The translations under genes were made by a program, and so were the position numbers. A stretch of DNA of 64,000 bases, taken from assembly GCF_011634835.1 (NCBI RefSeq), contig NZ_SIRP01000001.1, positions 3,344,970-3,408,969 of the forward strand, read 5' to 3'. Origin of the DNA: Isoptericola sp. BMS4 (GTDB lineage: Bacteria; Actinomycetota; Actinomycetes; Actinomycetales; Cellulomonadaceae). The number at the start of each line of letters is the position of its first letter. The first letter of the stretch is position 1. Shown piece by piece: positions 1 to 64,000 of the stretch. The notes beneath the pieces are model-generated. The model worked only from the letters and a program-made list of their open reading frames with translations. It was not told the origin of the DNA and made no database searches.

Positions 1-569
1 GCCTCGAGCCCGAGGAGGCCGCCGCCCACGACGGCGCCGCGCACCGGCTTGGCGAGCGGGCCGCGGCGGGTCGTGACCGTGCTGGCCTCCCGCTTGGCCT
101 CCACCCAGCCGCGCAGCGCCGCCACGTCGTCGATCGTGCGGTACACGAACACGCCCGGCAGGTCCGCGCCCTCGATCGGCGGTACGGCCGCGTTCGAGCC
201 CGTCGCCAGCACCAGATCGTCGTACGCGTGCACCCGGCCGAGCCGGTCCGTGACCGTCCGCGCCTCCCGGTCGATCGACTCGACCGCGCAGTCCCGGTGC
301 AGGGTGACGAGCGGGTCGTCCCACAGCTCGGGGGTGCCGAGACTCAGCTCGTCGGCGTCGCGCACCTCGAAGTAGCGCGTGAGGCCCACGCGGTCGTACG
401 GCTTGCGCGGCTCCTCGGCGAAGACGGTGACCCGCCACGCGCCATCGGTGTCCCGCGCACGCAGGGCCTCGACGAAGCGGTGGGCGACCATGCCGCCGCC
501 GACGACGACGACGTGGCGCCGGCCGTCGGCGCCCGCGGTCCGGGCTGGGGTGGGGGGCTCGCTGCTCAT
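1..569 (-). CDS. nirB: Nitrite reductase [NAD(P)H] large subunit, N-terminal part (runs off left edge)
   Basis: The minus strand reads open from ATG at 569 to the window edge, giving 189 codons. It starts MSSEPPTPARTAG and then carries the FAD-binding motif VVVVGGGMVAHRFVEAL (about residues 19-35), the segment KPYDRVGLTRYF typical of NirB, the ATG strand LVLATGSNAAVPPIEG (about 123-138) and the beginning of the NAD-binding motif GAVVGGGLLGLEA at the edge. NirB is the cytoplasmic FAD/siroheme/4Fe-4S subunit that reduces nitrite to ammonium in assimilation; the siroheme part lies outside the window. A -10 hexamer TAGCGT sits 6 nt before the ATG, so the mRNA is probably leaderless. The neighbouring narK-nasA-nasB operon supports assimilatory nitrite reduction. 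A related FAD oxidoreductase is the only real alternative. Confidence 0.85.
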   Translation of the reverse strand, partial: MSSEPPTPARTAGADGRRHVVVVGGGMVAHRFVEALRARDTDGAWRVTVFAEEPRKPYDRVGLTRYFEVRDADELSLGTPELWDDPLVTLHRDCAVESIDREARTVTDRLGRVHAYDDLVLATGSNAAVPPIEGADLPGVFVYRTIDDVAALRGWVEAKREASTVTTRRGPLAKPVRGAVVGGGLLGLE

Positions 570-570
570 G

Positions 571-618
571 CCCCGACGCTAGGAAGCCGCCGTGTCGCCA
601 CCGTCAGGCAGCGGTTAC
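571..618 (-). promoter_or_regulatory. nirB promoter with GlnR-like box
   Basis: Read on the minus strand, a -10 hexamer TAGCGT (581..576) lies 6 nt before the nirB ATG. It sits in the 19-bp string CGGCTTCCTAGCGTCGGGG (571-589), which recurs exactly in front of narK. Upstream, GTAAC-n6-CTGAC (603-618) fits the AC-n9-AC spacing of actinobacterial GlnR boxes and ends 21 bp from the -10. The narK promoter has a similar box at nearly the same distance. No good -35 is visible, as expected of an activated promoter. GlnR as the regulator is an inference. Confidence 0.55.
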
Positions 619-702
619 CTGTCGGGAACATCTGCCTCACGCGACAGGGGCGGCGGTCGTGAGTCGCGAGGGGCGTCCCCGGCGATCACCGCGGCACTCC
701 CG

Positions 703-736
703 GATCCGATCGGCAGTCCGAACTGCCGATCGGATC
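703..736. repeat. Perfect 15-bp inverted repeat in a divergent promoter region
   Basis: GATCCGATCGGCAGT (703-717) is followed by the 4-nt spacer CCGA and its exact reverse complement (722-736). It lies between the divergent nirB and methyltransferase genes, about 30 bp upstream of the -10 of the latter. A terminator is not needed there because both genes read away from it, so an operator for a dimeric repressor is more likely. A stem-loop of unknown role cannot be excluded. Confidence 0.6.
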
Positions 737-780
737 GCGAACTGCCGCGCTGACCGGCAGGCTCGCTACCCTCGGGCGTC

Positions 781-1485
781 ATGGTGGCCGACCCGCGCAC
801 GACGACGAACCCGCTGGTCCGCGCCGGAGGACGCTGGCTCGGTCGGGTCAACGCGCGGCACCCGTGGAACCACAACGACCACTTCCACTCCTGGATCCTG
901 CGCCGGCTGCCGCCCCGCCGGCGCCGGGCCCTGGACGTCGGCTGCGGCGCGGGCCGGCTCGTGGCGCGCCTGCGGGAGGAGGTCGCCGAGGTCGTCGCCC
1001 TGGACGCCGACGCCGGGATGGCCGGCCTGGCACGCGAGCGGTTCGCCGGCGACGACGCCGTCCACGTGCGGCACAGGCGGTTCGAGGACGTGCCCGCGGA
1101 CGGCTCCTTCGACGTCGTGACGATGGTCGCCTCCCTGCACCACATGGACCTCGAGGCCGCGCTGCGCCACGCCGCCGGGGTGCTCGCGCCCGGCGGCCGG
1201 CTGCTCGTCGTCGGCCACGCCCGGATCGGTGCCCGGCGCGACCTCGCCGTCGACCTCGTCTCGTCGTTCGCCAGCCCGCTCGTGGGGCTGGTCAAGCACC
1301 CGCGGGTCGCCCGGCCCGCCCCCGCGTCCGGGCCGCCCATGCCCGTGCGCGACCCGGGGCACACGTACGGCGAGGTCGCCGCGACCGCCCGGCGCGTGCT
1401 CCCTGGGTCCCGGTTCCGGCAGCGACTGTTCTTCCGCTACACGCTGGAGTGGACGCGGTCGCCCTGGCACCGGTCGACCGGCTGA
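781..1485 (+). CDS. Class I SAM-dependent methyltransferase
   Basis: A 234-aa protein with a complete Rossmann-type methyltransferase core. Motif I, LDVGCGAGRLVARL, is at about residues 43-56, the acidic end of strand 2 is in VVALDADAGM, motif IV is in FDVVTMVASLHHMDLE (about 111-126), and GVLAPGGRLLVVG forms the strand 5 region. It probably acts on a small molecule in the cytoplasm; nothing shows the substrate. It is monocistronic. A -10 TACCCT (767-772) lies 8 nt before the ATG, which suggests a leaderless message, and a perfect palindrome upstream may be its operator. The C-terminal part (about 150-234) is poorly conserved and basic. Family assignment is secure; function is unknown. Confidence 0.85.
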   Translation: MVADPRTTTNPLVRAGGRWLGRVNARHPWNHNDHFHSWILRRLPPRRRRALDVGCGAGRLVARLREEVAEVVALDADAGMAGLARERFAGDDAVHVRHRRFEDVPADGSFDVVTMVASLHHMDLEAALRHAAGVLAPGGRLLVVGHARIGARRDLAVDLVSSFASPLVGLVKHPRVARPAPASGPPMPVRDPGHTYGEVAATARRVLPGSRFRQRLFFRYTLEWTRSPWHRSTG

Positions 1486-1496
1486 CCCGGGCCAGG

Positions 1497-1829
1497 TCAG
1501 GATGCCGGCGCGAGCAGGTCCTGCCGCAGGGTCGCCCGCAGCGCGTGCCGCACTGCCGCTTCGACCTCGCTGTGCACGGTAGGACCCTCGTCCATGGCCT
1601 GGAGCAGCAGCGCCCGCGCCACCGTCGACGTCGGAAGACCCCGCTCGTCGGCCACCTTCTCGAGCTGGGCAAGCTCATCGTCGTTCAACCGGATCTGAAG
1701 CACACGGGCACGCGAATGGCCGCGGGTCACCTTGACCTCGGAAAGCTCCCGAAGCTGACCCCCGCGCTCCTCCGCCTCCTCGACGGCCTGCGCCTCGGCG
1801 GCGAGGACCTGAGCGATGTCCTTCGTCAT
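1497..1829 (-). CDS. Ribbon-helix-helix (antitoxin-like) DNA-binding protein
   Basis: A 110-aa protein starting MTKDIAQVLAAEAQ. The central stretch VLQIRLNDDELAQLEKVADE followed by RGLPTSTVARALLLQAM (about 46-83) fits a ribbon-helix-helix fold: a short beta strand, a helix, a turn and a second helix. The N-terminal third is a charged helix rich in Glu and Ala. The start at 1829 has a GGAGGA site. The frame is also open to an ATG at 1961 that overlaps a good promoter, which would add 44 poorly conserved residues. RHH proteins of this size are usually antitoxins or autoregulators, but no toxin-like gene is seen on either side. It is therefore either an orphan antitoxin or a stand-alone regulator. 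Confidence 0.7.
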   Translation of the reverse strand: MTKDIAQVLAAEAQAVEEAEERGGQLRELSEVKVTRGHSRARVLQIRLNDDELAQLEKVADERGLPTSTVARALLLQAMDEGPTVHSEVEAAVRHALRATLRQDLLAPAS

Positions 1830-1966
1830 GATGCTCCTCCCTCTCGGTACAGACGGCGGTCCTTCGAGTTCGACGGCCATCCGTTGACGCCGTAGCCCGT
1901 CGCGTCGTGTGAGTTCCGCACTCTGACCAGTCAGCCCTCTCCACCACCGAATGATCGTCATACGTT

Positions 1967-1996
1967 GTAGTACAGAAAGTACAGGGCCAGGTTCAA
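1967..1996 (-). promoter_or_regulatory. Strong sigma-70-like promoter for the RHH gene
   Basis: On the minus strand, TTGAAC (1996..1991), an 18-bp spacer and TACTAC (1972..1967) form a good housekeeping promoter. The spacer and -10 contain GTAC repeats (GTACTTTCTGTAC), a possible autoregulatory half-site pair for the RHH protein. The start point would fall near 1961, 130 nt before the chosen start codon. Confidence 0.5.
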
Positions 1997-2063
1997 GGAC
2001 GGCTACGTCGCAGCCTTCTCCAGGCCAGGTCCCCGAAGATCACCAGGCCACCGCCAGACGTCC

Positions 2064-2552
2064 CTATGCGCTCGGACGCGTCAAGTCCTCGGACCCTTCG
2101 AGCGAGGCTGCCAGCTCTGCCGTCCCGGCCGGGTAGAACGGCGGGTCCTCGGCCAGAAGGTCGGCCAGCGGATACCAGGAGGCCCACGCGTCGGTGTCGA
2201 GTGCTCGCAGCCGTGCACTCGACGGCAGCGCCTCCAGCTCCGGGCAGGTCACCTCGAACACGTGCACCACCTCATGGCCGGGGACACCGACGATCTCGAA
2301 CAGGTTCTCGGTCACCGCGAGCAGACGAGTGACGGTCACCTCGACCCCGTGCTCCTCACGGAACTCCCGGACGACGGCGTCGGCGGCGCGCTCCCCGAAC
2401 TCGATACCGCCGCCGATCGCACGCACGAACCGGTGGTGTCCCTGGATCGGTGGGTACTCCTCCGCCAGCACGTGCCCGTCGCGGACCAGCAGACCGACCG
2501 CGATGTTCCGGATGCGACCGGCCCCGGCCGTGGTCTCGGTATGCGTGCCCAT
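2064..2552 (-). CDS. Nudix hydrolase
   Basis: A 162-aa protein with a perfect Nudix box: GGIEFGERAADAVVREFREE followed by HGV (about residues 48-70), fitting GX5EX7REUXEEXGU, so all metal-binding glutamates are present. Nudix enzymes hydrolyse nucleoside diphosphates linked to another group. The spacing and the N-terminal IRNIAVGLLVRDGHVLAEEY fit the MutT-like/ADP-ribose group, but the substrate cannot be read from sequence. The gene stands alone. TAGGCT (2564..2559) lies exactly 6 nt before the ATG with no ribosome site, which supports a leaderless mRNA and this start. Confidence 0.9.
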   Translation of the reverse strand: MGTHTETTAGAGRIRNIAVGLLVRDGHVLAEEYPPIQGHHRFVRAIGGGIEFGERAADAVVREFREEHGVEVTVTRLLAVTENLFEIVGVPGHEVVHVFEVTCPELEALPSSARLRALDTDAWASWYPLADLLAEDPPFYPAGTAELAASLEGSEDLTRPSA

Positions 2553-2652
2553 CCGGGCAGCCTATGAGGTCGGGCCGGCGCGAGGCCGTTCGGAGGTCTG
2601 CACGCACCTTGACCGACCGGCACGTGTGAGCGCGGCACCGTCGGGTCACGGA

Positions 2653-4323
2653 TCATCGCGGGGCCGCGACCTCCACGGCCGACGTGTCATCCGAGCGCCG
2701 CGACCGGTCCAGCCAGTCCACCAGCCCGCAGACGGCCTCGCGACAGCTGCCGCAGCCGGTGGTGGCGCGGGTCTTCTCGGCCACGTCGTCGGCGGTGGCG
2801 GCGCCGTCGGCGACGCACTCGGCGATGTCGTGCTTGGTGACGCCGTTGCAGCGGCAGACGGTCGCGTCGTCGGGCATCTGCTCGGGGCTGGTCGCCGGGG
2901 CGGCGGACGGCATCACCGGGGTGAGCAGCAGGAACGCCGGGTCGACGGGCGCGGGCGTGCGGCGGGTGTACGCGGCGACCAGGTCGGCCGCGACGCGCGC
3001 GTCGCCCACGCAGGTGGCGCCCACCAGGACGCCGTCGGCGACGACCGCCTCGACGAAGCGGCCCGCGGCGGGGTCGGCGAGGCGGACGGCCCGCTGCCCG
3101 GGAGCCGTCCCCGCCCCGGCGCCGGCCACGCCCATCGACACCACGCTGAGGTCGCCCGCCTTGACCTTGACGACGTCGGTGCCCCGGGCGTCCACGCCAC
3201 GGGCCGACGGCGCCCGCGACGACAGCAGCGTCCCCAGCCGCACGGCCATCGACGGTCCGCCGTCGCCGGGCAGGCGCAGGTGCTCGCGACGGGGTACCCG
3301 CTGCTCGGGCGGGGCGGCGGGCAGCGGCGCCGCCGCGAGCGACACCAGGTGCTCCGCGAGGCGGCGGGCCTGGTCCCACCCCTCGGCGACCAGGCCGCGC
3401 GACCCCTCCGGCGGCTGGGCGCAGTCCCCGACGGCGTACACCCGCGGGTCGGTGGGGCATGCCAGGTCGGGGCCGACGACGACGCCGCGCTCGACCGGCA
3501 GGCCCGCCGCCCGGGCCAGCGCCGTCTCCGGCACGGTCCCGCACGCGAGGACGACGAGCCCCGCGCCGAGCACCTCGCCCGGCTCGCGCACGTCGCCGTC
3601 GAGCCGCACGCCGACGGCGCGCCCGCCGACGACCAGGACCTCGCTCGGGCGTGCGCCGGTGCGCACGGTGACGCCGGTGGCCTCGAGGCCGTGGGTGAGG
3701 ACGGCGCCGGCCTCGGGGGCGAGCTGGCGCTCCATGGGCGCCGGCCCGGGGTGCACGAGGGTGACGTCGAGCCCGCGGGAGGCCAGGCCGTGGGCGGCCT
3801 CGACCCCGAGCACTCCCCCGCCGACGACGACGGCGCGCGGGGTGTTCACCGTGGCCGCGACGATCTCGCGGGCGTCGTCCAGCGTGCGCAGGGCGTGCAC
3901 CCCGGCGGGCATCCGCACGCCGGACGCCGGGCCGGTCGCCGCGTCGTCCAGGCCGGGGATCGCGGGCACGCGGGCGGCCGACCCCGTGGCGAGCACGAGG
4001 TGGTCGTAGGGGTGGCGCGTGCCGTCGTCGGCGAGCACCACGCGGGCGACGCGGTCGACCGCGACGGCGGCGACCTCGCGGCGCACGGTGGTGCGGGCGT
4101 CGTCGGGCAGCGGCATCGCGATGGCGGCGACGTCCGTGCGCCCCGCCACGACGTCGGACAGCAGCACCCGGTTGTAGGGCTCGTAGGGCTCCGCCCCCAG
4201 GACCGTCACGTCCAGGGCACCGCCGGTGTCGCGGCGGGCGAGCTCGTCGGCGAGGCGGACACCGACCATGCCGAACCCCACGATCACGATGCGGTGCGGG
4301 ACGCGCAGCGGGCTCGTCGTCAT
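2653..4323 (-). CDS. nasB: NAD(P)H-dependent FAD oxidoreductase with BFD-type 2Fe-2S domain, electron donor to NasA
   Basis: A 556-aa protein. Residues 1-300 form a two-dinucleotide-fold disulfide reductase module: IVIVGFGMVGVRLADELARR (FAD), HLVLATGSAARVPAIPG, AVVVGGGVLGVEAAHGLASR (NAD) and VYAVGDCAQPPEGS (FAD). The C-terminus has a BFD-like 2Fe-2S domain with CRCNGVTKHDI and TTGCGSCREAVCGL supplying C-x-C and C-x2-C. This is the layout of the NasB-type electron-transfer subunit of assimilatory nitrate reductase and also resembles the N-terminal half of NirB; no siroheme domain is present. Its ATG overlaps the nasA stop as ATGA (4320-4323), indicating translational coupling. It most likely passes electrons from NAD(P)H to NasA in the cytoplasm. 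Confidence 0.82.
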   Translation of the reverse strand: MTTSPLRVPHRIVIVGFGMVGVRLADELARRDTGGALDVTVLGAEPYEPYNRVLLSDVVAGRTDVAAIAMPLPDDARTTVRREVAAVAVDRVARVVLADDGTRHPYDHLVLATGSAARVPAIPGLDDAATGPASGVRMPAGVHALRTLDDAREIVAATVNTPRAVVVGGGVLGVEAAHGLASRGLDVTLVHPGPAPMERQLAPEAGAVLTHGLEATGVTVRTGARPSEVLVVGGRAVGVRLDGDVREPGEVLGAGLVVLACGTVPETALARAAGLPVERGVVVGPDLACPTDPRVYAVGDCAQPPEGSRGLVAEGWDQARRLAEHLVSLAAAPLPAAPPEQRVPRREHLRLPGDGGPSMAVRLGTLLSSRAPSARGVDARGTDVVKVKAGDLSVVSMGVAGAGAGTAPGQRAVRLADPAAGRFVEAVVADGVLVGATCVGDARVAADLVAAYTRRTPAPVDPAFLLLTPVMPSAAPATSPEQMPDDATVCRCNGVTKHDIAECVADGAATADDVAEKTRATTGCGSCREAVCGLVDWLDRSRRSDDTSAVEVAAPR

Positions 4324-6626
4324 GCGGGGACCTCCTGGTCCAGGGATGCGTCAGACCCTGCGCGGTGGCTGCCTCGCGCAGGGTCTGACAGGTCGGCGGG
4401 GGCGAAGGGCTCGACGCTGACGGCGCACACCTTGAACTCGGGCATCGACGAGACCGGGTCGACGGCGTCGGTCGTGAGCCGGTTGACGCTCCCGGCGCCG
4501 CTCCAGTGGAACGGCATGAACACGGTGTCGGGGCGCACGGCGTCGGTCCAGCGGGCCGTGGCGACGGCGGTGCCGCGCGCCGTGGTGAGCCGGGCGGCCG
4601 CGCCGTCGGGCACGCCGACCCGCGTGCCGAGCAGCGGGTGCAGCTCGACGTACGACTCGGGCACCAGCGCCTCCAGCTCGGGCACGCGATGCGTCTGAGC
4701 GCCGGACTGGTAGTGCTGCAGCACCCGGCCGGTGACGAGGTACAGCGGGGCGTCGGCGCGCACGTCGTCGGAGGGCCCGGCGTGGTCGACGGCGACCATG
4801 CGCGCCCGCCCGTCCGGCGTCGCGAAGGCGTCCAGGAACATCCGCGGGGTCCCCGGGTGCGAGTTGTCAGGCTCAGCGCGGCGTATGCCTCGCGCAGGGT
4901 CTGACAACTCGGGCGGGGTGGCCGGGCAGGGCCAGTACAGGCCGGGGCCGGCGGCGTCCTCGTCGGCGTCGAGGCGGGCGTGGCTCAGCCCGGAGTAGTC
5001 CGCCGGGCCGCCCGCGGAGGCCAGCGCCAGCTCGTCGAAGACGACGGCGGGGTCGGTGGGGAACGCGTCGGCCGGCAGGCCGGCGGGCGCCAGGCGGCGC
5101 GCCAGCTCTGCGAGGATCCACAGCTCGGAGCGGGCCTCGCCCGGGGCCTCGGTGGCCTTCCGCCGGCGGATCACCCGGCCCTCCAGGTTCGTCATCGTGC
5201 CGGACTCCTCGGCCCACTGGGTGACCGGCAGGACGACGTCGGCCAGCAGCGCCGTCTCCGAGGGCACGACGTCGCACACGACGAGCAGGTCGAGCGCCTC
5301 CAGACGCTCACGCACCCGGTCGGCGTCCGGCGCCGAGACCAGCACGTTCGACCCGTGCACGAGCAGGGCCCGCGGGCCGCCGGGCGTGGCGAGCGAGCGC
5401 AGCAGCGCGACGGCGGGCAGTCCCGGGCCCGGCAGCGAGTCAGGGTCCACGCCCCACACGCCGGCGACGTGGGCGCGGGCCGCCGGGTCGTCGATCTTGC
5501 GGTAGCCGGGCAGCTGGTCCGACTTCTGCCCGTGCTCACGCCCGCCCTGCCCGTTGCCCTGCCCGGTGAGACAGCCGTAGCCGGAGCCCTCGCGGCCCAC
5601 CAGCCCGAGCGCCAGGGCGAGGTTGATCGCCGCGGTCACGGTCGCGGTGCCCTGCGTGGACTGCTCCACCCCGCGCCCGGTGAGCAGGTAGGCGCCGCGC
5701 CCGCCCCGCGACGGGGACGCGTCCGCGAGCAGCCGGGCGACGCGCCGCAGCTCGGCGGCCGGCACCCCGCAGACCGTCTCCGCGCGCTCGGGCCACCACG
5801 CCGCGACCGAGCGGGCGACGTCGTCGACCCCGCTGGTCCGCGCGTCGAGGTACTCCCGGTCGGCGAGCCCCTCGGCCAGCACGACGTGCAGCAACGCCAG
5901 CAGCACCACGAGGTCGGTGCCGGGCACGGGCTGCACGTGCAGCCCGGCCTCGCCGTCCGGACCGTCGTCCGTGAGCCGGGCCGTGGCCGAGCGGCGCGGG
6001 TCCACGACGACCAGGCCGCCGGCGGCGCGGGCACCGGCGAGGTGCTGCACGAACGGCGGCATCGTCTCGGCCACGTTGGACCCGAGCAGCACGATCGCCT
6101 GGGCGCCGTCGAGGTCGGTCACGGGGAACGGCATCCCGCGGTCGACGCCGAACGCCCGGTTGCCCGCCGCGGCGGCGGACGCCATGCAGAACCGGCCGTT
6201 GTAGTCGATGAACGGCGTGCGCAGCACGGTCCGCGCGAACTTGCCGAGCGCGTACGCCTTCTCGTTCGTCAGCCCGCCCCCGCCGAACACGGCGACCCCG
6301 CCAGCGCCGTCCTCGGCCTGGATCGCGGCCACCCGCGCGGCGACCAGGTCCAGCGCCTCGTCCCAGGACGACGGCGCGAGCTCGCCGTCGTCGCCGCGCA
6401 CCAGCGGCGTCGTGAGCCGGTCGCCGGCACGCAGCACGGTCGCGCTCGTCCACCCCTTCTGGCACAGGCCGCCGCGGTTGGTCGGGAAGTCGCGCGGGGC
6501 GACGGCGACGGGCAGCGCCGCCCGCCCGCCCGGCCCGGGGATGCCGGGACCGGACGGCGCGAGCGACATCCCGCACTGCAGGGCGCAGTAGGAGCAGTGC
6601 GTCCGGACGCCGGACGCGGCGGTCAT
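4320..6626 (-). CDS. nasA: Assimilatory nitrate reductase catalytic subunit (molybdopterin, 4Fe-4S) carrying two palindromic-repeat insertions
   Basis: A 768-aa protein. The N-terminus has the 4Fe-4S motif HCSYCALQCGM with the distal Cys in GLCQKGWTSA; it lacks a Tat signal, so it is cytoplasmic. Molybdopterin-family landmarks follow: YNGRFCMASAAAAGNRAFG, VLLGSNVAETMPPF, GYGCLTGQGNGQGGREHGQ and, in the C-terminal dinucleotide domain, LVTGRVLQHYQSGAQTHRV. It reduces nitrate to nitrite, fed by NasB. The start is ATG 6626, overlapping the narK stop as ATGA. Oddity: the same palindromic DNA element lies in frame twice. One copy encodes ELSDPARGIRRAEPDN just before SHPGTPRMF, and another encodes DLSDPARGSHRAGSD at the extreme C-terminus. 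The reading frame is intact, so the gene is probably functional. Confidence 0.88.
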   Translation of the reverse strand: MTAASGVRTHCSYCALQCGMSLAPSGPGIPGPGGRAALPVAVAPRDFPTNRGGLCQKGWTSATVLRAGDRLTTPLVRGDDGELAPSSWDEALDLVAARVAAIQAEDGAGGVAVFGGGGLTNEKAYALGKFARTVLRTPFIDYNGRFCMASAAAAGNRAFGVDRGMPFPVTDLDGAQAIVLLGSNVAETMPPFVQHLAGARAAGGLVVVDPRRSATARLTDDGPDGEAGLHVQPVPGTDLVVLLALLHVVLAEGLADREYLDARTSGVDDVARSVAAWWPERAETVCGVPAAELRRVARLLADASPSRGGRGAYLLTGRGVEQSTQGTATVTAAINLALALGLVGREGSGYGCLTGQGNGQGGREHGQKSDQLPGYRKIDDPAARAHVAGVWGVDPDSLPGPGLPAVALLRSLATPGGPRALLVHGSNVLVSAPDADRVRERLEALDLLVVCDVVPSETALLADVVLPVTQWAEESGTMTNLEGRVIRRRKATEAPGEARSELWILAELARRLAPAGLPADAFPTDPAVVFDELALASAGGPADYSGLSHARLDADEDAAGPGLYWPCPATPPELSDPARGIRRAEPDNSHPGTPRMFLDAFATPDGRARMVAVDHAGPSDDVRADAPLYLVTGRVLQHYQSGAQTHRVPELEALVPESYVELHPLLGTRVGVPDGAAARLTTARGTAVATARWTDAVRPDTVFMPFHWSGAGSVNRLTTDAVDPVSSMPEFKVCAVSVEPFAPADLSDPARGSHRAGSDASLDQEVPA
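4350..4389. repeat. Palindromic element copy 1, encoding the C-terminal tail of NasA
   Basis: GTCAGACCCTGCGCG (4350-4364), a 10-nt loop and the exact reverse complement CGCGCAGGGTCTGAC (4375-4389). Read on the minus strand it encodes LSDPARGSHRAGSD near the NasA C-terminus. The right arm is shared with the copies at 4861 and 20296. Confidence 0.85.
4861..4910. repeat. Palindromic element copy 2, in frame inside NasA
   Basis: Outer arms GAGTTGTCAG (4861-4870) and CTGACAACTC (4901-4910) are perfectly complementary; the inner part has CGCG arms around GCGTATGCCT. On the minus strand it encodes ELSDPARGIRRAEPDNS, in the same frame as copy 1 (shared LSDPARG). It falls in a surface-loop position before the conserved HPGTPR motif. 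Confidence 0.85.
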
Positions 6627-7990
6627 ACCCGCGCCTCCGCCATCTCGGTGCCCCGCCGCGCGTACACCGCCCACGTGACCACGGCCATCACGGCGTAGAC
6701 GCCGACGTAGAGCCACAGGGCGGCGACGAGCGAGCCGGTGAGGGTGGAGGAGACCGCGAACCCGCGCGGGATGAGGAAGCCGCCGAACGCCCCGATCGCC
6801 CCGGCGATGCCGATGCAGCCCGCCGCGGCCTTCGCCGTGGCGGCCAGCCCGGCCGCGTCCGTGCGGCCGCGCCGCTCGCCCACCACCCGGAAGGCGGCAG
6901 GGATCATGCGGTACACCGACCCGTTGCCGACGCCCGTGGCGACGAACAACAGCATGAACGACGAGAAGAAGAGCACGAACTGGTGGTTCCCGAGGGCCGT
7001 GATCGCGCCGATCGCGCCCGCCATCATCACCGCGTAGCAGACGATCGACACGACCGCGCCGCCCAGGCGGTCGGCGAGGATCCCGCCCAGCGGGCGGGTG
7101 ACGGAGCCGACGAGCGCGCCCATGAATGCCAGGGAGAGGCCCACCTCCGGGAACTGGCCGGCGAGCAGCGTCGGGAACGCGCCGGAGAACCCGATGAACG
7201 AGCCGAACGTGCCGATGTACAGGAACGAGATGACCCAGGTGTGCGGCTCGCGGACCGCGACGCCGAACTGGCGCGGGTCGGCCTTCGCCGCGGACAGGTT
7301 GTCCATGAACCGCCAGGCGAGGACGACGGCGAGCACGATGAACGGGATGAACATCAGCCCGGCCCGCTCGAGCGCCACCCCGGCGCCGGTGGCGATGACG
7401 AGCGGGACGGCGAGCTGCACGGCCGCCGTCCCCACGTTGCCGCCGGCGGCGTTCCAGCCGAGCGCCGCGCCCTTCTCCTTCTCCGGGAAGAAGAACGAGA
7501 TGTTCGCCATCGACGACGCGAAGTTGCCGCCGCCGAAGCCCGCGAGCGCCGCCACGGCCAGCAGGACGCCGAACGACGTCTCGGGGCGCTGCACCACGAC
7601 CGTCATCGCGATCGCGGGGATGAGCAGCAGCGACGCCGAGACCATCGTCCAGTTGCGCCCGCCGACCACCGGGACGGCGAGGGTGTAGGGGATCCGCAGC
7701 GTCGCGCCGACCAGGGAGGGCAGGGCGATGAGCCAGAACATCTGGTCGGTGGTGAGGGCGAAGCCGGCTCCGGGCAGCTGCGGCACGACGATCGACCAGA
7801 CGGCCCAGACGCAGAAGCCGAGGAACTCGGCGAAGATCGACAGCACCAGGTTGCGCCGGGCGACGCGGCGCCCGCCGTCGCGCCAGAACACCGGGTCCTC
7901 CGGGTCCCAGCGGTCGATCCAGCGACCCGGCCTGGCGTGCGCGCCGGGGGTGGGTGCCGCCGGTGCGGCCACCGTCGTCGGAGCAGCCAT
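6623..7990 (-). CDS. narK: Nitrate/nitrite transporter, major facilitator superfamily
   Basis: A 455-aa membrane protein with about 12 hydrophobic segments starting near residue 40 (FAEFLGFCVWAVWSIVVPQL). Family signatures include a nitrate-signature-like stretch LAGFGGGNFASSMANISFFF and the MFS loop motif GSVTRPLGGILADRLGG between helices. It imports nitrate for NasA. The chosen ATG at 7990 has GGAGGA 7 nt upstream; the open frame continues further upstream but those residues are not membrane-like. The stop overlaps the nasA start (ATGA), so narK-nasA-nasB is one operon. Expression is probably nitrogen-controlled, because the promoter shares a 19-bp core and a GlnR-like box with nirB. Confidence 0.9.
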   Translation of the reverse strand: MAAPTTVAAPAAPTPGAHARPGRWIDRWDPEDPVFWRDGGRRVARRNLVLSIFAEFLGFCVWAVWSIVVPQLPGAGFALTTDQMFWLIALPSLVGATLRIPYTLAVPVVGGRNWTMVSASLLLIPAIAMTVVVQRPETSFGVLLAVAALAGFGGGNFASSMANISFFFPEKEKGAALGWNAAGGNVGTAAVQLAVPLVIATGAGVALERAGLMFIPFIVLAVVLAWRFMDNLSAAKADPRQFGVAVREPHTWVISFLYIGTFGSFIGFSGAFPTLLAGQFPEVGLSLAFMGALVGSVTRPLGGILADRLGGAVVSIVCYAVMMAGAIGAITALGNHQFVLFFSSFMLLFVATGVGNGSVYRMIPAAFRVVGERRGRTDAAGLAATAKAAAGCIGIAGAIGAFGGFLIPRGFAVSSTLTGSLVAALWLYVGVYAVMAVVTWAVYARRGTEMAEARV

Positions 7991-8034
7991 CGCGTGTCCT
8001 CCAGTGCTCGGGCCCGGCGGCGCCGGGCGGGTGC

Positions 8035-8083
8035 CCCCGACGCTAGGAAGCCGGTGTTTCCCCTCCGGTGGTCGAGGCGTGAA
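8035..8083 (-). promoter_or_regulatory. narK-nasAB promoter with GlnR-like box
   Basis: The minus strand has CGGCTTCCTAGCGTCGGGG (8035-8053), identical to the nirB promoter core, with -10 TAGCGT at 8045..8040. TTCAC-n6-ACCAC (8068-8083) gives the AC-n9-AC layout of a GlnR box 22 bp from the -10, against 21 bp at nirB. Unlike nirB, transcription here would give a leader of about 45 nt containing a GGAGGA site. Confidence 0.55.
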
Positions 8084-8213
8084 ATGCGCGTGAGCACGAA
8101 CGCACAGCGACGCGGGCAGCCCTGTGAGGGTGTTCGTTCGACATGCACGACCTGCGGCGGGGCCCGATGATGCCAAGCAGTGGCTCTCCGGTCCCCCAGC
8201 CCTTGGAGCACGC

Positions 8214-11200
8214 ATGGCGACGACCCGTCCGTCCGTCGATGCCGGTGCGGCGTCCCCGCCCCCGGCGGCCGACGTCCTGCTGCGGCTCGGCAAGCACCTG
8301 CGGCGTGGCGAGGTCTCGCCCGACCTGCGCCAGCTGTTCCTCTCCGGCGGGCGCGAGGGCGACGTCTTCTACCGGGACCGCTGGTCGCACGACAAGGTGG
8401 TGCGCTCCACCCACGGGGTGAACTGCACGGGGTCGTGCTCGTGGAAGGTGTACGTCAAGGACGGCATCATCACGTGGGAGACGCAGCAGACGGACTACCC
8501 GTCGGTGGGCCCGGACTCGCCCGAGTACGAGCCGCGGGGCTGCCCGCGCGGTGCCGCGTTCTCCTGGTACACCTACTCCCCCACGCGCGTGCGCTACCCG
8601 TACGTGCGCGGCGTCCTGCTGGAGGCGTACCGCGCGGCGAAGGCCGCCGTGGGCGGCGACCCGGTGCTCGCGTGGGAGCGCGTCACCTCCGACCCGGACA
8701 CCGCCCGGGCCTACAAGGCGGCGCGCGGCAAGGGCGGGCTGGTGCGGGCCACGTGGGAGGAGGCGGCCGAGATCGTCGCCGCGGCGCACGTGGACACGAT
8801 CCGGCGGCACGGCCCGGACCGGGTGGCGGGCTTCTCCCCCATCCCGGCGATGTCGATGGTCTCGCACGGCGTCGGGGCGCGGTTCGTGCAGCTCCTCGGC
8901 GGCACGATGCTGTCGTTCTACGACTGGTACGCGGACCTGCCGGTCGCCAGCCCGCAGGTGTTCGGCGACCAGACGGACGTGCCGGAGTCGGCGGACTGGT
9001 GGAACTCGTCGTACCTCATGATGTGGGGCTCGAACGTGCCGGTGACCCGCACCCCGGACGCGCACTTCATGGCCGAGGCGCGCTACCGGGGCACCAAGGT
9101 GGTGGCGGTCTCGCCGGACTACGCGGACAACACGAAGTTCGCCGACGCGTGGCTCGCGCCGCAGCCCGGCACCGACGGCGCGCTGGCGATCGCGATGGGC
9201 CACGTGATCCTGCGCGAGTTCCTCGTCGAGAGACGCACCGCGCCGTTCGTGGACTACCTCAAGCGGTACGCGGACGCGCCGTTCCTGGTGCGGCTGGACG
9301 AGAAGGACGGCGCGTCCGTGCCGGGCAAGTTCCTCACCGCCGCGGACCTCGACGACGCGAGCCTGCCCGGCGCGTCGGCGCAGGCCAACGCCCACTTCAA
9401 GACGGTGCTGCTCGACGCCGACGGCGCGCCCGTCGTGCCGAACGGCACCCTCGGGCACCGCTGGGGCGACGCCGACGCGGGCCGGTGGAACCTCGACCTG
9501 GGCGACGTGGACCCGCTGCTGTCGGTGGCGGACGGCCCGGGCGCCGAGGACACGGCGGCCGTGCTGCTGCCCCGGTTCGACGTCTTCCCGGACGGCGGCG
9601 GCGACGAGGCCGCGCACCTGGGCGGCGCGGGCGTCGTCACGCGCGGGGTGCCGACCCGGCGCGTCGGCGGCCACCTGGTCACGACGGTCTTCGACCTGCT
9701 CCTCGCCCAGTACGGCGTGCGGCGCGCGGCCGACGACATCGGGCACGACCTGCCCGGCGAGTGGCCCACCGGGTACGACGACGCGTCGACGCCCGGCACG
9801 CCCGCCTGGCAGGAGGAGATCACCGGCGTCCCGGCGGCCGCCGCCGCCCGGATCGGGCGGGAGTTCGCCGCCAACGCGGAGGACTCCGGCGGCCGGTCGA
9901 TGATCATCATGGGCGCGGGTGCCAACCACTGGTTCCACTCGGACACGATCTACCGCGCGTTCCTCACGCTCACGACGATCACCGGCTGCCAGGGTGTCAA
10001 CGGCGGCGGCTGGGCGCACTACGTCGGCCAGGAGAAGTGCCGCCCGATCACGGGGTGGGCGCAGTACGCCGGGGGCCTGGACTGGTCGCGCCCGCCGCGG
10101 CAGATGATCGGCACGGGCTGGTTCTACCTGGCCACCGACCAGTGGCGGTACGACGGCATGCCGGCCGACGCCCTCGCCTCGCCGCTCGCCCCGGGGCACC
10201 TCGCCGGGCGCACGACGGCGGACGCGCTCGTGGAGTCCGCCCAGCGCGGCTGGATGCCCAGCTACCCGACGTTCGACCGCAACCCCCTCGACCTGGTGGA
10301 CGAGGCCCGCGCGGCCGGCAAGGAACCGGAGCGGCACGTCGTCGACGAGCTGGCGGCCGGGCGGCTGCGGTTCGCGTGCGAGGACCCGGACGACCCGGCG
10401 AACTTCCCGCGCGTGCTCACCGTGTGGCGGGCGAACATCCTCGGCTCGTCGGGCAAGGGGAACGAGTACTTCCTCAAGCACCTGCTCGGCACGGACGCCG
10501 CGGTCCTGGCCGACGAGGCCGGCCCGGACCGGCGCCCGGCCTCGATGACGTGGCGCGACGAGGCGCCGCGCGGCAAGCTCGACCTGCTCGTCACCCTCGA
10601 CTTCCGGATGACGAGCACCACCCTGTTCTCCGACGTCGTGCTGCCGGCGGCCACCTGGTACGAGAAGTACGACCTGTCCAGCACGGACATGCACCCGTTC
10701 GTGCACTCGTTCAACCCGGCGATCGACCCGCCGTGGCAGACGCGCACCGACTTCGACACCTTCCACACCCTGGCCCGCGAGGTGTCCCGGATGGCCGGGA
10801 CGCACCTCGGCGTGCGCGAGGACGTCGTCGCGACGCCCCTGGCGCACGACTCCCCCGACGAGCTCGCCGTGCCGCACGGCACCCTCACCGACGCGGGCGC
10901 GCCGATGACCGAGCGCGAGCTGGTGCCGGGCGTGACGATGCCGCGCCTGCAGGTGGTCACGCGCGACTACCCCGCCTTCGCGGCGCGCATGGCGGCGCTC
11001 GGGCCGCTCACCGACACCAAGGGCATGGCGACCAAGGGCGTGGCATTCATGCCGGACGAGGAGGTGCGCCGCCTGGGCGACCTCAACGGCCGGGTCGCGG
11101 ACGGCCCCGCGGCCGGGCGCCCCCGGCTCGACAAGGACGTCCACGCCTGCGAGACGATCCTCGCGCTGTCCGGCACCACGAACGGCCGCCTCGCCGTGCA

Positions 11201-12020
11201 GGGCTTCGAGCACCTCGAGAGGCGCACCGGGCAGCGGCTGGCGGACCTCGCCGCCGACGAGCAGGGCAGGCGCGTGACGTTCCCGGACGTGCAGTCCCGC
11301 CCGACGTCGGTCATCACGTCCCCGGAGTGGTCCGGGTCGGAGCACGACGGCCGGCGGTACACCGCGTTCGCGGTCAACGTGGAGCGCCTCAAGCCGTGGC
11401 ACACCCTCACCGGTCGCCAGCACCTCTACCTCGACCACGACTGGATGATCGAGCTGGGCGAGCAGCTGCCCGTCTACCGCCCGCCGCTGGACCTGCACCG
11501 CCTGTTCGGCGACTCGCCCCCGCCGGGCATCTCCGACGACGGGCGCGCCACGGGCCACGCCGCCGTCGCCGTGCGGTACCTCACCCCGCACTCCAAGTGG
11601 TCCATCCACTCCGAGTACCAGGACAACCTGTTCATGCTGTCGCTGTCGCGCGGCGGCCCGAACGTCTGGATGAGCCCCGCGGACGCGGAGAAGATCGGCG
11701 TGGCGGACAACGAGTGGATCGAGGCCGTCAACCGCAACGGCGTCGTCGTGGCCCGCGCCGTCGTCTCCCACCGCATGCCCGAGGGCACCGTGTACATGCA
11801 CCACGCCACCGACCGCACGGTGGACGTGCCGCTGGCGGAGACCTCCGGGCTGCGCGGCGGCATCCACAACTCGCTGACCCGCATCCTGCTCAAGCCCACC
11901 CACCTGGCCGGCGGGTACGCCCAGCTCACGTACGCCTTCAACTACCTCGGCCCCACCGGCAACCAGCGCGACGAGGTCACCGTGATCCGGCGCCGCTCGC
12001 AGGAGGTGCGTTACACGTGA
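8214..12020 (+). CDS. narG: Respiratory nitrate reductase alpha subunit
   Basis: A 1268-aa protein, close to the usual 1230-1250 for NarG. The N-terminus has the FS0 cluster motif HGVNCTGSCSWKVYVKDG with its unusual His ligand followed by GCPRGAAFSW. SFYDWYADLP (about 240) carries the Asp ligand to molybdenum. Later landmarks are GANHWFHSDTIYRA, QGVNGGGWAHYVGQEKCRP and the C-terminal TPHSKWSIHSEYQDNLFMLS. It is the catalytic bis-MGD subunit reducing nitrate at the cytoplasmic face with electrons from NarH. ATG 8214 is preceded by TTGGAGCA; an upstream in-frame start at 8124 has no support. No Tat signal is seen. It leads the operon narG-narH-narJ-narI-narK2. Confidence 0.96.
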   Translation: MATTRPSVDAGAASPPPAADVLLRLGKHLRRGEVSPDLRQLFLSGGREGDVFYRDRWSHDKVVRSTHGVNCTGSCSWKVYVKDGIITWETQQTDYPSVGPDSPEYEPRGCPRGAAFSWYTYSPTRVRYPYVRGVLLEAYRAAKAAVGGDPVLAWERVTSDPDTARAYKAARGKGGLVRATWEEAAEIVAAAHVDTIRRHGPDRVAGFSPIPAMSMVSHGVGARFVQLLGGTMLSFYDWYADLPVASPQVFGDQTDVPESADWWNSSYLMMWGSNVPVTRTPDAHFMAEARYRGTKVVAVSPDYADNTKFADAWLAPQPGTDGALAIAMGHVILREFLVERRTAPFVDYLKRYADAPFLVRLDEKDGASVPGKFLTAADLDDASLPGASAQANAHFKTVLLDADGAPVVPNGTLGHRWGDADAGRWNLDLGDVDPLLSVADGPGAEDTAAVLLPRFDVFPDGGGDEAAHLGGAGVVTRGVPTRRVGGHLVTTVFDLLLAQYGVRRAADDIGHDLPGEWPTGYDDASTPGTPAWQEEITGVPAAAAARIGREFAANAEDSGGRSMIIMGAGANHWFHSDTIYRAFLTLTTITGCQGVNGGGWAHYVGQEKCRPITGWAQYAGGLDWSRPPRQMIGTGWFYLATDQWRYDGMPADALASPLAPGHLAGRTTADALVESAQRGWMPSYPTFDRNPLDLVDEARAAGKEPERHVVDELAAGRLRFACEDPDDPANFPRVLTVWRANILGSSGKGNEYFLKHLLGTDAAVLADEAGPDRRPASMTWRDEAPRGKLDLLVTLDFRMTSTTLFSDVVLPAATWYEKYDLSSTDMHPFVHSFNPAIDPPWQTRTDFDTFHTLAREVSRMAGTHLGVREDVVATPLAHDSPDELAVPHGTLTDAGAPMTERELVPGVTMPRLQVVTRDYPAFAARMAALGPLTDTKGMATKGVAFMPDEEVRRLGDLNGRVADGPAAGRPRLDKDVHACETILALSGTTNGRLAVQGFEHLERRTGQRLADLAADEQGRRVTFPDVQSRPTSVITSPEWSGSEHDGRRYTAFAVNVERLKPWHTLTGRQHLYLDHDWMIELGEQLPVYRPPLDLHRLFGDSPPPGISDDGRATGHAAVAVRYLTPHSKWSIHSEYQDNLFMLSLSRGGPNVWMSPADAEKIGVADNEWIEAVNRNGVVVARAVVSHRMPEGTVYMHHATDRTVDVPLAETSGLRGGIHNSLTRILLKPTHLAGGYAQLTYAFNYLGPTGNQRDEVTVIRRRSQEVRYT

Positions 12021-12030
12021 TGATCCGCGC

Positions 12031-13806
12031 ATGAAGGTCATGGCGCAGATGACCATGGTCATGAACCTCGACAAGTGCATCGGCTGCCACACCTGCTCGG
12101 TGACGTGCAAGCAGGCGTGGACGAACCGCACCGGCACCGAGTACGTGTGGTTCAACAACGTCGAGACCCGCCCCGGGCTGGGCTACCCCCGCACGTACGA
12201 GGACCAGGAGCGGTGGCAGGGCGGCTGGGTACGCACCAGGCGGGGCAGGCTGAAGCTCCGCGCCGGAGGGCGGGCCAAGAAGCTCGCCACGATCTTCCAC
12301 AACCCCAGGCTGCCGTCCATCCACGACTACTACGAGCCGTGGACGTACGAGTACGACATGCTGCTCAGCGCCCCGCAGGGCGAGCACACCCCGGTCGCGA
12401 GGCCGAAGTCGCTGCTCACCGGCGACGACATGAGCATCCGGTGGTCGGCCAACTGGGACGACGACCTCGGCGGCTCCACGGCCACGATGCAGGACGACCC
12501 GGTCCTGAAGCACATGAGCGAGCATGTCGCCGAGGAGCTCGAGCAGACGTTCATGTTCTACCTGCCGCGCATCTGCGAGCACTGCCTCAACCCGTCCTGC
12601 GTCGCCTCCTGCCCGTCCGGCGCGATGTACAAACGGGTCGAGGACGGCATCGTGCTGGTCGACCAGGACCAGTGCCGCGGCTGGCGCATGTGCGTCACCG
12701 GCTGCCCGTACAAGAAGGTCTACTTCAACCACAAGACCGGCAAGGCCGAGAAGTGCACGCTGTGCTATCCGCGCCTCGAGGTCGGCCTGCCCACCGTCTG
12801 CTCCGAGACCTGTGTCGGCCGGCTGCGCTACCTGGGCCTGGTCCTGTACGACGCGGACAAGGTCGGTACCGCGGCGGCGACGGAGGACACCCGCGACCTC
12901 CTGGCCGCGCAGCGCTCCGTCTTCCTCGACCCGCACGACCCCGAGGTGGTCACGGCCGCACGGAGCGAGGGCATCCCCGACGACTGGATCGACGCCGCGC
13001 AGCGCTCCCCCGTGTGGCGGCTCATCCACGACTACGAGGTCGCCCTGCCCCTGCACCCCGAGTACCGCACCCTGCCGATGGTCTGGTACGTCCCGCCGCT
13101 GTCGCCCGTCGTGGACGTCGTGGCGAGCTCCGGCAACGACGGCGAGGACGGGCGCACCCTGTTCGCCGCCATCTCGCAGCTGCGCATCCCGCTGGAGTAC
13201 CTCGCCGGGCTGTTCAGCGCCGGGGACACCGCGCCCGTGGAGCGGGTGCTGCGGCGCCTCGCCGCCATGCGCTCCGGCATGCGGGAGGTCAACCTCGGCC
13301 GCGAGTTCCCCGAGGAGCACGCCGCCGCCGTCGGCATGACCGGCGCCCAGATACAGGAGATGTACCGGCTGCTCGCGATCGCCAAGTACTCCGAGCGGTA
13401 CGTCATCCCGACCGCCCACACCGAGATCGCGCACGACCTGGACGAGATGGCCTGCTCGCTCGACGTCGACGGCGGGCCCGGCATGGGCGGCCAGGGCACC
13501 GACGGCGCCGGGCCGTTCGGCTCGTCGTCCGGACGGCCGACGCCGGTCGCCGTCGAGAACTTCCACGCGCTGGCGGCACGCCAGACCGCCGACTCCCCGT
13601 ACGGCCCGTCCACGCCCGGCCGCGTGAACCTGCTCAACTGGGACGGCAACGGCCGCCCGGCCGGCCTCTTCCCACCCGACGACGCGGGCGGCTCGCCGTC
13701 GCCCGGCGGAGGCGGCGAGCCGCCCGGCGCGCCGGGCAGCCTGCCCGGCGGCCGCCAGGACGCCACCCACGACGACCCCGGCGGCTCTCCGGGAGGTGCG
13801 CGATGA
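12031..13806 (+). CDS. narH: Respiratory nitrate reductase beta subunit
   Basis: A 591-aa iron-sulfur protein. Four cysteine clusters are visible: CIGCHTCSVTCK (about 16-27), CEHCLNPSCVASCPSG (about 184-199), CRGWRMCVTGCPYKK (about 217-231; the Trp in the second position marks the 3Fe-4S site) and CTLCYPRLEVGLPTVCSETC (about 246-265). It carries electrons from NarI to NarG. It starts 10 nt after narG. The last 60 residues form a Gly/Pro/Ser-rich tail (PSPGGGGEPPGAPGSLPGG) longer than in typical NarH, probably disordered. Its stop overlaps the narJ ATG. Confidence 0.96.
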   Translation: MKVMAQMTMVMNLDKCIGCHTCSVTCKQAWTNRTGTEYVWFNNVETRPGLGYPRTYEDQERWQGGWVRTRRGRLKLRAGGRAKKLATIFHNPRLPSIHDYYEPWTYEYDMLLSAPQGEHTPVARPKSLLTGDDMSIRWSANWDDDLGGSTATMQDDPVLKHMSEHVAEELEQTFMFYLPRICEHCLNPSCVASCPSGAMYKRVEDGIVLVDQDQCRGWRMCVTGCPYKKVYFNHKTGKAEKCTLCYPRLEVGLPTVCSETCVGRLRYLGLVLYDADKVGTAAATEDTRDLLAAQRSVFLDPHDPEVVTAARSEGIPDDWIDAAQRSPVWRLIHDYEVALPLHPEYRTLPMVWYVPPLSPVVDVVASSGNDGEDGRTLFAAISQLRIPLEYLAGLFSAGDTAPVERVLRRLAAMRSGMREVNLGREFPEEHAAAVGMTGAQIQEMYRLLAIAKYSERYVIPTAHTEIAHDLDEMACSLDVDGGPGMGGQGTDGAGPFGSSSGRPTPVAVENFHALAARQTADSPYGPSTPGRVNLLNWDGNGRPAGLFPPDDAGGSPSPGGGGEPPGAPGSLPGGRQDATHDDPGGSPGGAR

Positions 13807-14504
13807 GGCTCGCGTTCCTGCCCCGCCCCGGCGTGCGGGCCCGCCGGCTCGCCCCGCTCGCGCCCGTGCCGCTCGATCCCGCCCGGCGCGCCGTCGCGCA
13901 CATGGCCGCCGCCGTGCTGCTGCGCTACCCCGACGACGACGCCCGCGCGGCCGCCGCCACCGCACGCGACGCCGTCGACGACCTGCCCTCCCCGGTCCGC
14001 GAGCGCCTCTCCGGCCTCGCGGACGCGATCGCGGGCGGCGACCCGCGCGAGCTGCAGGCCGACTACGTCGCCACGTTCGACCTGAAGCGCCGCTGCGCCA
14101 TGTACCTGTCGTACTACGCGGCCGGGGACACCCGGAAGCGTGGCGCGGCGCTCGTGCGGTTCGTCGAGGCCTACCGCGCCGCCGGCTTCGAGACCACCGG
14201 CGACGAGCTGCCCGACTACCTGCCGACCGTGCTCGAGCTCTCCGCCGTCGGCGGCGACGACGGCGCCCGCATCGCCGCGACGCTGCTCGCCGCGCACCGC
14301 GACGGCATCGAGGTGCTGCGCTCGGCGCTCGCCTCGCACGGCTCGCCGTGGACGGCCGCCGTCGAGGCCGTGTGCCTCACCCTGCCGCCGGTCGACGACG
14401 CCACCGCCGAGCGGGTGGCGACCCTCGTCGCCGCGGGCCCGCCGGCAGAGCTGGTCGGTCTCAGCGGGTACGGGGACGACGGGGAGGCGCTGCCGTGGAC
14501 GTGA
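13803..14504 (+). CDS. narJ: Nitrate reductase molybdenum cofactor assembly chaperone
   Basis: A 233-aa protein of the NarJ/TorD family. DLKRRCAMYLSYYAAGDTRKRG (about 86-107; quoted in two parts here as DLKRRCAMYLSYYAAGD then TRKRG) is the family core, followed by DELPDYLPTVLELSAV (about 136-151). It is a cytoplasmic chaperone needed for cofactor insertion into NarG before membrane attachment and is not part of the mature enzyme. The ATG overlaps the narH stop (ATGA, 13803-13806) and the 3' end overlaps narI, so expression is coupled across the operon. Confidence 0.93.
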   Translation: MRLAFLPRPGVRARRLAPLAPVPLDPARRAVAHMAAAVLLRYPDDDARAAAATARDAVDDLPSPVRERLSGLADAIAGGDPRELQADYVATFDLKRRCAMYLSYYAAGDTRKRGAALVRFVEAYRAAGFETTGDELPDYLPTVLELSAVGGDDGARIAATLLAAHRDGIEVLRSALASHGSPWTAAVEAVCLTLPPVDDATAERVATLVAAGPPAELVGLSGYGDDGEALPWT

Positions 14505-15271
14505 ACCCCGCCGGGATCGTGCTGTGGGTGGTCGTGCCCTACGTGACGTTCGCCGTGCTGGTGGTGGGGTCCGTCTGGCGGTACCGCTACGACAAGTTCG
14601 GGTGGACCACCCGGTCCAGCGAGCTGTACGAGAAGCGGCTGCTGCGGCTCGGCTCGCCGCTGTTCCACTACGGGCTGCTGCTCGTGATCCTCGGGCACCT
14701 CATGGGTCTGGTCGTCCCGAAGGAGTGGACCGAGGCGGTGGGGCTCTCCGAGGGCGCGTACCACTTCGTCGCGACGTGGCTGGGATCGGTCGCGGCGCTC
14801 GCCGTCGTGGCGGGGCTGCTGATCCTCGTCTACCGCCGCCGGTCCACCGGACCGGTGTTCCTCGCCACGACCCGCACCGACAAGCTCATGTACGTGCTGC
14901 TGGGCGGGTCGATCCTCACCGGCGCGTGGGCGACCGTGCACACCCAGATCCTCGCGGGCGGCCACGGCTACGACTACCGGCAGACGATCTCGCCGTGGTT
15001 CCGGTCGCTCTGGTACCTGCAGCCGGAGCCGGCGCTCATGGCGGGCGTCCCTGCCGCGTTCCAGGCGCACCTCCTGGTGGCGATGCTGCTCTTCGCCGTG
15101 TGGCCCTTCACCCGGCTGGTGCACGCGTTCTCGGCGCCCGTGCAGTACCCGTTCCGCCCGTACGTCGTCTACCGGTCCCGGGAGGCGTCCGGAGCGGCCC
15201 GGGCGCCCCGGGCGGGCTGGGACCCGACCACGACGCCCCCCACCACCGGCCCGTCCAGGAGGAGACCATGA
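14495..15271 (+). CDS. narI: Respiratory nitrate reductase gamma subunit (cytochrome b)
   Basis: A 258-aa membrane protein with five predicted helices. Haem-ligand histidines are expected in GSPLFHYGLLLVILGHLMGL (about 54-73) and in the last two helices (FQAHLLVAMLLFAVWPFTRL, followed by VHAF). It anchors NarGH to the membrane and oxidises quinol. GTG 14495 is chosen because GGAGG lies 7 nt upstream; this makes a 10-nt overlap with narJ. A second in-frame GTG at 14501 gives a GTGA overlap but poorer spacing. The C-terminus is a Pro/Thr-rich tail. The stop overlaps narK2. Confidence 0.95.
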   Translation: MDVNPAGIVLWVVVPYVTFAVLVVGSVWRYRYDKFGWTTRSSELYEKRLLRLGSPLFHYGLLLVILGHLMGLVVPKEWTEAVGLSEGAYHFVATWLGSVAALAVVAGLLILVYRRRSTGPVFLATTRTDKLMYVLLGGSILTGAWATVHTQILAGGHGYDYRQTISPWFRSLWYLQPEPALMAGVPAAFQAHLLVAMLLFAVWPFTRLVHAFSAPVQYPFRPYVVYRSREASGAARAPRAGWDPTTTPPTTGPSRRRP

Positions 15272-16497
15272 CCTCGGCATCGTCCACCGGCTCGGCGGGG
15301 GCGCCCGCGGCGACCGCCGTCGAGGGCAGCACGGCGCAGCTCGCGCTCGCCACCGCCGGCTTCGCGATCTGCTTCTGGGCCTGGGCGCTGCTCAGCCCGC
15401 TGGGCAACAGCTACGGCGAGCGGTACGGCCTCAGCGACTTCGAGGTGTCCGTGCTCGTGGCGGTGCCCGTGATCGTCGGGTCCCTCGGCCGGGTACCGAT
15501 CGGCGCGCTCACCGACCGGTACGGCGCCAGGGTGATGTTCCCGCTGTGCAGCGCGCTGACGATCCTGCCGGTGCTCTTCATCGGCTTCGTCGCGAACAAC
15601 CTGGCCTGGCTGCTCGTCGGCGGCTTCTTCCTGGGCCTCGGCGGGACCACGTTCGCCATCGGGGTCCCGTTCGTCAACAACTGGTACCCGCCGACGCGGC
15701 GCGGCACCGCCATCGGCATCTTCGGCGCGGGCATGGGTGGTACCGCGATCGCCGCGTTCACGACGGTGCCGATCCGGGACGCCTGGGGCGACGGCGCGCC
15801 GTTCCTCATCGTCGCCGCCGCACTGGCGGCGTTCGCCCTCGTCTCGCGGTCCGTGCTGCGCGACTCCCCGGCCTGGACGCCGAGCAGCGGCGGCGGCATG
15901 CTCGCCCGCACCTGGTCGACCGTGCGGATACCCGCCACCCTGCAGCTGTCCTGGCTGTACGCGGTGGGCTTCGGCGGCTTCGTCGCGTTCTCGGTCTATC
16001 TGCCGACCTTCCTGGAGAACGCCTACGGCCTCTCGGCGAGCGACGCGTCGTTCCGCACCGCCGGGTTCGTGGTGCTGGCGGTCGTGTGCCGGCCGATCGG
16101 CGGCACGTTGTCGGACCGGCTCGGTGGGGTGCCCGTCTCCGTGGCCTGCTTCGCCGTGGTGACGGTGTGCGCCGCCGTCATCGTCGCCCAGCCACCGCTG
16201 ATCCCCCTCGCCACGGTCGCGTTCCTCGGCATGGCCACGGCGCTCGGGGCCTCGTCCGGGGCGACGTTCGCCCTGGTGGCGACGATGTCCCCGCCGGGCA
16301 CGGTGGGCGCGGTGACCGGGGTGGTCGGGGCCGCGGGCGGGCTCGGCGGCTTCATCCCGCCGCTCATCATGGGTGCCGTGTACGGGGCGCAGGGCGACTA
16401 CGGCATCGGCTTCGGGCTGCTGGCCCTCACCGCCCTGCTCACGCTGCTGTTCACGCTCGGCCCGGTGCGGCGTCGCGTGCGCGCCCACGCCGGATGA
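15268..16497 (+). CDS. narK: Nitrate/nitrite transporter, second copy, linked to narGHJI
   Basis: A 409-aa major facilitator protein with about 12 hydrophobic helices. It has GFAICFWAWALLSPLGNSYG in helix 1, the MFS loop GRVPIGALTDRYGARVMFP (about 76-94) and the nitrate-signature-like GGFFLGLGGTTFAIGVPFVN. Its place at the end of the nar operon, with AGGAGGAG before ATG 15268 and ATGA overlap with narI, points to nitrate uptake or nitrate/nitrite antiport for respiration. It differs clearly from the transporter at 6623, so the two are paralogs assigned to different pathways. The stop overlaps a possible upstream start of moeA (16494). Confidence 0.92.
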   Translation: MTSASSTGSAGAPAATAVEGSTAQLALATAGFAICFWAWALLSPLGNSYGERYGLSDFEVSVLVAVPVIVGSLGRVPIGALTDRYGARVMFPLCSALTILPVLFIGFVANNLAWLLVGGFFLGLGGTTFAIGVPFVNNWYPPTRRGTAIGIFGAGMGGTAIAAFTTVPIRDAWGDGAPFLIVAAALAAFALVSRSVLRDSPAWTPSSGGGMLARTWSTVRIPATLQLSWLYAVGFGGFVAFSVYLPTFLENAYGLSASDASFRTAGFVVLAVVCRPIGGTLSDRLGGVPVSVACFAVVTVCAAVIVAQPPLIPLATVAFLGMATALGASSGATFALVATMSPPGTVGAVTGVVGAAGGLGGFIPPLIMGAVYGAQGDYGIGFGLLALTALLTLLFTLGPVRRRVRAHAG

Positions 16498-16601
16498 CCG
16501 GGCGGGTCGGCACCGTACGGCCCGACGCCGCACAGCCCGGTACCGGCAGCGGTGAGGTCTCCGCCCCACGGCCGACACACACCGTGCCTACGGTGGGGGG
16601 C

Positions 16602-17903
16602 ATGGCACCGACGGCACGCCCCACCCCCGCCGCGTCCCGGTCGGTGGACGCGCACCGGGACGCCGTCCGGGCCCTCGTGGCCCCGCTGCCCGCCGAGGAC
16701 GTGCCGCTCGACGAGCTCGCGGCCGGCGAGCCGGGGCGGGTGCTCGCGGGCGACGTGCGCGCCGCCGCGACCGTCCCGCCGTTCGACGCCGCCGCCATGG
16801 ACGGGTACGCCGTGCGCCTCGCGGACCTGCCCCCGGACGGCGGCGAGGTGACCCTGCCCGTCGTCGGCGACCGCCGCGCCGGCGACTCCCCCGGTCGTCG
16901 TGGGCGCAACGCCGACGGAGCCGTGCGGATCATGACCGGGGCGCCGGTGCCCGCGTGGGCGGACGCCGTCGTGCCGGTGGAGCGCACCTCCACCGGGCGC
17001 TTCGTCGCGGGAGGGCCAGCAACGGAGCGGGAGGTCACGCTCGCGCGGCAGCCACGCGACCACGTGCGCCGCGCCGGGGAGGACGTGCGCCCCGGCGACC
17101 CGCTGGCGGTCGCCGGCGACGTCGTGACCCCGGCGCTGGTGTCCGTGGCCGCGTCGGCCGGGCTGCCGGCCCTGCCGGTGCGGCGGCGCCCCCGGGTCGC
17201 CGTCCTGTCCACCGGCTCGGAGCTCGTCGCCGCGGGCGGCGTCGCGCACGCGGGGCGGATCCCCGACTCGAACTCGCTGCTGGTCGCGGCGGCCGTGCGC
17301 GCCGCAGGCGCCGAGGCCGTCCGCACCGGCGCGGTGCCCGACGACGCCGACGCGCTGCGCGCCGCGCTCGACGCCGCAGTCAGGGCCGGCGCCGACCTCG
17401 TCGTGACGACGGGCGGGGTGTCCGCCGGGGCGTCGGACGTCGTGCGGGCCGTGCTGGAGTCCCCGGGTCCGGACGACCCGCGCCTCACGGACGTCGATCT
17501 CGCCGCCGTCGACCTGCGCCCGGGCCGGCCGCAGGCCCTCGCCCGCTGGCGCGGCGTCCCCTGGGTGGCGCTGCCCGGCAACCCGGTGAGCGCCTTCGTG
17601 TCGTTCACGCTGTTCGTGCGCCCCGCGATCGACGCGCTCGCCGGGCGCGACACCACCTCGCGCACGGTGCGGGGCCGCGCCCTCGCCGGGTTCTCCAGCC
17701 CGCCGGGCCGCCTGCACGCCGTCCCCGTGCGCACGGCGGCGGGAGCCGACGGGCTCGTCGTCGAGCGGGCCACCTCCCGTACCGGCGGGCACCTGACCTC
17801 CGCCCTGCTGGGTGCCGACGCCCTCGCGCTCGTCCCCGCGGACGTCACGAAGGTCGAGCCCGGCGACGCGCTCGACGTCCTGCCCCTGGACGGCGTGCGA
17901 TGA
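16602..17903 (+). CDS. moeA: Molybdopterin molybdenumtransferase
   Basis: A 433-aa MoeA. PPFDAAAMDGYAVR (about 62-75) is the family motif; RIMTGAPVPAWADAVVPVE (about 109-127) and the MPT-binding core VAVLSTGSELV...GRIPDSNSLL and LVVTTGGVSAGASDVV follow, ending with the domain IV beta barrel. It inserts molybdate into adenylylated molybdopterin. ATG 16602 is taken because the conserved part begins just after it and a -10 TACGGT (16589-16594) lies 7 nt before it, suggesting a leaderless mRNA. An in-frame ATG at 16494 overlapping the narK stop would add 36 unconserved residues. Confidence 0.93.
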   Translation: MAPTARPTPAASRSVDAHRDAVRALVAPLPAEDVPLDELAAGEPGRVLAGDVRAAATVPPFDAAAMDGYAVRLADLPPDGGEVTLPVVGDRRAGDSPGRRGRNADGAVRIMTGAPVPAWADAVVPVERTSTGRFVAGGPATEREVTLARQPRDHVRRAGEDVRPGDPLAVAGDVVTPALVSVAASAGLPALPVRRRPRVAVLSTGSELVAAGGVAHAGRIPDSNSLLVAAAVRAAGAEAVRTGAVPDDADALRAALDAAVRAGADLVVTTGGVSAGASDVVRAVLESPGPDDPRLTDVDLAAVDLRPGRPQALARWRGVPWVALPGNPVSAFVSFTLFVRPAIDALAGRDTTSRTVRGRALAGFSSPPGRLHAVPVRTAAGADGLVVERATSRTGGHLTSALLGADALALVPADVTKVEPGDALDVLPLDGVR

Positions 17904-18586
17904 CGGGCGCCCCGCCCGGCCGGGCCGACGACGACCGGTTCGACGCCGTCGTGCTCGCCGGCGGGCGCGCCAGCCGCCTGGGCGGGGTCCCGAAGCCGAC
18001 CCTCGTCGTCGAGGGCGCGACGCTGCTCGACCACGCGCTCGCCGCCTGCGCCGGCGCCGCCCACACGGTCGTCGTCGGGCCCGAACCGACCCCCGTCTCG
18101 GCGCGGGTCGCGCCCGCCGCCGCGCCCGACGTCGTGCACGCGCGCGAGGAACCGCCCTACGGCGGCCCGGTGGCCGGGATCGACGCCGGGCTCCGGGCGC
18201 TGACGCGCGGGCGGACCGACGGGCCGCCGGCCCCCTGGGTGCTCGTCCTCGCCGTCGACGTGCCCCGGGCGGGCGCCGCCGTGCCGCTCCTGCGCACCGC
18301 CCTGGCCGGGGCGGGCGACGCGCCTGACGGCGCCCACCTCGTGCGCGACGGGCGCGACCAGTGGCTCGTCGGCGTCTACCGGCACGACGCCCTGCGCGCC
18401 GCCCTCGACGCGACCGCCGACGACGACGGCCTGCACGGCGCGTCCGTGCGGCGGCTCATGGCCCACCTGGCGTGCGTCGCCGTGCCGGACGCCGACGGCC
18501 TGAGCGTGGACGTCGACACCTGGGACGACGTCCGACGGCTTACGGTAGAGACCCACGACGGTGTGGACCGCGTGGACGAGCCGTGA
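17900..18586 (+). CDS. mobA: Molybdenum cofactor guanylyltransferase
   Basis: A 228-aa nucleotidyltransferase. AVVLAGGRASRLGGVPKPTL (about 16-35) is the LAGG-x4-R-x-G-x-K-type GTP-binding loop, EEPPYGGPVAGIDAGLRAL is the GGP-x-A-G motif, and VLVLAVDVPRAG carries the metal-binding Asp. It adds GMP to Mo-molybdopterin to make the bis-MGD cofactor used by NarG and NasA. The ATG overlaps the moeA stop (ATGA). Confidence 0.9.
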   Translation: MTGAPPGRADDDRFDAVVLAGGRASRLGGVPKPTLVVEGATLLDHALAACAGAAHTVVVGPEPTPVSARVAPAAAPDVVHAREEPPYGGPVAGIDAGLRALTRGRTDGPPAPWVLVLAVDVPRAGAAVPLLRTALAGAGDAPDGAHLVRDGRDQWLVGVYRHDALRAALDATADDDGLHGASVRRLMAHLACVAVPDADGLSVDVDTWDDVRRLTVETHDGVDRVDEP

Positions 18587-18620
18587 GCGAGCGCGGGACC
18601 GAGCAGTCAGGAGGGACCCG

Positions 18621-18923
18621 ATGACCGACCGGACGACCCGCGCGAGCGAGCCGGGCTCGACCGTGCTGGACCGCTGGGTCGACGCCCTGGAGGCGGAGCT
18701 CGGCCTGCCCCCGGGGACCGTCGACATCGGCGCCGTGCTGGACCTCGCCCGCGACGCCGCCCACCGGGTCGAACGGCCCGCCGCGCCCGTCACCACCTAC
18801 GTCGCGGGGTACGCCGCCGGGCTGGCGGCCGCCCGCGGCGAGCCGAGCGACGCCGTCGAGCGGGCCACCGCCCGCGCCCTGTCCTGGCACGACGACGGGC
18901 CCGGCGCCTCCAGGGGGTCCTGA
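18621..18923 (+). CDS. Small DUF6457-like protein in the molybdopterin operon
   Basis: A 100-aa, mostly helical, acidic/Ala-rich protein starting MTDRTTRASEPGS. The core LDRWVDALEAELGLPPGTVD followed by AVLDLARDAAHRVERPAAPV and TTYVAGYAAGLAAARG fits the DUF6457 type, which is known in actinobacteria beside or fused to mobA. It starts 35 nt after mobA with an AGGAGGG site and ends 2 nt before moaA. A helper role in molybdenum cofactor handling is an inference from position only. Confidence 0.75.
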   Translation: MTDRTTRASEPGSTVLDRWVDALEAELGLPPGTVDIGAVLDLARDAAHRVERPAAPVTTYVAGYAAGLAAARGEPSDAVERATARALSWHDDGPGASRGS

Positions 18924-18925
18924 GC

Positions 18926-20014
18926 ATGGGTGTCGTCTCCCTGGGCATGCCGGCGCCCCGCTCCGCCGCCCCCACGACGGGTCCCGTCGCGCTGCCGTCC
19001 GAGCGGCCCGCGGTGCCCGGGCTCGTCGACTCGTTCGGCCGGGTGGCCACCGACCTGCGCGTGTCCCTGACCGACCGCTGCAACCTGCGGTGCACGTACT
19101 GCATGCCCGCCGAAGGCCTGCCCGCCCTGGCGCGCGAGCAGGTGATGTCGCGCGAGGAGATCGCCCGGCTCGTGGGGATCGCCGTGGCCGACCTGGGGGT
19201 GCGGCAGGTGCGCTTCACCGGGGGCGAGCCGCTGCTGCGCAAGGACCTGGCCGAGATCGTGGCGGACGTCGCCGCGCTGGACCCGCGCCCGGAGATCAGC
19301 CTCACCACCAACGCCGTCGGGCTGGAGCACCGGGCCCGGACGCTGCGCGAGGCGGGCCTGGACCGGATCAACGTGTCGCTGGACACCCTGGACCCGGACA
19401 CGTTCGCGACGATGGCCCGCCGACCGTTCCTGGAACGCACGCTGGCGGGGATCGACGCCGCCGCCGGGCTGTTCGACCTGGTCAAGGTCAACGCCGTGCT
19501 GGTGCGCGGCGTGAACCTCGACCACGCCGCCGACCTGCTCTCCTGGTGCCTGGAGCGGGGATTCGAGCTGCGCTTCATCGAGCAGATGCCGCTGGACGCC
19601 GACCACGCCTGGGACCGGGCCGCGATGGTGACCGCCGCCGAGGTGCGCGGGCTGCTGGGCGAGCGGTTCGCGCTCGAGCCCGACGAGGAGCCCCGCGACG
19701 GCGCCCCCGCGGAGCGGTTCGTCGTGCGCGGCGCGGGCGGCGAGCGCCTGGGCCGCGTCGGCATCATCGCGTCGGTGACGGAGCCGTTCTGCGCCGACTG
19801 CCGCCGCACCCGGCTCACCGCCGAGGGCGAGGTGCGCGACTGCCTGTTCGCGCACACCGAGACCGACCTGCTCGGCCCGCTGCGCGCGGGCGCGTCGGAC
19901 CGGACCCTGGCCGACCTGTGGCGCCTGGCCATGTGGGGCAAGCGCGCCGGTCACGGCATGAACGACGCCGGGTTCACGCAGCCCGAGCGCACGATGAGCG
20001 CCATCGGAGGCTGA
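18926..20014 (+). CDS. moaA: GTP 3',8-cyclase (radical SAM)
   Basis: A 362-aa MoaA. The radical SAM cluster is in DRCNLRCTYCMPAEG (about 50-64, C-x3-C-x2-C), SAM binding is in VRFTGGEPLLRKDL, and the C-terminal 4Fe-4S site is in EPFCADCRRTRLTAEG with a third Cys in EVRDCLFA. The enzyme opens molybdopterin synthesis by converting GTP to the 3',8-cyclo intermediate. The C-terminus ends in IGG, matching the GG tail needed for activity in MoaA. The family partner moaC is not in the window. Confidence 0.96.
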   Translation: MGVVSLGMPAPRSAAPTTGPVALPSERPAVPGLVDSFGRVATDLRVSLTDRCNLRCTYCMPAEGLPALAREQVMSREEIARLVGIAVADLGVRQVRFTGGEPLLRKDLAEIVADVAALDPRPEISLTTNAVGLEHRARTLREAGLDRINVSLDTLDPDTFATMARRPFLERTLAGIDAAAGLFDLVKVNAVLVRGVNLDHAADLLSWCLERGFELRFIEQMPLDADHAWDRAAMVTAAEVRGLLGERFALEPDEEPRDGAPAERFVVRGAGGERLGRVGIIASVTEPFCADCRRTRLTAEGEVRDCLFAHTETDLLGPLRAGASDRTLADLWRLAMWGKRAGHGMNDAGFTQPERTMSAIGG

Positions 20015-20016
20015 GG

Positions 20017-20286
20017 ATGACGACCACGCACACCGAGACCGGCACCGTGGAGCTGCGGTACTTCGCCGCCGCGCGCGCCGCCCTGGGCCGGTCCGCCGAG
20101 ACCCTGCCGCTCGACGGCGGGACCACCGTGGGCGCCCTCGTCGACCGGCTCGCCGCCGCCACGCCCTCCGCCGCGCCCGTGCTCGCCCGCTGCTCCGTGC
20201 TGCTCGACGGGCGCCGCGCCGAGGTGTCCGACCTCGTGCCCGCCGGCGCCCGCCTCGACCTCCTGCCGCCCTTCGCCGGCGGCTGA
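20017..20286 (+). CDS. moaD: Molybdopterin synthase sulfur carrier subunit
   Basis: An 89-aa beta-grasp protein. VELRYFAAARAALGRSAETL opens the fold, GTTVGALVDRL is the helix region, and the C-terminus LLPPFAGG ends in the Gly-Gly that is adenylylated by MoeB and then thiocarboxylated. It starts 2 nt after moaA. The large synthase subunit moaE is not present here. Confidence 0.93.
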   Translation: MTTTHTETGTVELRYFAAARAALGRSAETLPLDGGTTVGALVDRLAAATPSAAPVLARCSVLLDGRRAEVSDLVPAGARLDLLPPFAGG

Positions 20287-20295
20287 TCCCCGAGT

Positions 20296-20337
20296 TGTCA
20301 GGGTGAGCGCGGCACATACCTCGCGCAGGGTCTGACA
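20296..20337. repeat. Palindromic element copy 3 (moaD-moeB intergenic)
   Basis: TGTCAGGGTGAGCGCG and the right arm TCGCGCAGGGTCTGACA around GCACATACC. The outer TGTCAG/CTGACA and inner CGCGC pair, with a 5-nt mismatched bulge between. The right arm is identical to that in both nasA copies, while the left arm matches copy 4. It lies between convergent genes and may serve as a terminator. Confidence 0.8.
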
Positions 20338-20356
20338 GTTGGATGGCCCGTGCGAG

Positions 20357-20400
20357 CTGTCAGGGTGAGCGCGAGGTATGCATCGCGCTCACCCTGACAG
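20357..20400. terminator. Palindromic element copy 4, perfect 18-bp stem; likely bidirectional terminator
   Basis: CTGTCAGGGTGAGCGCGA (20357-20374), loop GGTATGCA and the exact complement TCGCGCTCACCCTGACAG (20383-20400). It ends 3 nt from the moeB stop, between convergent moaD and moeB. It belongs to the repeat family found inside nasA, so a mobile-type repeat appears to have been adopted as a terminator. Confidence 0.65.
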
Positions 20401-20403
20401 GTC

Positions 20404-21558
20404 TCAGAGGCCGACACGGACGTCGGCGTAACCGTCGGCCTCCAGCAGCCGCGCCGCGCCGCGCGAGCGCAGCCCGGACGGGCACACGACGACGACGGGC
20501 GCGTCGCGCGGGTGCGCGGCGAGCGCGTCCGGGTACTCCCCCGCCGCCAGGTCCTCCAGCCGCGCCCACACCGCGCCGTCCGGCCCGCCGCCCGGCGCCG
20601 GCCCGACGTCGAGCACCAGCGCACCGACGGCGTCCGACGAGGACACCTCCGCGCCGGAGACCGCGGGGCCCACCGAGGGCCGGGAGGCGGGGGGCGTGTC
20701 GAGAGGCTGGATGGGTCTGGCGGGAGGTCGCGAGGAACGAGCGGCCGGATGGACGCCTCGCGACACGTCTCCCGGCTCCCGGCCCGCCACGGCCACGGGC
20801 GCTGCCAGTTCCACCGAGTCCCAGGCCGACGTCCGCGCGTCGTAGACGAGCAGGCGGCCCAGGGCGACGTCGCCCGTGCCGGTGAGGAGCTTGACGGTCT
20901 CCGCCGCCATGGTCGACCCGACGGCGCCGCACGCGGGCCCGAGGACGCCGACGGTCTCGCACGACTCCCCCTCCGCGTCGGGCCGGGGCCCGAACACGTC
21001 CGGGTAGGTGATCGCGCGCCCGTCGGGGGCGGCGGACCACCACACGGCGACCTGCCCGTCCCAGGCCAGCACGGTGCCCCACACGACCGGCAGGCCGAGC
21101 CGTGCGGCGGCGTCGGACACGGCGTACCGGGTGGCGAAGGTGTCGGAGCCGTCGACGACGACGTCGTACCCGGCGAGCATGCCGGGGGCGGTGCGGTCGT
21201 CGAGCCGCTCGGTGTGCTCGATCACCCGCACACCGGGCTGTAGTTCCGCCAGCGTGGCGGCGGCCGACGACGTCTTGCGGTGCCCGACGTCGCCCGCGCC
21301 GTGCAGCAGCTGGCGTTGCAGGTTGGACGGCTCCACGACGTCGTCGTCCACCACGCCGAGGGTGCCGACCCCGGCCGCGGCGAGGTAGGCGAGGACGGGC
21401 GAGCCGAGACCGCCCGCGCCGACCACGAGCACACGCGCACCGGCGAGCCGAGCCTGCGCGTCGGGACCGAAGCCGTCGAGCAGCAGCTGCCGGGACACGC
21501 GTCGGCGCTCGGCCGCGGGGACAGCGCCCCGGGCCGGCACGAGCGGGTCGAGCGGCAC
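20404..21558 (-). CDS. moeB: MoaD adenylyltransferase/sulfurtransferase (ThiF-rhodanese fusion)
   Basis: A 384-aa two-domain protein. Residues 20-245 are an E1-like ThiF domain: RVLVVGAGGLGSPVLAYLAA (ATP loop), VDDDVVEPSNLQRQLLH, DGSDTFATRYAVSDAA and ESCETVGVLGPACGAVGS. The C-terminal 75 residues are a rhodanese domain with the active loop CPSGLRS. It activates the MoaD C-terminus and supplies sulfur. The CxxC zinc pairs of enterobacterial MoeB are absent. The linker (about 262-295) is DVSRGVHPAARSSRPPARP-like and is encoded by a palindromic DNA insert. GTG 21558 lies 4 nt after the etfA stop, so it is the third gene of an etfB-etfA-moeB operon and converges on moaD. Confidence 0.9.
   Translation of the reverse strand: MPLDPLVPARGAVPAAERRRVSRQLLLDGFGPDAQARLAGARVLVVGAGGLGSPVLAYLAAAGVGTLGVVDDDVVEPSNLQRQLLHGAGDVGHRKTSSAAATLAELQPGVRVIEHTERLDDRTAPGMLAGYDVVVDGSDTFATRYAVSDAAARLGLPVVWGTVLAWDGQVAVWWSAAPDGRAITYPDVFGPRPDAEGESCETVGVLGPACGAVGSTMAAETVKLLTGTGDVALGRLLVYDARTSAWDSVELAAPVAVAGREPGDVSRGVHPAARSSRPPARPIQPLDTPPASRPSVGPAVSGAEVSSSDAVGALVLDVGPAPGGGPDGAVWARLEDLAAGEYPDALAAHPRDAPVVVVCPSGLRSRGAARLLEADGYADVRVGL
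20679..20776. repeat. Imperfect palindrome encoding the ThiF-rhodanese linker of MoeB
   Basis: CGTGTCGAGAGG (20695-20706) pairs at 11 of 12 positions with CCTCGCGACACG (20756-20767); outer arms GCCGGGAG (20679-20686) and CTCCCGGC (20769-20776) also pair. It is translated in frame as an Arg/Pro/Ser-rich linker. This resembles insertion of a second, unrelated palindromic element at a domain boundary. Confidence 0.5.
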
Positions 21559-21562
21559 GGCG

Positions 21563-22555
21563 CTAGCCCGCCTGCGCGTCCTTGTGCGCCTTGATGCGCT
21601 CCGCGGCCTGCGGCAGCACGGTCGCGAGGTCGCCCACGACGGCGAAGTCGCAGATCTCGAAGATCGGGGCCTCGGGGTCGGAGTTCACGGCGACGATGAC
21701 CTGCGCCGCCTGCATGCCCCCGCGGTGGTGCGGTGCCCCGGAGATGCCGGCGCCCACGTACAGGCGCGGCGCGATCGTGACGCCGGTCTGACCGATGTAG
21801 CGATCGAACCAGCCCTCGAAGACGGCGTCGCGCGAGGCGCCGACGGCGGCGCCGAGGGCGTCGGCGAACTCGGTGACGGGGCCGAAGTCGCCGTCGGTGC
21901 CGCGGCCGCCGGCCACGACCAGGGCGGCCTCCTCCAGGGTGGGCCGGTCGGACGTGCGCTCCGTGGCGGTCCGCTCGACGACCCGCACGGCCGGAGCGTC
22001 CACGGTGACGGCGAAGCCCTCGACGTCGGTCTTCACCGCGGCCTCGGCAGGCTCGGGGACGACGGCGTTGGCGCGGAGCGTCGCGACGGCCACGTCGGTG
22101 AGCACGCGGCTGGTGGTGTCCCACGCCCCGGCGAAGACGCGCTTGGTCGCCACGATGCCGCCCTCGCCGTCCTCGGCGAGGCCGGAGGCGTCGATGACGA
22201 GGCCGGCGCCGAGGTCGCGGGCGGCCAGGGCCGTCGCCTCCTTGGTGGCGAACGTCGACGGCGCGAGGACGACGTCGGCGTCGGTGAGCCGGACAGCGGC
22301 GGCCAGCGTGGCGCCGACGACGGCGGGCAGGTGGCGGGCGTCGCCCTGCTGCTCGGGGGGCAGCTCGGCCTGGTGGACGGTCTCGACGCCGTAGGCGCCG
22401 AGCTGGGCGAGCGCCTCGACGGTGGGCGCCTCCAGCGTGACGGCCTCCACCCGGCCGAGCGACCGGCCGAGCGTGAGCAGCTCGAGGACGGAGGAGCGCA
22501 CCCCTTCCGAGCTGGTCGCGGGGTCGACGAGGACGAGGACGGTGCGGTTCGTCAT
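21563..22555 (-). CDS. etfA: Electron transfer flavoprotein alpha subunit
   Basis: A 330-aa EtfA. It starts MTNRTVLVLVDPATSSEG; the C-terminal FAD domain has VVAGGRGTDGDFGPVTEF, the signature LYVGAGISGAPHHRGGMQAA (about 267-286) and VAVNSDPEAPIFEICDFAVV, all classic EtfA. With EtfB it carries electrons between FAD dehydrogenases and the quinone pool. ATG 22555 follows etfB by 14 nt with a GAAGGGG site. Confidence 0.96.
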   Translation of the reverse strand: MTNRTVLVLVDPATSSEGVRSSVLELLTLGRSLGRVEAVTLEAPTVEALAQLGAYGVETVHQAELPPEQQGDARHLPAVVGATLAAAVRLTDADVVLAPSTFATKEATALAARDLGAGLVIDASGLAEDGEGGIVATKRVFAGAWDTTSRVLTDVAVATLRANAVVPEPAEAAVKTDVEGFAVTVDAPAVRVVERTATERTSDRPTLEEAALVVAGGRGTDGDFGPVTEFADALGAAVGASRDAVFEGWFDRYIGQTGVTIAPRLYVGAGISGAPHHRGGMQAAQVIVAVNSDPEAPIFEICDFAVVGDLATVLPQAAERIKAHKDAQAG

Positions 22556-22569
22556 GATGCGGCCCCTTC

Positions 22570-23373
22570 TCAGACCAGCTCGTTGCGGATGAGGAAGTCG
22601 GCGAGCGCCGTGCCGCCCTCGCCCTTGTCGGTGACCAGCTCGACCTCGGGCCGCGGGGGCCGCGGGGCCGCGTCGACCGTCTCGGTGCGGGCGCCGGCCG
22701 CGCCGACGGCGGCGGCGTCCAGGCCGACGTCCGCCGCCGACCACTCCTCGATCTGCTTGGTGCGGGCGGCCATGATCAGCTTGAAGTTCGGGAACCGCGG
22801 GGTGTTCGCGGTGTCCGCGACGGACAGCACGGCGGGCAGCGGCGCGGCGAGGGTCTCGGTGGCCTCGTCCGTGACGCGGGTGATCGTCAGGGTGCCGCCG
22901 GCGACCCCCACCTGCTTCGCGAACGTCAGCGCCGGGCGGCCGAGCTCGGCGGCCAGCAGCGCGGGCACGACCGAGCCGAGGCCGTCCAAGGCCGCCATGC
23001 CGGTGACGACGAGGTCCACCGGCGCCTCGGACTCCAGCCGGCGCACGGCCGCCGCGAGGGCCGCCGTCGTGCCGAAGTAGTCCGAGCCGGCGAGCGCGTC
23101 GTCGGACACGCGCACGCCGCGGTCCACGCCCATCTGGTACGCCTTGCGCAGCGCGACGTCGCCCTCGGGCGGCGCGACCGTGACGGCGACGGTCTCGCTC
23201 GCCTCGCGCTCCGTCTCGTCGAGGCCCTCCACGATCCGCAGCGCGGCCTCGATCGCGTTCTCGTCGAGCTCGTTGAGGGTGCCCTCCGCCGGGTCGCGCA
23301 CCACCCGACAGTCCGCGAACTTCCGCTCCGCGTTGATGTCCGGCACGTACTTCACGGCGACGACGATGCGCAC
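22570..23373 (-). CDS. etfB: Electron transfer flavoprotein beta subunit
   Basis: A 267-aa EtfB starting with GTG, VRIVVAVKYVPD. It has NELDENAIEAALRIVEG, the AMP-binding segment VTGMAALDGLGSVVPALLA (about 130-148) and the EtfB signature region in VLSVADTANTPRFPNFKLIM. The GTG at 23373 is chosen because GGAGG lies 8 nt upstream; an ATG at 23412 would sit upstream of that site. First gene of the operon. Confidence 0.95.
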   Translation of the reverse strand: MRIVVAVKYVPDINAERKFADCRVVRDPAEGTLNELDENAIEAALRIVEGLDETEREASETVAVTVAPPEGDVALRKAYQMGVDRGVRVSDDALAGSDYFGTTAALAAAVRRLESEAPVDLVVTGMAALDGLGSVVPALLAAELGRPALTFAKQVGVAGGTLTITRVTDEATETLAAPLPAVLSVADTANTPRFPNFKLIMAARTKQIEEWSAADVGLDAAAVGAAGARTETVDAAPRPPRPEVELVTDKGEGGTALADFLIRNELV

Positions 23374-23433
23374 GGGCGCGACCTCCAGCTCACGACGAGG
23401 GACCGGCCGCACACACCGCGGCCGACGCTGCCG

Positions 23434-23463
23434 AGCCTACCCGCGCCGGCGGGCGCCGTGTCC
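23434..23463 (-). promoter_or_regulatory. Candidate promoter for etfB-etfA-moeB
   Basis: On the minus strand, GACACG and, 17 bp later, TAGGCT (23439..23434) lie about 60 nt before the etfB start. The -10 is of the same type as others in the window; the -35 is weak. Confidence 0.35.
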
Positions 23464-23490
23464 GGGCGTCCTCGCCGTGAGAACGACCGG

Positions 23491-24444
23491 TCAGACGCCG
23501 TGACCGCCCTGCCACGGGGCTCGGGCGCGGCCCTCGGTCGGAACGGTGTGGCGGCGGAGCCGGAGCGTGAGCGCCCCGGCCACGACGATCCCCACCAGGT
23601 TGACGCCGAGCTGCAGCAGCGACCGGCCGCACGACGCCCAGTCGCCCTCGACCGCGGCCACCGCGGCGTAGCCCGCGGCGGGCACGGTCGTCACGGAGAT
23701 GAAGACGCCGATGAGGGCGCTGGACTTCGCCGACGTGAGGGCGAGCATGCCCGCAGCCCCGGCCAGCAGCGCGACGATCACCGAGAACGGCCCCACCTGG
23801 GCGATGAAGGCCACCTGGTCGAGGCTGCCGAGCGGATCCTCGGGGCCGAGGCCGGCCCGGCGCGCCAGCGCCACCAGCACCACGGTGACGGCGATCGCCA
23901 GCGGGTACCCGGCGCCCAGCGCGAGCACGGCCCGCCGCGCCAGTGCCCGGCGTCGTCCCACGACCGCCACGGCGAGCGCGGCCAGGGGGCCGAAGTCCGG
24001 CCCCACGACCATCGCGCCGACGATCGTCACCGCCGAGTCCGTCATGACGCCCACCGCGGCCAGGAGGCACGCGATGACGAGGAACGCGAGGTAGACGCCG
24101 TTGAGCCGGCTCTCGTCCCCGGTCGTGGCGACGAGCTCGTCCCAGATGACGGCGTCCGCGCTCGCGCCCCGCGTCTCGCGCTCTGCGGCGTCCGCCGTCC
24201 GGGAGATCAGCAGCTCCACCGGCAGCAGCGCGATCTCCCCGGCCCGGTCGACGCCCCGCTCCTTGAGCCGCTGCACGACGTCCTCGGCGACCTCGCGGGC
24301 GACGAACGCCTCGATCACGTCACCCGGGGGCTGCCGGCTCGTGCCCGCCGCGACCGAGACGTGCGCGACGCCGGGCTCCCCGTCGAGCATCGCCACGACG
24401 GCGTCGCTGTCGGCCGCGGCGCACACGACCCGCAGCCGCATCAC
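23491..24444 (-). CDS. DUF389 family membrane protein
   Basis: A 317-aa protein. Residues 1-105 are a soluble domain (LRVVCAAADSDAVVAMLDG) and the rest has six hydrophobic segments. GVMTDSAVTIVGAMVVGPDF followed by GPLAALAVAVVGRR (about 130-163) is the DUF389/TIGR00341 signature, and LTSAKSSALIGVFISVTTVP is the second conserved loop. The molecular role of the family is not established. The start could be GTG 24444 or ATG 24441; GGGAG lies 7 nt before the GTG. It lies 117 nt upstream of etfB and is probably a separate unit. Confidence 0.85.
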   Translation of the reverse strand: MMRLRVVCAAADSDAVVAMLDGEPGVAHVSVAAGTSRQPPGDVIEAFVAREVAEDVVQRLKERGVDRAGEIALLPVELLISRTADAAERETRGASADAVIWDELVATTGDESRLNGVYLAFLVIACLLAAVGVMTDSAVTIVGAMVVGPDFGPLAALAVAVVGRRRALARRAVLALGAGYPLAIAVTVVLVALARRAGLGPEDPLGSLDQVAFIAQVGPFSVIVALLAGAAGMLALTSAKSSALIGVFISVTTVPAAGYAAVAAVEGDWASCGRSLLQLGVNLVGIVVAGALTLRLRRHTVPTEGRARAPWQGGHGV

Positions 24445-24474
24445 CGGGACTCTCCCCCGCCGCGCACCGCGCGG

Positions 24475-24774
24475 CTAGAAGTCGTTGCCGCCATCGCCGG
24501 ACCCCGGCCGCTCCGGGTGGAACCGCTTGAGGTGCACGCGCCGCCGGAAGCGGATCGCGGGACGGACCAGCATCTGCACGCTCCCGACGAGGAACAGCCA
24601 CGTGCCCGCGGTCGACAGCGAGGCGAAGAAGAAGAACACGCTCCCGATCACGAACCACGTGCCGATCAGCAGGTCGTTGACGATGCTCACGACCTCGTAC
24701 CGTTGCCGCACCACCAGCTCTTCGCGGCCGATGTGCAGGACCGTGGTGTTGTCCGGCTCGTGCTCCATCTCCAT
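24475..24774 (-). CDS. Small YrhK-like membrane protein
   Basis: A 99-aa protein with two transmembrane segments: IVNDLLIGTWFVIGSVFFFF (about 48-67) and STAGTWLFLVGSVQMLVRPA (about 71-90). The surrounding RQRYEVVSIVNDL and RPAIRFRRRVHLKRFH fit a YrhK-type domain. Function is unknown. ATG 24774 follows a GGAGGGAG stretch; an ATG at 24768 is also possible. The gene stops 30 nt before the DUF389 start, so they may be co-transcribed. Confidence 0.75.
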   Translation of the reverse strand: MEMEHEPDNTTVLHIGREELVVRQRYEVVSIVNDLLIGTWFVIGSVFFFFASLSTAGTWLFLVGSVQMLVRPAIRFRRRVHLKRFHPERPGSGDGGNDF

Positions 24775-24852
24775 CGCTGCGGCTCCCTCCGGGGTCGGGT
24801 CCTCCGCCGCCAACGTACCCGCGCCGTCCCTCACCAGCCCGGCACGGTGTCG

Positions 24853-25071
24853 CTACAACGCGTCCGCCAACCAGAACCCCACGAAGATCAGACCGAGGCA
24901 CGCGAGCCGGACCGGGCCGGGCGAGTAGAGCACCTCCGCGAAACGGACGTGGCCCGACTCGGGATCACGCCGCCTCCTCAGGTCGGCGATGAGGAGGACC
25001 ATCCAGACCACCGCACCCACTGCCACCATCCACCAGCCCAGCGCGATCAGCCCAGGGTGCCGTCCGTCCAC
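24853..25071 (-). CDS. Small two-helix membrane protein
   Basis: A 72-aa protein starting with GTG. It has hydrophobic segments ALGWWMVAVGAVVWMVLLIA (about 10-29) and VRLACLGLIFVGFWLADAL at the C-terminus, with a charged loop ADLRRRRDPESG between. I recognise no family. Strand and spacing fit a row of small membrane-protein genes (24475-25395). Confidence 0.5.
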   Translation of the reverse strand: MDGRHPGLIALGWWMVAVGAVVWMVLLIADLRRRRDPESGHVRFAEVLYSPGPVRLACLGLIFVGFWLADAL

Positions 25072-25149
25072 GTGTCGTGCCTCTCGCCGTTCGACGAGCC
25101 CTTGACTCCCGCACGAAGGTTCGCGCGTGTCCGGCCGCCGCCGGACCCG

Positions 25150-25395
25150 TCATCCGACGACCGGTTCGATGAGGATCATCCCCGCCCCGATCACCACGAG
25201 TCCCGCACCGACGACGAGCGTTCTGCGTCGCATGTCGAGTCCGAGCGGGGCTTCCTTCACCAGACGCGCCATGAACGACGGTAAGAGACGCTCGGTCTGA
25301 CGTCCCATGAGCGCGGCAAGGCCCCGACTCCAGATGAGACCCACGAGGCCCACGCCGATGAAGACCACTCCGAACGCGACCCCGAGCGGCATCAT
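25150..25395 (-). CDS. Small two-helix membrane protein
   Basis: An 81-aa protein with MMPLGVAFGVVFIGVGLVGL at the N-terminus and RTLVVGAGLVVIGAGMILIE at the C-terminus, two clear membrane helices joined by a loop with basic residues (WSRGLAALMGRQTERLLP). ATG 25395 has AAGGG 8 nt upstream, better than the in-frame GTG at 25410. Unknown family; divergent from glgX. Confidence 0.55.
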   Translation of the reverse strand: MMPLGVAFGVVFIGVGLVGLIWSRGLAALMGRQTERLLPSFMARLVKEAPLGLDMRRRTLVVGAGLVVIGAGMILIEPVVG

Positions 25396-25553
25396 CGTCA
25401 CACCCTTCACCGATCGTCGTGGCCCCGACCGTCTCCCGACATTACTGGCAGGTCAAGAGATCCACCACGAACGATGCCGAACCCATCCGCCCCGTGCCGT
25501 CGAGGATCGGCGCACGGGTAGTCGTCCGTGTCACCGTGGGTCACGATGGGCCC

Positions 25554-27863
25554 ATGGAGGCCCGCCCCAAGGTCACGCCGCTGACGCGCCCGACGGCGCG
25601 TCGCAGCCACGTGCCGCCGCTGGGGGTGCACGTCACCCCGGACGGCGGGATCGACGTCGCGGTGGCGGCCGCGCACGCCACCGCCGTCGAGCTGTGCCTG
25701 GTCGACGTCGTCGACGAGGCCCTCGACACCCGCGACCCGGCCCGGTACGCGGAGCGCCGGGTCGCGCTGGACGGGCCGACGTACGGCGTCTGGCACGCCC
25801 ACGTCCCGGACGTGCGCCCGGGCCAGCGATACGGCTTCCGGGCCCACGGGCCGTGGGACCCCGAGGCGGGGCACCGGCACAACCCCGCCAAGCTGCTCGT
25901 GGACCCGTACGCCCGCGGGCTGGTGGGCGAGCTGACCTACGGGCCGGAGACCCTGGGCGCGGTCGGCGCCCTGAACGGCGACGACCCCGGCGGTGACGAC
26001 CCCGGCGACGCCCCGGCGCCCGACGGCCGCTGGTGGGTCGCCGAGCAGTACGGCGAGCCCGACGACCGCGACTCGCTCGCGTTCGTGCCGCACGCCGTCG
26101 TCGTCCCCTCGCAGCCCGGCCCGCCGCCGCTGAGCCGGCCGCGCGTGCCCTGGGCCGACACGGTGATCTACGAGGCACACGTGCAGGGCCTCTCCATGCG
26201 CCACCCCGACGTGCCCGCCGAGCTGCGCGGCACGTACGCCGGCGTGGCCCACCCCGCGACGGTCGAGCACCTGCTCTCCCTCGGCGTCACGACGCTGGAG
26301 CTGCTGCCGGTCCACGCGTCGGCGAGCGAGCCGCGCCTGGTGGCCCACGGGCTCACGAACTACTGGGGCTACCAGACGCTCGGCTTCTTCGCCCCGCACG
26401 CCGCGTACGCCACACGCGCGGCGCGGGACGCCGGGCCGGCCGCCGTCCTGGACGAGGTGCGCGGCATGGTGCACCTGCTGCACGAGGCCGGGATCGAGGT
26501 GCTGCTGGACGTCGTCTACAACCACACGTGCGAGGGCGGCGCCTCCGACCTGCACGTGTCCTGGCGCGGCCTGGACAACGCGGGCTACTACCTGCACGAC
26601 GGCGCGTCCCCCGCCGCCCTGGCCGACGTGACCGGTACCGGGAACTCCCTGGACTTCCGCCGCCCCCGCGTGGTGCAGCTGGCGCTGGACTCGCTGCGGT
26701 ACTGGGCCGAGGTGGTGGGTGTCGACGGGTTCCGCTTCGACCTCGCCACCACGCTGGGGCGCGCCGAGCACGGGTTCACCCCCGACCACCCGTTCCTCGT
26801 GGCGCTGCAGACGGACCCGGTGCTCTCCGGGCTCAAGCTGGTGGCCGAGCCGTGGGACGTCGGCCCGGGCGGCTGGCAGACGGGCAACTTCCCGCCGCCG
26901 ACCGCGGAGTGGAACGACCGCTTCCGGGACTCGGTCCGCGGCTTCTGGCTGGACGCGCCGCGCCAGGGGTCGCACGGCCACGAGATGCGCGGCCTGCGGG
27001 AGCTCACCACCCGCCTCGCGGGGTCGGCCGACCTGTTCGGCCACTCCGACCCGCCGCTGATGCGCGGGCCGGTGGCGTCGGTCAACTACGTGACGGCGCA
27101 CGACGGGTTCACCCTCGCGGACCTCGTCGCCTTCGACCACAAGCACAACGAGGCGAACGGCGAGGGCAACCGCGACGGCTCGGACCACAACCTGTCCTGG
27201 AACCACGGCGTGGAGGGCCACGCCCCCGACGGTGGCGCCGGCGGCGCCGACCCGACCACCGAGCCGTGGTCCGCCGTCGTGCCGCTGCGCCGCCGCTCCC
27301 AGCGCAACCTGCTCGCCACCCTGCTGCTCGCCGCGGGGACCCCCATGCTGACCGCGGGCGACGAGCTGGGCCGCACGCAGGGCGGCAACAACAACGCGTA
27401 CGCGCAGGCGGGCCCGCTGTCGTGGATCGACTGGGACCTCGACGAGCCCGCGCAGGACCTGCTCGCCACCACCCGGTTCCTGCTCGCGCTGCGCGCCGAG
27501 CACCCTGCACTGCGCGCCGACTCCTTCTTCCTCGGCACGCCGCGTCCCGGCGAGGACCTTCCCGACCTGCTGTGGTTCGCCGCCGACGGCACCCCGATGG
27601 ACCGCGACGCGTGGGCGACCACCGGGCGGCGGGTGGTGCAGATGCTGCGGCCCGGGCCCGAGGACGGCGACACACACGTGCTGCTGGTGCTCAACGGCGG
27701 GCTCGACGACGCCGGCGTCACCCTGCCCGACCCGCTCCCGGGGACGACGTGGGAGCGCGTGTGGAGCTCGACGTGGGACCACCCCGACCGGCCCGACGAC
27801 GGCGACGACGACGACGGCCCGACGCTCGAGTCCCTGAGCGTCGAGGTCTTCCTGGGCCGGTAG
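25554..27863 (+). CDS. glgX: Glycogen debranching enzyme (isoamylase type)
   Basis: A 769-aa GH13 enzyme. An N-terminal CBM48-like domain (PDVRPGQRYGFRAHGPWDPE) is followed by the catalytic barrel: LLDVVYNHTCEGG, VDGFRFDLATTLGR with the nucleophile Asp (about 396), LVAEPWDVGPGGWQTG with the acid Glu, and YVTAHDGFTLADLV with the transition-state Asp. It removes alpha-1,6 branches from glycogen or limit dextrin. ATG 25554 is used: CACGAT lies 6 nt before it (leaderless type) and conserved sequence starts just after; an earlier in-frame ATG at 25419 has no support. It sits upstream of the GlgE cluster, with two unrelated genes between. Confidence 0.94.
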   Translation: MEARPKVTPLTRPTARRSHVPPLGVHVTPDGGIDVAVAAAHATAVELCLVDVVDEALDTRDPARYAERRVALDGPTYGVWHAHVPDVRPGQRYGFRAHGPWDPEAGHRHNPAKLLVDPYARGLVGELTYGPETLGAVGALNGDDPGGDDPGDAPAPDGRWWVAEQYGEPDDRDSLAFVPHAVVVPSQPGPPPLSRPRVPWADTVIYEAHVQGLSMRHPDVPAELRGTYAGVAHPATVEHLLSLGVTTLELLPVHASASEPRLVAHGLTNYWGYQTLGFFAPHAAYATRAARDAGPAAVLDEVRGMVHLLHEAGIEVLLDVVYNHTCEGGASDLHVSWRGLDNAGYYLHDGASPAALADVTGTGNSLDFRRPRVVQLALDSLRYWAEVVGVDGFRFDLATTLGRAEHGFTPDHPFLVALQTDPVLSGLKLVAEPWDVGPGGWQTGNFPPPTAEWNDRFRDSVRGFWLDAPRQGSHGHEMRGLRELTTRLAGSADLFGHSDPPLMRGPVASVNYVTAHDGFTLADLVAFDHKHNEANGEGNRDGSDHNLSWNHGVEGHAPDGGAGGADPTTEPWSAVVPLRRRSQRNLLATLLLAAGTPMLTAGDELGRTQGGNNNAYAQAGPLSWIDWDLDEPAQDLLATTRFLLALRAEHPALRADSFFLGTPRPGEDLPDLLWFAADGTPMDRDAWATTGRRVVQMLRPGPEDGDTHVLLVLNGGLDDAGVTLPDPLPGTTWERVWSSTWDHPDRPDDGDDDDGPTLESLSVEVFLGR

Positions 27864-27905
27864 TGCCGCCGCTCGCCCCGGGCGCGCGTCTGCCAGACTG
27901 CCCGC

Positions 27906-29612
27906 ATGGACGCTGACGTCGTCGTCATCGGAGCGGGGCTGTCCGGGCTGGTCACCGCCACGGAGCTCACCGCCGCCGGCAAGCGAGTCGTGGTGCTGGA
28001 CCAGGAGCCGCACGCCTCCCTCGGCGGCCAGGCGTGGTGGTCGTTCGGCGGGCTGTTCCTCGTCGGGTCTCCCGAGCAGCGCGCGATGGGCGTGCACGAC
28101 TCCGCCGAGCTCGCCTGGGCGGACTGGCTCGGCTCCGCGCAGTTCGAGGCGGGCGCCGAGCGCGGCGAGGGGCCGGACCGGCACGGCTACGCCTGGGCCA
28201 GGCACTTCGTGGAGTTCGCCGCCGGCGACCTGCGCTCCTGGCTGCACGGTAAGGGCGTGCGGTGGTTCCCACTGGTGCAGTGGGCCGAGCGCGGCGGCTA
28301 CCCCGTCGGCGCGGGCGGGATCGAGCACGGCAACTCCGTCCCCCGCTTCCACGTCACCTGGGGCACCGGCCCCGCGATCCTCGCGCCCTTCGTCGCCGCC
28401 GCGCACGCCGCCCAGGCGGCGGGCCGTCTCGACGTGCGGTTCCGCCGCCGCGTCGTCGGGCTGACGACGACGGACGGCGCCGTCACCGGCGTGCGTGCCG
28501 AGGTGCTGGCCGCGCAGGACCTCGCCGGGCGCCCGTTCGGCGGCCGCGGCACGCCGTCGAACCGCGACGTCGCGCGCGTCGAGGAGATCGTCGCGGGCGC
28601 CGTCGTCGTCGCGACCGGCGGCATCGGCGCGAACCACGACCTGGCGCGGGCCCACTGGGACCCCGGCGCGGGAACGCTCCCCGAGCGCATGCTCTCCGGC
28701 GTGCCGGACTCCACCGACGGCCTCATGCTCGGCCACGCCGCCGACGCCGGGGCCGCCCTCGTGCACTCCGGCCGCATGTGGCACTACCCGGAGGGGATCG
28801 CGGCGCACTCCCCCGTCTGGACGAACCACGGGATCCGCATCCTGCCGGGCCCGTCGTCGTTGTGGCTCGACGCCGACGGCCACCGCCTGCCCGCCCCGCT
28901 GTTCCCCGGCTTCGACGCGCTCGGTGCCCTGCGGCACGTCACGAGCCGTGGGGACGACCATTCCTGGTTCGTGCTCAACAAGGCGATCATGGAGTCCGAG
29001 TTCGCGCTGTCCGGCTCGGAGCAGAACCCGGACCTCACCGGCCGGGACGTGAAGCTCCTGGCGCAGCGGGTGCTGCCGGGCGCCGTCGGCCCGGTGGCGC
29101 GGTTCGCCGCCGAGTCCCCCGAGTTCCTGTGGGCGGACTCCCCCGCCGAGCTGGCCGCCGCGATGAACGCGCTGACCGACGCGACGCCCGGCTCACGCGG
29201 GCACGTCGACGCCGGCGAGCTCGCCGCGCTGATCGCCGCCCGCGACGCCCAGGTCTCCTCCGGCCTGGGCAAGGACCCGCAGGTCGTCGCCACCCGGGCC
29301 GCCCGCGACTACCGCGTCGACAAGCTGATCCGGGTCGCGAAGCCGCGGCCCCTGACGACGCCGAAGGACGGGCCGCTGCTGGCCGTGCGGCTGTCCGTGC
29401 TGTCCCGCAAGACCCTCGGCGGGTTGTGGTGCGACCCGTCCGGGCGGGTGCTGCGCCCCGACGGCGACGTCCTGGAGGGTCTGTGGGCCGTCGGCGAGGC
29501 GGCCGGGTTCGGTGGCGGCGGCGTGCACGGCCACCGCGCCCTGGAGGGCACGTTCCTCGGCGGGTGCCTGCACACCGGTCGCGTCACCGGTCGCGCCCTG
29601 GCCGCCGCCTGA
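27906..29612 (+). CDS. FAD-binding dehydrogenase (ketosteroid-dehydrogenase/fumarate-reductase-like)
   Basis: A 568-aa flavoprotein. The N-terminus DADVVVIGAGLSGLVTATEL (2-21) and VVVLDQEPHASLGGQAWWSF are FAD contacts; AVVVATGGIGANHDLARAHW (about 236-255) and the C-terminal GLWAVGEAAGFGGGGVHGHR followed by ALEGTFLGG complete the fold seen in FAD-dependent dehydrogenases of the 3-ketosteroid-1-dehydrogenase group. The substrate is unknown and no steroid genes are nearby. CAGACT lies 6 nt before ATG 27906 (leaderless type). It is monocistronic and its 3' side carries the first of the two 67-bp repeats. Confidence 0.82.
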   Translation: MDADVVVIGAGLSGLVTATELTAAGKRVVVLDQEPHASLGGQAWWSFGGLFLVGSPEQRAMGVHDSAELAWADWLGSAQFEAGAERGEGPDRHGYAWARHFVEFAAGDLRSWLHGKGVRWFPLVQWAERGGYPVGAGGIEHGNSVPRFHVTWGTGPAILAPFVAAAHAAQAAGRLDVRFRRRVVGLTTTDGAVTGVRAEVLAAQDLAGRPFGGRGTPSNRDVARVEEIVAGAVVVATGGIGANHDLARAHWDPGAGTLPERMLSGVPDSTDGLMLGHAADAGAALVHSGRMWHYPEGIAAHSPVWTNHGIRILPGPSSLWLDADGHRLPAPLFPGFDALGALRHVTSRGDDHSWFVLNKAIMESEFALSGSEQNPDLTGRDVKLLAQRVLPGAVGPVARFAAESPEFLWADSPAELAAAMNALTDATPGSRGHVDAGELAALIAARDAQVSSGLGKDPQVVATRAARDYRVDKLIRVAKPRPLTTPKDGPLLAVRLSVLSRKTLGGLWCDPSGRVLRPDGDVLEGLWAVGEAAGFGGGGVHGHRALEGTFLGGCLHTGRVTGRALAAA

Positions 29613-29620
29613 CACGCCAC

Positions 29621-29687
29621 CGAGGTCGAACCCAGGGCTCGAGATCGATGTTCCGGACCTCGATCTCGAACCCTCGCCTCGATCTCG
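29621..29687. repeat. 67-bp nested inverted repeat, left copy
   Basis: Outer arms CGAGGTCGA / TCGATCTCG (one G:T pair), 4-nt internal bulges, inner arms AGGGCTCGAGATCGA / TCGATCTCGAACCCT (one G:T pair) and an 11-nt loop. The copy at 30699 has the same arm, bulge and loop lengths. The two bracket the AbiEi/DUF559 gene. It starts 9 nt after the dehydrogenase stop. Confidence 0.85.
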
Positions 29688-29755
29688 GCGAGCAACCATC
29701 CACAGATTCCGGCCGCGGCCCGACGAACGGAGCCCTCCGCGGGCACCATCGGGCC

Positions 29756-30712
29756 ATGACGACACAGCCTTCCTCGGTCCGCCCGGGACGACGGCGTCCC
29801 GGCGCACCGGTCCCGACCAGGCCCCGGCTGCCCGACGCCGTTCTGTCCGCACCCGAGCGACGGAGCTGGATCCGAGAGCAGGTCCGCAACCGCGGTCTCG
29901 TCCGGCTCCGCCGGGGCGTCTACGTCCGTACGGTCGACCCGGCCCTGTCCCCGGGCCGACGGCGTCGCGAGGAGCTCCTGTCCCACATGAGGGCCGTCGC
30001 CGAGCGTCTCACCACACCGTTCTGGTTCAGCCACACGAGCGCCGCCGTCGCCTGGGGCTGCTGGACGTGGCAGCCGGGACCTCAGGTGCACGTCACGCAG
30101 CTCACCCGTCCTGCCCCGGGCCTGCCCGGTGACGTGCTTCGCCGGCACGTCGTTCCGGTCCCCGACGCCGACCGCGCGGTGGTCGACGGTTTACCGGTCA
30201 CGTCGCTCGGCCGCACCGTGCTGGACTGTGCGCGGACGCTGCCGGAACCGTCCGCCGTGGTGGTCGCCGACTCGGCGCTGGCGCTCGGCCTCACCTCCGC
30301 GGAGCTCGACGACCGTCTCGCGGGCGCGGGCGGGGCGCGAGGGGTCCGCCGTGCCCGGCGTGTCCTCGCCGCTGCCGACGGCGCGTCGGAGTCTCCGCTG
30401 GAGTCCCTGGTCCGCTGGCATCTGGTGGACGCCGGGCTTCCGCGTCCGGTGCACGCGATCGACGTCCCGACCTGGGCCGGCACGTTCTGGGTCGACCTGG
30501 GGTGGCCCCGGCTCCGGGTCGGCATCGAGGCTGACGGCGCCGTCAAGTACGACGAGGACGGGCGCGCCGCCCTGCTCCGTGAGAAGCGCCGGCACGACGC
30601 CCTCGTCGAGTCCGGATGGACGATCCTGCGGGTGACGTTCGACGACCTGCGGGACGTGGCCCGTCTGGTGGCCCGGGTCGACCATGCGATGAGCGCCGCG
30701 AGGTCGAGGTGA
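29756..30712 (+). CDS. AbiEi-like antitoxin-domain / DUF559 (Vsr-fold) protein in a repeat-bounded cassette
   Basis: A 318-aa protein. Residues 20-70 (SAPERRSWIREQVRNRGLVR followed by LRRGVYVR) resemble the winged-helix AbiEi-type antitoxin start. LTRPAPGLPGDVLRRHVVPV and VTSLGRTVLDCARTLP follow in the middle. The C-terminal ESPLESLVRWHLVDAGLPRP, FWVDLGWPRLRVGIEADGAV and LREKRRHDALVESGWTILRV form a DUF559-type fold related to very-short-patch-repair endonucleases, with the E...D...E-x-D pattern retained. No cognate AbiEii toxin is adjacent. CACCAT lies 6 nt before ATG 29756. The last codons, Ala-Arg-Ser-Arg-stop, lie inside the right-hand 67-bp repeat. The biological role is unknown; defence-related or selfish-element function is an inference. 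Confidence 0.75.
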   Translation: MTTQPSSVRPGRRRPGAPVPTRPRLPDAVLSAPERRSWIREQVRNRGLVRLRRGVYVRTVDPALSPGRRRREELLSHMRAVAERLTTPFWFSHTSAAVAWGCWTWQPGPQVHVTQLTRPAPGLPGDVLRRHVVPVPDADRAVVDGLPVTSLGRTVLDCARTLPEPSAVVVADSALALGLTSAELDDRLAGAGGARGVRRARRVLAAADGASESPLESLVRWHLVDAGLPRPVHAIDVPTWAGTFWVDLGWPRLRVGIEADGAVKYDEDGRAALLREKRRHDALVESGWTILRVTFDDLRDVARLVARVDHAMSAARSR

Positions 30713-30765
30713 GGGCTCGAGATCGAGGCCCCGCACATCGACCTCGAGCCCTCGGTTCGACCTCG
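30699..30765. repeat. 67-bp nested inverted repeat, right copy
   Basis: Outer arms CGAGGTCGA / TCGACCTCG (perfect), bulges GGTG / CGGT, inner arms AGGGCTCGAGATCGA / TCGACCTCGAGCCCT (one G:T) and an 11-nt loop. It begins inside the 3' end of the AbiEi/DUF559 gene, supplying its stop codon, and ends 25 nt before the glgE -10. Where the copies differ in the arms, pairing is mostly kept. Confidence 0.85.
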
Positions 30766-30802
30766 GCAGGCGTCAGGAAGGGTGCCTGGCTAGCGTGGAG
30801 CC

Positions 30803-32854
30803 GTGACGTCTCCGCAGCCCACACCGCACGCGCCGATCGGCCGGATCCCGGTCCTCGAGGTCTCCCCGGTCGTCGAGGGCGGGCGCTGGCCGGCGAAGGC
30901 CGCTGCCGGCGAGGTCGTGCCGGTCGAGGCGACGGTGTTCCGCGAGGGGCACGACGCCGTCGGCGCGACCGCGGTGCTCGTCGCGCCGGACGGCACGGAC
31001 CACGCCACGGCCCCGATGGCGGACGTCGCGCCCGGGCTGGACCGGTTCCGCGGGTTCCTGCAGCCGGACGCCGTCGGCGAGTGGGCCTTCCGCGTCGAGG
31101 CGTGGTCGGACCCGTACGGCACGTGGGCGCACGACGCGGTGATCAAGTTCGAGGCGGGCCAGGACGTCGACCTCGTCCTGGCCGAGGGTGAGCGGCTCTT
31201 CGCGCGCGTCATGGCGCCGGAGCTGCAGGCGCGCCGGACCGCGGAGGACGCCCGGCTGCTGGCCGACGCCGCGACCGAGCTCGCGGACCCGAGCCGCCCC
31301 CCGGAGGCCAGGCTGGCGATGGCGACGACGGCCGCGGTGAAGGACGCGCTGCGCCGTGTCCCGCTGCGCGACCTGGTCACCACGAGCGCCACGTACCCGT
31401 TGCGGGTGAGCCGTCCGCTCGCCCTGGCAGGCGCCTGGTACGAGATGTTCCCGCGGTCCGAGGGCGCGGTGCGCCGCAGGGACGGCACCTGGCGGTCGGG
31501 CACGTTCGCGACGGCGGCGCGCCGGCTGCCGGCGATCGCGGGGATGGGGTTCGACGTCGTCTACCTCACGCCGGTGCACCCGATCGGGACGTCGTTCCGC
31601 AAGGGGCGCAACAACACGCTCGACCCGCAGCCGGGCGACCCGGGCAGCCCGTACGCGATCGGCTCGTCCGACGGCGGCCACGACGCCATCCACCCGGACC
31701 TGGGCACGGAGGCCGACTTCCGCGCGTTCGTCGCCGCGGCCCGCGAGAACGGCCTGGAGGTGGCGCTCGACCTGGCGCTGCAGTGCTCGCCGGACCACCC
31801 GTGGGTGACCGCGCACCCGGAGTGGTTCACGATCCGCGCGGACGGCACGATCGCCTACGCCGAGAACCCGCCGAAGAAGTACCAGGACATCTACCCGCTG
31901 AGCTTCGACACGGACCCCGAGGGACTGAGCACCCAGATCCTGCGGATCGTGCGGCTGTGGATCGACCGTGGGGTGACCGCGTTCCGGGTGGACAACCCGC
32001 ACACGAAGCCTCTCGACTTCTGGGAGTGGCTGCTGGCGCGGGTGCACGCGGAGCGGCCCGACGTGATCTTCCTGTCGGAGGCGTTCACCCGGCCGGCGAT
32101 GATGGCCACGCTGGCCCGCATCGGCTTCCACCAGTCGTACACGTACTTCACGTGGCGCAACACGAAGACCGAGCTCGAGGACTACCTGCGGCAGGTCTCG
32201 GGACCCGAGGGGTCGGTGCTGCGCCCGTCGTTCTGGCCGACGACGCACGACATCCTGCCGCCGTACCTGCAGCACGGCGGGGTCGCAGGCTTCGCGGTGC
32301 GTGCGGTGCTCGCCGCGACGGGCAGCCCCACGTGGGGGATCTACTCCGGCTACGAGCTGGTGGAGAACGTGCCCCGGCCGGGCGTCGAGGAGCAGATCGA
32401 CAACGAGAAGTACGAGCTCAGGCCGCGCGACTGGTCGCAGGCGGAGGTCGTCGGCATCTCGACGCTGCTGCGCCGGCTCAACGAGGTCCGCCGCGCGCAC
32501 CCGGCGCTGCGGCAGCTGCGCGACCTCACGGTCCACCCGACGACGAACGACCAGGTGCTGGCGTTCTCCCGGCGGGTGCGCTCCGAGCACCTGGCGGGTA
32601 CCGGACACCCCGGCACGCAGGACGACGTGGTGCTGGTGGTGGTCAACCTCGACCCGTGGGCGACGCAGGAGGCCACGGTGCTCCTCGACCTGGAGGCGCT
32701 GGGCCTGTCCCGCCCCGAGGACGTCGAGGACCAGCCGTTCTTCGTCGTGCACGACGAGCTGTCGGGTGCCGCGTACCCGTGGGGCGCGCACCCGTACGTC
32801 CGCCTGGACCCGCAGGTCCAGGTGGCGCACCTGCTGCGGGTGGGCCTGGCGTGA
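30803..32854 (+). CDS. glgE: Alpha-1,4-glucan:maltose-1-phosphate maltosyltransferase
   Basis: A 683-aa GH13_3 enzyme. The N-terminal domain ([20 protein letters not shown]) and [20 protein letters not shown] are typical of GlgE. Catalytic residues: Asp in [16 protein letters not shown] (about 397), Glu in [14 protein letters not shown] (about 427) and Asp in [14 protein letters not shown]. It transfers maltose from maltose-1-phosphate to alpha-glucan ends. TAGCGT (30791-30796) lies 6 nt before GTG 30803, which supports a leaderless start. Its stop overlaps the treS start (GTGA), so the maltose-1-phosphate pathway is one operon. Confidence 0.96.
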
Positions 32855-34677
32855 CCTCGGCGGCGCCGGTCCCGCCGCACGGCTCCCCCGGGGAGCCGCG
32901 GCAGCCCGGCGCCGCCGTCCCGCGCCCGATCACCCGGCAGATCCCGGTGCAGGCCATCCCGCCCCGCCGGCAGCCCGTGCCGCCGCCGCTGGACAAGCCC
33001 GGACTCTCCGACGACCCCGAGTGGTACCGGCGGGCCGTCTTCTACGAGGTGCTGGTGCGGGCGTTCTCCGACTCCGGCGACGCCGGCGCCGGCGACCTGC
33101 GTGGCATCACGCACCGTCTCGACTACCTGCAGTGGCTGGGGGTGGACGCGCTGTGGCTGCCGCCGTTCTACCCGTCGCCGCTGCGGGACGGCGGGTACGA
33201 CGTCGCGGACTTCACGTCGGTCGCAGGCCAGTACGGCACGCTGGCGGACTTCACCGACCTGGTCGCGGAGGCCCACGCGCGCGGCATCCGGGTGGTCGTG
33301 GACCTCGTGATGAACCACACCAGCGACCAGCACCCGTGGTTCCAGGCGTCGCGCAGCGACCCGGACGGTCTGTACGGCGACTTCTACGTGTGGTCCGACG
33401 ACGACACGCGCTACGAGGGCGCCCGCATCATCTTCGTGGACACGGAGACGAGCAACTGGACGTTCGACCCGGTGCGGCGGCAGTTCTTCTGGCACCGCTT
33501 CTTCAGCCACCAGCCGGACCTCAACTTCACCAACCCGCACGTGGGCGAGGCGATGCTCGACGTCGCGCGCTTCTGGCTCGACGTCGGGGTGGACGGCTTC
33601 CGCCTCGACGCGGTGCCGTACCTGTTCGAGGCCGAGGGCACCAACTGCGAGAACCTGCCGGAGACGCACGCGTTCCTGCGGCGGGTGCGCCGGCTGATCG
33701 ACGACGAGTACCCGGGCCGCATCGTGCTCGCGGAGGCGAACCAGTGGCCGGAGGACGTGGTGGACTACTTCGGCACGGCGGACGAGCCCGAGTGCCACAT
33801 GTGCTTCCACTTCCCGGTGATGCCGCGCCTGTACTACGCGATCCGCGACCAGCGGGCGCGCCAGCTCCTGGAGATCCTCGCCGACACCCCGGAGATCCCG
33901 GCGCCCGGCGGGCAGTGGAGCACGTTCCTGCGCAACCACGACGAGCTGACCCTCGAGATGGTGTCCACCGAGGAGCGCGCCGCGATGTACGGCTGGTACG
34001 CCCCCGACCCGCGGATGCGCGCGAACGTCGGCATCCGGCGTCGGCTGGCACCGCTGCTGGACGACTCGCGCAAGGAGATCGAGCTGGCGCACGCGCTGCT
34101 GCTGTCGCTGCCGGGCTCCCCCTGCCTGTACTACGGCGACGAGATCGGCATGGGGGACAACATCTGGCTGCCGGACCGCGACGCGGTGCGCACGCCGATG
34201 CAGTGGACGCCCGACCGCAACGCGGGCTTCTCCACCGCCGACCCGGGCAAGCTGTACCTGCCGCTGGTGCAGTCGCTCGTGCACCACTACGAGCACCGGA
34301 ACGTGGAGGCGCAGCTCGCGCAGACCACGAGCCTGCTGCACTGGGTGCACGGCATGCTCGCGGTGCGCAGGCTGCACCCGGCGTTCGGGCTGGGCGACTT
34401 GGGGGCCCTGGAGGCCGACGACGACGCCGTGCTGGCGTACACGCGGGCCTCCGACACCGAGACGGTGCTGGTCGCGGCGAACCTCGCCGCGACGGCGCGC
34501 GCCACCCGGGTCCACCTGCCCGGGTTCGCGGGATGGTCGCTCACGGACCTGTTCGGCGGCGGCCGCTTCCCGTCGGTGGCCGCCGACGGCACGGTGACGA
34601 TGACGTGGGGGTCGCGCGACTTCTACTGGCTGCTGCTGACCCCGCCGGGGCCGTCCGACGGCGGTGGGGAGCGGTGA
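32851..34677 (+). CDS. treS: Trehalose synthase (maltose alpha-D-glucosyltransferase)
   Basis: A 608-aa GH13_16 enzyme after a Pro-rich N-terminal extension of about 45 residues. [20 protein letters not shown] starts the barrel; [18 protein letters not shown] carries the nucleophile (about 253), [18 protein letters not shown] the Glu (about 297) and [14 protein letters not shown] the third Asp. It interconverts trehalose and maltose, feeding maltokinase. The kinase is a separate gene here, not a TreS-Mak fusion. GTG 32851 overlaps the glgE stop and the 3' end overlaps the maltokinase GTG. Confidence 0.95.
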
Positions 34678-36074
34678 CCGGGGTCGCGGTGCGGTCAGCC
34701 GCGCAGGGTCCGGACCCGAGCGTCGCGGACCTCCTCGCGGCCTGGCTGCCCGGGCGGCGCTGGTTCCCGGGCGCCGGCGACGTCCGCGCGGAGCCGTGGC
34801 TCGCGGTGACGTTCGACGCGACCGGCGCGGCGGGCGGCCACGGGGCGGACGTCGTGCTGCTGCTGGTCCGACTGACCGGCGCGGGGCTGCCCGGCGGTGG
34901 GGTCGTGGCACAGGTGCCCCTGGTGCTCACCCCGCCGGCCGATGCCGGCCCGGGCCTCATCGCGGTGGTGCGCACCGCCACCGGGGACGTCGCGGTGCAC
35001 GACGGCGGCGAGCACCCGTCGTGCTGGCTCACGCTCCTGCACGCGGCGGGGGTGGCGACGGGCGACGTGCCCGACGACGACCTCGTGGCGGGCGGGCGCC
35101 CTGTGGGCGGCGAGCAGTCGAACACGAGCGTCCTGCTGCCGGGGGTGCCGTCACCGTCCGGGGCGGGCGCGATCCTCAAGATCCTGCGCACCGTCGGGCC
35201 CGGCCCCCACCCGGACGTCGTCGTGCCGCAGGCCCTCACCCGGGCCGGCTGGGACGGCGTGCCCCGCTTCCTCGGCGCGCTGCAGGTCAGCACCCCGCCG
35301 CTGGAGCCGGCGGTCCCGGGCGCCGCGACGGTCGACCTCGGCGCCGCCGGCGAGACGGCGCTCGCCGTGGTCAGCGAGCGGGTACCCGACGCCCGGGACG
35401 GGTTCGAGCTGGCGTGCGAGCACGCGGCGCACGGCGAGTCGTTCGCGCACCTGGCGGGCGGCCTCGGGCGAGTGGTCGCCGAGCTGCACGCGACGCTGCG
35501 CCGCACGATGCCGCCGGGCCCGCGGGTGGACCCGGCGGCCTTCGTCGCGGGGCTGCGGCGGCGCGCCGCGACCGCCGTCGCCGAGGCGCCGGCCCTGGCC
35601 GACCGGCTGCCGCGGATCACGGCGCTGCTGGACGACCTGCGGCGGCACCTGCCACGGGCGCACCTGCAGACGATCCACGGCGACCTCCACCTCGGCCAGG
35701 CCCTGCACGGGGCGACCGGCTGGAAGCTGCTCGACTTCGAGGGCGAGCCGCAGCGGCCGGTCGCCGAGCGCGCCGTCCCCGACCTGCCGCTGCGCGACGT
35801 CGCGGGCATGGTGCGCTCGTTCGACTACGCCGCCGCGGTCGGCGGCGCCCCGGAGCCCGCGGCGTGGCGCGACGAGGCCGCGCACGCTTTCGTCGCCGCC
35901 TACCGCGACGGCGGTGGCAGCCCGGAGACGGACCCGCCGACGACCGACCTGGTCCTGCGCGCGCTCGTGCTGGACAAGGCGCTGTACGAGGTGGTCTACG
36001 AGACGCGGCAGCGCCCCGCCTGGGTGCACATCCCGCTGGCCGCCGTGGACCGGGTGCTCGACGGCGGCGCGTAG
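34674..36074 (+). CDS. mak: Maltokinase
   Basis: A 466-aa kinase of the Mak/Pep2 family. The N-terminal cap has [27 protein letters not shown] and [20 protein letters not shown] (about 164-183) hold the ATP-binding strand and Lys; the catalytic loop is [15 protein letters not shown] (about 334-348) and the metal Asp is in [13 protein letters not shown]. It phosphorylates maltose to maltose-1-phosphate for GlgE. GTG 34674 overlaps the treS stop (GTGA). Confidence 0.93.
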
Positions 36075-36144
36075 GCCGGGCGGCGAACGTCGCCGGAGGT
36101 GCGCTCGGCACGCGGCGACGCGCCAGCGGTGCCAAGGTGTGTGA

Positions 36145-38406
36145 ATGACCTCCGGAGCCAGCTCACGCGTCCCGCCCGGCGGCCGGCCGGCAGCGCCCGC
36201 CGTCGACCCGGAGGTGCTCACCGCGCTCACGCACGGCACCACGCACGACCCGCACGCGGTGCTCGGGCCGCACCCGGTCGAGGCCGGGCCGGACGGCGGG
36301 GTGTGGGCGGTGGTCCGGGTGCTGCGGCCGCTCGCCGACGAGGTGGTCCTCGTGACGGCGGACGGCGACGAGCACCCGGCCCGGCACGACGCGGCGGGCG
36401 TGTGGACCGCCGTCGTCCCGGCGTCGACCGGTGCCGACGACACCTGGCACGCCCCCGACTACCGCGTCCGGACCCGGTACGGCGACGACGTGCGGACCGC
36501 CGACGACCCGTACCGGTTCTGGCCGACGCTCGGCGAGACGGACCTGCACCTGATCGGCGAGGGGCGTCACGAGGAGCTGTGGCGGGTGCTCGGGGCGAAC
36601 CCGCGCCGCTACCCGTCCACGCACCCCGCCGAGGAGGACGGCGTCACCGGGACGGCGTTCGCGGTGTGGGCCCCGAACGCCCGCGGCGTCCGCCTCGTCG
36701 GCGACCACAACCGGTGGACGGGCGTGCACCCCATGCGCTCGCTGGGCGCCAGCGGGGTGTGGGAGCTGTTCGTCCCCGGTGTGGGGCCGGGCACCCGCTA
36801 CAAGTTCGAGGTGCTGGGCGCCGACCGCGTCTGGCGGGCCAAGGCCGACCCGCTCGCCAAGGGCACGGAGGTGCCGCCCGCCACCGCGTCCGTCGTCGTC
36901 GACTCCACGTACGTGTGGGGTGACGACGACTGGATCCAGGCGCGCGCCGCCCACGACCCGCACTCGGGGCCGCTCAGTGTCTACGAGGTGCACCTCGGGT
37001 CGTGGCGGCCCGGCCTCGGCTACCGCGAGCTGGCCGACGAGCTCGCCGCCTACGTCACGGAGCAGGGGTTCACGCACATCGAGCTCCTGCCGGTCGCCGA
37101 GCACCCGTTCGGGGGCTCCTGGGGCTACCAGGTCACGGGCTACTACGCGCCCACCGCGCGGTTCGGGCACCCGGACGACTTCCGCCACCTCGTGGACACC
37201 CTGCACCGGGCGGGTGTCGGCGTGCTCCTCGACTGGGTGCCGGCGCACTTCCCGCGCGACGAGTTCGCGCTCGCCCGGTTCGACGGCACCCCGACGTACG
37301 AGCACCCCGACCCGCGGCGCGGCGAGCAGCGCGACTGGGGCACGTACGTCTTCGACTTCGGCCGCCCCGAGGTCCGCAACTTCCTCGTGGCCAACGCGAG
37401 CTACTGGCTGGACGAGTTCCACGCCGACGGCCTGCGGGTCGACGCCGTCGCGTCGATGCTCTACCTGGACTACTCGCGCGAGCCGGGCGACTGGGTGCCG
37501 AACGTCCACGGCGGGCGGGAGAACCTCGAGGCGATCGCATTCCTGCGCGAGGCGAACACCGTCGCCTACGGGCGCCACCCGGGCGTCCTGATGATCGCCG
37601 AGGAGTCCACCGCCTTCCCCGGGGTGACCCGGCCCGTCGACGCGGGCGGCCTCGGCTTCGGGCTCAAGTGGAACATGGGCTGGATGAACGACTCGCTGCG
37701 GTACGTCGCCGAGGACCCGATGTACCGGCGCTACCACCACCACGAGCTGACCTTCTCGCTCGTGTACGCGTTCTCCGAGCAGTACCTGCTCCCGGTCAGT
37801 CACGACGAGGTGGTCCACGGCAAGGGGTCGCTGCTGCGCAAGATGCCGGGCGACCGCTGGAAGCAGCTCGCCGGGGTGCGCGCCTTCCTCGCCTACCAGT
37901 GGACCCACCCGGGCAAGCAGCTGCTGTTCATGGGCTGCGAGCTGGCGCAGGACGCCGAGTGGGACGAGGCCTCCGGGCTGGACTGGTGGCTGCTCGACGA
38001 CCCGGGCCACGCCGGCGTGCAGCGGCTGGTCCGCGACCTCAACGCCCTGTACCGCGCGACGCCGGCGCTGTGGGAGCGGGACTTCGACCCGGCCGGCTTC
38101 GAGTGGCTCGACGCGGACGACGCCGACCACGACACGCTGTCGTGGGTGCGCCGCGACGGCGACGGGCGACCCGTGGTCGTCGTGGTCAACTTCGCGGGCG
38201 TGCCGCACGAGCACTACCGGCTGGCGATGCCGGACGGCGGCGACTGGGACGAGGTGCTGAACACCGACGCGGAGGTCTACGGCGGGTCGGGCGTCGGGAA
38301 CCTCGGCCGCGTCCGCACCACCCCCGTGCCGCACAAGGGGCGCCGGCACTCCGCCACGCTGCGGGTCCCGCCGCTCGGCGCGCTCGTCCTCCGTCCCGCC
38401 GGCTGA
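36145..38406 (+). CDS. glgB: 1,4-alpha-glucan branching enzyme
   Basis: A 753-aa GH13_9 enzyme with two N-terminal CBM48-type domains ([39 protein letters not shown]) and a catalytic barrel: [37 protein letters not shown] with the nucleophile Asp (about 433), [17 protein letters not shown] with Glu and [16 protein letters not shown] with Asp. It adds alpha-1,6 branches to the GlgE product. It starts 70 nt after mak; CAAGGT lies 6 nt before the ATG, so it may also have its own leaderless promoter. Confidence 0.96.
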
Positions 38407-38426
38407 CACCCCCGGCCCGGACCCCC

Positions 38427-39377
38427 TCAGTACAGGCTGATCGCCAGCCGCCGGCGCGCCTTGCCGACGCGGGGGTCGGACGGCCCGACGACCTCGAAGT
38501 AGTCCAGGAGCCGCACGCGCAGCTTCTCCTTGGCCTCGGCGTCCGCGCCGGGAAGCAGCTCCAGGAGCCGCGCGAACGCGTCGTCGACCTTGCCGCCGAG
38601 CATGTCCGTGTCGGCCACGGCGAGCTGGGCGTCCACGTCGGCGGGGGCGTCGGCCGCGGCCGCGCGGACGGCCTGCAGGTCGGCGCCGCGGGTGCGCTGC
38701 AGCAGCCGCACCTGGGCGATCCCGGCCACCGCGAGGGCGTCCTTCGGGTCCTGCTTGATCGCCTTGGCGTACGCGGCCTCCGCGGCGTCCAGGTCGTCGC
38801 GCTCGATGGCGTCGTACGCCTCCTGGTGCAGCGGCGGCAGGGGCTCCTCGACGGGCTCGGGCTCCGCGGCCTCCTCGCCGGCGCCGTCGCCGCCCTGCGC
38901 GGGTGCGCGGCCGGTGATGCCGTTCTGCTCGGCCGCGGCGAGCACCTGGTCGAGCACGCCGCGCACCTGCTCCTCCTCGGCCGCGCCCTGGAAGAGGGGC
39001 AGGGGCTGGCCCTGGATGACGGCGACGACCATCGGCACGCCCTGCGCCTGGAACGCGGCCGCGATCTGCGGCTGCGCCTGGGCGTCCACCCGCCCGAGCA
39101 GGAACCGCCCGGCGTACTCCTCCGCCAGCCGGCCCAGCAGGGTGCCGAGCTCGGCGTTCGCCTGGTCCGTCGGGACCCACAGGAGCACCACGACCGGGTA
39201 CTGGGTCGAGTCCTGCACGACCTGCTGGAAGTTCTGCTCGGTGAGGTCGACCACGAAGCCGCCGGCGGTCGGCGCGCCACCGGGCTCCCCCGGGGGCGGC
39301 GACTGCGGACGGTTGAGCGACGACAGGTCGACGGCGCCGCGCGTGCTGATGCTCGGCTCGGGGGTGGGCTGACTCAT
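38427..39377 (-). CDS. ybbN: YbbN-like co-chaperone: thioredoxin fold without active-site cysteines plus TPR region
   Basis: A 316-aa protein. Residues 40-150 have a thioredoxin fold (DLTEQNFQQVVQDSTQYPVV, VLLWVPTDQANAELGTLLGR, GRFLLGRVDAQAQPQIAAAF), but the CxxC site is replaced by VPTDQ, so it is not an oxidoreductase. After an acidic linker, HQEAYDAIERDDLDAAEAAY and following helices form a TPR-like region, as in YbbN/CnoX. The start is moved to the second ATG (39377): the first ATG (39386) lies inside a TAGGAT -10 (39385-39390) located 7 nt upstream. Convergent with glgB. Confidence 0.85.
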   Translation of the reverse strand: MSQPTPEPSISTRGAVDLSSLNRPQSPPPGEPGGAPTAGGFVVDLTEQNFQQVVQDSTQYPVVVLLWVPTDQANAELGTLLGRLAEEYAGRFLLGRVDAQAQPQIAAAFQAQGVPMVVAVIQGQPLPLFQGAAEEEQVRGVLDQVLAAAEQNGITGRAPAQGGDGAGEEAAEPEPVEEPLPPLHQEAYDAIERDDLDAAEAAYAKAIKQDPKDALAVAGIAQVRLLQRTRGADLQAVRAAAADAPADVDAQLAVADTDMLGGKVDDAFARLLELLPGADAEAKEKLRVRLLDYFEVVGPSDPRVGKARRRLAISLY

Positions 39378-39402
39378 GGTCGACATCCTAAGAGTCGAGG
39401 CG

Positions 39403-40431
39403 TCACTCGTTCGACGCCGCGGTCGCGTCGTGCTGGTAGCCGAGCGGGCGGATCTTGCCGTCCGCGTCCTTCGGCGGGACGTAGAGGGCCACCATGTCCG
39501 TGTACTCCACCGTGAGGACGTTGCTCGGGTCCTGGTCGCCGAACAGCGCCTCCTGGGTGGCGGTCAGCGGCGGCACCTCGGCCTCCTCCTCCGCGGTGAG
39601 CTTCGTGGTGCCCTCCAGGACGCCCATGACGAGCGCGCCGCCGTCGGCGGTCCGCACGGCCCGGACGGCGTCCTTGCGGGCCTCGTACTTCACCGTGAGC
39701 TCGCTGCCCGCGTCCTCGAACCCCGGGGTGTTCTCACGCACGTTCTTCGCGTCGGACTGCACCCGCGACACGAGGTCGCCGTCCGGCAGGTCGAAGGCGT
39801 CGGAGAACGAGGACTTCTTCGCGCCGAGCCCCACGAGGTCCGCGTACTGCGCCAGCGCGTCGGCCGGCGTCGCGACGAGCGACTCGTCGTCGGCCGGCAC
39901 CGCCTCGCTGCCGATCCCCGCGTCCGCGAAGGCGGGCATCTGCACGCCGGGGATCAGCTGCACCCAGGCCCACATCTTGTAGTCGTCGCGGGCCTCGGAC
40001 TGGTCGAGCGCGACGAGCCGCGGGGTCTCCATGTCCTCGGTGGGCGCGGTGATCGAGAAGCTGGTCCGCCGCCAGGTGTTCGTGGTGGGGATGATGAGCT
40101 GCTGCGACTCGCTCGGGATGGCGGTGACGAAAGACGCGTCGTCGTCGTTGGACTTCGCGATCTCGAACTGGCTCGTGCGGACCTCCAGCGCCGGCCCGGT
40201 CACCCGGGACTTCAACGCCTTCGACTCGAGCTTCTTGTCCGCCTTGCCGAGCGTCTCGCCGACGGCGGTGAGCACGTCGGTGTCCTGCTCCTCGCTCAGC
40301 ACCGGGCCGTCGAACGCCTGCCCGGCCTGCGGCTGCGGCGGGACGTCCTCGGCGCAGGCGGTGAGGAGCGTGGACGAGACGACGACGGCGGTCGCGGCGG
40401 CCAGCCCGCGGCGGGCGGTGCGGCGGTTCAT
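39403..40431 (-). CDS. Predicted secreted lipoprotein
   Basis: A 342-aa protein with an N-terminal basic region (MNRRTARRGLAAATAVVVSS) and a lipobox LLTAC at about 25-29, so it is probably lipid-anchored on the outside of the membrane. The mature part is acidic and extended. I recognise no family. Its ATG overlaps the stop of the membrane-protein gene upstream (ATGA, 40428-40431), suggesting that the two work together at the cell envelope. It starts a few bases downstream of nothing else and ends 26 nt from the YbbN start. Confidence 0.7.
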   Translation of the reverse strand: MNRRTARRGLAAATAVVVSSTLLTACAEDVPPQPQAGQAFDGPVLSEEQDTDVLTAVGETLGKADKKLESKALKSRVTGPALEVRTSQFEIAKSNDDDASFVTAIPSESQQLIIPTTNTWRRTSFSITAPTEDMETPRLVALDQSEARDDYKMWAWVQLIPGVQMPAFADAGIGSEAVPADDESLVATPADALAQYADLVGLGAKKSSFSDAFDLPDGDLVSRVQSDAKNVRENTPGFEDAGSELTVKYEARKDAVRAVRTADGGALVMGVLEGTTKLTAEEEAEVPPLTATQEALFGDQDPSNVLTVEYTDMVALYVPPKDADGKIRPLGYQHDATAASNE

Positions 40432-41813
40432 CGGTTCTCCCCGTCGGTCGAGTCGTGCCCCGGCCGGTCGCCGGAGCTCCCGGTCCGGTCGGCCGTCTGG
40501 CCGAAGCCCCAGGTGGCGCGCCAGGCGGCGGCCCGGCCCGCGGGCGTGGACAGGTCGGGCCCTGCGGCGTCGTCCTTGCTGCCCTCGGGCGCACCGTGCT
40601 GGCGCACGACCGGGATGGACCCGGTCATGGCGCGCAGCATGCGCGAGACGCCACCCTGCTCGGCGGCACGGCGGGCCTCCTCCTGGGCGCGCAGCTCGCG
40701 CCGCGTCATCCTCGGCACGGAGCCGGTGGCGGGCCGGTCCTCGGGTGTCGGAGGGGCGGGAGTGGGGACGGCCACGGCGTCGGTGCCGGCGGGAGGCGCG
40801 ACCGGAGCCGCACGGCGACGCGAGCGGCGCAGCAGGCGGCCCGCCACGGGGACCTCCGCGGTCCGGCTCTCGTCGCCCGGGACCACGGCGGGCCCCGCGA
40901 CCGGGAGCTCGGCGCCGTCCTCGGGCGCGTCCTGCCCCGAGGCCGGCCCGGGGCCCTGCGCGTCGGCCGGCCCGGCGTCCCGGTCGCCGCCCGGAGCCTC
41001 GGGCGGCGTCCAGGGCGGCGCGGCGGGACCGGCGTCGGCGGTGCCTCGGCCGCGCACGGGGCCGAAGAGCGTCGCGGTGCCGGTCTCGGAGGAGTCGGCC
41101 GTGCCCTCGGGCTCGGCGGCCGTGGTGGTCGTCTCGTCCCCGCCCGCGGCGCGCGCGGCGGCGCGGCGACGGCGGCGCGGCTTGCGGAACCCGAGCACGA
41201 GCAGCACGAGGCCGACGAGCACGAGCGCAGCACCCGCGCCGACGGCGGGCCACAGGTACGGCGTGGTGACGGCGCGCGGCCAGGTGAACGTCAGCGAGGG
41301 GGCCTGCGCCTCGTCGCCGACGCCGGCCGCGAGCAGCGTCCAGCGGCCGGGGCGGTCGCTCCAGCGCAGCGTGACGCCGCCGGAGTCCGACGCCTCGGCG
41401 ACCCACATGTCCGAGCCCGCCGGGTCGGCGCCGCTGGGCTTCACGGGCTCCGCGGGCTCGTCGCCCTCGCCCTCGGGCTCCGGCGCGCCCTGCTCCACCG
41501 CGAGGGTCTCCCAGTCGCTCAGCCCCGTCACGCGCGAGGAGGGCTCCTGGCCCACCCAACCGTCGACGTCGACGTCGCGTCCGACGACGAGCGTGACCTT
41601 CTGCCCGTCGGGCACCGAGGCCGTCACGGTCACGTCGTCGCTCACCAGACCCAGGACTCCGGGGTCGGTGACGACCATCGTGCCGTCACCGGCGGGCCGA
41701 GCCGTGGCGACCACCGTGTCGGAGTCGCGCCAGACCGTGGCGGAGGCGACTCCGAGCGCGACGGAGACCAGTCCGAGGAGGACCAGGACGCCGCCCAGAA
41801 TGCGTTGCAGCAC
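40428..41813 (-). CDS. Envelope membrane protein with long disordered cytoplasmic tail
   Basis: A 461-aa protein beginning with GTG, VLQRILGGVLVLLGLVSVAL, a signal-anchor helix. An extracellular domain of about 180 residues follows (VSDDVTVTASVPDGQKVTLV; DMWVAEASDSGGVTLRWSDR), then a second helix YLWPAVGAGAALVLVGLVLL, a basic stop RKPRRRRRAAARAA and about 220 Pro/Ala/Glu-rich residues ending in RRELRAQEEARRAAEQ. No enzyme motif is visible. GTG 41813 has an AAGGGAAG site. First gene of a pair with the lipoprotein; divergent from the DivIVA-like gene. Confidence 0.7.
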   Translation of the reverse strand: MLQRILGGVLVLLGLVSVALGVASATVWRDSDTVVATARPAGDGTMVVTDPGVLGLVSDDVTVTASVPDGQKVTLVVGRDVDVDGWVGQEPSSRVTGLSDWETLAVEQGAPEPEGEGDEPAEPVKPSGADPAGSDMWVAEASDSGGVTLRWSDRPGRWTLLAAGVGDEAQAPSLTFTWPRAVTTPYLWPAVGAGAALVLVGLVLLVLGFRKPRRRRRAAARAAGGDETTTTAAEPEGTADSSETGTATLFGPVRGRGTADAGPAAPPWTPPEAPGGDRDAGPADAQGPGPASGQDAPEDGAELPVAGPAVVPGDESRTAEVPVAGRLLRRSRRRAAPVAPPAGTDAVAVPTPAPPTPEDRPATGSVPRMTRRELRAQEEARRAAEQGGVSRMLRAMTGSIPVVRQHGAPEGSKDDAAGPDLSTPAGRAAAWRATWGFGQTADRTGSSGDRPGHDSTDGENR

Positions 41814-42110
41814 CGAGCTTCCCTTTCGACGAGGACAGTCCAGCATAGGGACGCGCCGGGGCGGCCCGTCCACGAGAGCCCGGGCGAGCGCCCCGGTTCA
41901 CGAACCCTTCACGAGTCGCGTACGACCGCCACGCCGGGAGGACGACGTCCGGCCACATCGCCCAGGTCAGAGCGAATCGGCCCCCGCAGAGGGCTGCACT
42001 ATTCGTCCGATATAGGGAAGAATGCTCCGGGTATCGGTTCCGGGGGGCACGACACTATCCTGACGGGGGCCGGTCCCACCCTGGCACCCACCACTCACGG
42101 AGGTCTGCAC
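41814..42110. other. Divergent intergenic region between the membrane-protein pair and the DivIVA-like gene
   Basis: Nearly 300 bp without a coding signal. It is somewhat AT-richer than its surroundings around 42000-42060 (CTATTCGTCCGATATAGGG; GACACTATCCTGACGG), which probably holds the promoter of the downstream coiled-coil gene. I could not pick a clear -35/-10 pair. Confidence 0.4.
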
Positions 42111-43580
42111 GTGTCCGACGAGCGCACGCTCTTCCCGATCACCATGCGCGGCTACGACCGCGCCCAGGTCGAGAGCCACGTCTCCCGACTCGAGCAGGCG
42201 CTGGAGGAGGCCCGCCGCAACGTCGAGGCGACCGACGCGCGCGCCATGCAGCTGTCGTCCGAGGTCGTCGAGCTGCAGCACCAGCTCCGCGAGAACGAGA
42301 AGCCGTCCTACGCCGGCCTCGGCGCCCGCGTCGAGCACCTGCTGCGGTCCGCCGAGGAGCAGTCCGCCGAGGTCCTCACCCAGGCGAACCAGCAGGCCGC
42401 GGACATCATGGCGCGGGCCAAGCTCTCCGCCGGCCAGGTGCGCTCGCGCGCCGAGTCCGAGGCGTCCGAGCTGCTCGGCAACGCCCGGCGCGAGGCGGAG
42501 GAGATCCGCACCACCAGCTCCGCCGAGGCCGAGGGCACCCTGCTGGCCGCCCAGCGCCGCGCCGAGGAGATGGTCGGCTCCGCCGAGCGCGAGGCCGCCC
42601 TCATCACGAGCACCCTCGCCACGGAGGAGAGCGAGCGACGCGCCACGCTGGAGCGTGAGATCGGCGTGCTGCGCTCCACCGCGGAGCGCGAGACGACCGA
42701 GCTGCGCGTCAGCACCGAGCGCGACACGGCCCAGATGCGCGCGCAGGCGTCGGCCGAGTCGGCCGCGATGCGCGAGGAGGCCGAGACCGAGTCCACCGAG
42801 CTGCTCGAGCGCACGCGCCGGGAGGCCGCCCGCATCGTCGCCGAGGCGAAGCACCAGGCGGCCGAGTCGGCGGACGCCGTCACCGTGGAGCTCGAGCAGC
42901 TCCGCGAGCAGGCCCGCTCCGCGCTGGCCGACGCCGAGCTCGAGATCTCGCAGCGGCGCGAGCAGGTCGAGCACGAGGCCGCCGAGCGGCACGAGAAGGC
43001 GCGCCAGGAGACGGACCAGCTCGTGCGCTCCGCCGAGGAGCACGCGGCGGAGGCCGAGAAGCGCGTCGCCCACGCGCTCGAGCAGGCCGAGAAGGTCCGC
43101 AGCGAGTCCGACGCGTACGTCAAGCAGCTCGTGGCGGACGCCCGCCGCGCGGCGGACGGCATCATCGCCGAGGCCCGCGAGTTCGCCGACCAGACCGTGT
43201 CCGACGCCCAGGTGGAGGCGGAGCACCAGCGCACCTCCGCGCAGCGCCAGCTCGAGGACCTGACGCGGCGGCACGACTCGGTGAACTCCTACCTGGACGA
43301 GCTGCGCGGGCTCCTCAACACCGAGAGCGTCAACCGGCCGCAGGGTCAGCCCGCGGAGGAGACGCCGATCCCGGTCCAGCAGGTCGCCGCACCCGAGCCG
43401 GCCAAGCCGACCGCGAAGAAGTCGGCCGCGAAGAAGCCCGCGCCCGCCGTGGACGACTCGGCCGACTCCGCCGACGCGGACGAGCAGGCCGACGACGCCG
43501 ACCGGGCCGAGCAGGCCGACGGCGCCGACCGGGCCGAGCAGGCCGCGAAGGACGAGGCCCCCGCGCCGTCGAACGCCTGA
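42111..43580 (+). CDS. DivIVA-domain coiled-coil protein
   Basis: A 489-aa protein starting with GTG after GGAGG (7 nt). Residues 1-45 (ERTLFPITMRGYDRAQVESH followed by VSRLEQALEEARR) are a DivIVA-like membrane-binding N-terminus. Residues 45-400 are an almost unbroken coiled coil rich in AEE/REA/ERE heptads. The C-terminus is a charged tail with Lys-Ala repeats (AKPTAKKSAAKKPAP) and then Asp/Ala repeats (ADRAEQADGADRAEQA, a short direct repeat). Proteins of this type localise to curved membrane at poles or septa and organise growth. It is longer than classical Wag31 and could be a paralog. Confidence 0.82.
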   Translation: MSDERTLFPITMRGYDRAQVESHVSRLEQALEEARRNVEATDARAMQLSSEVVELQHQLRENEKPSYAGLGARVEHLLRSAEEQSAEVLTQANQQAADIMARAKLSAGQVRSRAESEASELLGNARREAEEIRTTSSAEAEGTLLAAQRRAEEMVGSAEREAALITSTLATEESERRATLEREIGVLRSTAERETTELRVSTERDTAQMRAQASAESAAMREEAETESTELLERTRREAARIVAEAKHQAAESADAVTVELEQLREQARSALADAELEISQRREQVEHEAAERHEKARQETDQLVRSAEEHAAEAEKRVAHALEQAEKVRSESDAYVKQLVADARRAADGIIAEAREFADQTVSDAQVEAEHQRTSAQRQLEDLTRRHDSVNSYLDELRGLLNTESVNRPQGQPAEETPIPVQQVAAPEPAKPTAKKSAAKKPAPAVDDSADSADADEQADDADRAEQADGADRAEQAAKDEAPAPSNA

Positions 43581-43604
43581 CGACGCACCGGCACAGGGAC
43601 CGAC

Positions 43605-43637
43605 CGAGCACCGCCCGTCACGGACGGGCGGTGCTCG
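43605..43637. terminator. Convergent terminator hairpin
   Basis: CGAGCACCGCCCGT (43605-43618), 5-nt loop, ACGGGCGGTGCTCG (43624-43637): a perfect 14-bp stem between the DivIVA-like gene and the converging hydrolase gene. Its right arm overlaps the last codons of the hydrolase. Confidence 0.65.
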
Positions 43638-44469
43638 TGTATCCCTCCTGCCACGGCCAGCGCGGCGGCGCCGCCTGCTCGGCGACCCTCCGGTGCAGCA
43701 GCCCGAGCGCGGCGGCCACGGACGACGGGTCCTCGACCGCACTCAGGTGCCCCACGCGGGGGACGACCGTCAGCGCCGCGTCCTTGGCCGCCTCCGCCAT
43801 GTGCCGGGCGTCGTCCGGGGTGGTGACCGTGTCCTCCGCGCCGACGACGACCGCCACCGGGCCCCGGAACGACCGCAGCACCTCCGTGCGGTCCGGGCGG
43901 GCCGCCATCGCGCGCTGGGCCCAGGCCACCCCCGTCGGGGACTGGGCACGGATCCACGCCTCGAGCTGCGGGAAGAGCTCGCGGCGCTCCGCGGCGCTCG
44001 TCGGCCCGAGCAGCGTGGACGGCATCGACAGGACGGGGTCGATGGTCTGCGAGCCGGTGACCGCGTCGGCGACGCGCAGCCGGTTCGCGCGCGCCTGGTC
44101 GGTGTCCGCGGTCGACTTGGTGTCGACCAGCCCCAGCCCCACGACGAACCCCGGGTGCCGCTCGGCCAGCGCCAGGGCGACGTAGCCGCCCATGGACAGC
44201 CCCACCACGACGCCGTTGCCCTCGCCCTGGTCGCGCAGCGTGCCGTACACGGCGTCGGCCACGTCCTCGAGCCGTGCCCGCATCCCGGAGAGCTCGGAGT
44301 GGCCCTGGCCGGGCAGGTCCACGCCGATGGCCCGCACGCCGGGCGGCAGCGCCCGGGCGGCGGCCGCCCACATGCGATGGTCCAGCGGGAACGCGTGCAG
44401 CAGGACGAGCGGGGTGCCGCCGCCGTCGTGCAGCGGGTAGGTCGCCAGCGCTGCTGGGGTCGTGGTCAT
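43618..44469 (-). CDS. Alpha/beta hydrolase
   Basis: A 283-aa alpha/beta-fold hydrolase. LVLLHAFPLDHRMW is the oxyanion region, VVVGLSMGGYVALALAERH (about 87-105) contains the nucleophile Ser in G-L-S-M-G, PVAVVVGAEDTVTTPDDARH supplies the Asp and VPRVGHLSAVEDP the His. Substrate unknown; an esterase or lactonase of the pimeloyl-ester type is possible. ATG 44469 is preceded by GAGGAG. Confidence 0.85.
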   Translation of the reverse strand: MTTTPAALATYPLHDGGGTPLVLLHAFPLDHRMWAAAARALPPGVRAIGVDLPGQGHSELSGMRARLEDVADAVYGTLRDQGEGNGVVVGLSMGGYVALALAERHPGFVVGLGLVDTKSTADTDQARANRLRVADAVTGSQTIDPVLSMPSTLLGPTSAAERRELFPQLEAWIRAQSPTGVAWAQRAMAARPDRTEVLRSFRGPVAVVVGAEDTVTTPDDARHMAEAAKDAALTVVPRVGHLSAVEDPSSVAAALGLLHRRVAEQAAPPRWPWQEGYTSTARP

Positions 44470-44514
44470 CGTCGACTCCTCACTGTTCGCCGTGGCAGGG
44501 CCCGGTCGGGTCCG

Positions 44515-45285
44515 TCAGGTGGCGACGGGCGCCTGGAGCACGTCGCCGTCGTAGCGGGTGGGCAGCGGCGGGTGGCCCGGCAGCACGTGCCCGGCGATCT
44601 CGTCGAGCACCCGCCGCACCGACGGCTCGCCCACCCACAGGTGCTTGGCGCCGTCGACGCCGATCACCTCCGCCTGCGGCACGCGGGCGAACCGCTCGCG
44701 CGCCTCGTCGGGGCGCAGGTAGTCGTCCAGCTCCGGGACGAGCACGACGAGCGGCTTGCCGAACTCGGCCCAGCGGTCCAGGTCCGCGTCGGTCGCGCGG
44801 TGCAGCGGCGGGGAGAGCAGGATCGCGCCCTCGACGCCCGGGTCGGTGCCGTGCTTGAGGATCAGCTCCGTGCCGAACGACCAGCCGACGAGCCACGGCC
44901 GGGGCAGCTCGCGGAACTCCGCCAGCTCGATCGCCGCGGCGACGTCGAAGCGCTCCGCCTCGCCGCCGTCGAACTCGCCCTCGGACGTGCCGCGCGGGGA
45001 CGACGTGCCGCGCGTGTTGAAGCGGAGCACGGCCAGGTCGGCCAGCGCGGGGAGCCGCCAGGCGGCCTTCCGGTAGACGTGCGAGTCCATGTACCCGCCG
45101 TGGGTCGGCAGGGGGTGGAAGGTCAGCAGCGTCGCGGCCGGCTCACGGTCGGCGGGCAGGGCGAGCTCCCCGACGAGCGTGAGCCCGTCCGCGGTGTGCA
45201 GCTCGACGTCCTCGCGCCGGGCGGGGAGCACGGTCAGCGAGCGGATCTGGTGGCCGGTGGCGGTGCCGGCGGAGCTGTCGTTCAT
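44515..45285 (-). CDS. Alpha/beta hydrolase (serine aminopeptidase/dienelactone-hydrolase-like)
   Basis: A 256-aa alpha/beta hydrolase. ATLLTFHPLPTHGGYMDSHV is the oxyanion region, LRFNTRGTSSPRGTSEGEFD is typical of this group, PWLVGWSFGTELILKHG (about 137-153) carries the Ser in G-W-S-F-G, LVVLVPELDDYLRPDEARER the Asp and GVDGAKHLWVGEP the His. Substrate unknown. A TAGGCT hexamer (45299..45294) 8 nt before ATG 45285 supports a leaderless start. It lies 45 nt upstream of the other hydrolase gene. Confidence 0.83.
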   Translation of the reverse strand: MNDSSAGTATGHQIRSLTVLPARREDVELHTADGLTLVGELALPADREPAATLLTFHPLPTHGGYMDSHVYRKAAWRLPALADLAVLRFNTRGTSSPRGTSEGEFDGGEAERFDVAAAIELAEFRELPRPWLVGWSFGTELILKHGTDPGVEGAILLSPPLHRATDADLDRWAEFGKPLVVLVPELDDYLRPDEARERFARVPQAEVIGVDGAKHLWVGEPSVRRVLDEIAGHVLPGHPPLPTRYDGDVLQAPVAT

Positions 45286-45350
45286 CACCACCCAGCCTAG
45301 GACCACCGTGCATGGGGCGCCCGGCACCGTCCGGCCGGTCGGCGCACGCC

Positions 45351-45650
45351 TCAGCGCAGCCGGCCGCGGCGCTCCCAGCAGGAGGAGTGCCAGTGCCGCC
45401 GGTCCTCGAGGCCCGCGGCCTCTCCCCCGACGGCGTCGCGCTGCCAGGCGACGACGTGGGGCGTGCCCGGGAGGATGTCCTGCCGGCAGGCGGGGCACAC
45501 GTACACCTTGTCGCCGCCGCGCAGCCGGCGCACCGTCCACTCGCCGTCGGCCGCGCTCTCGTGCCGCACGCCGCCGAGAGCGCGGTCCATGTCGAGCGGC
45601 TGGTGCTGCGCACCCCAAGGGCGCTTGCGGGACGGGCGACGCGAGGGCAT
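45351..45650 (-). CDS. Small basic protein with putative zinc site
   Basis: A 99-aa protein starting MPSRRPSRKRPWGAQHQP. The C-terminal half has YVCPACRQDILPGTPHVVAW and later DRRHWHSSCWERRGRL, giving C-x2-C...H...H-x-H-x2-C, a plausible zinc ribbon. I recognise it as a recurrent actinobacterial small protein sometimes annotated as ATP/GTP-binding, with no evidence here for nucleotide binding. ATG 45650 is chosen because GACAAT (45663..45658) lies 7 nt upstream; in-frame starts further upstream overlap that hexamer. Confidence 0.65.
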   Translation of the reverse strand: MPSRRPSRKRPWGAQHQPLDMDRALGGVRHESAADGEWTVRRLRGGDKVYVCPACRQDILPGTPHVVAWQRDAVGGEAAGLEDRRHWHSSCWERRGRLR

Positions 45651-45803
45651 ACGTCCCATTGTCACCTCTGGGACCGGCCGCCCCGTGGCCCGTTCGACGG
45701 CGCGCCGGCCGGCCCGCGCCGGACCACGGATGGACCGGTCAGGGAGCGGTCAGGTGAGGCCGCTACAGTGGCCCGGTTCGCCCCGCCGACAGAAGGACCC
45801 CTC

Positions 45804-46775
45804 GTGAAGCTCCGCACGTCCGCCGGCGCCGCCGCGCTCGCGCTGACCGCCGCCCTGACACTCACCGCCTGCGGCCAGGACGAGCCCGGCGACGCGCCCT
45901 CGGCCTCCCCGTCCGCGTCCCCCTCGGCGGCCGCCACCGAGATGCCGCAGCCGACCGAGGAGGACATCGCCGCCGTCGATGCCGTGACGGTGAAGGGCAA
46001 GGCCGGCAAGGAGCCGAAGCTGTCGTTCGACAAGGGCCTGCAGCTGTCCGCCCCGACGTCGCGCGTCGTGGACGAGGGCGACGGGGACCCGGTCACCGAG
46101 GGCGCCAAGGTCACCATCGACTACGTCGCCTACGACGGGGACGCCACGAAGCTCGGCTCCACCTGGGACAGCGCCGCCCCCGAGTCGTTCATCATGGGCG
46201 ACGCCCAGTACTCGCTGCTCACCGAGCCTCTCACCGGGCAGAAGGTCGGGTCGCGCGTGCTCGTCGCCAACTCGGGCCCCGCGCAGGACGGCTCCACGCA
46301 GACGGTCGTGAACCTCGTCGAGGTGACGGGGGTCGAGGACGTCCCGACGCGCGCCGAGGGCGAGGCCGTCGAGCCGGCCGAAGGCCTGCCCGCGGTGACC
46401 CTCGACGACTCCGGCGAGCCGTCGGTCGAGATCCCCGAGGGCTACGAGGCCCCGAAGAAGCTCGTGGCGCAGACCCTCATCAAGGGCGACGGGCCGAAGG
46501 TCACGAAGGACCAGACTGTCACTGCGCAGTACACCGGGTGGACGCTCGACGGCACCGTGTTCGACTCTTCGTGGGAGCGCGGGACGCCGGCCTCGTTCTC
46601 GCTGCAGCAGGTCATCAAGGGCTGGACGAACGGGCTGTCCGGCCAGACGGTCGGCAGCCAGGTGCTGCTCGTGATCCCGGCCGAGCAGGCCTACGGGTCC
46701 AACCCGCCCCAGGGCAGCAGCATCGAGCCCGACTCGCCCCTCGTCTTCGTCGTGGACATCCTCGACGCCGAGTGA
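45804..46775 (+). CDS. FKBP-type peptidyl-prolyl isomerase lipoprotein with two FKBP-like domains
   Basis: A 323-aa protein starting with GTG after AGAAGGA. The signal peptide ends in the lipobox LTLTAC at about 20-25, followed by a Ser/Pro/Ala linker (SASPSASPSAAATEMPQP). The C-terminal 110 residues are a good FKBP domain: TAQYTGWTLDGTVFDSSWER, QQVIKGWTNGLSGQTVGSQV, PAEQAYGSNPPQGS. The middle region (VTIDYVAYDGDATKLGSTWD; GQKVGSRVLVANSG) looks like a degenerate FKBP domain. It probably folds exported proteins. TACAGT at 45764-45769 is a candidate -10. Confidence 0.9.
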   Translation: MKLRTSAGAAALALTAALTLTACGQDEPGDAPSASPSASPSAAATEMPQPTEEDIAAVDAVTVKGKAGKEPKLSFDKGLQLSAPTSRVVDEGDGDPVTEGAKVTIDYVAYDGDATKLGSTWDSAAPESFIMGDAQYSLLTEPLTGQKVGSRVLVANSGPAQDGSTQTVVNLVEVTGVEDVPTRAEGEAVEPAEGLPAVTLDDSGEPSVEIPEGYEAPKKLVAQTLIKGDGPKVTKDQTVTAQYTGWTLDGTVFDSSWERGTPASFSLQQVIKGWTNGLSGQTVGSQVLLVIPAEQAYGSNPPQGSSIEPDSPLVFVVDILDAE

Positions 46776-46831
46776 CGACGTGCGGGTGACGTGCGGCACG
46801 CCGCACGCCGTCCGCCCAGGTCGGACACCGT

Positions 46832-46868
46832 CGACGGCGGGCCCCCGGTCTCCGGGGGCCCGCCGTCG
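46832..46868 (+). terminator. Strong terminator hairpin
   Basis: A perfect 17-bp stem, CGACGGCGGGCCCCCGG / CCGGGGGCCCGCCGTCG, with a 3-nt loop TCT, between the FKBP gene and the phosphoribosyltransferase. No T-run follows, as is common in high-GC genomes. Confidence 0.8.
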
Positions 46869-46886
46869 CGCGTAGGGTCGGGTGCC

Positions 46887-47405
46887 ATGAGCGCAGAGCC
46901 TGCCCCGTCGTCCGTGCCGCCCGAGCGCGAGGTCCTCACCTGGGCCCGGTTCCCGGTCGCGATCCGCGCGCTGGCCGAGCGGGTCGTCTCGAGCGGGTTC
47001 GTGCCCGACGTCGTCGTCGCCGTCGCGCGCGGCGGCCTGGTCCCGGGCGGCGCCATGGCGTACGCGCTGGGCACCAAGGGCGTGGGCACGCTCAACGTGG
47101 AGTTCTACACGGACATCGGCAGGACGCTCGACGACCCGCGCGTGCTGCCGCCGCTCATGGACACCTCGGAGCTGCCGGGCTCGAAGGTGCTGGTCGTCGA
47201 CGACGTCGCCGACTCGGGCCGCACGCTCGACCTCGTGATGCGGATGCTCGCCGAGCAGGGCGCCGACGCCCGCTCCGCCGTGCTGTACACGAAGCCGCGC
47301 TCGATCGTCCGCCCCGACTACTCGTGGTGCGACACCGACCTGTGGATCACGTTCCCCTGGTCGGCGGAGCCGCCCGTGACGGGAGCGCCCTCCGCCGACG
47401 CGTGA
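46887..47405 (+). CDS. Phosphoribosyltransferase
   Basis: A 172-aa PRTase-fold protein. VLVVDDVADSGRTLDLVMRM (about 111-130) is the PRPP-binding loop; VVAVARGGLVPGGAMAYALG is the preceding loop and LWITFPWSAEPP is a typical C-terminal hood segment of the xanthine/guanine (Gpt-like) group. Nucleobase specificity is uncertain. TAGGGT (46873-46878) lies 8 nt before the ATG (leaderless type). Confidence 0.85.
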   Translation: MSAEPAPSSVPPEREVLTWARFPVAIRALAERVVSSGFVPDVVVAVARGGLVPGGAMAYALGTKGVGTLNVEFYTDIGRTLDDPRVLPPLMDTSELPGSKVLVVDDVADSGRTLDLVMRMLAEQGADARSAVLYTKPRSIVRPDYSWCDTDLWITFPWSAEPPVTGAPSADA

Positions 47406-47423
47406 GCCCGCGGGCCGGACTCG

Positions 47424-48368
47424 TCAGGCCGTCCTGGCGTGCAGCGCCCGGGCACGGTCCAGCACGACATCGGGGCACTCCTCCGGCAGGAAGTGCCCGG
47501 CGCCGGGGACGACCTCGACGGTGAGGTCGCGCGCCCGGCCGCCGTCGTCGAAGAACCGCTCGTCAGCGACGAGGTCCCGCTCCCCCAGGAGCGAGACGGT
47601 GGGGACGGCGAGGCGTGCGTCCGCGTAGCGCCCCCGGAGCATGCCCACGAGCTCCGGCAGGATCAGCTGCCGGTAGAGCGCCGAGCCGGCCCGGGCACGG
47701 GCCGGCTCACGCAGGCGCTCGAGGTAGGTCTCGACGTCGTCCGGGCCGATCGCGCCCTCGTGCGCCGTGAACCCCTCGAACAGGTGCCGGACCACTCGCT
47801 GGCGGCCGCCGCCCAGGAGGCGCGGCCCCAGACCGGGCGTCGCGACCAGCGGCTGGAACCAGGCGTGGCGCAGCAGCAGGAGCAGCCGCGGGTGGAACCG
47901 CAGCCAGGGGTGCGGGACGGTGAGGCTCAGCAGGCTCGCGACCCGCCCGGGGTGCTCCAGCGCGAGACGGAAACCGACGATCGCGCCCCAGTCGTGCGCA
48001 ACCAGGTGCACGCGCCCGAGGCCGAGCGTGTCGAGCACCCTCAGCACGTCGCGGGCGTGGTCGTCGGTCCTCTGCGGCCCGCCCGGCGTGCCGGACCAGC
48101 CGAAACCCCGCAGATCGAGGACCACCACGGGGCGTTCGAGCGCGAACGGGGGGATGACGTGCCGCCACTGCCACCAGTGCTGCGGGAAGCCGTGCAGGAG
48201 CACGACCGCTCGGGCCCCCGGGCCGTCCTCGGCCCTGACCACGTGGAGGCCGAGCTCGCCGGCCGGGCCGCCCTCGATCCGCACGAGCTCGTGCCGTACC
48301 CCGGGCAGGTCCGGCAGCCCCGCGCCGTCAGGGAACGGGTCCGCACGCCCTGCGCCGGCCGCGGCCAT
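47424..48368 (-). CDS. Alpha/beta hydrolase, epoxide-hydrolase-like
   Basis: A 314-aa protein. VVLLHGFPQHWWQWRHVIPP (about 55-74) has the HGFP oxyanion motif, DLRGFGWSGTP follows, and VHLVAHDWGAIVGFRLALEH (about 120-139) carries the Asp nucleophile in H-D-W-G, the hallmark of epoxide hydrolases and haloalkane dehalogenases. VVPGAGHFLPEECPD holds the His. Substrate unknown. A TACGCT hexamer lies 5 nt before ATG 48368. Convergent with the phosphoribosyltransferase. Confidence 0.85.
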   Translation of the reverse strand: MAAAGAGRADPFPDGAGLPDLPGVRHELVRIEGGPAGELGLHVVRAEDGPGARAVVLLHGFPQHWWQWRHVIPPFALERPVVVLDLRGFGWSGTPGGPQRTDDHARDVLRVLDTLGLGRVHLVAHDWGAIVGFRLALEHPGRVASLLSLTVPHPWLRFHPRLLLLLRHAWFQPLVATPGLGPRLLGGGRQRVVRHLFEGFTAHEGAIGPDDVETYLERLREPARARAGSALYRQLILPELVGMLRGRYADARLAVPTVSLLGERDLVADERFFDDGGRARDLTVEVVPGAGHFLPEECPDVVLDRARALHARTA

Positions 48369-48434
48369 GGCTCAGCGTATCGCCCGCCCCGGCGGTCCCG
48401 CCGTGGGTGCGCAGACCTTCACCCGGCGCCGTCC

Positions 48435-49475
48435 TCACGACGGAGGGGCAGCCGGGGAGCGCGTCGACTCCCGGGCGACGAGACGTGCCGTCATCACCAG
48501 CTCGACCGCCTCGCCTCGTCCCGACGCCTGCTTCTCGACCCGCTCCAGCAGCAGCTCCATGATGTGCACCGCCATGGAGTCGTTGTCGGGGTCGATCGTG
48601 GTCAGCCGGGGCACCAGGTACTCGCCCTCGAGGTCGTTGTCGAAGCCGACGACCTGCACGTCCTCCGGGACCCGCCGGCCGAGGTCCGCGAGCGCACGCA
48701 GGACCCCCATGGCGGCGGCGTCGGTCAGGACGAACACCCCGTCGAACGGGACGCCCTGGCCGTGCAGCCGCATGAGCACCTCGTACCCGTCGCGCGTGGT
48801 GAACGAGTCGGCGTCGACCACCAGCCGCTCGTCGACGGCGACGCCGGCCCGCGCGTGCGCCTGCCGGTAGCCGCGGGTCCGCAGCGTGGCCATGTCGTCG
48901 ACGCCCCGGTCCTGGCGCCCGCCGACCAGCGCGATCCGGCGGGCGCCGCCCTCGATCAGGTGGGCGGTCGCGAGCTCCGCGCCGCCGATGTTGTCCATCA
49001 TGACGTGGTCGAACGCGCCCGCGAGGCGCCGCTCCCCCAGCAGGACGGTCGGGACACCGACGCCGGCCGCCGTCACGTCGGCGGGTTCGAGCTGCACGGG
49101 GCTGAAGACCAGCCCGTCGTAGGGCCGGACCCGTTCGGGCTCCAGGGCGGCGAGCTCACCCTCCCGGCTGGCGCCCGTGCGCTCGACGATCACGTGGTAC
49201 CCGCGCGATCTCGCGAGGGTGTCGAGCCGCGCGGTCAGGTGCGCGTAGTACGGGCCGTCGAGGTGCGGGACGAGCAGCCCGATCGCCCCGCTGCGCCCGG
49301 CCCGGAAGTGGCGGGCCGTCGTGTTGACCACGTAGCCGAGGCGCTGCACGGCGGCGAGCACGCGGGCACGCGTCTCCCTGCTCGCTCCTGCCCTCCCGTT
49401 GACGACGTTCGACACCGTCATCTTCGACACGCCGGCCTCACGGGCCACGTCGCTCATCGTCACCACGACGCCCAT
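48435..49475 (-). CDS. LacI-family transcriptional regulator, likely regulator of the hemicellulose locus
   Basis: A 346-aa LacI regulator. TMSDVAREAGVSKMTVSNVV followed by NGRAGASRETRARVLAAVQR is the HTH plus hinge region; residues 65-340 form a periplasmic-binding-protein-like sugar domain (GAIGLLVPHLDGPYYAHLTA; VGFDNDLEGEYLVPRLTTID). ATG 49475 has GGAGG just upstream. It lies downstream of the esterase genes on the same strand, after a hairpin. A LacI-type operator overlaps the divergent ABC-transporter promoter at 53445-53481, so it probably represses transport and esterase genes until an arabino- or xylo-sugar is present. Confidence 0.92.
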   Translation of the reverse strand: MGVVVTMSDVAREAGVSKMTVSNVVNGRAGASRETRARVLAAVQRLGYVVNTTARHFRAGRSGAIGLLVPHLDGPYYAHLTARLDTLARSRGYHVIVERTGASREGELAALEPERVRPYDGLVFSPVQLEPADVTAAGVGVPTVLLGERRLAGAFDHVMMDNIGGAELATAHLIEGGARRIALVGGRQDRGVDDMATLRTRGYRQAHARAGVAVDERLVVDADSFTTRDGYEVLMRLHGQGVPFDGVFVLTDAAAMGVLRALADLGRRVPEDVQVVGFDNDLEGEYLVPRLTTIDPDNDSMAVHIMELLLERVEKQASGRGEAVELVMTARLVARESTRSPAAPPS

Positions 49476-49496
49476 GATGCCTCCCCCGGGGCCCGG

Positions 49497-49533
49497 CCGT
49501 GCGGTCGGCGGGTCGGACCCGCCGGCCGCACGG
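49497..49533 (-). terminator. Hairpin between the esterase genes and lacI
   Basis: CCGTGCGGTCGGCGGG (49497-49512), 5-nt loop, CCCGCCGGCCGCACGG (49518-49533), pairing at 15 of 16 with one G:T. It follows the tandem-esterase gene and precedes lacI, as a terminator or attenuator. Confidence 0.6.
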
Positions 49534-49548
49534 CACGGTCGCTCGACG

Positions 49549-51792
49549 TCACGACGCGTCGGCGCCGTCCGTGAACAGTCGGGGCAGGAGGTCGATCACC
49601 GACTTCTGCCAGACGTCCCAGCTGTGCGGGCCGGGGATGACCGGGGCGAACTCGTGGTCCACGCCCCGCTCCTCCATGGACGCGACGAGCTGCATCGTCG
49701 GGGCGTAGGTGAAGTCCTGCACGTCGCCCGTGTAGATGCGCAGCAGCCTCGTGCCCGCGTTGATCGCCTCGACGTCCGCGTCGTCCGGGACGGTGCCGAA
49801 CGTCGACATGGCGGCGATGTAGCCGAACTCGCCCGGGTGGGCCCACAGCGTGCTCAGGGTGTGGCCCGAGCCCATCGAGAGACCGGCGAGCGCCCGCCGG
49901 TCGGCCTCGGAGCTGACGTGGTACTGGTCCTCGGCGGCCGGTGCGATACGCGTCGTGATCTCCGTGGGGAAGTCCACGCCGTTCCCGTTCGCCATGACGA
50001 CGACCATCGGCGCGATGGTGCCGCGCCGGTAGTGGTTGTCGAGGATGCGGTCGATGTAGCCGACCTCGACCCAGTCGGTCCAGGTCTGCCCGCCTCCGTG
50101 CTGCAGGTAGAGCACCGGGTAGGCCTCGGCGCGCTCGGGGTCGTAGTCCGGCGGCGTCCACACGTAGGCCGAGCGCTCCTCGCCGCCGCCCGCGGTGCTC
50201 GGGTAGTCCATGACGGCGACCTCGCCCCGGGCGTTCTCCGGCACCGGCGCCGTGTACCGGCCGCGGAGGGTGTCGCCCCCGACCGCGAACGTGCTCCACG
50301 TCGGTTCGGAGAACACGGTCGTGGGGTTGCCGGCGTCCTTGTGGTCGACCCCGTCGACGACGAACTTGTAGTAGTAGGAGCCGCCGTCCAGGGCCAGCGA
50401 GAGGCGCCACGACCCGTCGTCCTGCTGGACCATCGGCGTCCGAGGCCAGCTTCCGGACGGTCCGAAGTTCCCCCACACCCGCACGGTGCTCGCGTCGGCG
50501 AACTCGGGGCCGAGCTCGAACGTGACCACACCGTGGGGGTCGATCCACGGGGTGGGCGTCGTGCCGGGGGCGGGCAGCTCGCGCTCCTCGAACGGCAGGT
50601 GACCCTCGCTCGGGCCGTCGTCGTCGACGTCACGGAAGAGGCGCTGCGCGAAGTCGTGCAGGTTCTTCTGCCACGTGTCCCACGTGCCGCCGGTCTCGGG
50701 GTCGGACCCGTCGGACTGGAAGTCCACGCCCGCGTCCGTCAGCGCGCCGGCCAGCGCGACGGTGTCGTCGTAGCCCGGGTCGGTGACGTTGCCGGCGTAC
50801 AGGCGGACGACGTCGGTCGTGGCGTTGATCTGCCTGACCTTGCCGGGCGTGAACCGGGCGTCGGAGCCGCCCGAGAACGAGCCGAGGCCGGCGAACTCGC
50901 GGGGCCGGTCGACCAGCGCCGCGATCGCCTGCTCCGCGCCCCGGCCGATGCCGGCGATCGCCCGACCCGCACCGTCGCGCGACACGTGGAGCGCGCGCTC
51001 GACGGCGGGAAGCAGCCCCTTGGTGATTCCCGCGGGTCCGGGGTCCTCCCCGTCGGCCATGACGACGACCATCGGCTCGGCGTCCTCGTCGAGGGTGAGG
51101 TTGTCCATGATCTGCGCGACCCGGCCCAGCTCGGCCCACTCGCGGTAGCCCTGCTCCTCGTCCTGCAGCAGGTAGAGCACGGGGTACGGCTCCGCACGGT
51201 CCTCGTCGTACCCGGGTGGTGTCCAGACGAGCGCCTCGCCGCCGCGCGCCGGGCCGGCGCCGTACTCGAGCGTCTCGAGGGCACCGCCGCCGTCCACGTC
51301 CGCGAGCCACTCGGCTCCCGGTCCGGGCACGAACAGCGTGCTGTACGTCGGCTTCGACGTCACCTCCTGCGGGGCGTCGGGGTTGCGGAACGCGACCGCG
51401 TCCTCGTCCCAGCCGGGGCGCGCGGCGTACTGGTAGTAGTACAGCCCGGGCTCGAGCGGCCCGTACGTGGCGGTCAGGTTCGGCCCGTCGGTCCCCATGG
51501 TGAGATCGGTCCATGCTCCGCCGGGCCCGAAGTTGCCCTGGACGGCGACGACGCCGTCCTCGATGCCGGTCGCGTCGGTGACGGCGTCCACCGGAACCGT
51601 GAAGCGGTACACGTCCGAGATCGGGTTGCCGGGCAGCTCACCCACCCACGGGTCCGCGCTCACCGCACCCGCCGCCGGCTGTGCGGCAGCGACCAGTGCT
51701 CCGGCTCCGAGCGCGGTCGCCGCGAAGCCCGCGAGCGCTCGCCTTCCCCGGGCCTGCCGCCCGGTCGGGTCCATCCGAGATGTCATCGTCAT
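49549..51792 (-). CDS. Secreted tandem CE1-like esterase: inactive first domain, active second domain
   Basis: A 747-aa exported protein. The signal peptide (GRRALAGFAATALGAGALVA, about residues 15-34) has a Tat-like RR. Then come two repeats of the same module, an immunoglobulin-like E-set/CBM48-type domain (VAVQGNFGPGGAWTDLTMGT; VRVWGNFGPSGSWPRTPMVQ) followed by an esterase domain (VLYLLQDEEQGYREWAELGR; VLYLQHGGGQTWTDWVEVGY). The second has the nucleophile elbow AGLSMGSGHT and the His in VIPGPHSWDVWQ. The first has AGIGRGAEQA and GGTWDTWQ at the same places, so Ser and His are gone. Likely feruloyl/acetyl esterase on arabinoxylan. ATG 51792 has GGAAGG upstream; a second start at 51786 is close. 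Confidence 0.85.
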   Translation of the reverse strand: MTMTSRMDPTGRQARGRRALAGFAATALGAGALVAAAQPAAGAVSADPWVGELPGNPISDVYRFTVPVDAVTDATGIEDGVVAVQGNFGPGGAWTDLTMGTDGPNLTATYGPLEPGLYYYQYAARPGWDEDAVAFRNPDAPQEVTSKPTYSTLFVPGPGAEWLADVDGGGALETLEYGAGPARGGEALVWTPPGYDEDRAEPYPVLYLLQDEEQGYREWAELGRVAQIMDNLTLDEDAEPMVVVMADGEDPGPAGITKGLLPAVERALHVSRDGAGRAIAGIGRGAEQAIAALVDRPREFAGLGSFSGGSDARFTPGKVRQINATTDVVRLYAGNVTDPGYDDTVALAGALTDAGVDFQSDGSDPETGGTWDTWQKNLHDFAQRLFRDVDDDGPSEGHLPFEERELPAPGTTPTPWIDPHGVVTFELGPEFADASTVRVWGNFGPSGSWPRTPMVQQDDGSWRLSLALDGGSYYYKFVVDGVDHKDAGNPTTVFSEPTWSTFAVGGDTLRGRYTAPVPENARGEVAVMDYPSTAGGGEERSAYVWTPPDYDPERAEAYPVLYLQHGGGQTWTDWVEVGYIDRILDNHYRRGTIAPMVVVMANGNGVDFPTEITTRIAPAAEDQYHVSSEADRRALAGLSMGSGHTLSTLWAHPGEFGYIAAMSTFGTVPDDADVEAINAGTRLLRIYTGDVQDFTYAPTMQLVASMEERGVDHEFAPVIPGPHSWDVWQKSVIDLLPRLFTDGADAS

Positions 51793-51845
51793 CGACCTTC
51801 CTCTCGTGCGTTCGTCGTCCGTACTCCGGCGGCTCCGCTCGCCGG

Positions 51846-53384
51846 TCATGGCGCGAACCTCAGGTTCGCGACGACCTTCTCGGCGGTCGCGGCCAGTCCC
51901 GCGGCCTGCTCGTCGGTCAGCTTCCCGGCGCGTGCCAGCCCGTCCACCTGTGCCGTGAACGCCTCGAGCGTCTCGAGCGCGCCGGCCGGGTCCTCGTCGA
52001 GGAGGTCGAACGCCCGATCGAGCTTGAGCGTGAGGGCCTTGCTGTTGCCCTGGTTGAGGCCGGACCCGGCGACGCCCCGGGTGAGGTCGTCGAGCTCGTC
52101 GGCGAGGAACGCCTGCGGCTTCCACAGGTAGTCGCGGGCGAAGACGGTGAACAGCTGGTTCCAGGCGTTGAAGTCGTGCGCACCGGCGACGACGACGTTC
52201 TCGACGACCGCTCGGTCGAGCGCGTCCACCGCGTCCGGGTCGGGCAGCCCGAAGTCCCAGGCGCCGCCGCCGTAGAGGATGTACGGCGCTGCGAGGTCCG
52301 GCGTCGTGTCGTCGACCCGCACGCCTCCGCTCCACGGCCCGTAGTAGCCGAACAGGGTGGGATCGTGGTCGATGATGTCCTGCGTGACGATGCTGCCCAT
52401 GGACAGGCCGGCGAACGCCCGGTCGGACGCCCTCGTCGAGACGTTGTAGGTGCTCTCCACGAACGGCAGGACGACGTCGCGCAGGTTGGGCGAGCCCGAG
52501 CCGATGCCGCCGAGGTAGTCGACGTTGGCGGTCACCACGACCGCGGGCTCGGTGAGACCGTCGGCGATCAGGTTGTCCATGATCACCGGCACGCTGCCGA
52601 TGTTCATCCAGTCCGACTGGTCCTGACCGCCGCCGTGCTGCATGTAGATCGACTTGTACGGCTCGGCGCGGTCCGGGTCGTAGCCCGGGGGCAGATACAC
52701 GCCCATGGTGCGCGTGGTGTCGTCCACCTGGAACGGGACGTAGCTCCACGTGCCGTGGGGCACGTCGGGCCTCGGGTTCTCGATCTCGCGCGCCGCGAGG
52801 GGCGCGTAGTCCTGCTTGACCGGGTCGTACGGCACGTTGACCTTGTTGAAGGCACGACGTGCGGTGCCCGTGAGCCCGTCCGGGGCGTACAGGGGCGGGT
52901 TCGCGGGGTCGGTCACCCAGTGGCTCGTGTCGTCGTCGACGTAGAACCAGTACTGGTTGGTCCCGGCGGCGAGCGGCACGTCGATGGTCCAGTAGCCGTC
53001 CCCGACCTCGGTCATCTGGGCGTCGTAGGCGCCGCCCCCACGCATCAGGCCGGGCCGGTACTCGTCCGGGGCGTAGACCGTCGGGTCGGCGGGGTCCTCC
53101 CAGTCCCGCAGCATGATGTCGGCGACGAAACGCACGCTGGTCGCCTCGGGGTCGTGGTAGACGAAGTGCCCCGTGTAGCCGGTCGGTGACGCGGGGTCCT
53201 CGACGATCGTGGGCCCGGGGGTGAGGTCCACCTCGTCGGCGTGCGCCGCCGGGACCGTGGCGCCGAACGCCACCGACGACGCCAGCGCCCAGGCCGCGAC
53301 CAGTGCCTGCGGCCGGGCGCCCCGGGGGCGGCCTCGTGCCCCCGTTCCGCGTGTTCCTGCCCATCGACTCCTTTGTCGGATCAT
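51846..53384 (-). CDS. Secreted CE1-like esterase with C-terminal FIMAH-type helical domain
   Basis: A 512-aa exported esterase. The N-terminus has basic residues and AALVAAWALASSVAFGATV-type hydrophobic core ending near AHADE, a signal peptide. An E-set domain (TGHFVYHDPEATSVRFVADI) precedes the CE1-like catalytic domain: YKSIYMQHGGGQDQSDWMNI, AFAGLSMGSIVTQDII with the Ser, and VVAGAHDFNAWNQLF with the His. The last 60 residues (TLKLDRAFDLLDEDPAGALE; FTAQVDGLARAGKLTDEQAA) match a FIMAH-like helical domain. ATG 53384 has GGAGGAA 9 nt upstream. First gene of the minus-strand esterase unit, probably a feruloyl or acetyl xylan esterase. Confidence 0.85.
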   Translation of the reverse strand: MIRQRSRWAGTRGTGARGRPRGARPQALVAAWALASSVAFGATVPAAHADEVDLTPGPTIVEDPASPTGYTGHFVYHDPEATSVRFVADIMLRDWEDPADPTVYAPDEYRPGLMRGGGAYDAQMTEVGDGYWTIDVPLAAGTNQYWFYVDDDTSHWVTDPANPPLYAPDGLTGTARRAFNKVNVPYDPVKQDYAPLAAREIENPRPDVPHGTWSYVPFQVDDTTRTMGVYLPPGYDPDRAEPYKSIYMQHGGGQDQSDWMNIGSVPVIMDNLIADGLTEPAVVVTANVDYLGGIGSGSPNLRDVVLPFVESTYNVSTRASDRAFAGLSMGSIVTQDIIDHDPTLFGYYGPWSGGVRVDDTTPDLAAPYILYGGGAWDFGLPDPDAVDALDRAVVENVVVAGAHDFNAWNQLFTVFARDYLWKPQAFLADELDDLTRGVAGSGLNQGNSKALTLKLDRAFDLLDEDPAGALETLEAFTAQVDGLARAGKLTDEQAAGLAATAEKVVANLRFAP

Positions 53385-53444
53385 CTGCGCTGTTCCTCCT
53401 CGAACGGCGGCGAGCAACCCGGTCGGCTGCCCGTGAGCCGGCCG

Positions 53445-53481
53445 TTGACACCCTGACCGGCGCCCCGTACTTTACCGGTAC
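53445..53481 (+). promoter_or_regulatory. ABC transporter promoter with overlapping LacI-type operator
   Basis: TTGACA (53445-53450), 17-bp spacer and TACTTT (53468-53473) form a near-consensus promoter 84 nt before the permease start. A palindrome TTTACCGGTAC (core TACCGGTA, 53473-53480) overlaps the -10. A CG-centred TACCGGTA core is typical of LacI-family operators, so the LacI regulator encoded at 48435 likely represses here. Confidence 0.7.
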
Positions 53482-53556
53482 ACACCGACGTTGTGGAGTA
53501 CCGCGAGAAAGAGCTCCACGGCGGAGCCGTCGACGATCGAGGAGGATCGCCGTCAC

Positions 53557-54456
53557 ATGAAGAGTGTTCTCTACTCCCAGCGCCTCGCGCCGTACTTCTT
53601 CATCCTGCCGTTCCTGCTCACCCTGCTGGTCTTCTGGCTGGTGCCGGTCGGCCGCTCGGTGGTCATGAGCTTCCAGGAGGTCCTGTACGGCCAGTCGACG
53701 TTCATCGGGCTCGACAACTACGAGCGGCTGTGGCGCGATCAGGTCTTCTGGACGGCCCTGGCCAACAGCATCCGCTACATGGTGCTGACGCTTCTCCTGC
53801 TCGTCCCGATCCCGATGGTGCTCGCCGCGATCATCAACTCGAGGATCGGAAGCAGCCGGATCAAAGGCTTCTTCAAGGCGTCACTGTTCGTCCCGGCGCT
53901 GACGTCGGTCGTCGTCGCCGGCATCGTGTTCCGGCTGATGTTCTCCGAGACCGAGTCGGGCCTGATGAACCAGGTGGTCGCCTTCTTCGGGTTCGGCCCG
54001 GTGCGCTGGCTGCGCGAGGACCTCACGGGTCTGTTCGCGCTGCTCCTGCTCGCCCTGTGGCGGTGGGCCGGCGTCAACACGATGTACTTCCTCGCCGGCA
54101 TCCAGGCCATCCCGAACGACTACTACGAGGCGGCGTCGCTCGACGGGGCGGGCAAGGTGCAGCAGTTCCTGCACGTCACGCTGCCCGGCCTCAAGCCGAC
54201 CATCGTCTACGTCACCACCATCAGCGTGTACGGCGGGCTGGCCATGTTCCTCGAGAGCTTCATGCTCTACGCCGGCAACAACTCGCCGAACAACCAGGGC
54301 CTCACGATCGTCGGCTACCTCTACCGCAAGGGCATCCAGGAGAACGACCTCGGGTTCGCCTCCGCCGTCGGGGTCGTGCTCCTCGTGCTGGTCCTGGCCA
54401 TCAACCTCACCCAGCTCACCGCCACGGGAACCTTCAAGAAGGAGTCGGCGCGATGA
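53557..54456 (+). CDS. Sugar ABC transporter permease (first)
   Basis: A 299-aa permease of the MalF/AraP type with six predicted helices. It starts MKSVLYSQRLAPYFFILPFL; the ATPase-contact EAA loop is YYEAASLDGAGKVQQFLHVT followed by LPGLKP (about 189-214). GGAGGA precedes ATG 53557; the frame extends upstream into the promoter region without support. It forms the membrane channel with the next gene. No ATPase gene is in the operon, so a shared MsiK-like ATPase encoded elsewhere is expected. Confidence 0.92.
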   Translation: MKSVLYSQRLAPYFFILPFLLTLLVFWLVPVGRSVVMSFQEVLYGQSTFIGLDNYERLWRDQVFWTALANSIRYMVLTLLLLVPIPMVLAAIINSRIGSSRIKGFFKASLFVPALTSVVVAGIVFRLMFSETESGLMNQVVAFFGFGPVRWLREDLTGLFALLLLALWRWAGVNTMYFLAGIQAIPNDYYEAASLDGAGKVQQFLHVTLPGLKPTIVYVTTISVYGGLAMFLESFMLYAGNNSPNNQGLTIVGYLYRKGIQENDLGFASAVGVVLLVLVLAINLTQLTATGTFKKESAR

Positions 54457-55346
54457 CACTGCAGAGAACGACGCCGCCGCCGGTCTCCGAGCCGACCCTC
54501 GACGCACGCCCCCGCACGACGCGCCGCGCCGCCGCCCGCGCCCAGGGCGTCCTTCTCCTCGTGATCGCGATGATCGCCCTGGTGCCGCTCGCCGCGATCT
54601 TCGTCGGGACGTTCCAGGACGGGAACGAGATCATCCGCAACGGGATCTCCCTCTCGGTCGACGTCTCCGAGCTGAGCCTGGACAACTACGTCATGCTCTT
54701 CACGGACTCCGGGCTGTACTTCCAGTGGTTCGCCAACAGCCTGGTCATCACCGTCGTCCAGGTGGCCGGCACCCTCCTGATCAGCTCGTTCGTCGCCTAC
54801 GGGTTCGCGATGTACGAGTTCCGGGGCAAGAACCTCGGGTTCATCCTCGTGCTCATCCTGATGACCGTCCCGTTCGAGATGCTCATGCTCCCGCTCTACG
54901 TCCAGGTGAACAACGTCGGGGCGGCGGACCAGTATTGGGCCGTGGTGGTGCCGTTCCTGGCACAGGCCGTGACGATCTTCTTCTTCCGCCAGTACTTCCT
55001 GGGCGTACCGAAGGAGATCCTCGAGGCCGGCCGCGTCGACGGGGTGACCGAGTTCGGGATCTTCTTCAAGCTCGTGGTCCCGATCGCCAAGCCCGCCTTC
55101 GCGGCGATGGCGATCCTCAACTCGATGCTCATCTGGAACAACTTCCTGTGGCCGCTGCTCGTGCTGCGCTCCCCCGAGAAGTTCGTGCTCCCCATCGGCC
55201 TGAACACGCTGCTCACGCCCTACGGCAACAACTACGAGCTGCTGATCGTCGGGTCGTTCTTCTCCCTGATCCCGATCCTCCTCCTGTTCCTGGCCTTCCA
55301 GAGGTTCTTCATCGACGGCATGACCGCCGGCGCGGTGAAGGGCTGA
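54453..55346 (+). CDS. Sugar ABC transporter permease (second)
   Basis: A 297-aa MalG/AraQ-type permease with six helices (GVLLLVIAMIALVPLAAIFV as the first). The EAA loop is ILEAGRVDGVTEFGIFFKLV followed by VPIAKP (about 189-214). The ATG overlaps the first permease stop (ATGA, 54453-54456), a tight co-translation signal. Confidence 0.92.
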   Translation: MTLQRTTPPPVSEPTLDARPRTTRRAAARAQGVLLLVIAMIALVPLAAIFVGTFQDGNEIIRNGISLSVDVSELSLDNYVMLFTDSGLYFQWFANSLVITVVQVAGTLLISSFVAYGFAMYEFRGKNLGFILVLILMTVPFEMLMLPLYVQVNNVGAADQYWAVVVPFLAQAVTIFFFRQYFLGVPKEILEAGRVDGVTEFGIFFKLVVPIAKPAFAAMAILNSMLIWNNFLWPLLVLRSPEKFVLPIGLNTLLTPYGNNYELLIVGSFFSLIPILLLFLAFQRFFIDGMTAGAVKG

Positions 55347-55396
55347 CCCGCACCCCGCACGATCAACCATCCGGTGACCCAGATAGGAGTACGACG

Positions 55397-56758
55397 ATGC
55401 ACTTCCGAAGGACCCTGGCGACCGCGCTGGCGACGGGACTCGCCGTCAGCGCCCTGGCCGCGTGCGGCAGCAGCAGCGGTGGCGACGGCGAGTCGGACGG
55501 CGAGGTCATCGAGGGGGCCGAGGCCCCCGAGGGCGCCACGCCACTCGACATGTGGGTGTTCGCCGAGCTCCACGCCGACGTGTACGACGACATGGCGGTC
55601 AAGTGGAACGAGGAGAATCCCGACAGGGCGATCGACCTCAACGTGACCGTCTACCCGTACCAGGACATGCACGACAAGCTCCTGCTCGCCGTGAACTCCG
55701 GTCAGGGCCTGCCGGACCTGGCCGACATCGAGGTCAACAAGTTCTCCAACTTCGTCAAGGGCGACAACCCGCCGCTCGTCGACCTCACCGAGGCCGCGCA
55801 GCCCTACGTCGACGACATCGTGCAGGCCCGGCTCGACCTCTACAGCCGCAACGGCAAGATCTACGGCTACCCCACGCACGTCGGCGCCTTCACCGCCTTC
55901 TACAACACCGAGCTCCTCGAGGACGCCGGGATCGACTACACGACGATCACGACGTGGGACGACTTCGCCGAGGCCGGCACCGCCTACCACGAGGCGACCG
56001 GCAAGGCCTTCAGCGTCTCGAGCACCGGTGTGTTCTTCACCGAGCCGCTGGCGATCGCCCAGCTGGGCGGGCAGCTCTTCGACGACGACGGCCTCGGCGA
56101 CGTCGCCGTGAACAGCCCCGAGGTCGTCGAGGCGATGCAGATGTTCCAGGACATGCAGGAGACCGGCGCACTCGCCACCATCCCCGGCGGCAGCCCGGAC
56201 AGCGAGGAGGGCTACGGCGCCATCAACAACGGCGACTACGCCGCGATCGTGTACCCGGCCTGGTACACCTCGCGCTTCGTCGACTACATGCCCGACCTGG
56301 CCGGCAAGGTCGCCATCGCCCCCGCTCCCCAGATCGAGGGCTCGGACACCCTCACGATCGGCGGCGGCGGCACGGGTACCGCCGTCCCGGTGGGCTCGGA
56401 GCACGAGGAGCTGGCCACCGACTTCCTCGCCTACGCCAAGCTCTCCCTCGACGCCAACGTCGCGGTGTGGGAGGTGCTCGGCTTCGACCCGGTGAACATG
56501 TCGGTGTGGGAGGACGAGTCGGTCACGCACAACCCCGACAACAAGTTCAACGAGTACTTCCAGACGAACCTGTTCGACGTGCTGAACTCGGTGCAGGGCG
56601 GGATCGGGCACTTCGAGTCGTTCTCCAACGAGAACCTGCCCACGGTCGACAACTGGTTCCGGACCGTGACCCTGAACGAGGTCTACGAGAACGGCACGCC
56701 CGCGCAGGACGCGCTCGACCAGGCCCAGGACGACCTGCAGAACGAGCTGGGCCAGTAG
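55397..56758 (+). CDS. Sugar-binding lipoprotein of the ABC transporter
   Basis: A 453-aa solute-binding protein. MHFRRTLATALATGLAVSAL then AAC forms a lipoprotein signal with the Cys at about 23. The mature part has the family pattern: DMWVFAELHADVYDDMAVKW, GQGLPDLADIEVNKFSNFVK, YGYPTHVGAFTAFYNTELLE and GDYAAIVYPAWYTSRFVDYM. It resembles arabino-oligosaccharide-binding AraN. The neighbouring GH51 enzyme suggests arabinose-containing oligosaccharides as ligand. GGAG lies 8 nt before the ATG. Confidence 0.9.
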   Translation: MHFRRTLATALATGLAVSALAACGSSSGGDGESDGEVIEGAEAPEGATPLDMWVFAELHADVYDDMAVKWNEENPDRAIDLNVTVYPYQDMHDKLLLAVNSGQGLPDLADIEVNKFSNFVKGDNPPLVDLTEAAQPYVDDIVQARLDLYSRNGKIYGYPTHVGAFTAFYNTELLEDAGIDYTTITTWDDFAEAGTAYHEATGKAFSVSSTGVFFTEPLAIAQLGGQLFDDDGLGDVAVNSPEVVEAMQMFQDMQETGALATIPGGSPDSEEGYGAINNGDYAAIVYPAWYTSRFVDYMPDLAGKVAIAPAPQIEGSDTLTIGGGGTGTAVPVGSEHEELATDFLAYAKLSLDANVAVWEVLGFDPVNMSVWEDESVTHNPDNKFNEYFQTNLFDVLNSVQGGIGHFESFSNENLPTVDNWFRTVTLNEVYENGTPAQDALDQAQDDLQNELGQ

Positions 56759-56777
56759 CCCACCGGCTCCACCTGGC

Positions 56778-56825
56778 GTCCGGGCGGGGCGAGACCGGTC
56801 GCGAGAGCGACCGCCCCGCCCGGAC
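56778..56825 (+). terminator. Attenuating hairpin between the binding protein and the GH51 gene
   Basis: GTCCGGGCGGGGCG (56778-56791) pairs perfectly with CGCCCCGCCCGGAC (56812-56825); the 20-nt loop holds a small inner stem GGTCGC-GAGA-GCGACC. It probably gives partial termination and mRNA protection so that the binding protein is made in excess over downstream products. Confidence 0.6.
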
Positions 56826-56868
56826 GCGACCGCACCTCCGCCCCGAGCACCAAGGAGCACGATCACCC

Positions 56869-58380
56869 ATGCTGTCCGCCACCGTCACCGTCGACCCGGC
56901 GTTCGTCGTCGGCCCCGTCCGCCGCCGCACCTTCGGGTCGTTCGTCGAGCACCTCGGCCGGTGCGTCTACACGGGGATCCACGACCCCGGGCATCCCACG
57001 GCCGACTCCGACGGGTTCCGCGGCGACGTGCTCGAGCTGACCCGCGAGCTGGGCGTGTCGACCGTGCGCTACCCGGGCGGGAACTTCGTGTCCGGCTACC
57101 GCTGGGAGGACGGGATCGGGCCGGCCGAGCAGCGCCCGCGTCGCCTCGACCTGGCCTGGCACTCCACCGAGCCGAACCAGGTGGGGGTGGACGAGTTCAT
57201 GCGCTGGGCCGCGCGGGCCGGCGTGGAGCCGATGATGGCCGTCAACCTCGGCACCCGCGGCGTGGCGGAGGCTCTGGACCTGCTCGAGTACTGCAACGTG
57301 CCCGGCGGTACCGAGATGAGCGAGCGGCGACGGGCCAACGGTGCGCCGGAGCCGTACCGCGTGACGATGTGGTGCCTCGGCAACGAGATGGACGGGCCGT
57401 GGCAGATCGGGCACAAGACCGCGCACGAGTACGGCCGCCTCGCCGCCGAGACGGCCCGCGCCATGCGGATGGTCGACCCGGACGTCGAGCTCGTCGTGTG
57501 CGGCTCCTCGAACTCCCGGATGCCGACGTTCGGCGCGTGGGAGCACACCGTCCTCACGGAGGCGTACGAGCACGTCGACCACGTCTCCGCGCACGCCTAC
57601 TACTACGAGGAGGACGGCGATCTCTCGTCGTTCCTCGCGTCGGCGGTCGACATGGACCGCTTCATCGAGTCCGTCGCCGCGACGGCGGACGCCGTGCGCG
57701 CCGCCGGGAAGCACACCAAGCGGATCCACGTCTCGTTCGACGAGTGGAACGTCTGGTACCAGCAGCGCGCCGAGTCCCGGCCCCCGTCGGGGGACGACTG
57801 GCCCGTCGCCCCGGTCCTGCTCGAGGACCGGTACAACGTGGCCGACGCCGTCGTCGTCGGCAACCTGCTCGTCTCGCTGCTGCGGCACACCGACCGGGTG
57901 CACGCCGCCTCGCTGGCCCAGCTCGTCAACGTCATCGCGCCGATCATGACCGAGCCCGGCGGACGCATCTGGAAGCAGACGATCTTTCACCCCTTCGCCC
58001 TCACCTCCCGGTTCGCTCGGGGCGAGGTGCTGCGCGTCGCGGTCGACTCACCCGTGCACGACACGGCGAAGTTCGGCGACGTCGCGGCTCTCGATGCGGT
58101 CGCCACCCACGACGCCGAGACCGGAGACGTCGTGGTCTTCGCGACCAACCGCTCGGTGACGGACGAGGTGGCCCTCGACGTCGACCTGCGCGGGTTCCCC
58201 GGCATGCGGCTCGTCGAGGCGCTCACCCTGGCCAACCCCGACCACACGTGGTCGGCGACGGTCGACGACGACACCTCGGTGGTCCCGCGCACCAACGCCT
58301 CGGCCAAGGTGGCCGACGACCGGGCGCATGCGGACCTGCCGCCCGTGTCATGGTCGGTCATGCGTCTCACGCGCGCGTGA
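56869..58380 (+). CDS. abfA: Alpha-L-arabinofuranosidase, GH51
   Basis: A 503-aa intracellular enzyme without a signal peptide. [20 protein letters not shown] (about 24-43) and [20 protein letters not shown] (about 63-82) are GH51 hallmarks. The acid/base Glu is in [14 protein letters not shown] (about 173) and the nucleophile Glu in [13 protein letters not shown] (about 291). The C-terminal 130 residues form the beta sandwich. It releases arabinose from imported arabino(xylo)oligosaccharides. ATG 56869 follows AAGGAG. It closes the ABC operon after a hairpin. Confidence 0.95.
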
Positions 58381-58405
58381 CGACCTACCGCACGAGCCGA
58401 CGCCC

Positions 58406-58435
58406 TTGCCCGGCGGAGAGGTCCACACCGATACT
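58406..58435 (+). promoter_or_regulatory. Promoter of the methylglyoxal synthase gene
   Basis: TTGCCC (58406-58411), 18-bp spacer and GATACT (58430-58435), 64 nt before the mgsA start, downstream of the GH51 stop. This separates mgsA transcription from the arabinose operon. Confidence 0.45.
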
Positions 58436-58498
58436 GGACGACACGACGCTTGCGACGAGGCGGGTGACGGTTCCTGCCCACGTCGACGGAGGTCGCGC

Positions 58499-58957
58499 AT
58501 GCACCCGGCAGCCAAGCAACGTCATATCGCCCTGGTAGCCCACGACAACATGAAGGTCGAGCTGCTGCGCTGGGCCGACTACAACCGTGGCACCCTCGCC
58601 CAGCACCACCTCTACGCGACCGGCACCACCGGCACGATGCTCGAGTACGAGCTCGGGCTCCCGGTGCACCGGTTCCTCTCCGGCCCGGTCGGCGGGGACC
58701 AGCAGATCGGCGCGCGCATCGCCGAGGGCGGCCTCGATCTGCTGATCTTCCTCTGGGATCCGCTCGAGGCGCAGCCGCACGACCCGGACGTCAAGGCCCT
58801 GCTGCGGATCGGCGCCGTCTGGAACCTCCCGATGGCCTGCAACGTCTCCACCGCCGACATGATCATCTCGTCCCCGCTGCTGGCGGGCGACTACGAGCAC
58901 CGCCGGCCCGACCTCGCGCCCCGCGACTGGGGCCGGACGGCCGAGCTCTTGGCTTGA
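58499..58957 (+). CDS. mgsA: Methylglyoxal synthase
   Basis: A 152-aa protein with all family landmarks: [16 protein letters not shown] (catalytic Asp region, about 11-26), [11 protein letters not shown] (phosphate loop), [38 protein letters not shown] with the second Asp, and [16 protein letters not shown]. It converts dihydroxyacetone phosphate to methylglyoxal, a bypass that releases phosphate when sugar phosphates build up. ATG 58499 has GGAGG 6 nt upstream. Its position after a sugar-uptake operon fits a safety-valve role. Confidence 0.94.
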
Positions 58958-58975
58958 CCCCCGTCCGCACACGAC

Positions 58976-59010
58976 GAGGCCCGGACCCGCCTGCTGCGGG
59001 TCCGGGCCTC
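58976..59010. terminator. Bidirectional terminator between mgsA and nrdF
   Basis: GAGGCCCGGACCCGC (58976-58990), loop CTGCT, GCGGGTCCGGGCCTC (58996-59010): a perfect 15-bp stem followed by TCTCGTC, between convergent genes. Confidence 0.8.
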
Positions 59011-59045
59011 TCGTCAGCCGCGGGAGCGCAGGGCCGGGACGGTGC

Positions 59046-62223
<3,178 letters not shown>

Positions 62224-62227
<4 letters not shown>

Positions 62228-62655
62228 GCCGAGATCAGTGACTGTCGTTGCCAAAATCGTCCCAATCCGTCACGGACGCGGCGGGCGTCCTCAGCCGTCC
62301 CCAGGAGTTCGAAGGCGTACAGGTACGGCACCTGGCACTTCGCGGAGATGATGTCGCCGGCGATGCAGTAGGCAGCGCCGAAGTTGGTGTTGCCCGCGGC
62401 GATGACGCCGCGGACGAGCGACCGGTTGTGCGGGTCGTTGAGGAACTCGCGCACCCGGCGTGGGACCGCGCCGCCCTCGTTGCCCCCGCCGTAGGTGGGG
62501 ACCATGAGCACGTACGGCTCGGTCACGGTCAGGAACCCGTCGGACTTGCGCAGCGGGATCCGGTGCGTGGGGATGCCCAGCTCGTCGAGGCCGAGGCGCT
62601 GGACGAAGCGGTGGGTGTTCTCCGACACGCTGGAGAAGTAGACGAGAGAGCCCAT
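62224..62655 (-). CDS. nrdI: Flavodoxin-like NrdI, activator of NrdF
   Basis: A 143-aa NrdI starting [20 protein letters not shown], with the FMN phosphate loop [30 protein letters not shown] and [20 protein letters not shown] are the other FMN-contacting loops. It supplies oxidant for assembly of the dimanganese-tyrosyl radical cofactor of NrdF. ATG 62655 follows GGGGGAGGGG. Confidence 0.95.
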
Positions 62656-62715
62656 GTTCCCCTCCCCCGGGTACTGCTGGCTGGCCGGCCGCGCACTGCG
62701 TCGCCGGAGGTGCGC

Positions 62716-62790
62716 GGCGCCCCGGGTCGGGTGTCGGTTCCCGGGGCGCCGGCCGTGCGGGGTGGCGCGGGCCGCGCACCGCGCGGCCCG
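62716..62790 (-). terminator. Two stem-loops between nrdH and nrdI
   Basis: GGCGCCCCGGG / CCCGGGGCGCC (62716-62726, 62740-62750; 11 bp, 13-nt loop) and CGGGCCGCGC / GCGCGGCCCG (62768-62777, 62781-62790; 10 bp, 3-nt loop). They lie just after nrdH and may attenuate read-through so that more NrdH than NrdIEF is made. Confidence 0.5.
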
Positions 62791-62795
62791 TGACG

Positions 62796-63038
62796 TCAGG
62801 CGGAGACGGCCTGCTGCGCCGCGACCGCGCTGATCTGGTCCGGCCGGAAGCCCGACCAGTGCGTGTCGCCGGCGACGACGACGGGCGCCTGCAGGTACCC
62901 GAGCCCACGGACCATCTCGAGCGCCTCGGCGTCCTGCGTGATGTCGACCACCGTGTACTCGACGCCCTTGCGGTCGAGAGCGCGGTAGGTCGCGTCGCAC
63001 TGCACGCAGGCCGGCTTGCTGTAGACCGTGATGCTCAT
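62796..63038 (-). CDS. nrdH: Glutaredoxin-like NrdH redoxin
   Basis: An 80-aa redoxin starting [20 protein letters not shown] with the active site C-V-Q-C (about 11-14), [20 protein letters not shown] and [20 protein letters not shown] with the cis-Pro region. It reduces NrdE. ATG 63038 follows GGGGAG. First gene of nrdHIEF. Confidence 0.95.
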
Positions 63039-63205
63039 GTCGTTACTCCCCTTCTCCGCTCCCCCCGCGGGGGCGTCCTGGCGTCTGCGCGTGCTCTCGT
63101 GAGGCGGTCCGGGCGGTGGGCCTGCGAGGCCGAGACCTGGGACGACACTCGTGGAACTACGCCGATGTGCTTTGTGCGGAGGCCTGTGGGCTCCGCGTGC
63201 TCCAA

Positions 63206-63252
63206 ACACTACACCTAGTGGTCGCGGCTCGCGCGGCACCGACATGTTGTGG
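63206..63252 (-). promoter_or_regulatory. Pair of NrdR boxes upstream of nrdH
   Basis: ACACTACACCTAGTGG (63206-63221) matches the NrdR consensus acaCwAtATaTwGtgt at 12 of 16 positions. CACCGACATGTTGTGG (63237-63252) matches the six core positions. Their starts are 31 bp apart, three helical turns, which is the usual spacing of paired NrdR boxes. The first overlaps a possible -10 (TAGTGT on the minus strand). NrdR would repress nrdHIEF here. Confidence 0.65.
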
Positions 63253-63631
63253 TTGACACGCGTGTCGTTTCGTTCCGGCCGATGCTTCCGACCGCTTCCT
63301 CAAGCGTCCCACGACCCCCTGACACGCCCTCGGTCCACACCCCTGTGCAGGCGCCCCGGATGCCGCTGCCGCACCGTTCCGCGGCTGGCCGCCGATGTCC
63401 ACAGGCGGTGCACGAGGCGCGTCCACAGGGTGTGCGCGGACGGGGCCGGCGCGACACGCCGACGGCGGTCCGCCCCCGGCTCGCGCATCGCCCGCCGTCC
63501 GGCACCCAGCATTCCGGACATACCTGGCGAGTCCTCGTCCGAACATTTCTCGATCGGTCGGCGTGTCGCGCCCGCGGGCGTGTCCCACACCGGCCGGGCA
63601 CGCCGAGCCGGTGACGCCGGGGCCGGTCGCG
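63253..63631. other. Gene-free stretch upstream of nrdH
   Basis: About 380 bp without a credible gene. It holds a 12-bp palindrome GACACGCGTGTC (63255-63266) and three same-strand TCCACA words: CGGTCCACA (63331), ATGTCCACA (63395, one mismatch to the DnaA box TTGTCCACA) and GCGTCCACA (63419). Short ORFs through it are Arg-rich and look like shadows. Confidence 0.5.
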
Positions 63632-64000
63632 TCAGGCCGGCGCCCACGGCCGCCAGCCGGCCGCGTCCAGCCCGCCGGGGACCTCCGTGCCCGGGTCGTA
63701 CGGCGTCCGGGTCAGGTGGAAGGTGCCGACGTCGAGCGCCACCGGGGAGCCGCCGTCCGACCGCACGGGGCGCAGCCGCTCCGCCCACCAGTAGCCGCCC
63801 TCGACCCCGACCCACGCGCCGGGCTCCCCCGGCGCGGGGGCGAAGACGGTGCGCCGCCCGTCGCCGTCGGCCGCACGCAGCTCCAGCCGACCGCCGGGGA
63901 CCAGGGACACGACGAAGGGCACCGGTCCCCAGTACCAGGCCCCGGTGAGGTCGGCGTCGCCCGCCGCCGCGTCGGGCGATGCCGGGCCGGCGGGCGGGGA
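63632..64000 (-). CDS. C-terminal part of an unknown protein (runs off right edge)
   Basis: The minus strand is open from the window edge to a stop at 63632, giving 122 residues. LTGAWYWGPVPFVVSLVPGG and VGVEGGYWWAERLRPVRSDG suggest a beta-rich domain such as the small C-terminal domain found after serine-hydrolase (beta-lactamase-like) proteins in actinobacteria, but that is a weak resemblance. The start lies outside the window; an internal GTG at 63922 is possible but splits the WYWGP motif. Confidence 0.55.
   Translation of the reverse strand, partial: SPPAGPASPDAAAGDADLTGAWYWGPVPFVVSLVPGGRLELRAADGDGRRTVFAPAPGEPGAWVGVEGGYWWAERLRPVRSDGGSPVALDVGTFHLTRTPYDPGTEVPGGLDAAGWRPWAPA

Follow-up and report, generated by a model that had tools for sequence, protein, structure and literature searches.

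Here, we describe a family of AbiEi-type genes that is linked to paired flanking repeats widely across actinobacteria, with each gene lineage having its own repeat sequence. This partnership, in which one protein family is combined with two-sided repeats whose identity is tied to that of the protein, is established by computation. We lean towards reading the gene and its two flanking repeats as a single REP/RAYT-like module that is built on an unrelated protein and carries private recognition sites. Among the matches listed in the open-access literature, there was no account of repeats flanking AbiEi/DUF559-type genes, and the partnership is to that extent undescribed; an earlier description is possible outside this scope, in subscription papers or preprints.

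The window, a stretch of 64,000 nucleotides from the 4.43 Mb genome of Isoptericola sp. BMS4, contains the locus from which the analysis started, with the following features (window positions):

27906–29612, + strand: gene for an FAD-binding dehydrogenase, the upstream neighbour (context only)
29620–29689, no strand: left nested palindrome, with half-sites CGAGGTCGA at 29621, CGAGATCGA at 29640, TCGATCTCG at 29660 and TCGATCTCG at 29679
29696–29705, + strand: CCATCCACAG, between the left repeat and the start codon, the window's form of the word (G)TCCACAG
29756–30712, + strand: AbiEi-like gene, 318 aa, with a putative start codon at 29756 that was our choice
30698–30767, no strand: right nested palindrome, with half-sites at 30699, 30718, 30738 and 30757
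30803–32854, + strand: glgE, the downstream neighbour (context only)

The two flanks of the AbiEi-like gene match as a direct repeat of 69 nt (29621–29689 versus 30699–30767, 80% identical) and better as an inverted match (29620–29687 versus 30699–30766, 88%), which bears out the preliminary description of a gene bracketed by matching nested inverted repeats. Each copy spans ~68–70 nt, is palindromic in itself (29620–29651 with 29657–29688, 81%, on the left; 30699–30726 with 30738–30765, 86%, on the right) and contains four 9-bp half-sites, CGAG(G/A)TCGA, spaced 19, 20 and 19 bp apart in both copies. The sizes first given for arms, bulges and loop proved to be an approximation, as the consensus of 14 copies has helices with 12 and 11 pairs. 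The proposal that differences in the arms keep pairing was upheld, with pairing in 97.2% of cells and changes on both sides in 6 of the 23 pairs (levels reached by 0/500 shuffles); arms that repeat a single binding site in inverted orientation would show this as well. The right copy includes the last codons of the gene and its TGA stop (30710–30712), and the neighbours are an FAD-binding dehydrogenase and GlgE, both as originally described.

The combined assignment of the protein to AbiEi and DUF559 held for the AbiEi part but not for DUF559. A PADLOC AbiEi profile matched residues 47–212 of the window protein (5e-11), and AbiEi PADLOC profiles matched all 32 aligned family members (32 sequences from 34 loci, with L039 and L113 left out, which also formed the search profile). 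The two Pfam nuclease matches stayed below their cut-offs, with a weak MTES_1575 REase match at residues 244–296 (20.3 bits versus 38.2) and a DUF559 match of 14.1 bits versus 20.6. We rejected plain DUF559 membership on this sub-threshold score and because the one DUF559 match in the genome belongs to another gene, far from the cassette (G000:C1:3850897-3851097, L001). At E 0.01, the Pfam families matched among the 32 aligned members were MTES_1575 (13/32), AbiEi_4 (9/32), DUF559 (5/32) and AbiEi_1 (3/32). Residues that are invariant in the 32 homologs include D247, E258, D260, G261, K264 and Y265, and we take D247, E258, D260 and K264 to form a PD-(D/E)XK-type nuclease active site, an assignment based on the general features of this fold and on the weak family matches. 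The C-terminal part bears a weak resemblance to PD-(D/E)XK nucleases. An AlphaFold2 model from two sequences was too poor for a fold search (mean pLDDT 43.9), and no PDB entry was significantly related by sequence, the hits being ribosomal S20 at E ≥ 0.07. In a named-genome collection, a single relative of the gene was found, in Isoptericola sp. QY 916 (73% identity).

Two known protein groups are close at hand. MTES_1575 is described as a Vsr-type REase (PMC3710099), and the likeness of our family to DUF559/MTES_1575 nucleases is a weak C-terminal similarity only; the window protein differs in scoring below both cut-offs, and the accessible part of PMC3710099 does not mention cognate flanking repeats. 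The likeness to the AbiE type IV toxin-antitoxin system lies in the AbiEi-type profile of all 32 members and in the binding of AbiEi and Rv2827c to repeats in their own promoters or beside their own genes, as given in the accessible part of PMC7319586. Unlike AbiE, the window gene has no AbiEii (DUF1814) toxin gene next to it, its neighbours being the dehydrogenase gene and glgE and the sole AbiEii match of the genome lying ~180 kb off (G000:C1:3195493-3196188, L389); it further differs in its nuclease-like C-terminal part, its two-sided repeats and the existence of lone copies.

Close repeat pairs in G079, G121, G109 and G147, which bracket AbiEi-type genes, gave the first clue that the arrangement extends beyond the window. 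Relatives of the window protein were present in 18/18 genomes of the genus (62 matches, 30 taken as loci), and the profile found 128 matches in 65 of the 119 genomes sampled from the order, covering 37/56 genera; 90 of these matches were taken as loci, 60 of them hand-chosen. We compared the 350 bp upstream of each gene with its own downstream 350 bp, and 94/124 loci scored above the 99th percentile of mismatched flank pairs (median 43 versus 14). After removal of three duplicates, 91 of 121 distinct loci scored at least 34, and 30/121 showed no clear match. The matched loci comprise 47/51 in the window's own family and extend over 13/16 taxonomic families and 26/34 genera; leaving aside the four loci that had been picked for their repeat pairs (L111–L114), 87/117 were still matched. 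In a phylum-wide sample, a relative was found at E 1e-30 in 14/149 genomes, and 28 loci from this search were examined, four of them being order loci already counted; 13 of the 28 passed the flank test, as did only 10 of the 24 outside the order. In all of these flank-match figures, related loci are counted more than once.

For control genes, none of the 24 other genes of the window had matching flanks (best score 32), and 3/233 did so in twenty arbitrary 20-kb stretches, with genes called by our own codon-composition rule. Among the latter, one (L281 5184-5825, in G231) has very long matching flanks (score 153), perhaps the result of an insertion sequence or duplication. The bracketing thus recurs across the gene family, and the notion that the repeats are genome-wide terminators unlinked to it does not agree with the contrast between 91/121 distinct loci and 3/233 control genes. 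That common hairpin structures (terminators or mRNA stabilisers, for instance) came to lie on both sides by chance is very improbable: six copies fold strongly as RNA and the 14 copies covary, as such hairpins might, but the same control figure, the several members with tandem sites instead of a double hairpin, the gene-specific repeat sequence and the lack of an Rfam match to the repeat up to E 1 argue to the contrary. We rejected terminator-like hairpins on the first two of these grounds.

The repeats vary in layout, and their common denominator is a series of ~10-bp half-sites every 19–20 bp, arranged as palindromes or in tandem. Adjacent same-strand spacings fell between 18 and 22 bp in 217/289 cases, 191 of them being 19 or 20. 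Among the 90 loci for which a word could be assigned, 63 carry it in the two orientations on each side of the gene (palindromes), 9 do so on one side only, and 18 have a single orientation per flank, some of these 18 resting on one or two copies and being weak; the two flanks are mutually inverted in 15/18. Tandem arrays of 4–9 copies a side were found at L037, L038, L043, L047 and L049, and because such arrays take the place of the hairpin in these members, the folded structure emphasized in the preliminary description is not the defining design. The spacing of two helical turns, shared by both layouts, suggests that the half-sites serve as double-stranded binding sites. In 19/90 loci, the first downstream copy begins at or before the stop codon.

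Next to this shared architecture, the repeat sequence itself is private to the gene lineage. Repeat similarity rises with protein identity among the 91 loci (Mantel r 0.51, 0/1000 permutations), and all 18 pairs with more than 70% protein identity pass the repeat-similarity threshold, compared to 1% or less of those below 50%; kin pairs recur in these figures and do not represent independent events. The left and right flanks of a gene have a mean similarity of 0.54, while the flanks of paralogs in the same genome are at 0.15 (26 pairs, genus), the level of unrelated pairs, and the five paralogs read in G001 have five different words. Within the glgE clade, the left and right repeats of six members resemble each other at 0.43–0.79, versus 0.13–0.59 between members, which is suggestive only of concerted evolution of the two sides; L029 had an own left-right value of 0.10, where the strict alignment picked coding sequence.

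These results bear on an improbable alternative, namely that another enzyme (of integron or insertion sequence type) or replication slippage spread the repeats, and that the genes are passengers. Some genomes of the family do have many repeat matches (up to 33, on both strands, among the matches listed) and few genes, and small genes surrounded by attC-like palindromes are known elsewhere. A common outside enzyme, however, would yield neither different repeats beside paralogs of one genome nor a repeat identity that tracks the protein, both of which are seen here, and a search for the HUH/Y1 transposase (PF01797) gave no match in the window's own genome, with matches in 5/14 control genomes. 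On the absence of PF01797 we also rejected an identity of the system with RAYT/Y1 transposases.

We then considered the junction between the dehydrogenase gene and glgE, which was read in 16 of the 18 genus genomes (G015 and G016 were left out). Nine carry a cassette, in the same orientation as in the window in four (G000, G011, G001 and G014) and in the opposite orientation in five (G002, G004, G007, G013 and G017). One has a lone, worn palindrome (G009), one a short, scar-like remnant similar, by eye, to the left end (G012), three have no visible repeat (G003, G006 and G008, by eye), and two are filled by other sequence of 1.25–1.3 kb (G005:C24 and G010:C10; L234 and L227). Because other sequence takes the place that the cassette has in relatives, this junction may receive insertions more generally. 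The comparison with relatives that had been proposed as a search for an empty site thus yielded cassette-less, lone-repeat and inverted states, and with a cassette in 9/16 genomes only, the gene is not fixed here in all relatives. In the protein tree, seven glgE-site cassettes form one clade (100/99) and those of the window and G011 another (100/100), and the tree needs two changes at the site. An independent capture of the junction by two lineages is favoured by this tree; we did not retain it because a single clade for all nine proteins stands (AU p 0.062, not rejected). The junction data do not fix the order of cassette gain, loss and inversion, loss being as likely as gain.

Within the genus, cassettes appear to be old and to have been inherited mostly in place. 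The window protein had no relative on plasmids at E 1e-8 or in phages at 1e-5, and the 32-sequence profile found none in viral contigs, where none of 35 pattern matches was confirmed. A phage or plasmid origin was rejected for want of close relatives in the viral, plasmid and phage collections, distant ones being possible. Along with the persistence of cassettes at their sites, these searches suggest a long residence in chromosomes.

Repeats also occur away from the gene, as anticipated for a REP-like element, both in the window's own genome and in relatives. A DNA search of this genome with the left copy returned the window pair and two further strong places, and a search with the right copy six places, comprising the window pair and four others; across the genus, the right copy gave 14 places in 4/18 genomes. 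At a cut-off of E 0.01, a covariance model of these 14 copies had matches in at least 75 of the 150 family genomes, where E-values are rough and a palindrome matches on both strands, and found four places in 400 kb of arbitrary stretches (18 genomes). One palindrome of the window's repeat family lies in frame within a gene that we presume, from an N-terminal motif, to encode an oxidoreductase; G000, G011 and G004 carry this palindrome, and G012, G002, G006 and G005 lack it, as does, by eye, G009. At the same spot of this gene, G017 has a different palindrome in two copies (GTGTCAGAAAGGCAG...), likewise in frame (L252, G017:C1:3034650-3035300). Two intergenic lone-palindrome sites also vary between genomes of the genus, the upstream neighbours differing in some.

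A second genus of the same family (g8) provided comparable cases. At one site (11 aligned, with G024 partial), the repeat of G064, G109 and G100 lies within an open frame, directly downstream of a likely GTG start codon; the copy in G140 is worn, and nothing was seen in G136, G146, G131, G048, G091 and G149. At the other, insert-length sequence, partly worn, is present in 6/9 genomes and missing in G146 and G048, with G131 partial. Empty and filled sites therefore exist for lone palindromes in related species; the alignments of lone-repeat sites revealed no clear target-site duplication, the ends being too diverged. In this genus, lone palindromes of another family also occur, whose word is GAGGTAGA(G/A)C and which share some of their genomes with the CGAGATCGACC family; they lie at the following loci:

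L319, L324, L326, L328, L330, L331, L337, L338: second palindrome family of g8

At one lone-repeat site, L322 and L327 (G109 and G064) differ by ~180 bp of additional sequence immediately adjoining the repeat.

The simplest reason for the gene-repeat partnership would be that the protein recognises its flanking repeats, as we infer from their co-divergence; this would be in line with the behaviour of AbiEi and Rv2827c as given in the accessible part of PMC7319586. In the module that we favour, an orphan AbiEi-type DNA-binding protein would be fused to a PD-(D/E)XK-like nuclease domain, with private sites on both sides. The AbiEi part may bind neighbouring ~10-bp half-sites from the same side of the double helix, at a distance of two turns, on the model of AbiEi antitoxins binding repeats in their own promoters, and occupancy of the upstream sites would also autoregulate the gene. 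Least certain are the steps assigned to the nuclease domain, which might act at the half-sites and start recombination or copying, and the outcome of this activity, which could keep the flanks alike, invert or remove the cassette and occasionally seed a lone repeat.

A possible, albeit doubtful, alternative is that the repeats are autoregulatory sites, perhaps insulating both sides, that the nuclease targets something else, such as phage DNA, and that lone copies are relics or operators. The binding of own-promoter repeats by AbiEi and Rv2827c (accessible part of PMC7319586) is as this would have it, a regulator would explain just as well why repeat and protein co-diverge, and both the long-lived appearance of the cassettes and the lack of plasmid or phage relatives of the window protein are in its favour. 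Autoregulation alone, however, does not call for downstream sites, which may start at or before the stop codon, for one-orientation arrays that are inverted across the gene, or for lone palindromes that lie in frame within coding sequence and vary between species; operators need neither of the latter properties. A nuclease acting on its own sites would account for the downstream sites, the inversion and the lone copies. Several considerations weigh against the module, namely that lone copies are few beside those of REP (six places in the window's own genome, including the pair) and show no clear target-site duplication, that the flanks of 30/121 loci, and of most loci outside the order, do not clearly match, that cassettes mostly keep their sites and clades, as vertical inheritance predicts, and that the upstream sites by themselves are explicable by ordinary autoregulation. 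We regard it as evenly balanced whether this is a new gene-repeat module, widespread in Actinomycetota, that has a private half-site address, changes protein and flanks together, copies its repeats, and keeps, inverts or replaces its cassette.

REP/RAYT systems consist of a single-copy chromosomal gene that is flanked by palindromes, with lone repeats elsewhere and repeat classes tied to protein lineages. Our system resembles them (REPtron; TnpA-REP) in its single-copy chromosomal gene, in its bracketing palindromes that also occur alone and in its lineage-tied repeats; with lone palindromes present and no Y1 transposase match in the window's own genome, the early comparison to a REP-like layout with a different protein family is partly supported. 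It differs in its AbiEi-type and PD-(D/E)XK-like protein, in having far fewer lone copies, and in half-sites every 19–20 bp that can form tandem arrays in place of a palindrome. In Tn7-type elements, ~20-bp sites form arrays of opposite orientation at either end, and the attC sites of integrons are palindromes flanking a small gene; here, by contrast, a single gene lies between the repeats, and the family searches gave no DDE or integrase similarity. Rickettsia palindromic elements are likewise palindromes inserted in frame in protein genes, and differ in that the repeats here have a linked gene family.

Such genes, carried by 65/119 sampled genomes of the order, have been without a known partner or role. 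If each has private sites that can be read from the genome, their DNA targets would be predictable at once, and matched protein-site pairs, five of which are available in G001, would make it possible to derive the recognition code of AbiEi-type domains. Should the nuclease move the repeats, the system would represent a second, independent and convergent invention of an element of the REP/RAYT kind, which, if true, would combine an antitoxin-type binding domain with a restriction-type nuclease.

Finally, a second signal accompanies the repeats upstream of the gene. The word TCCACAG, which resembles the actinobacterial DnaA box, occurs upstream on the gene strand in 69/121 loci (as GTCCACAG in 48 and TTGTCCACA in 19), compared to 21/121 on the other strand, 4 and 2 downstream, 2.15 in shuffles, and 3/233 upstream of control genes.
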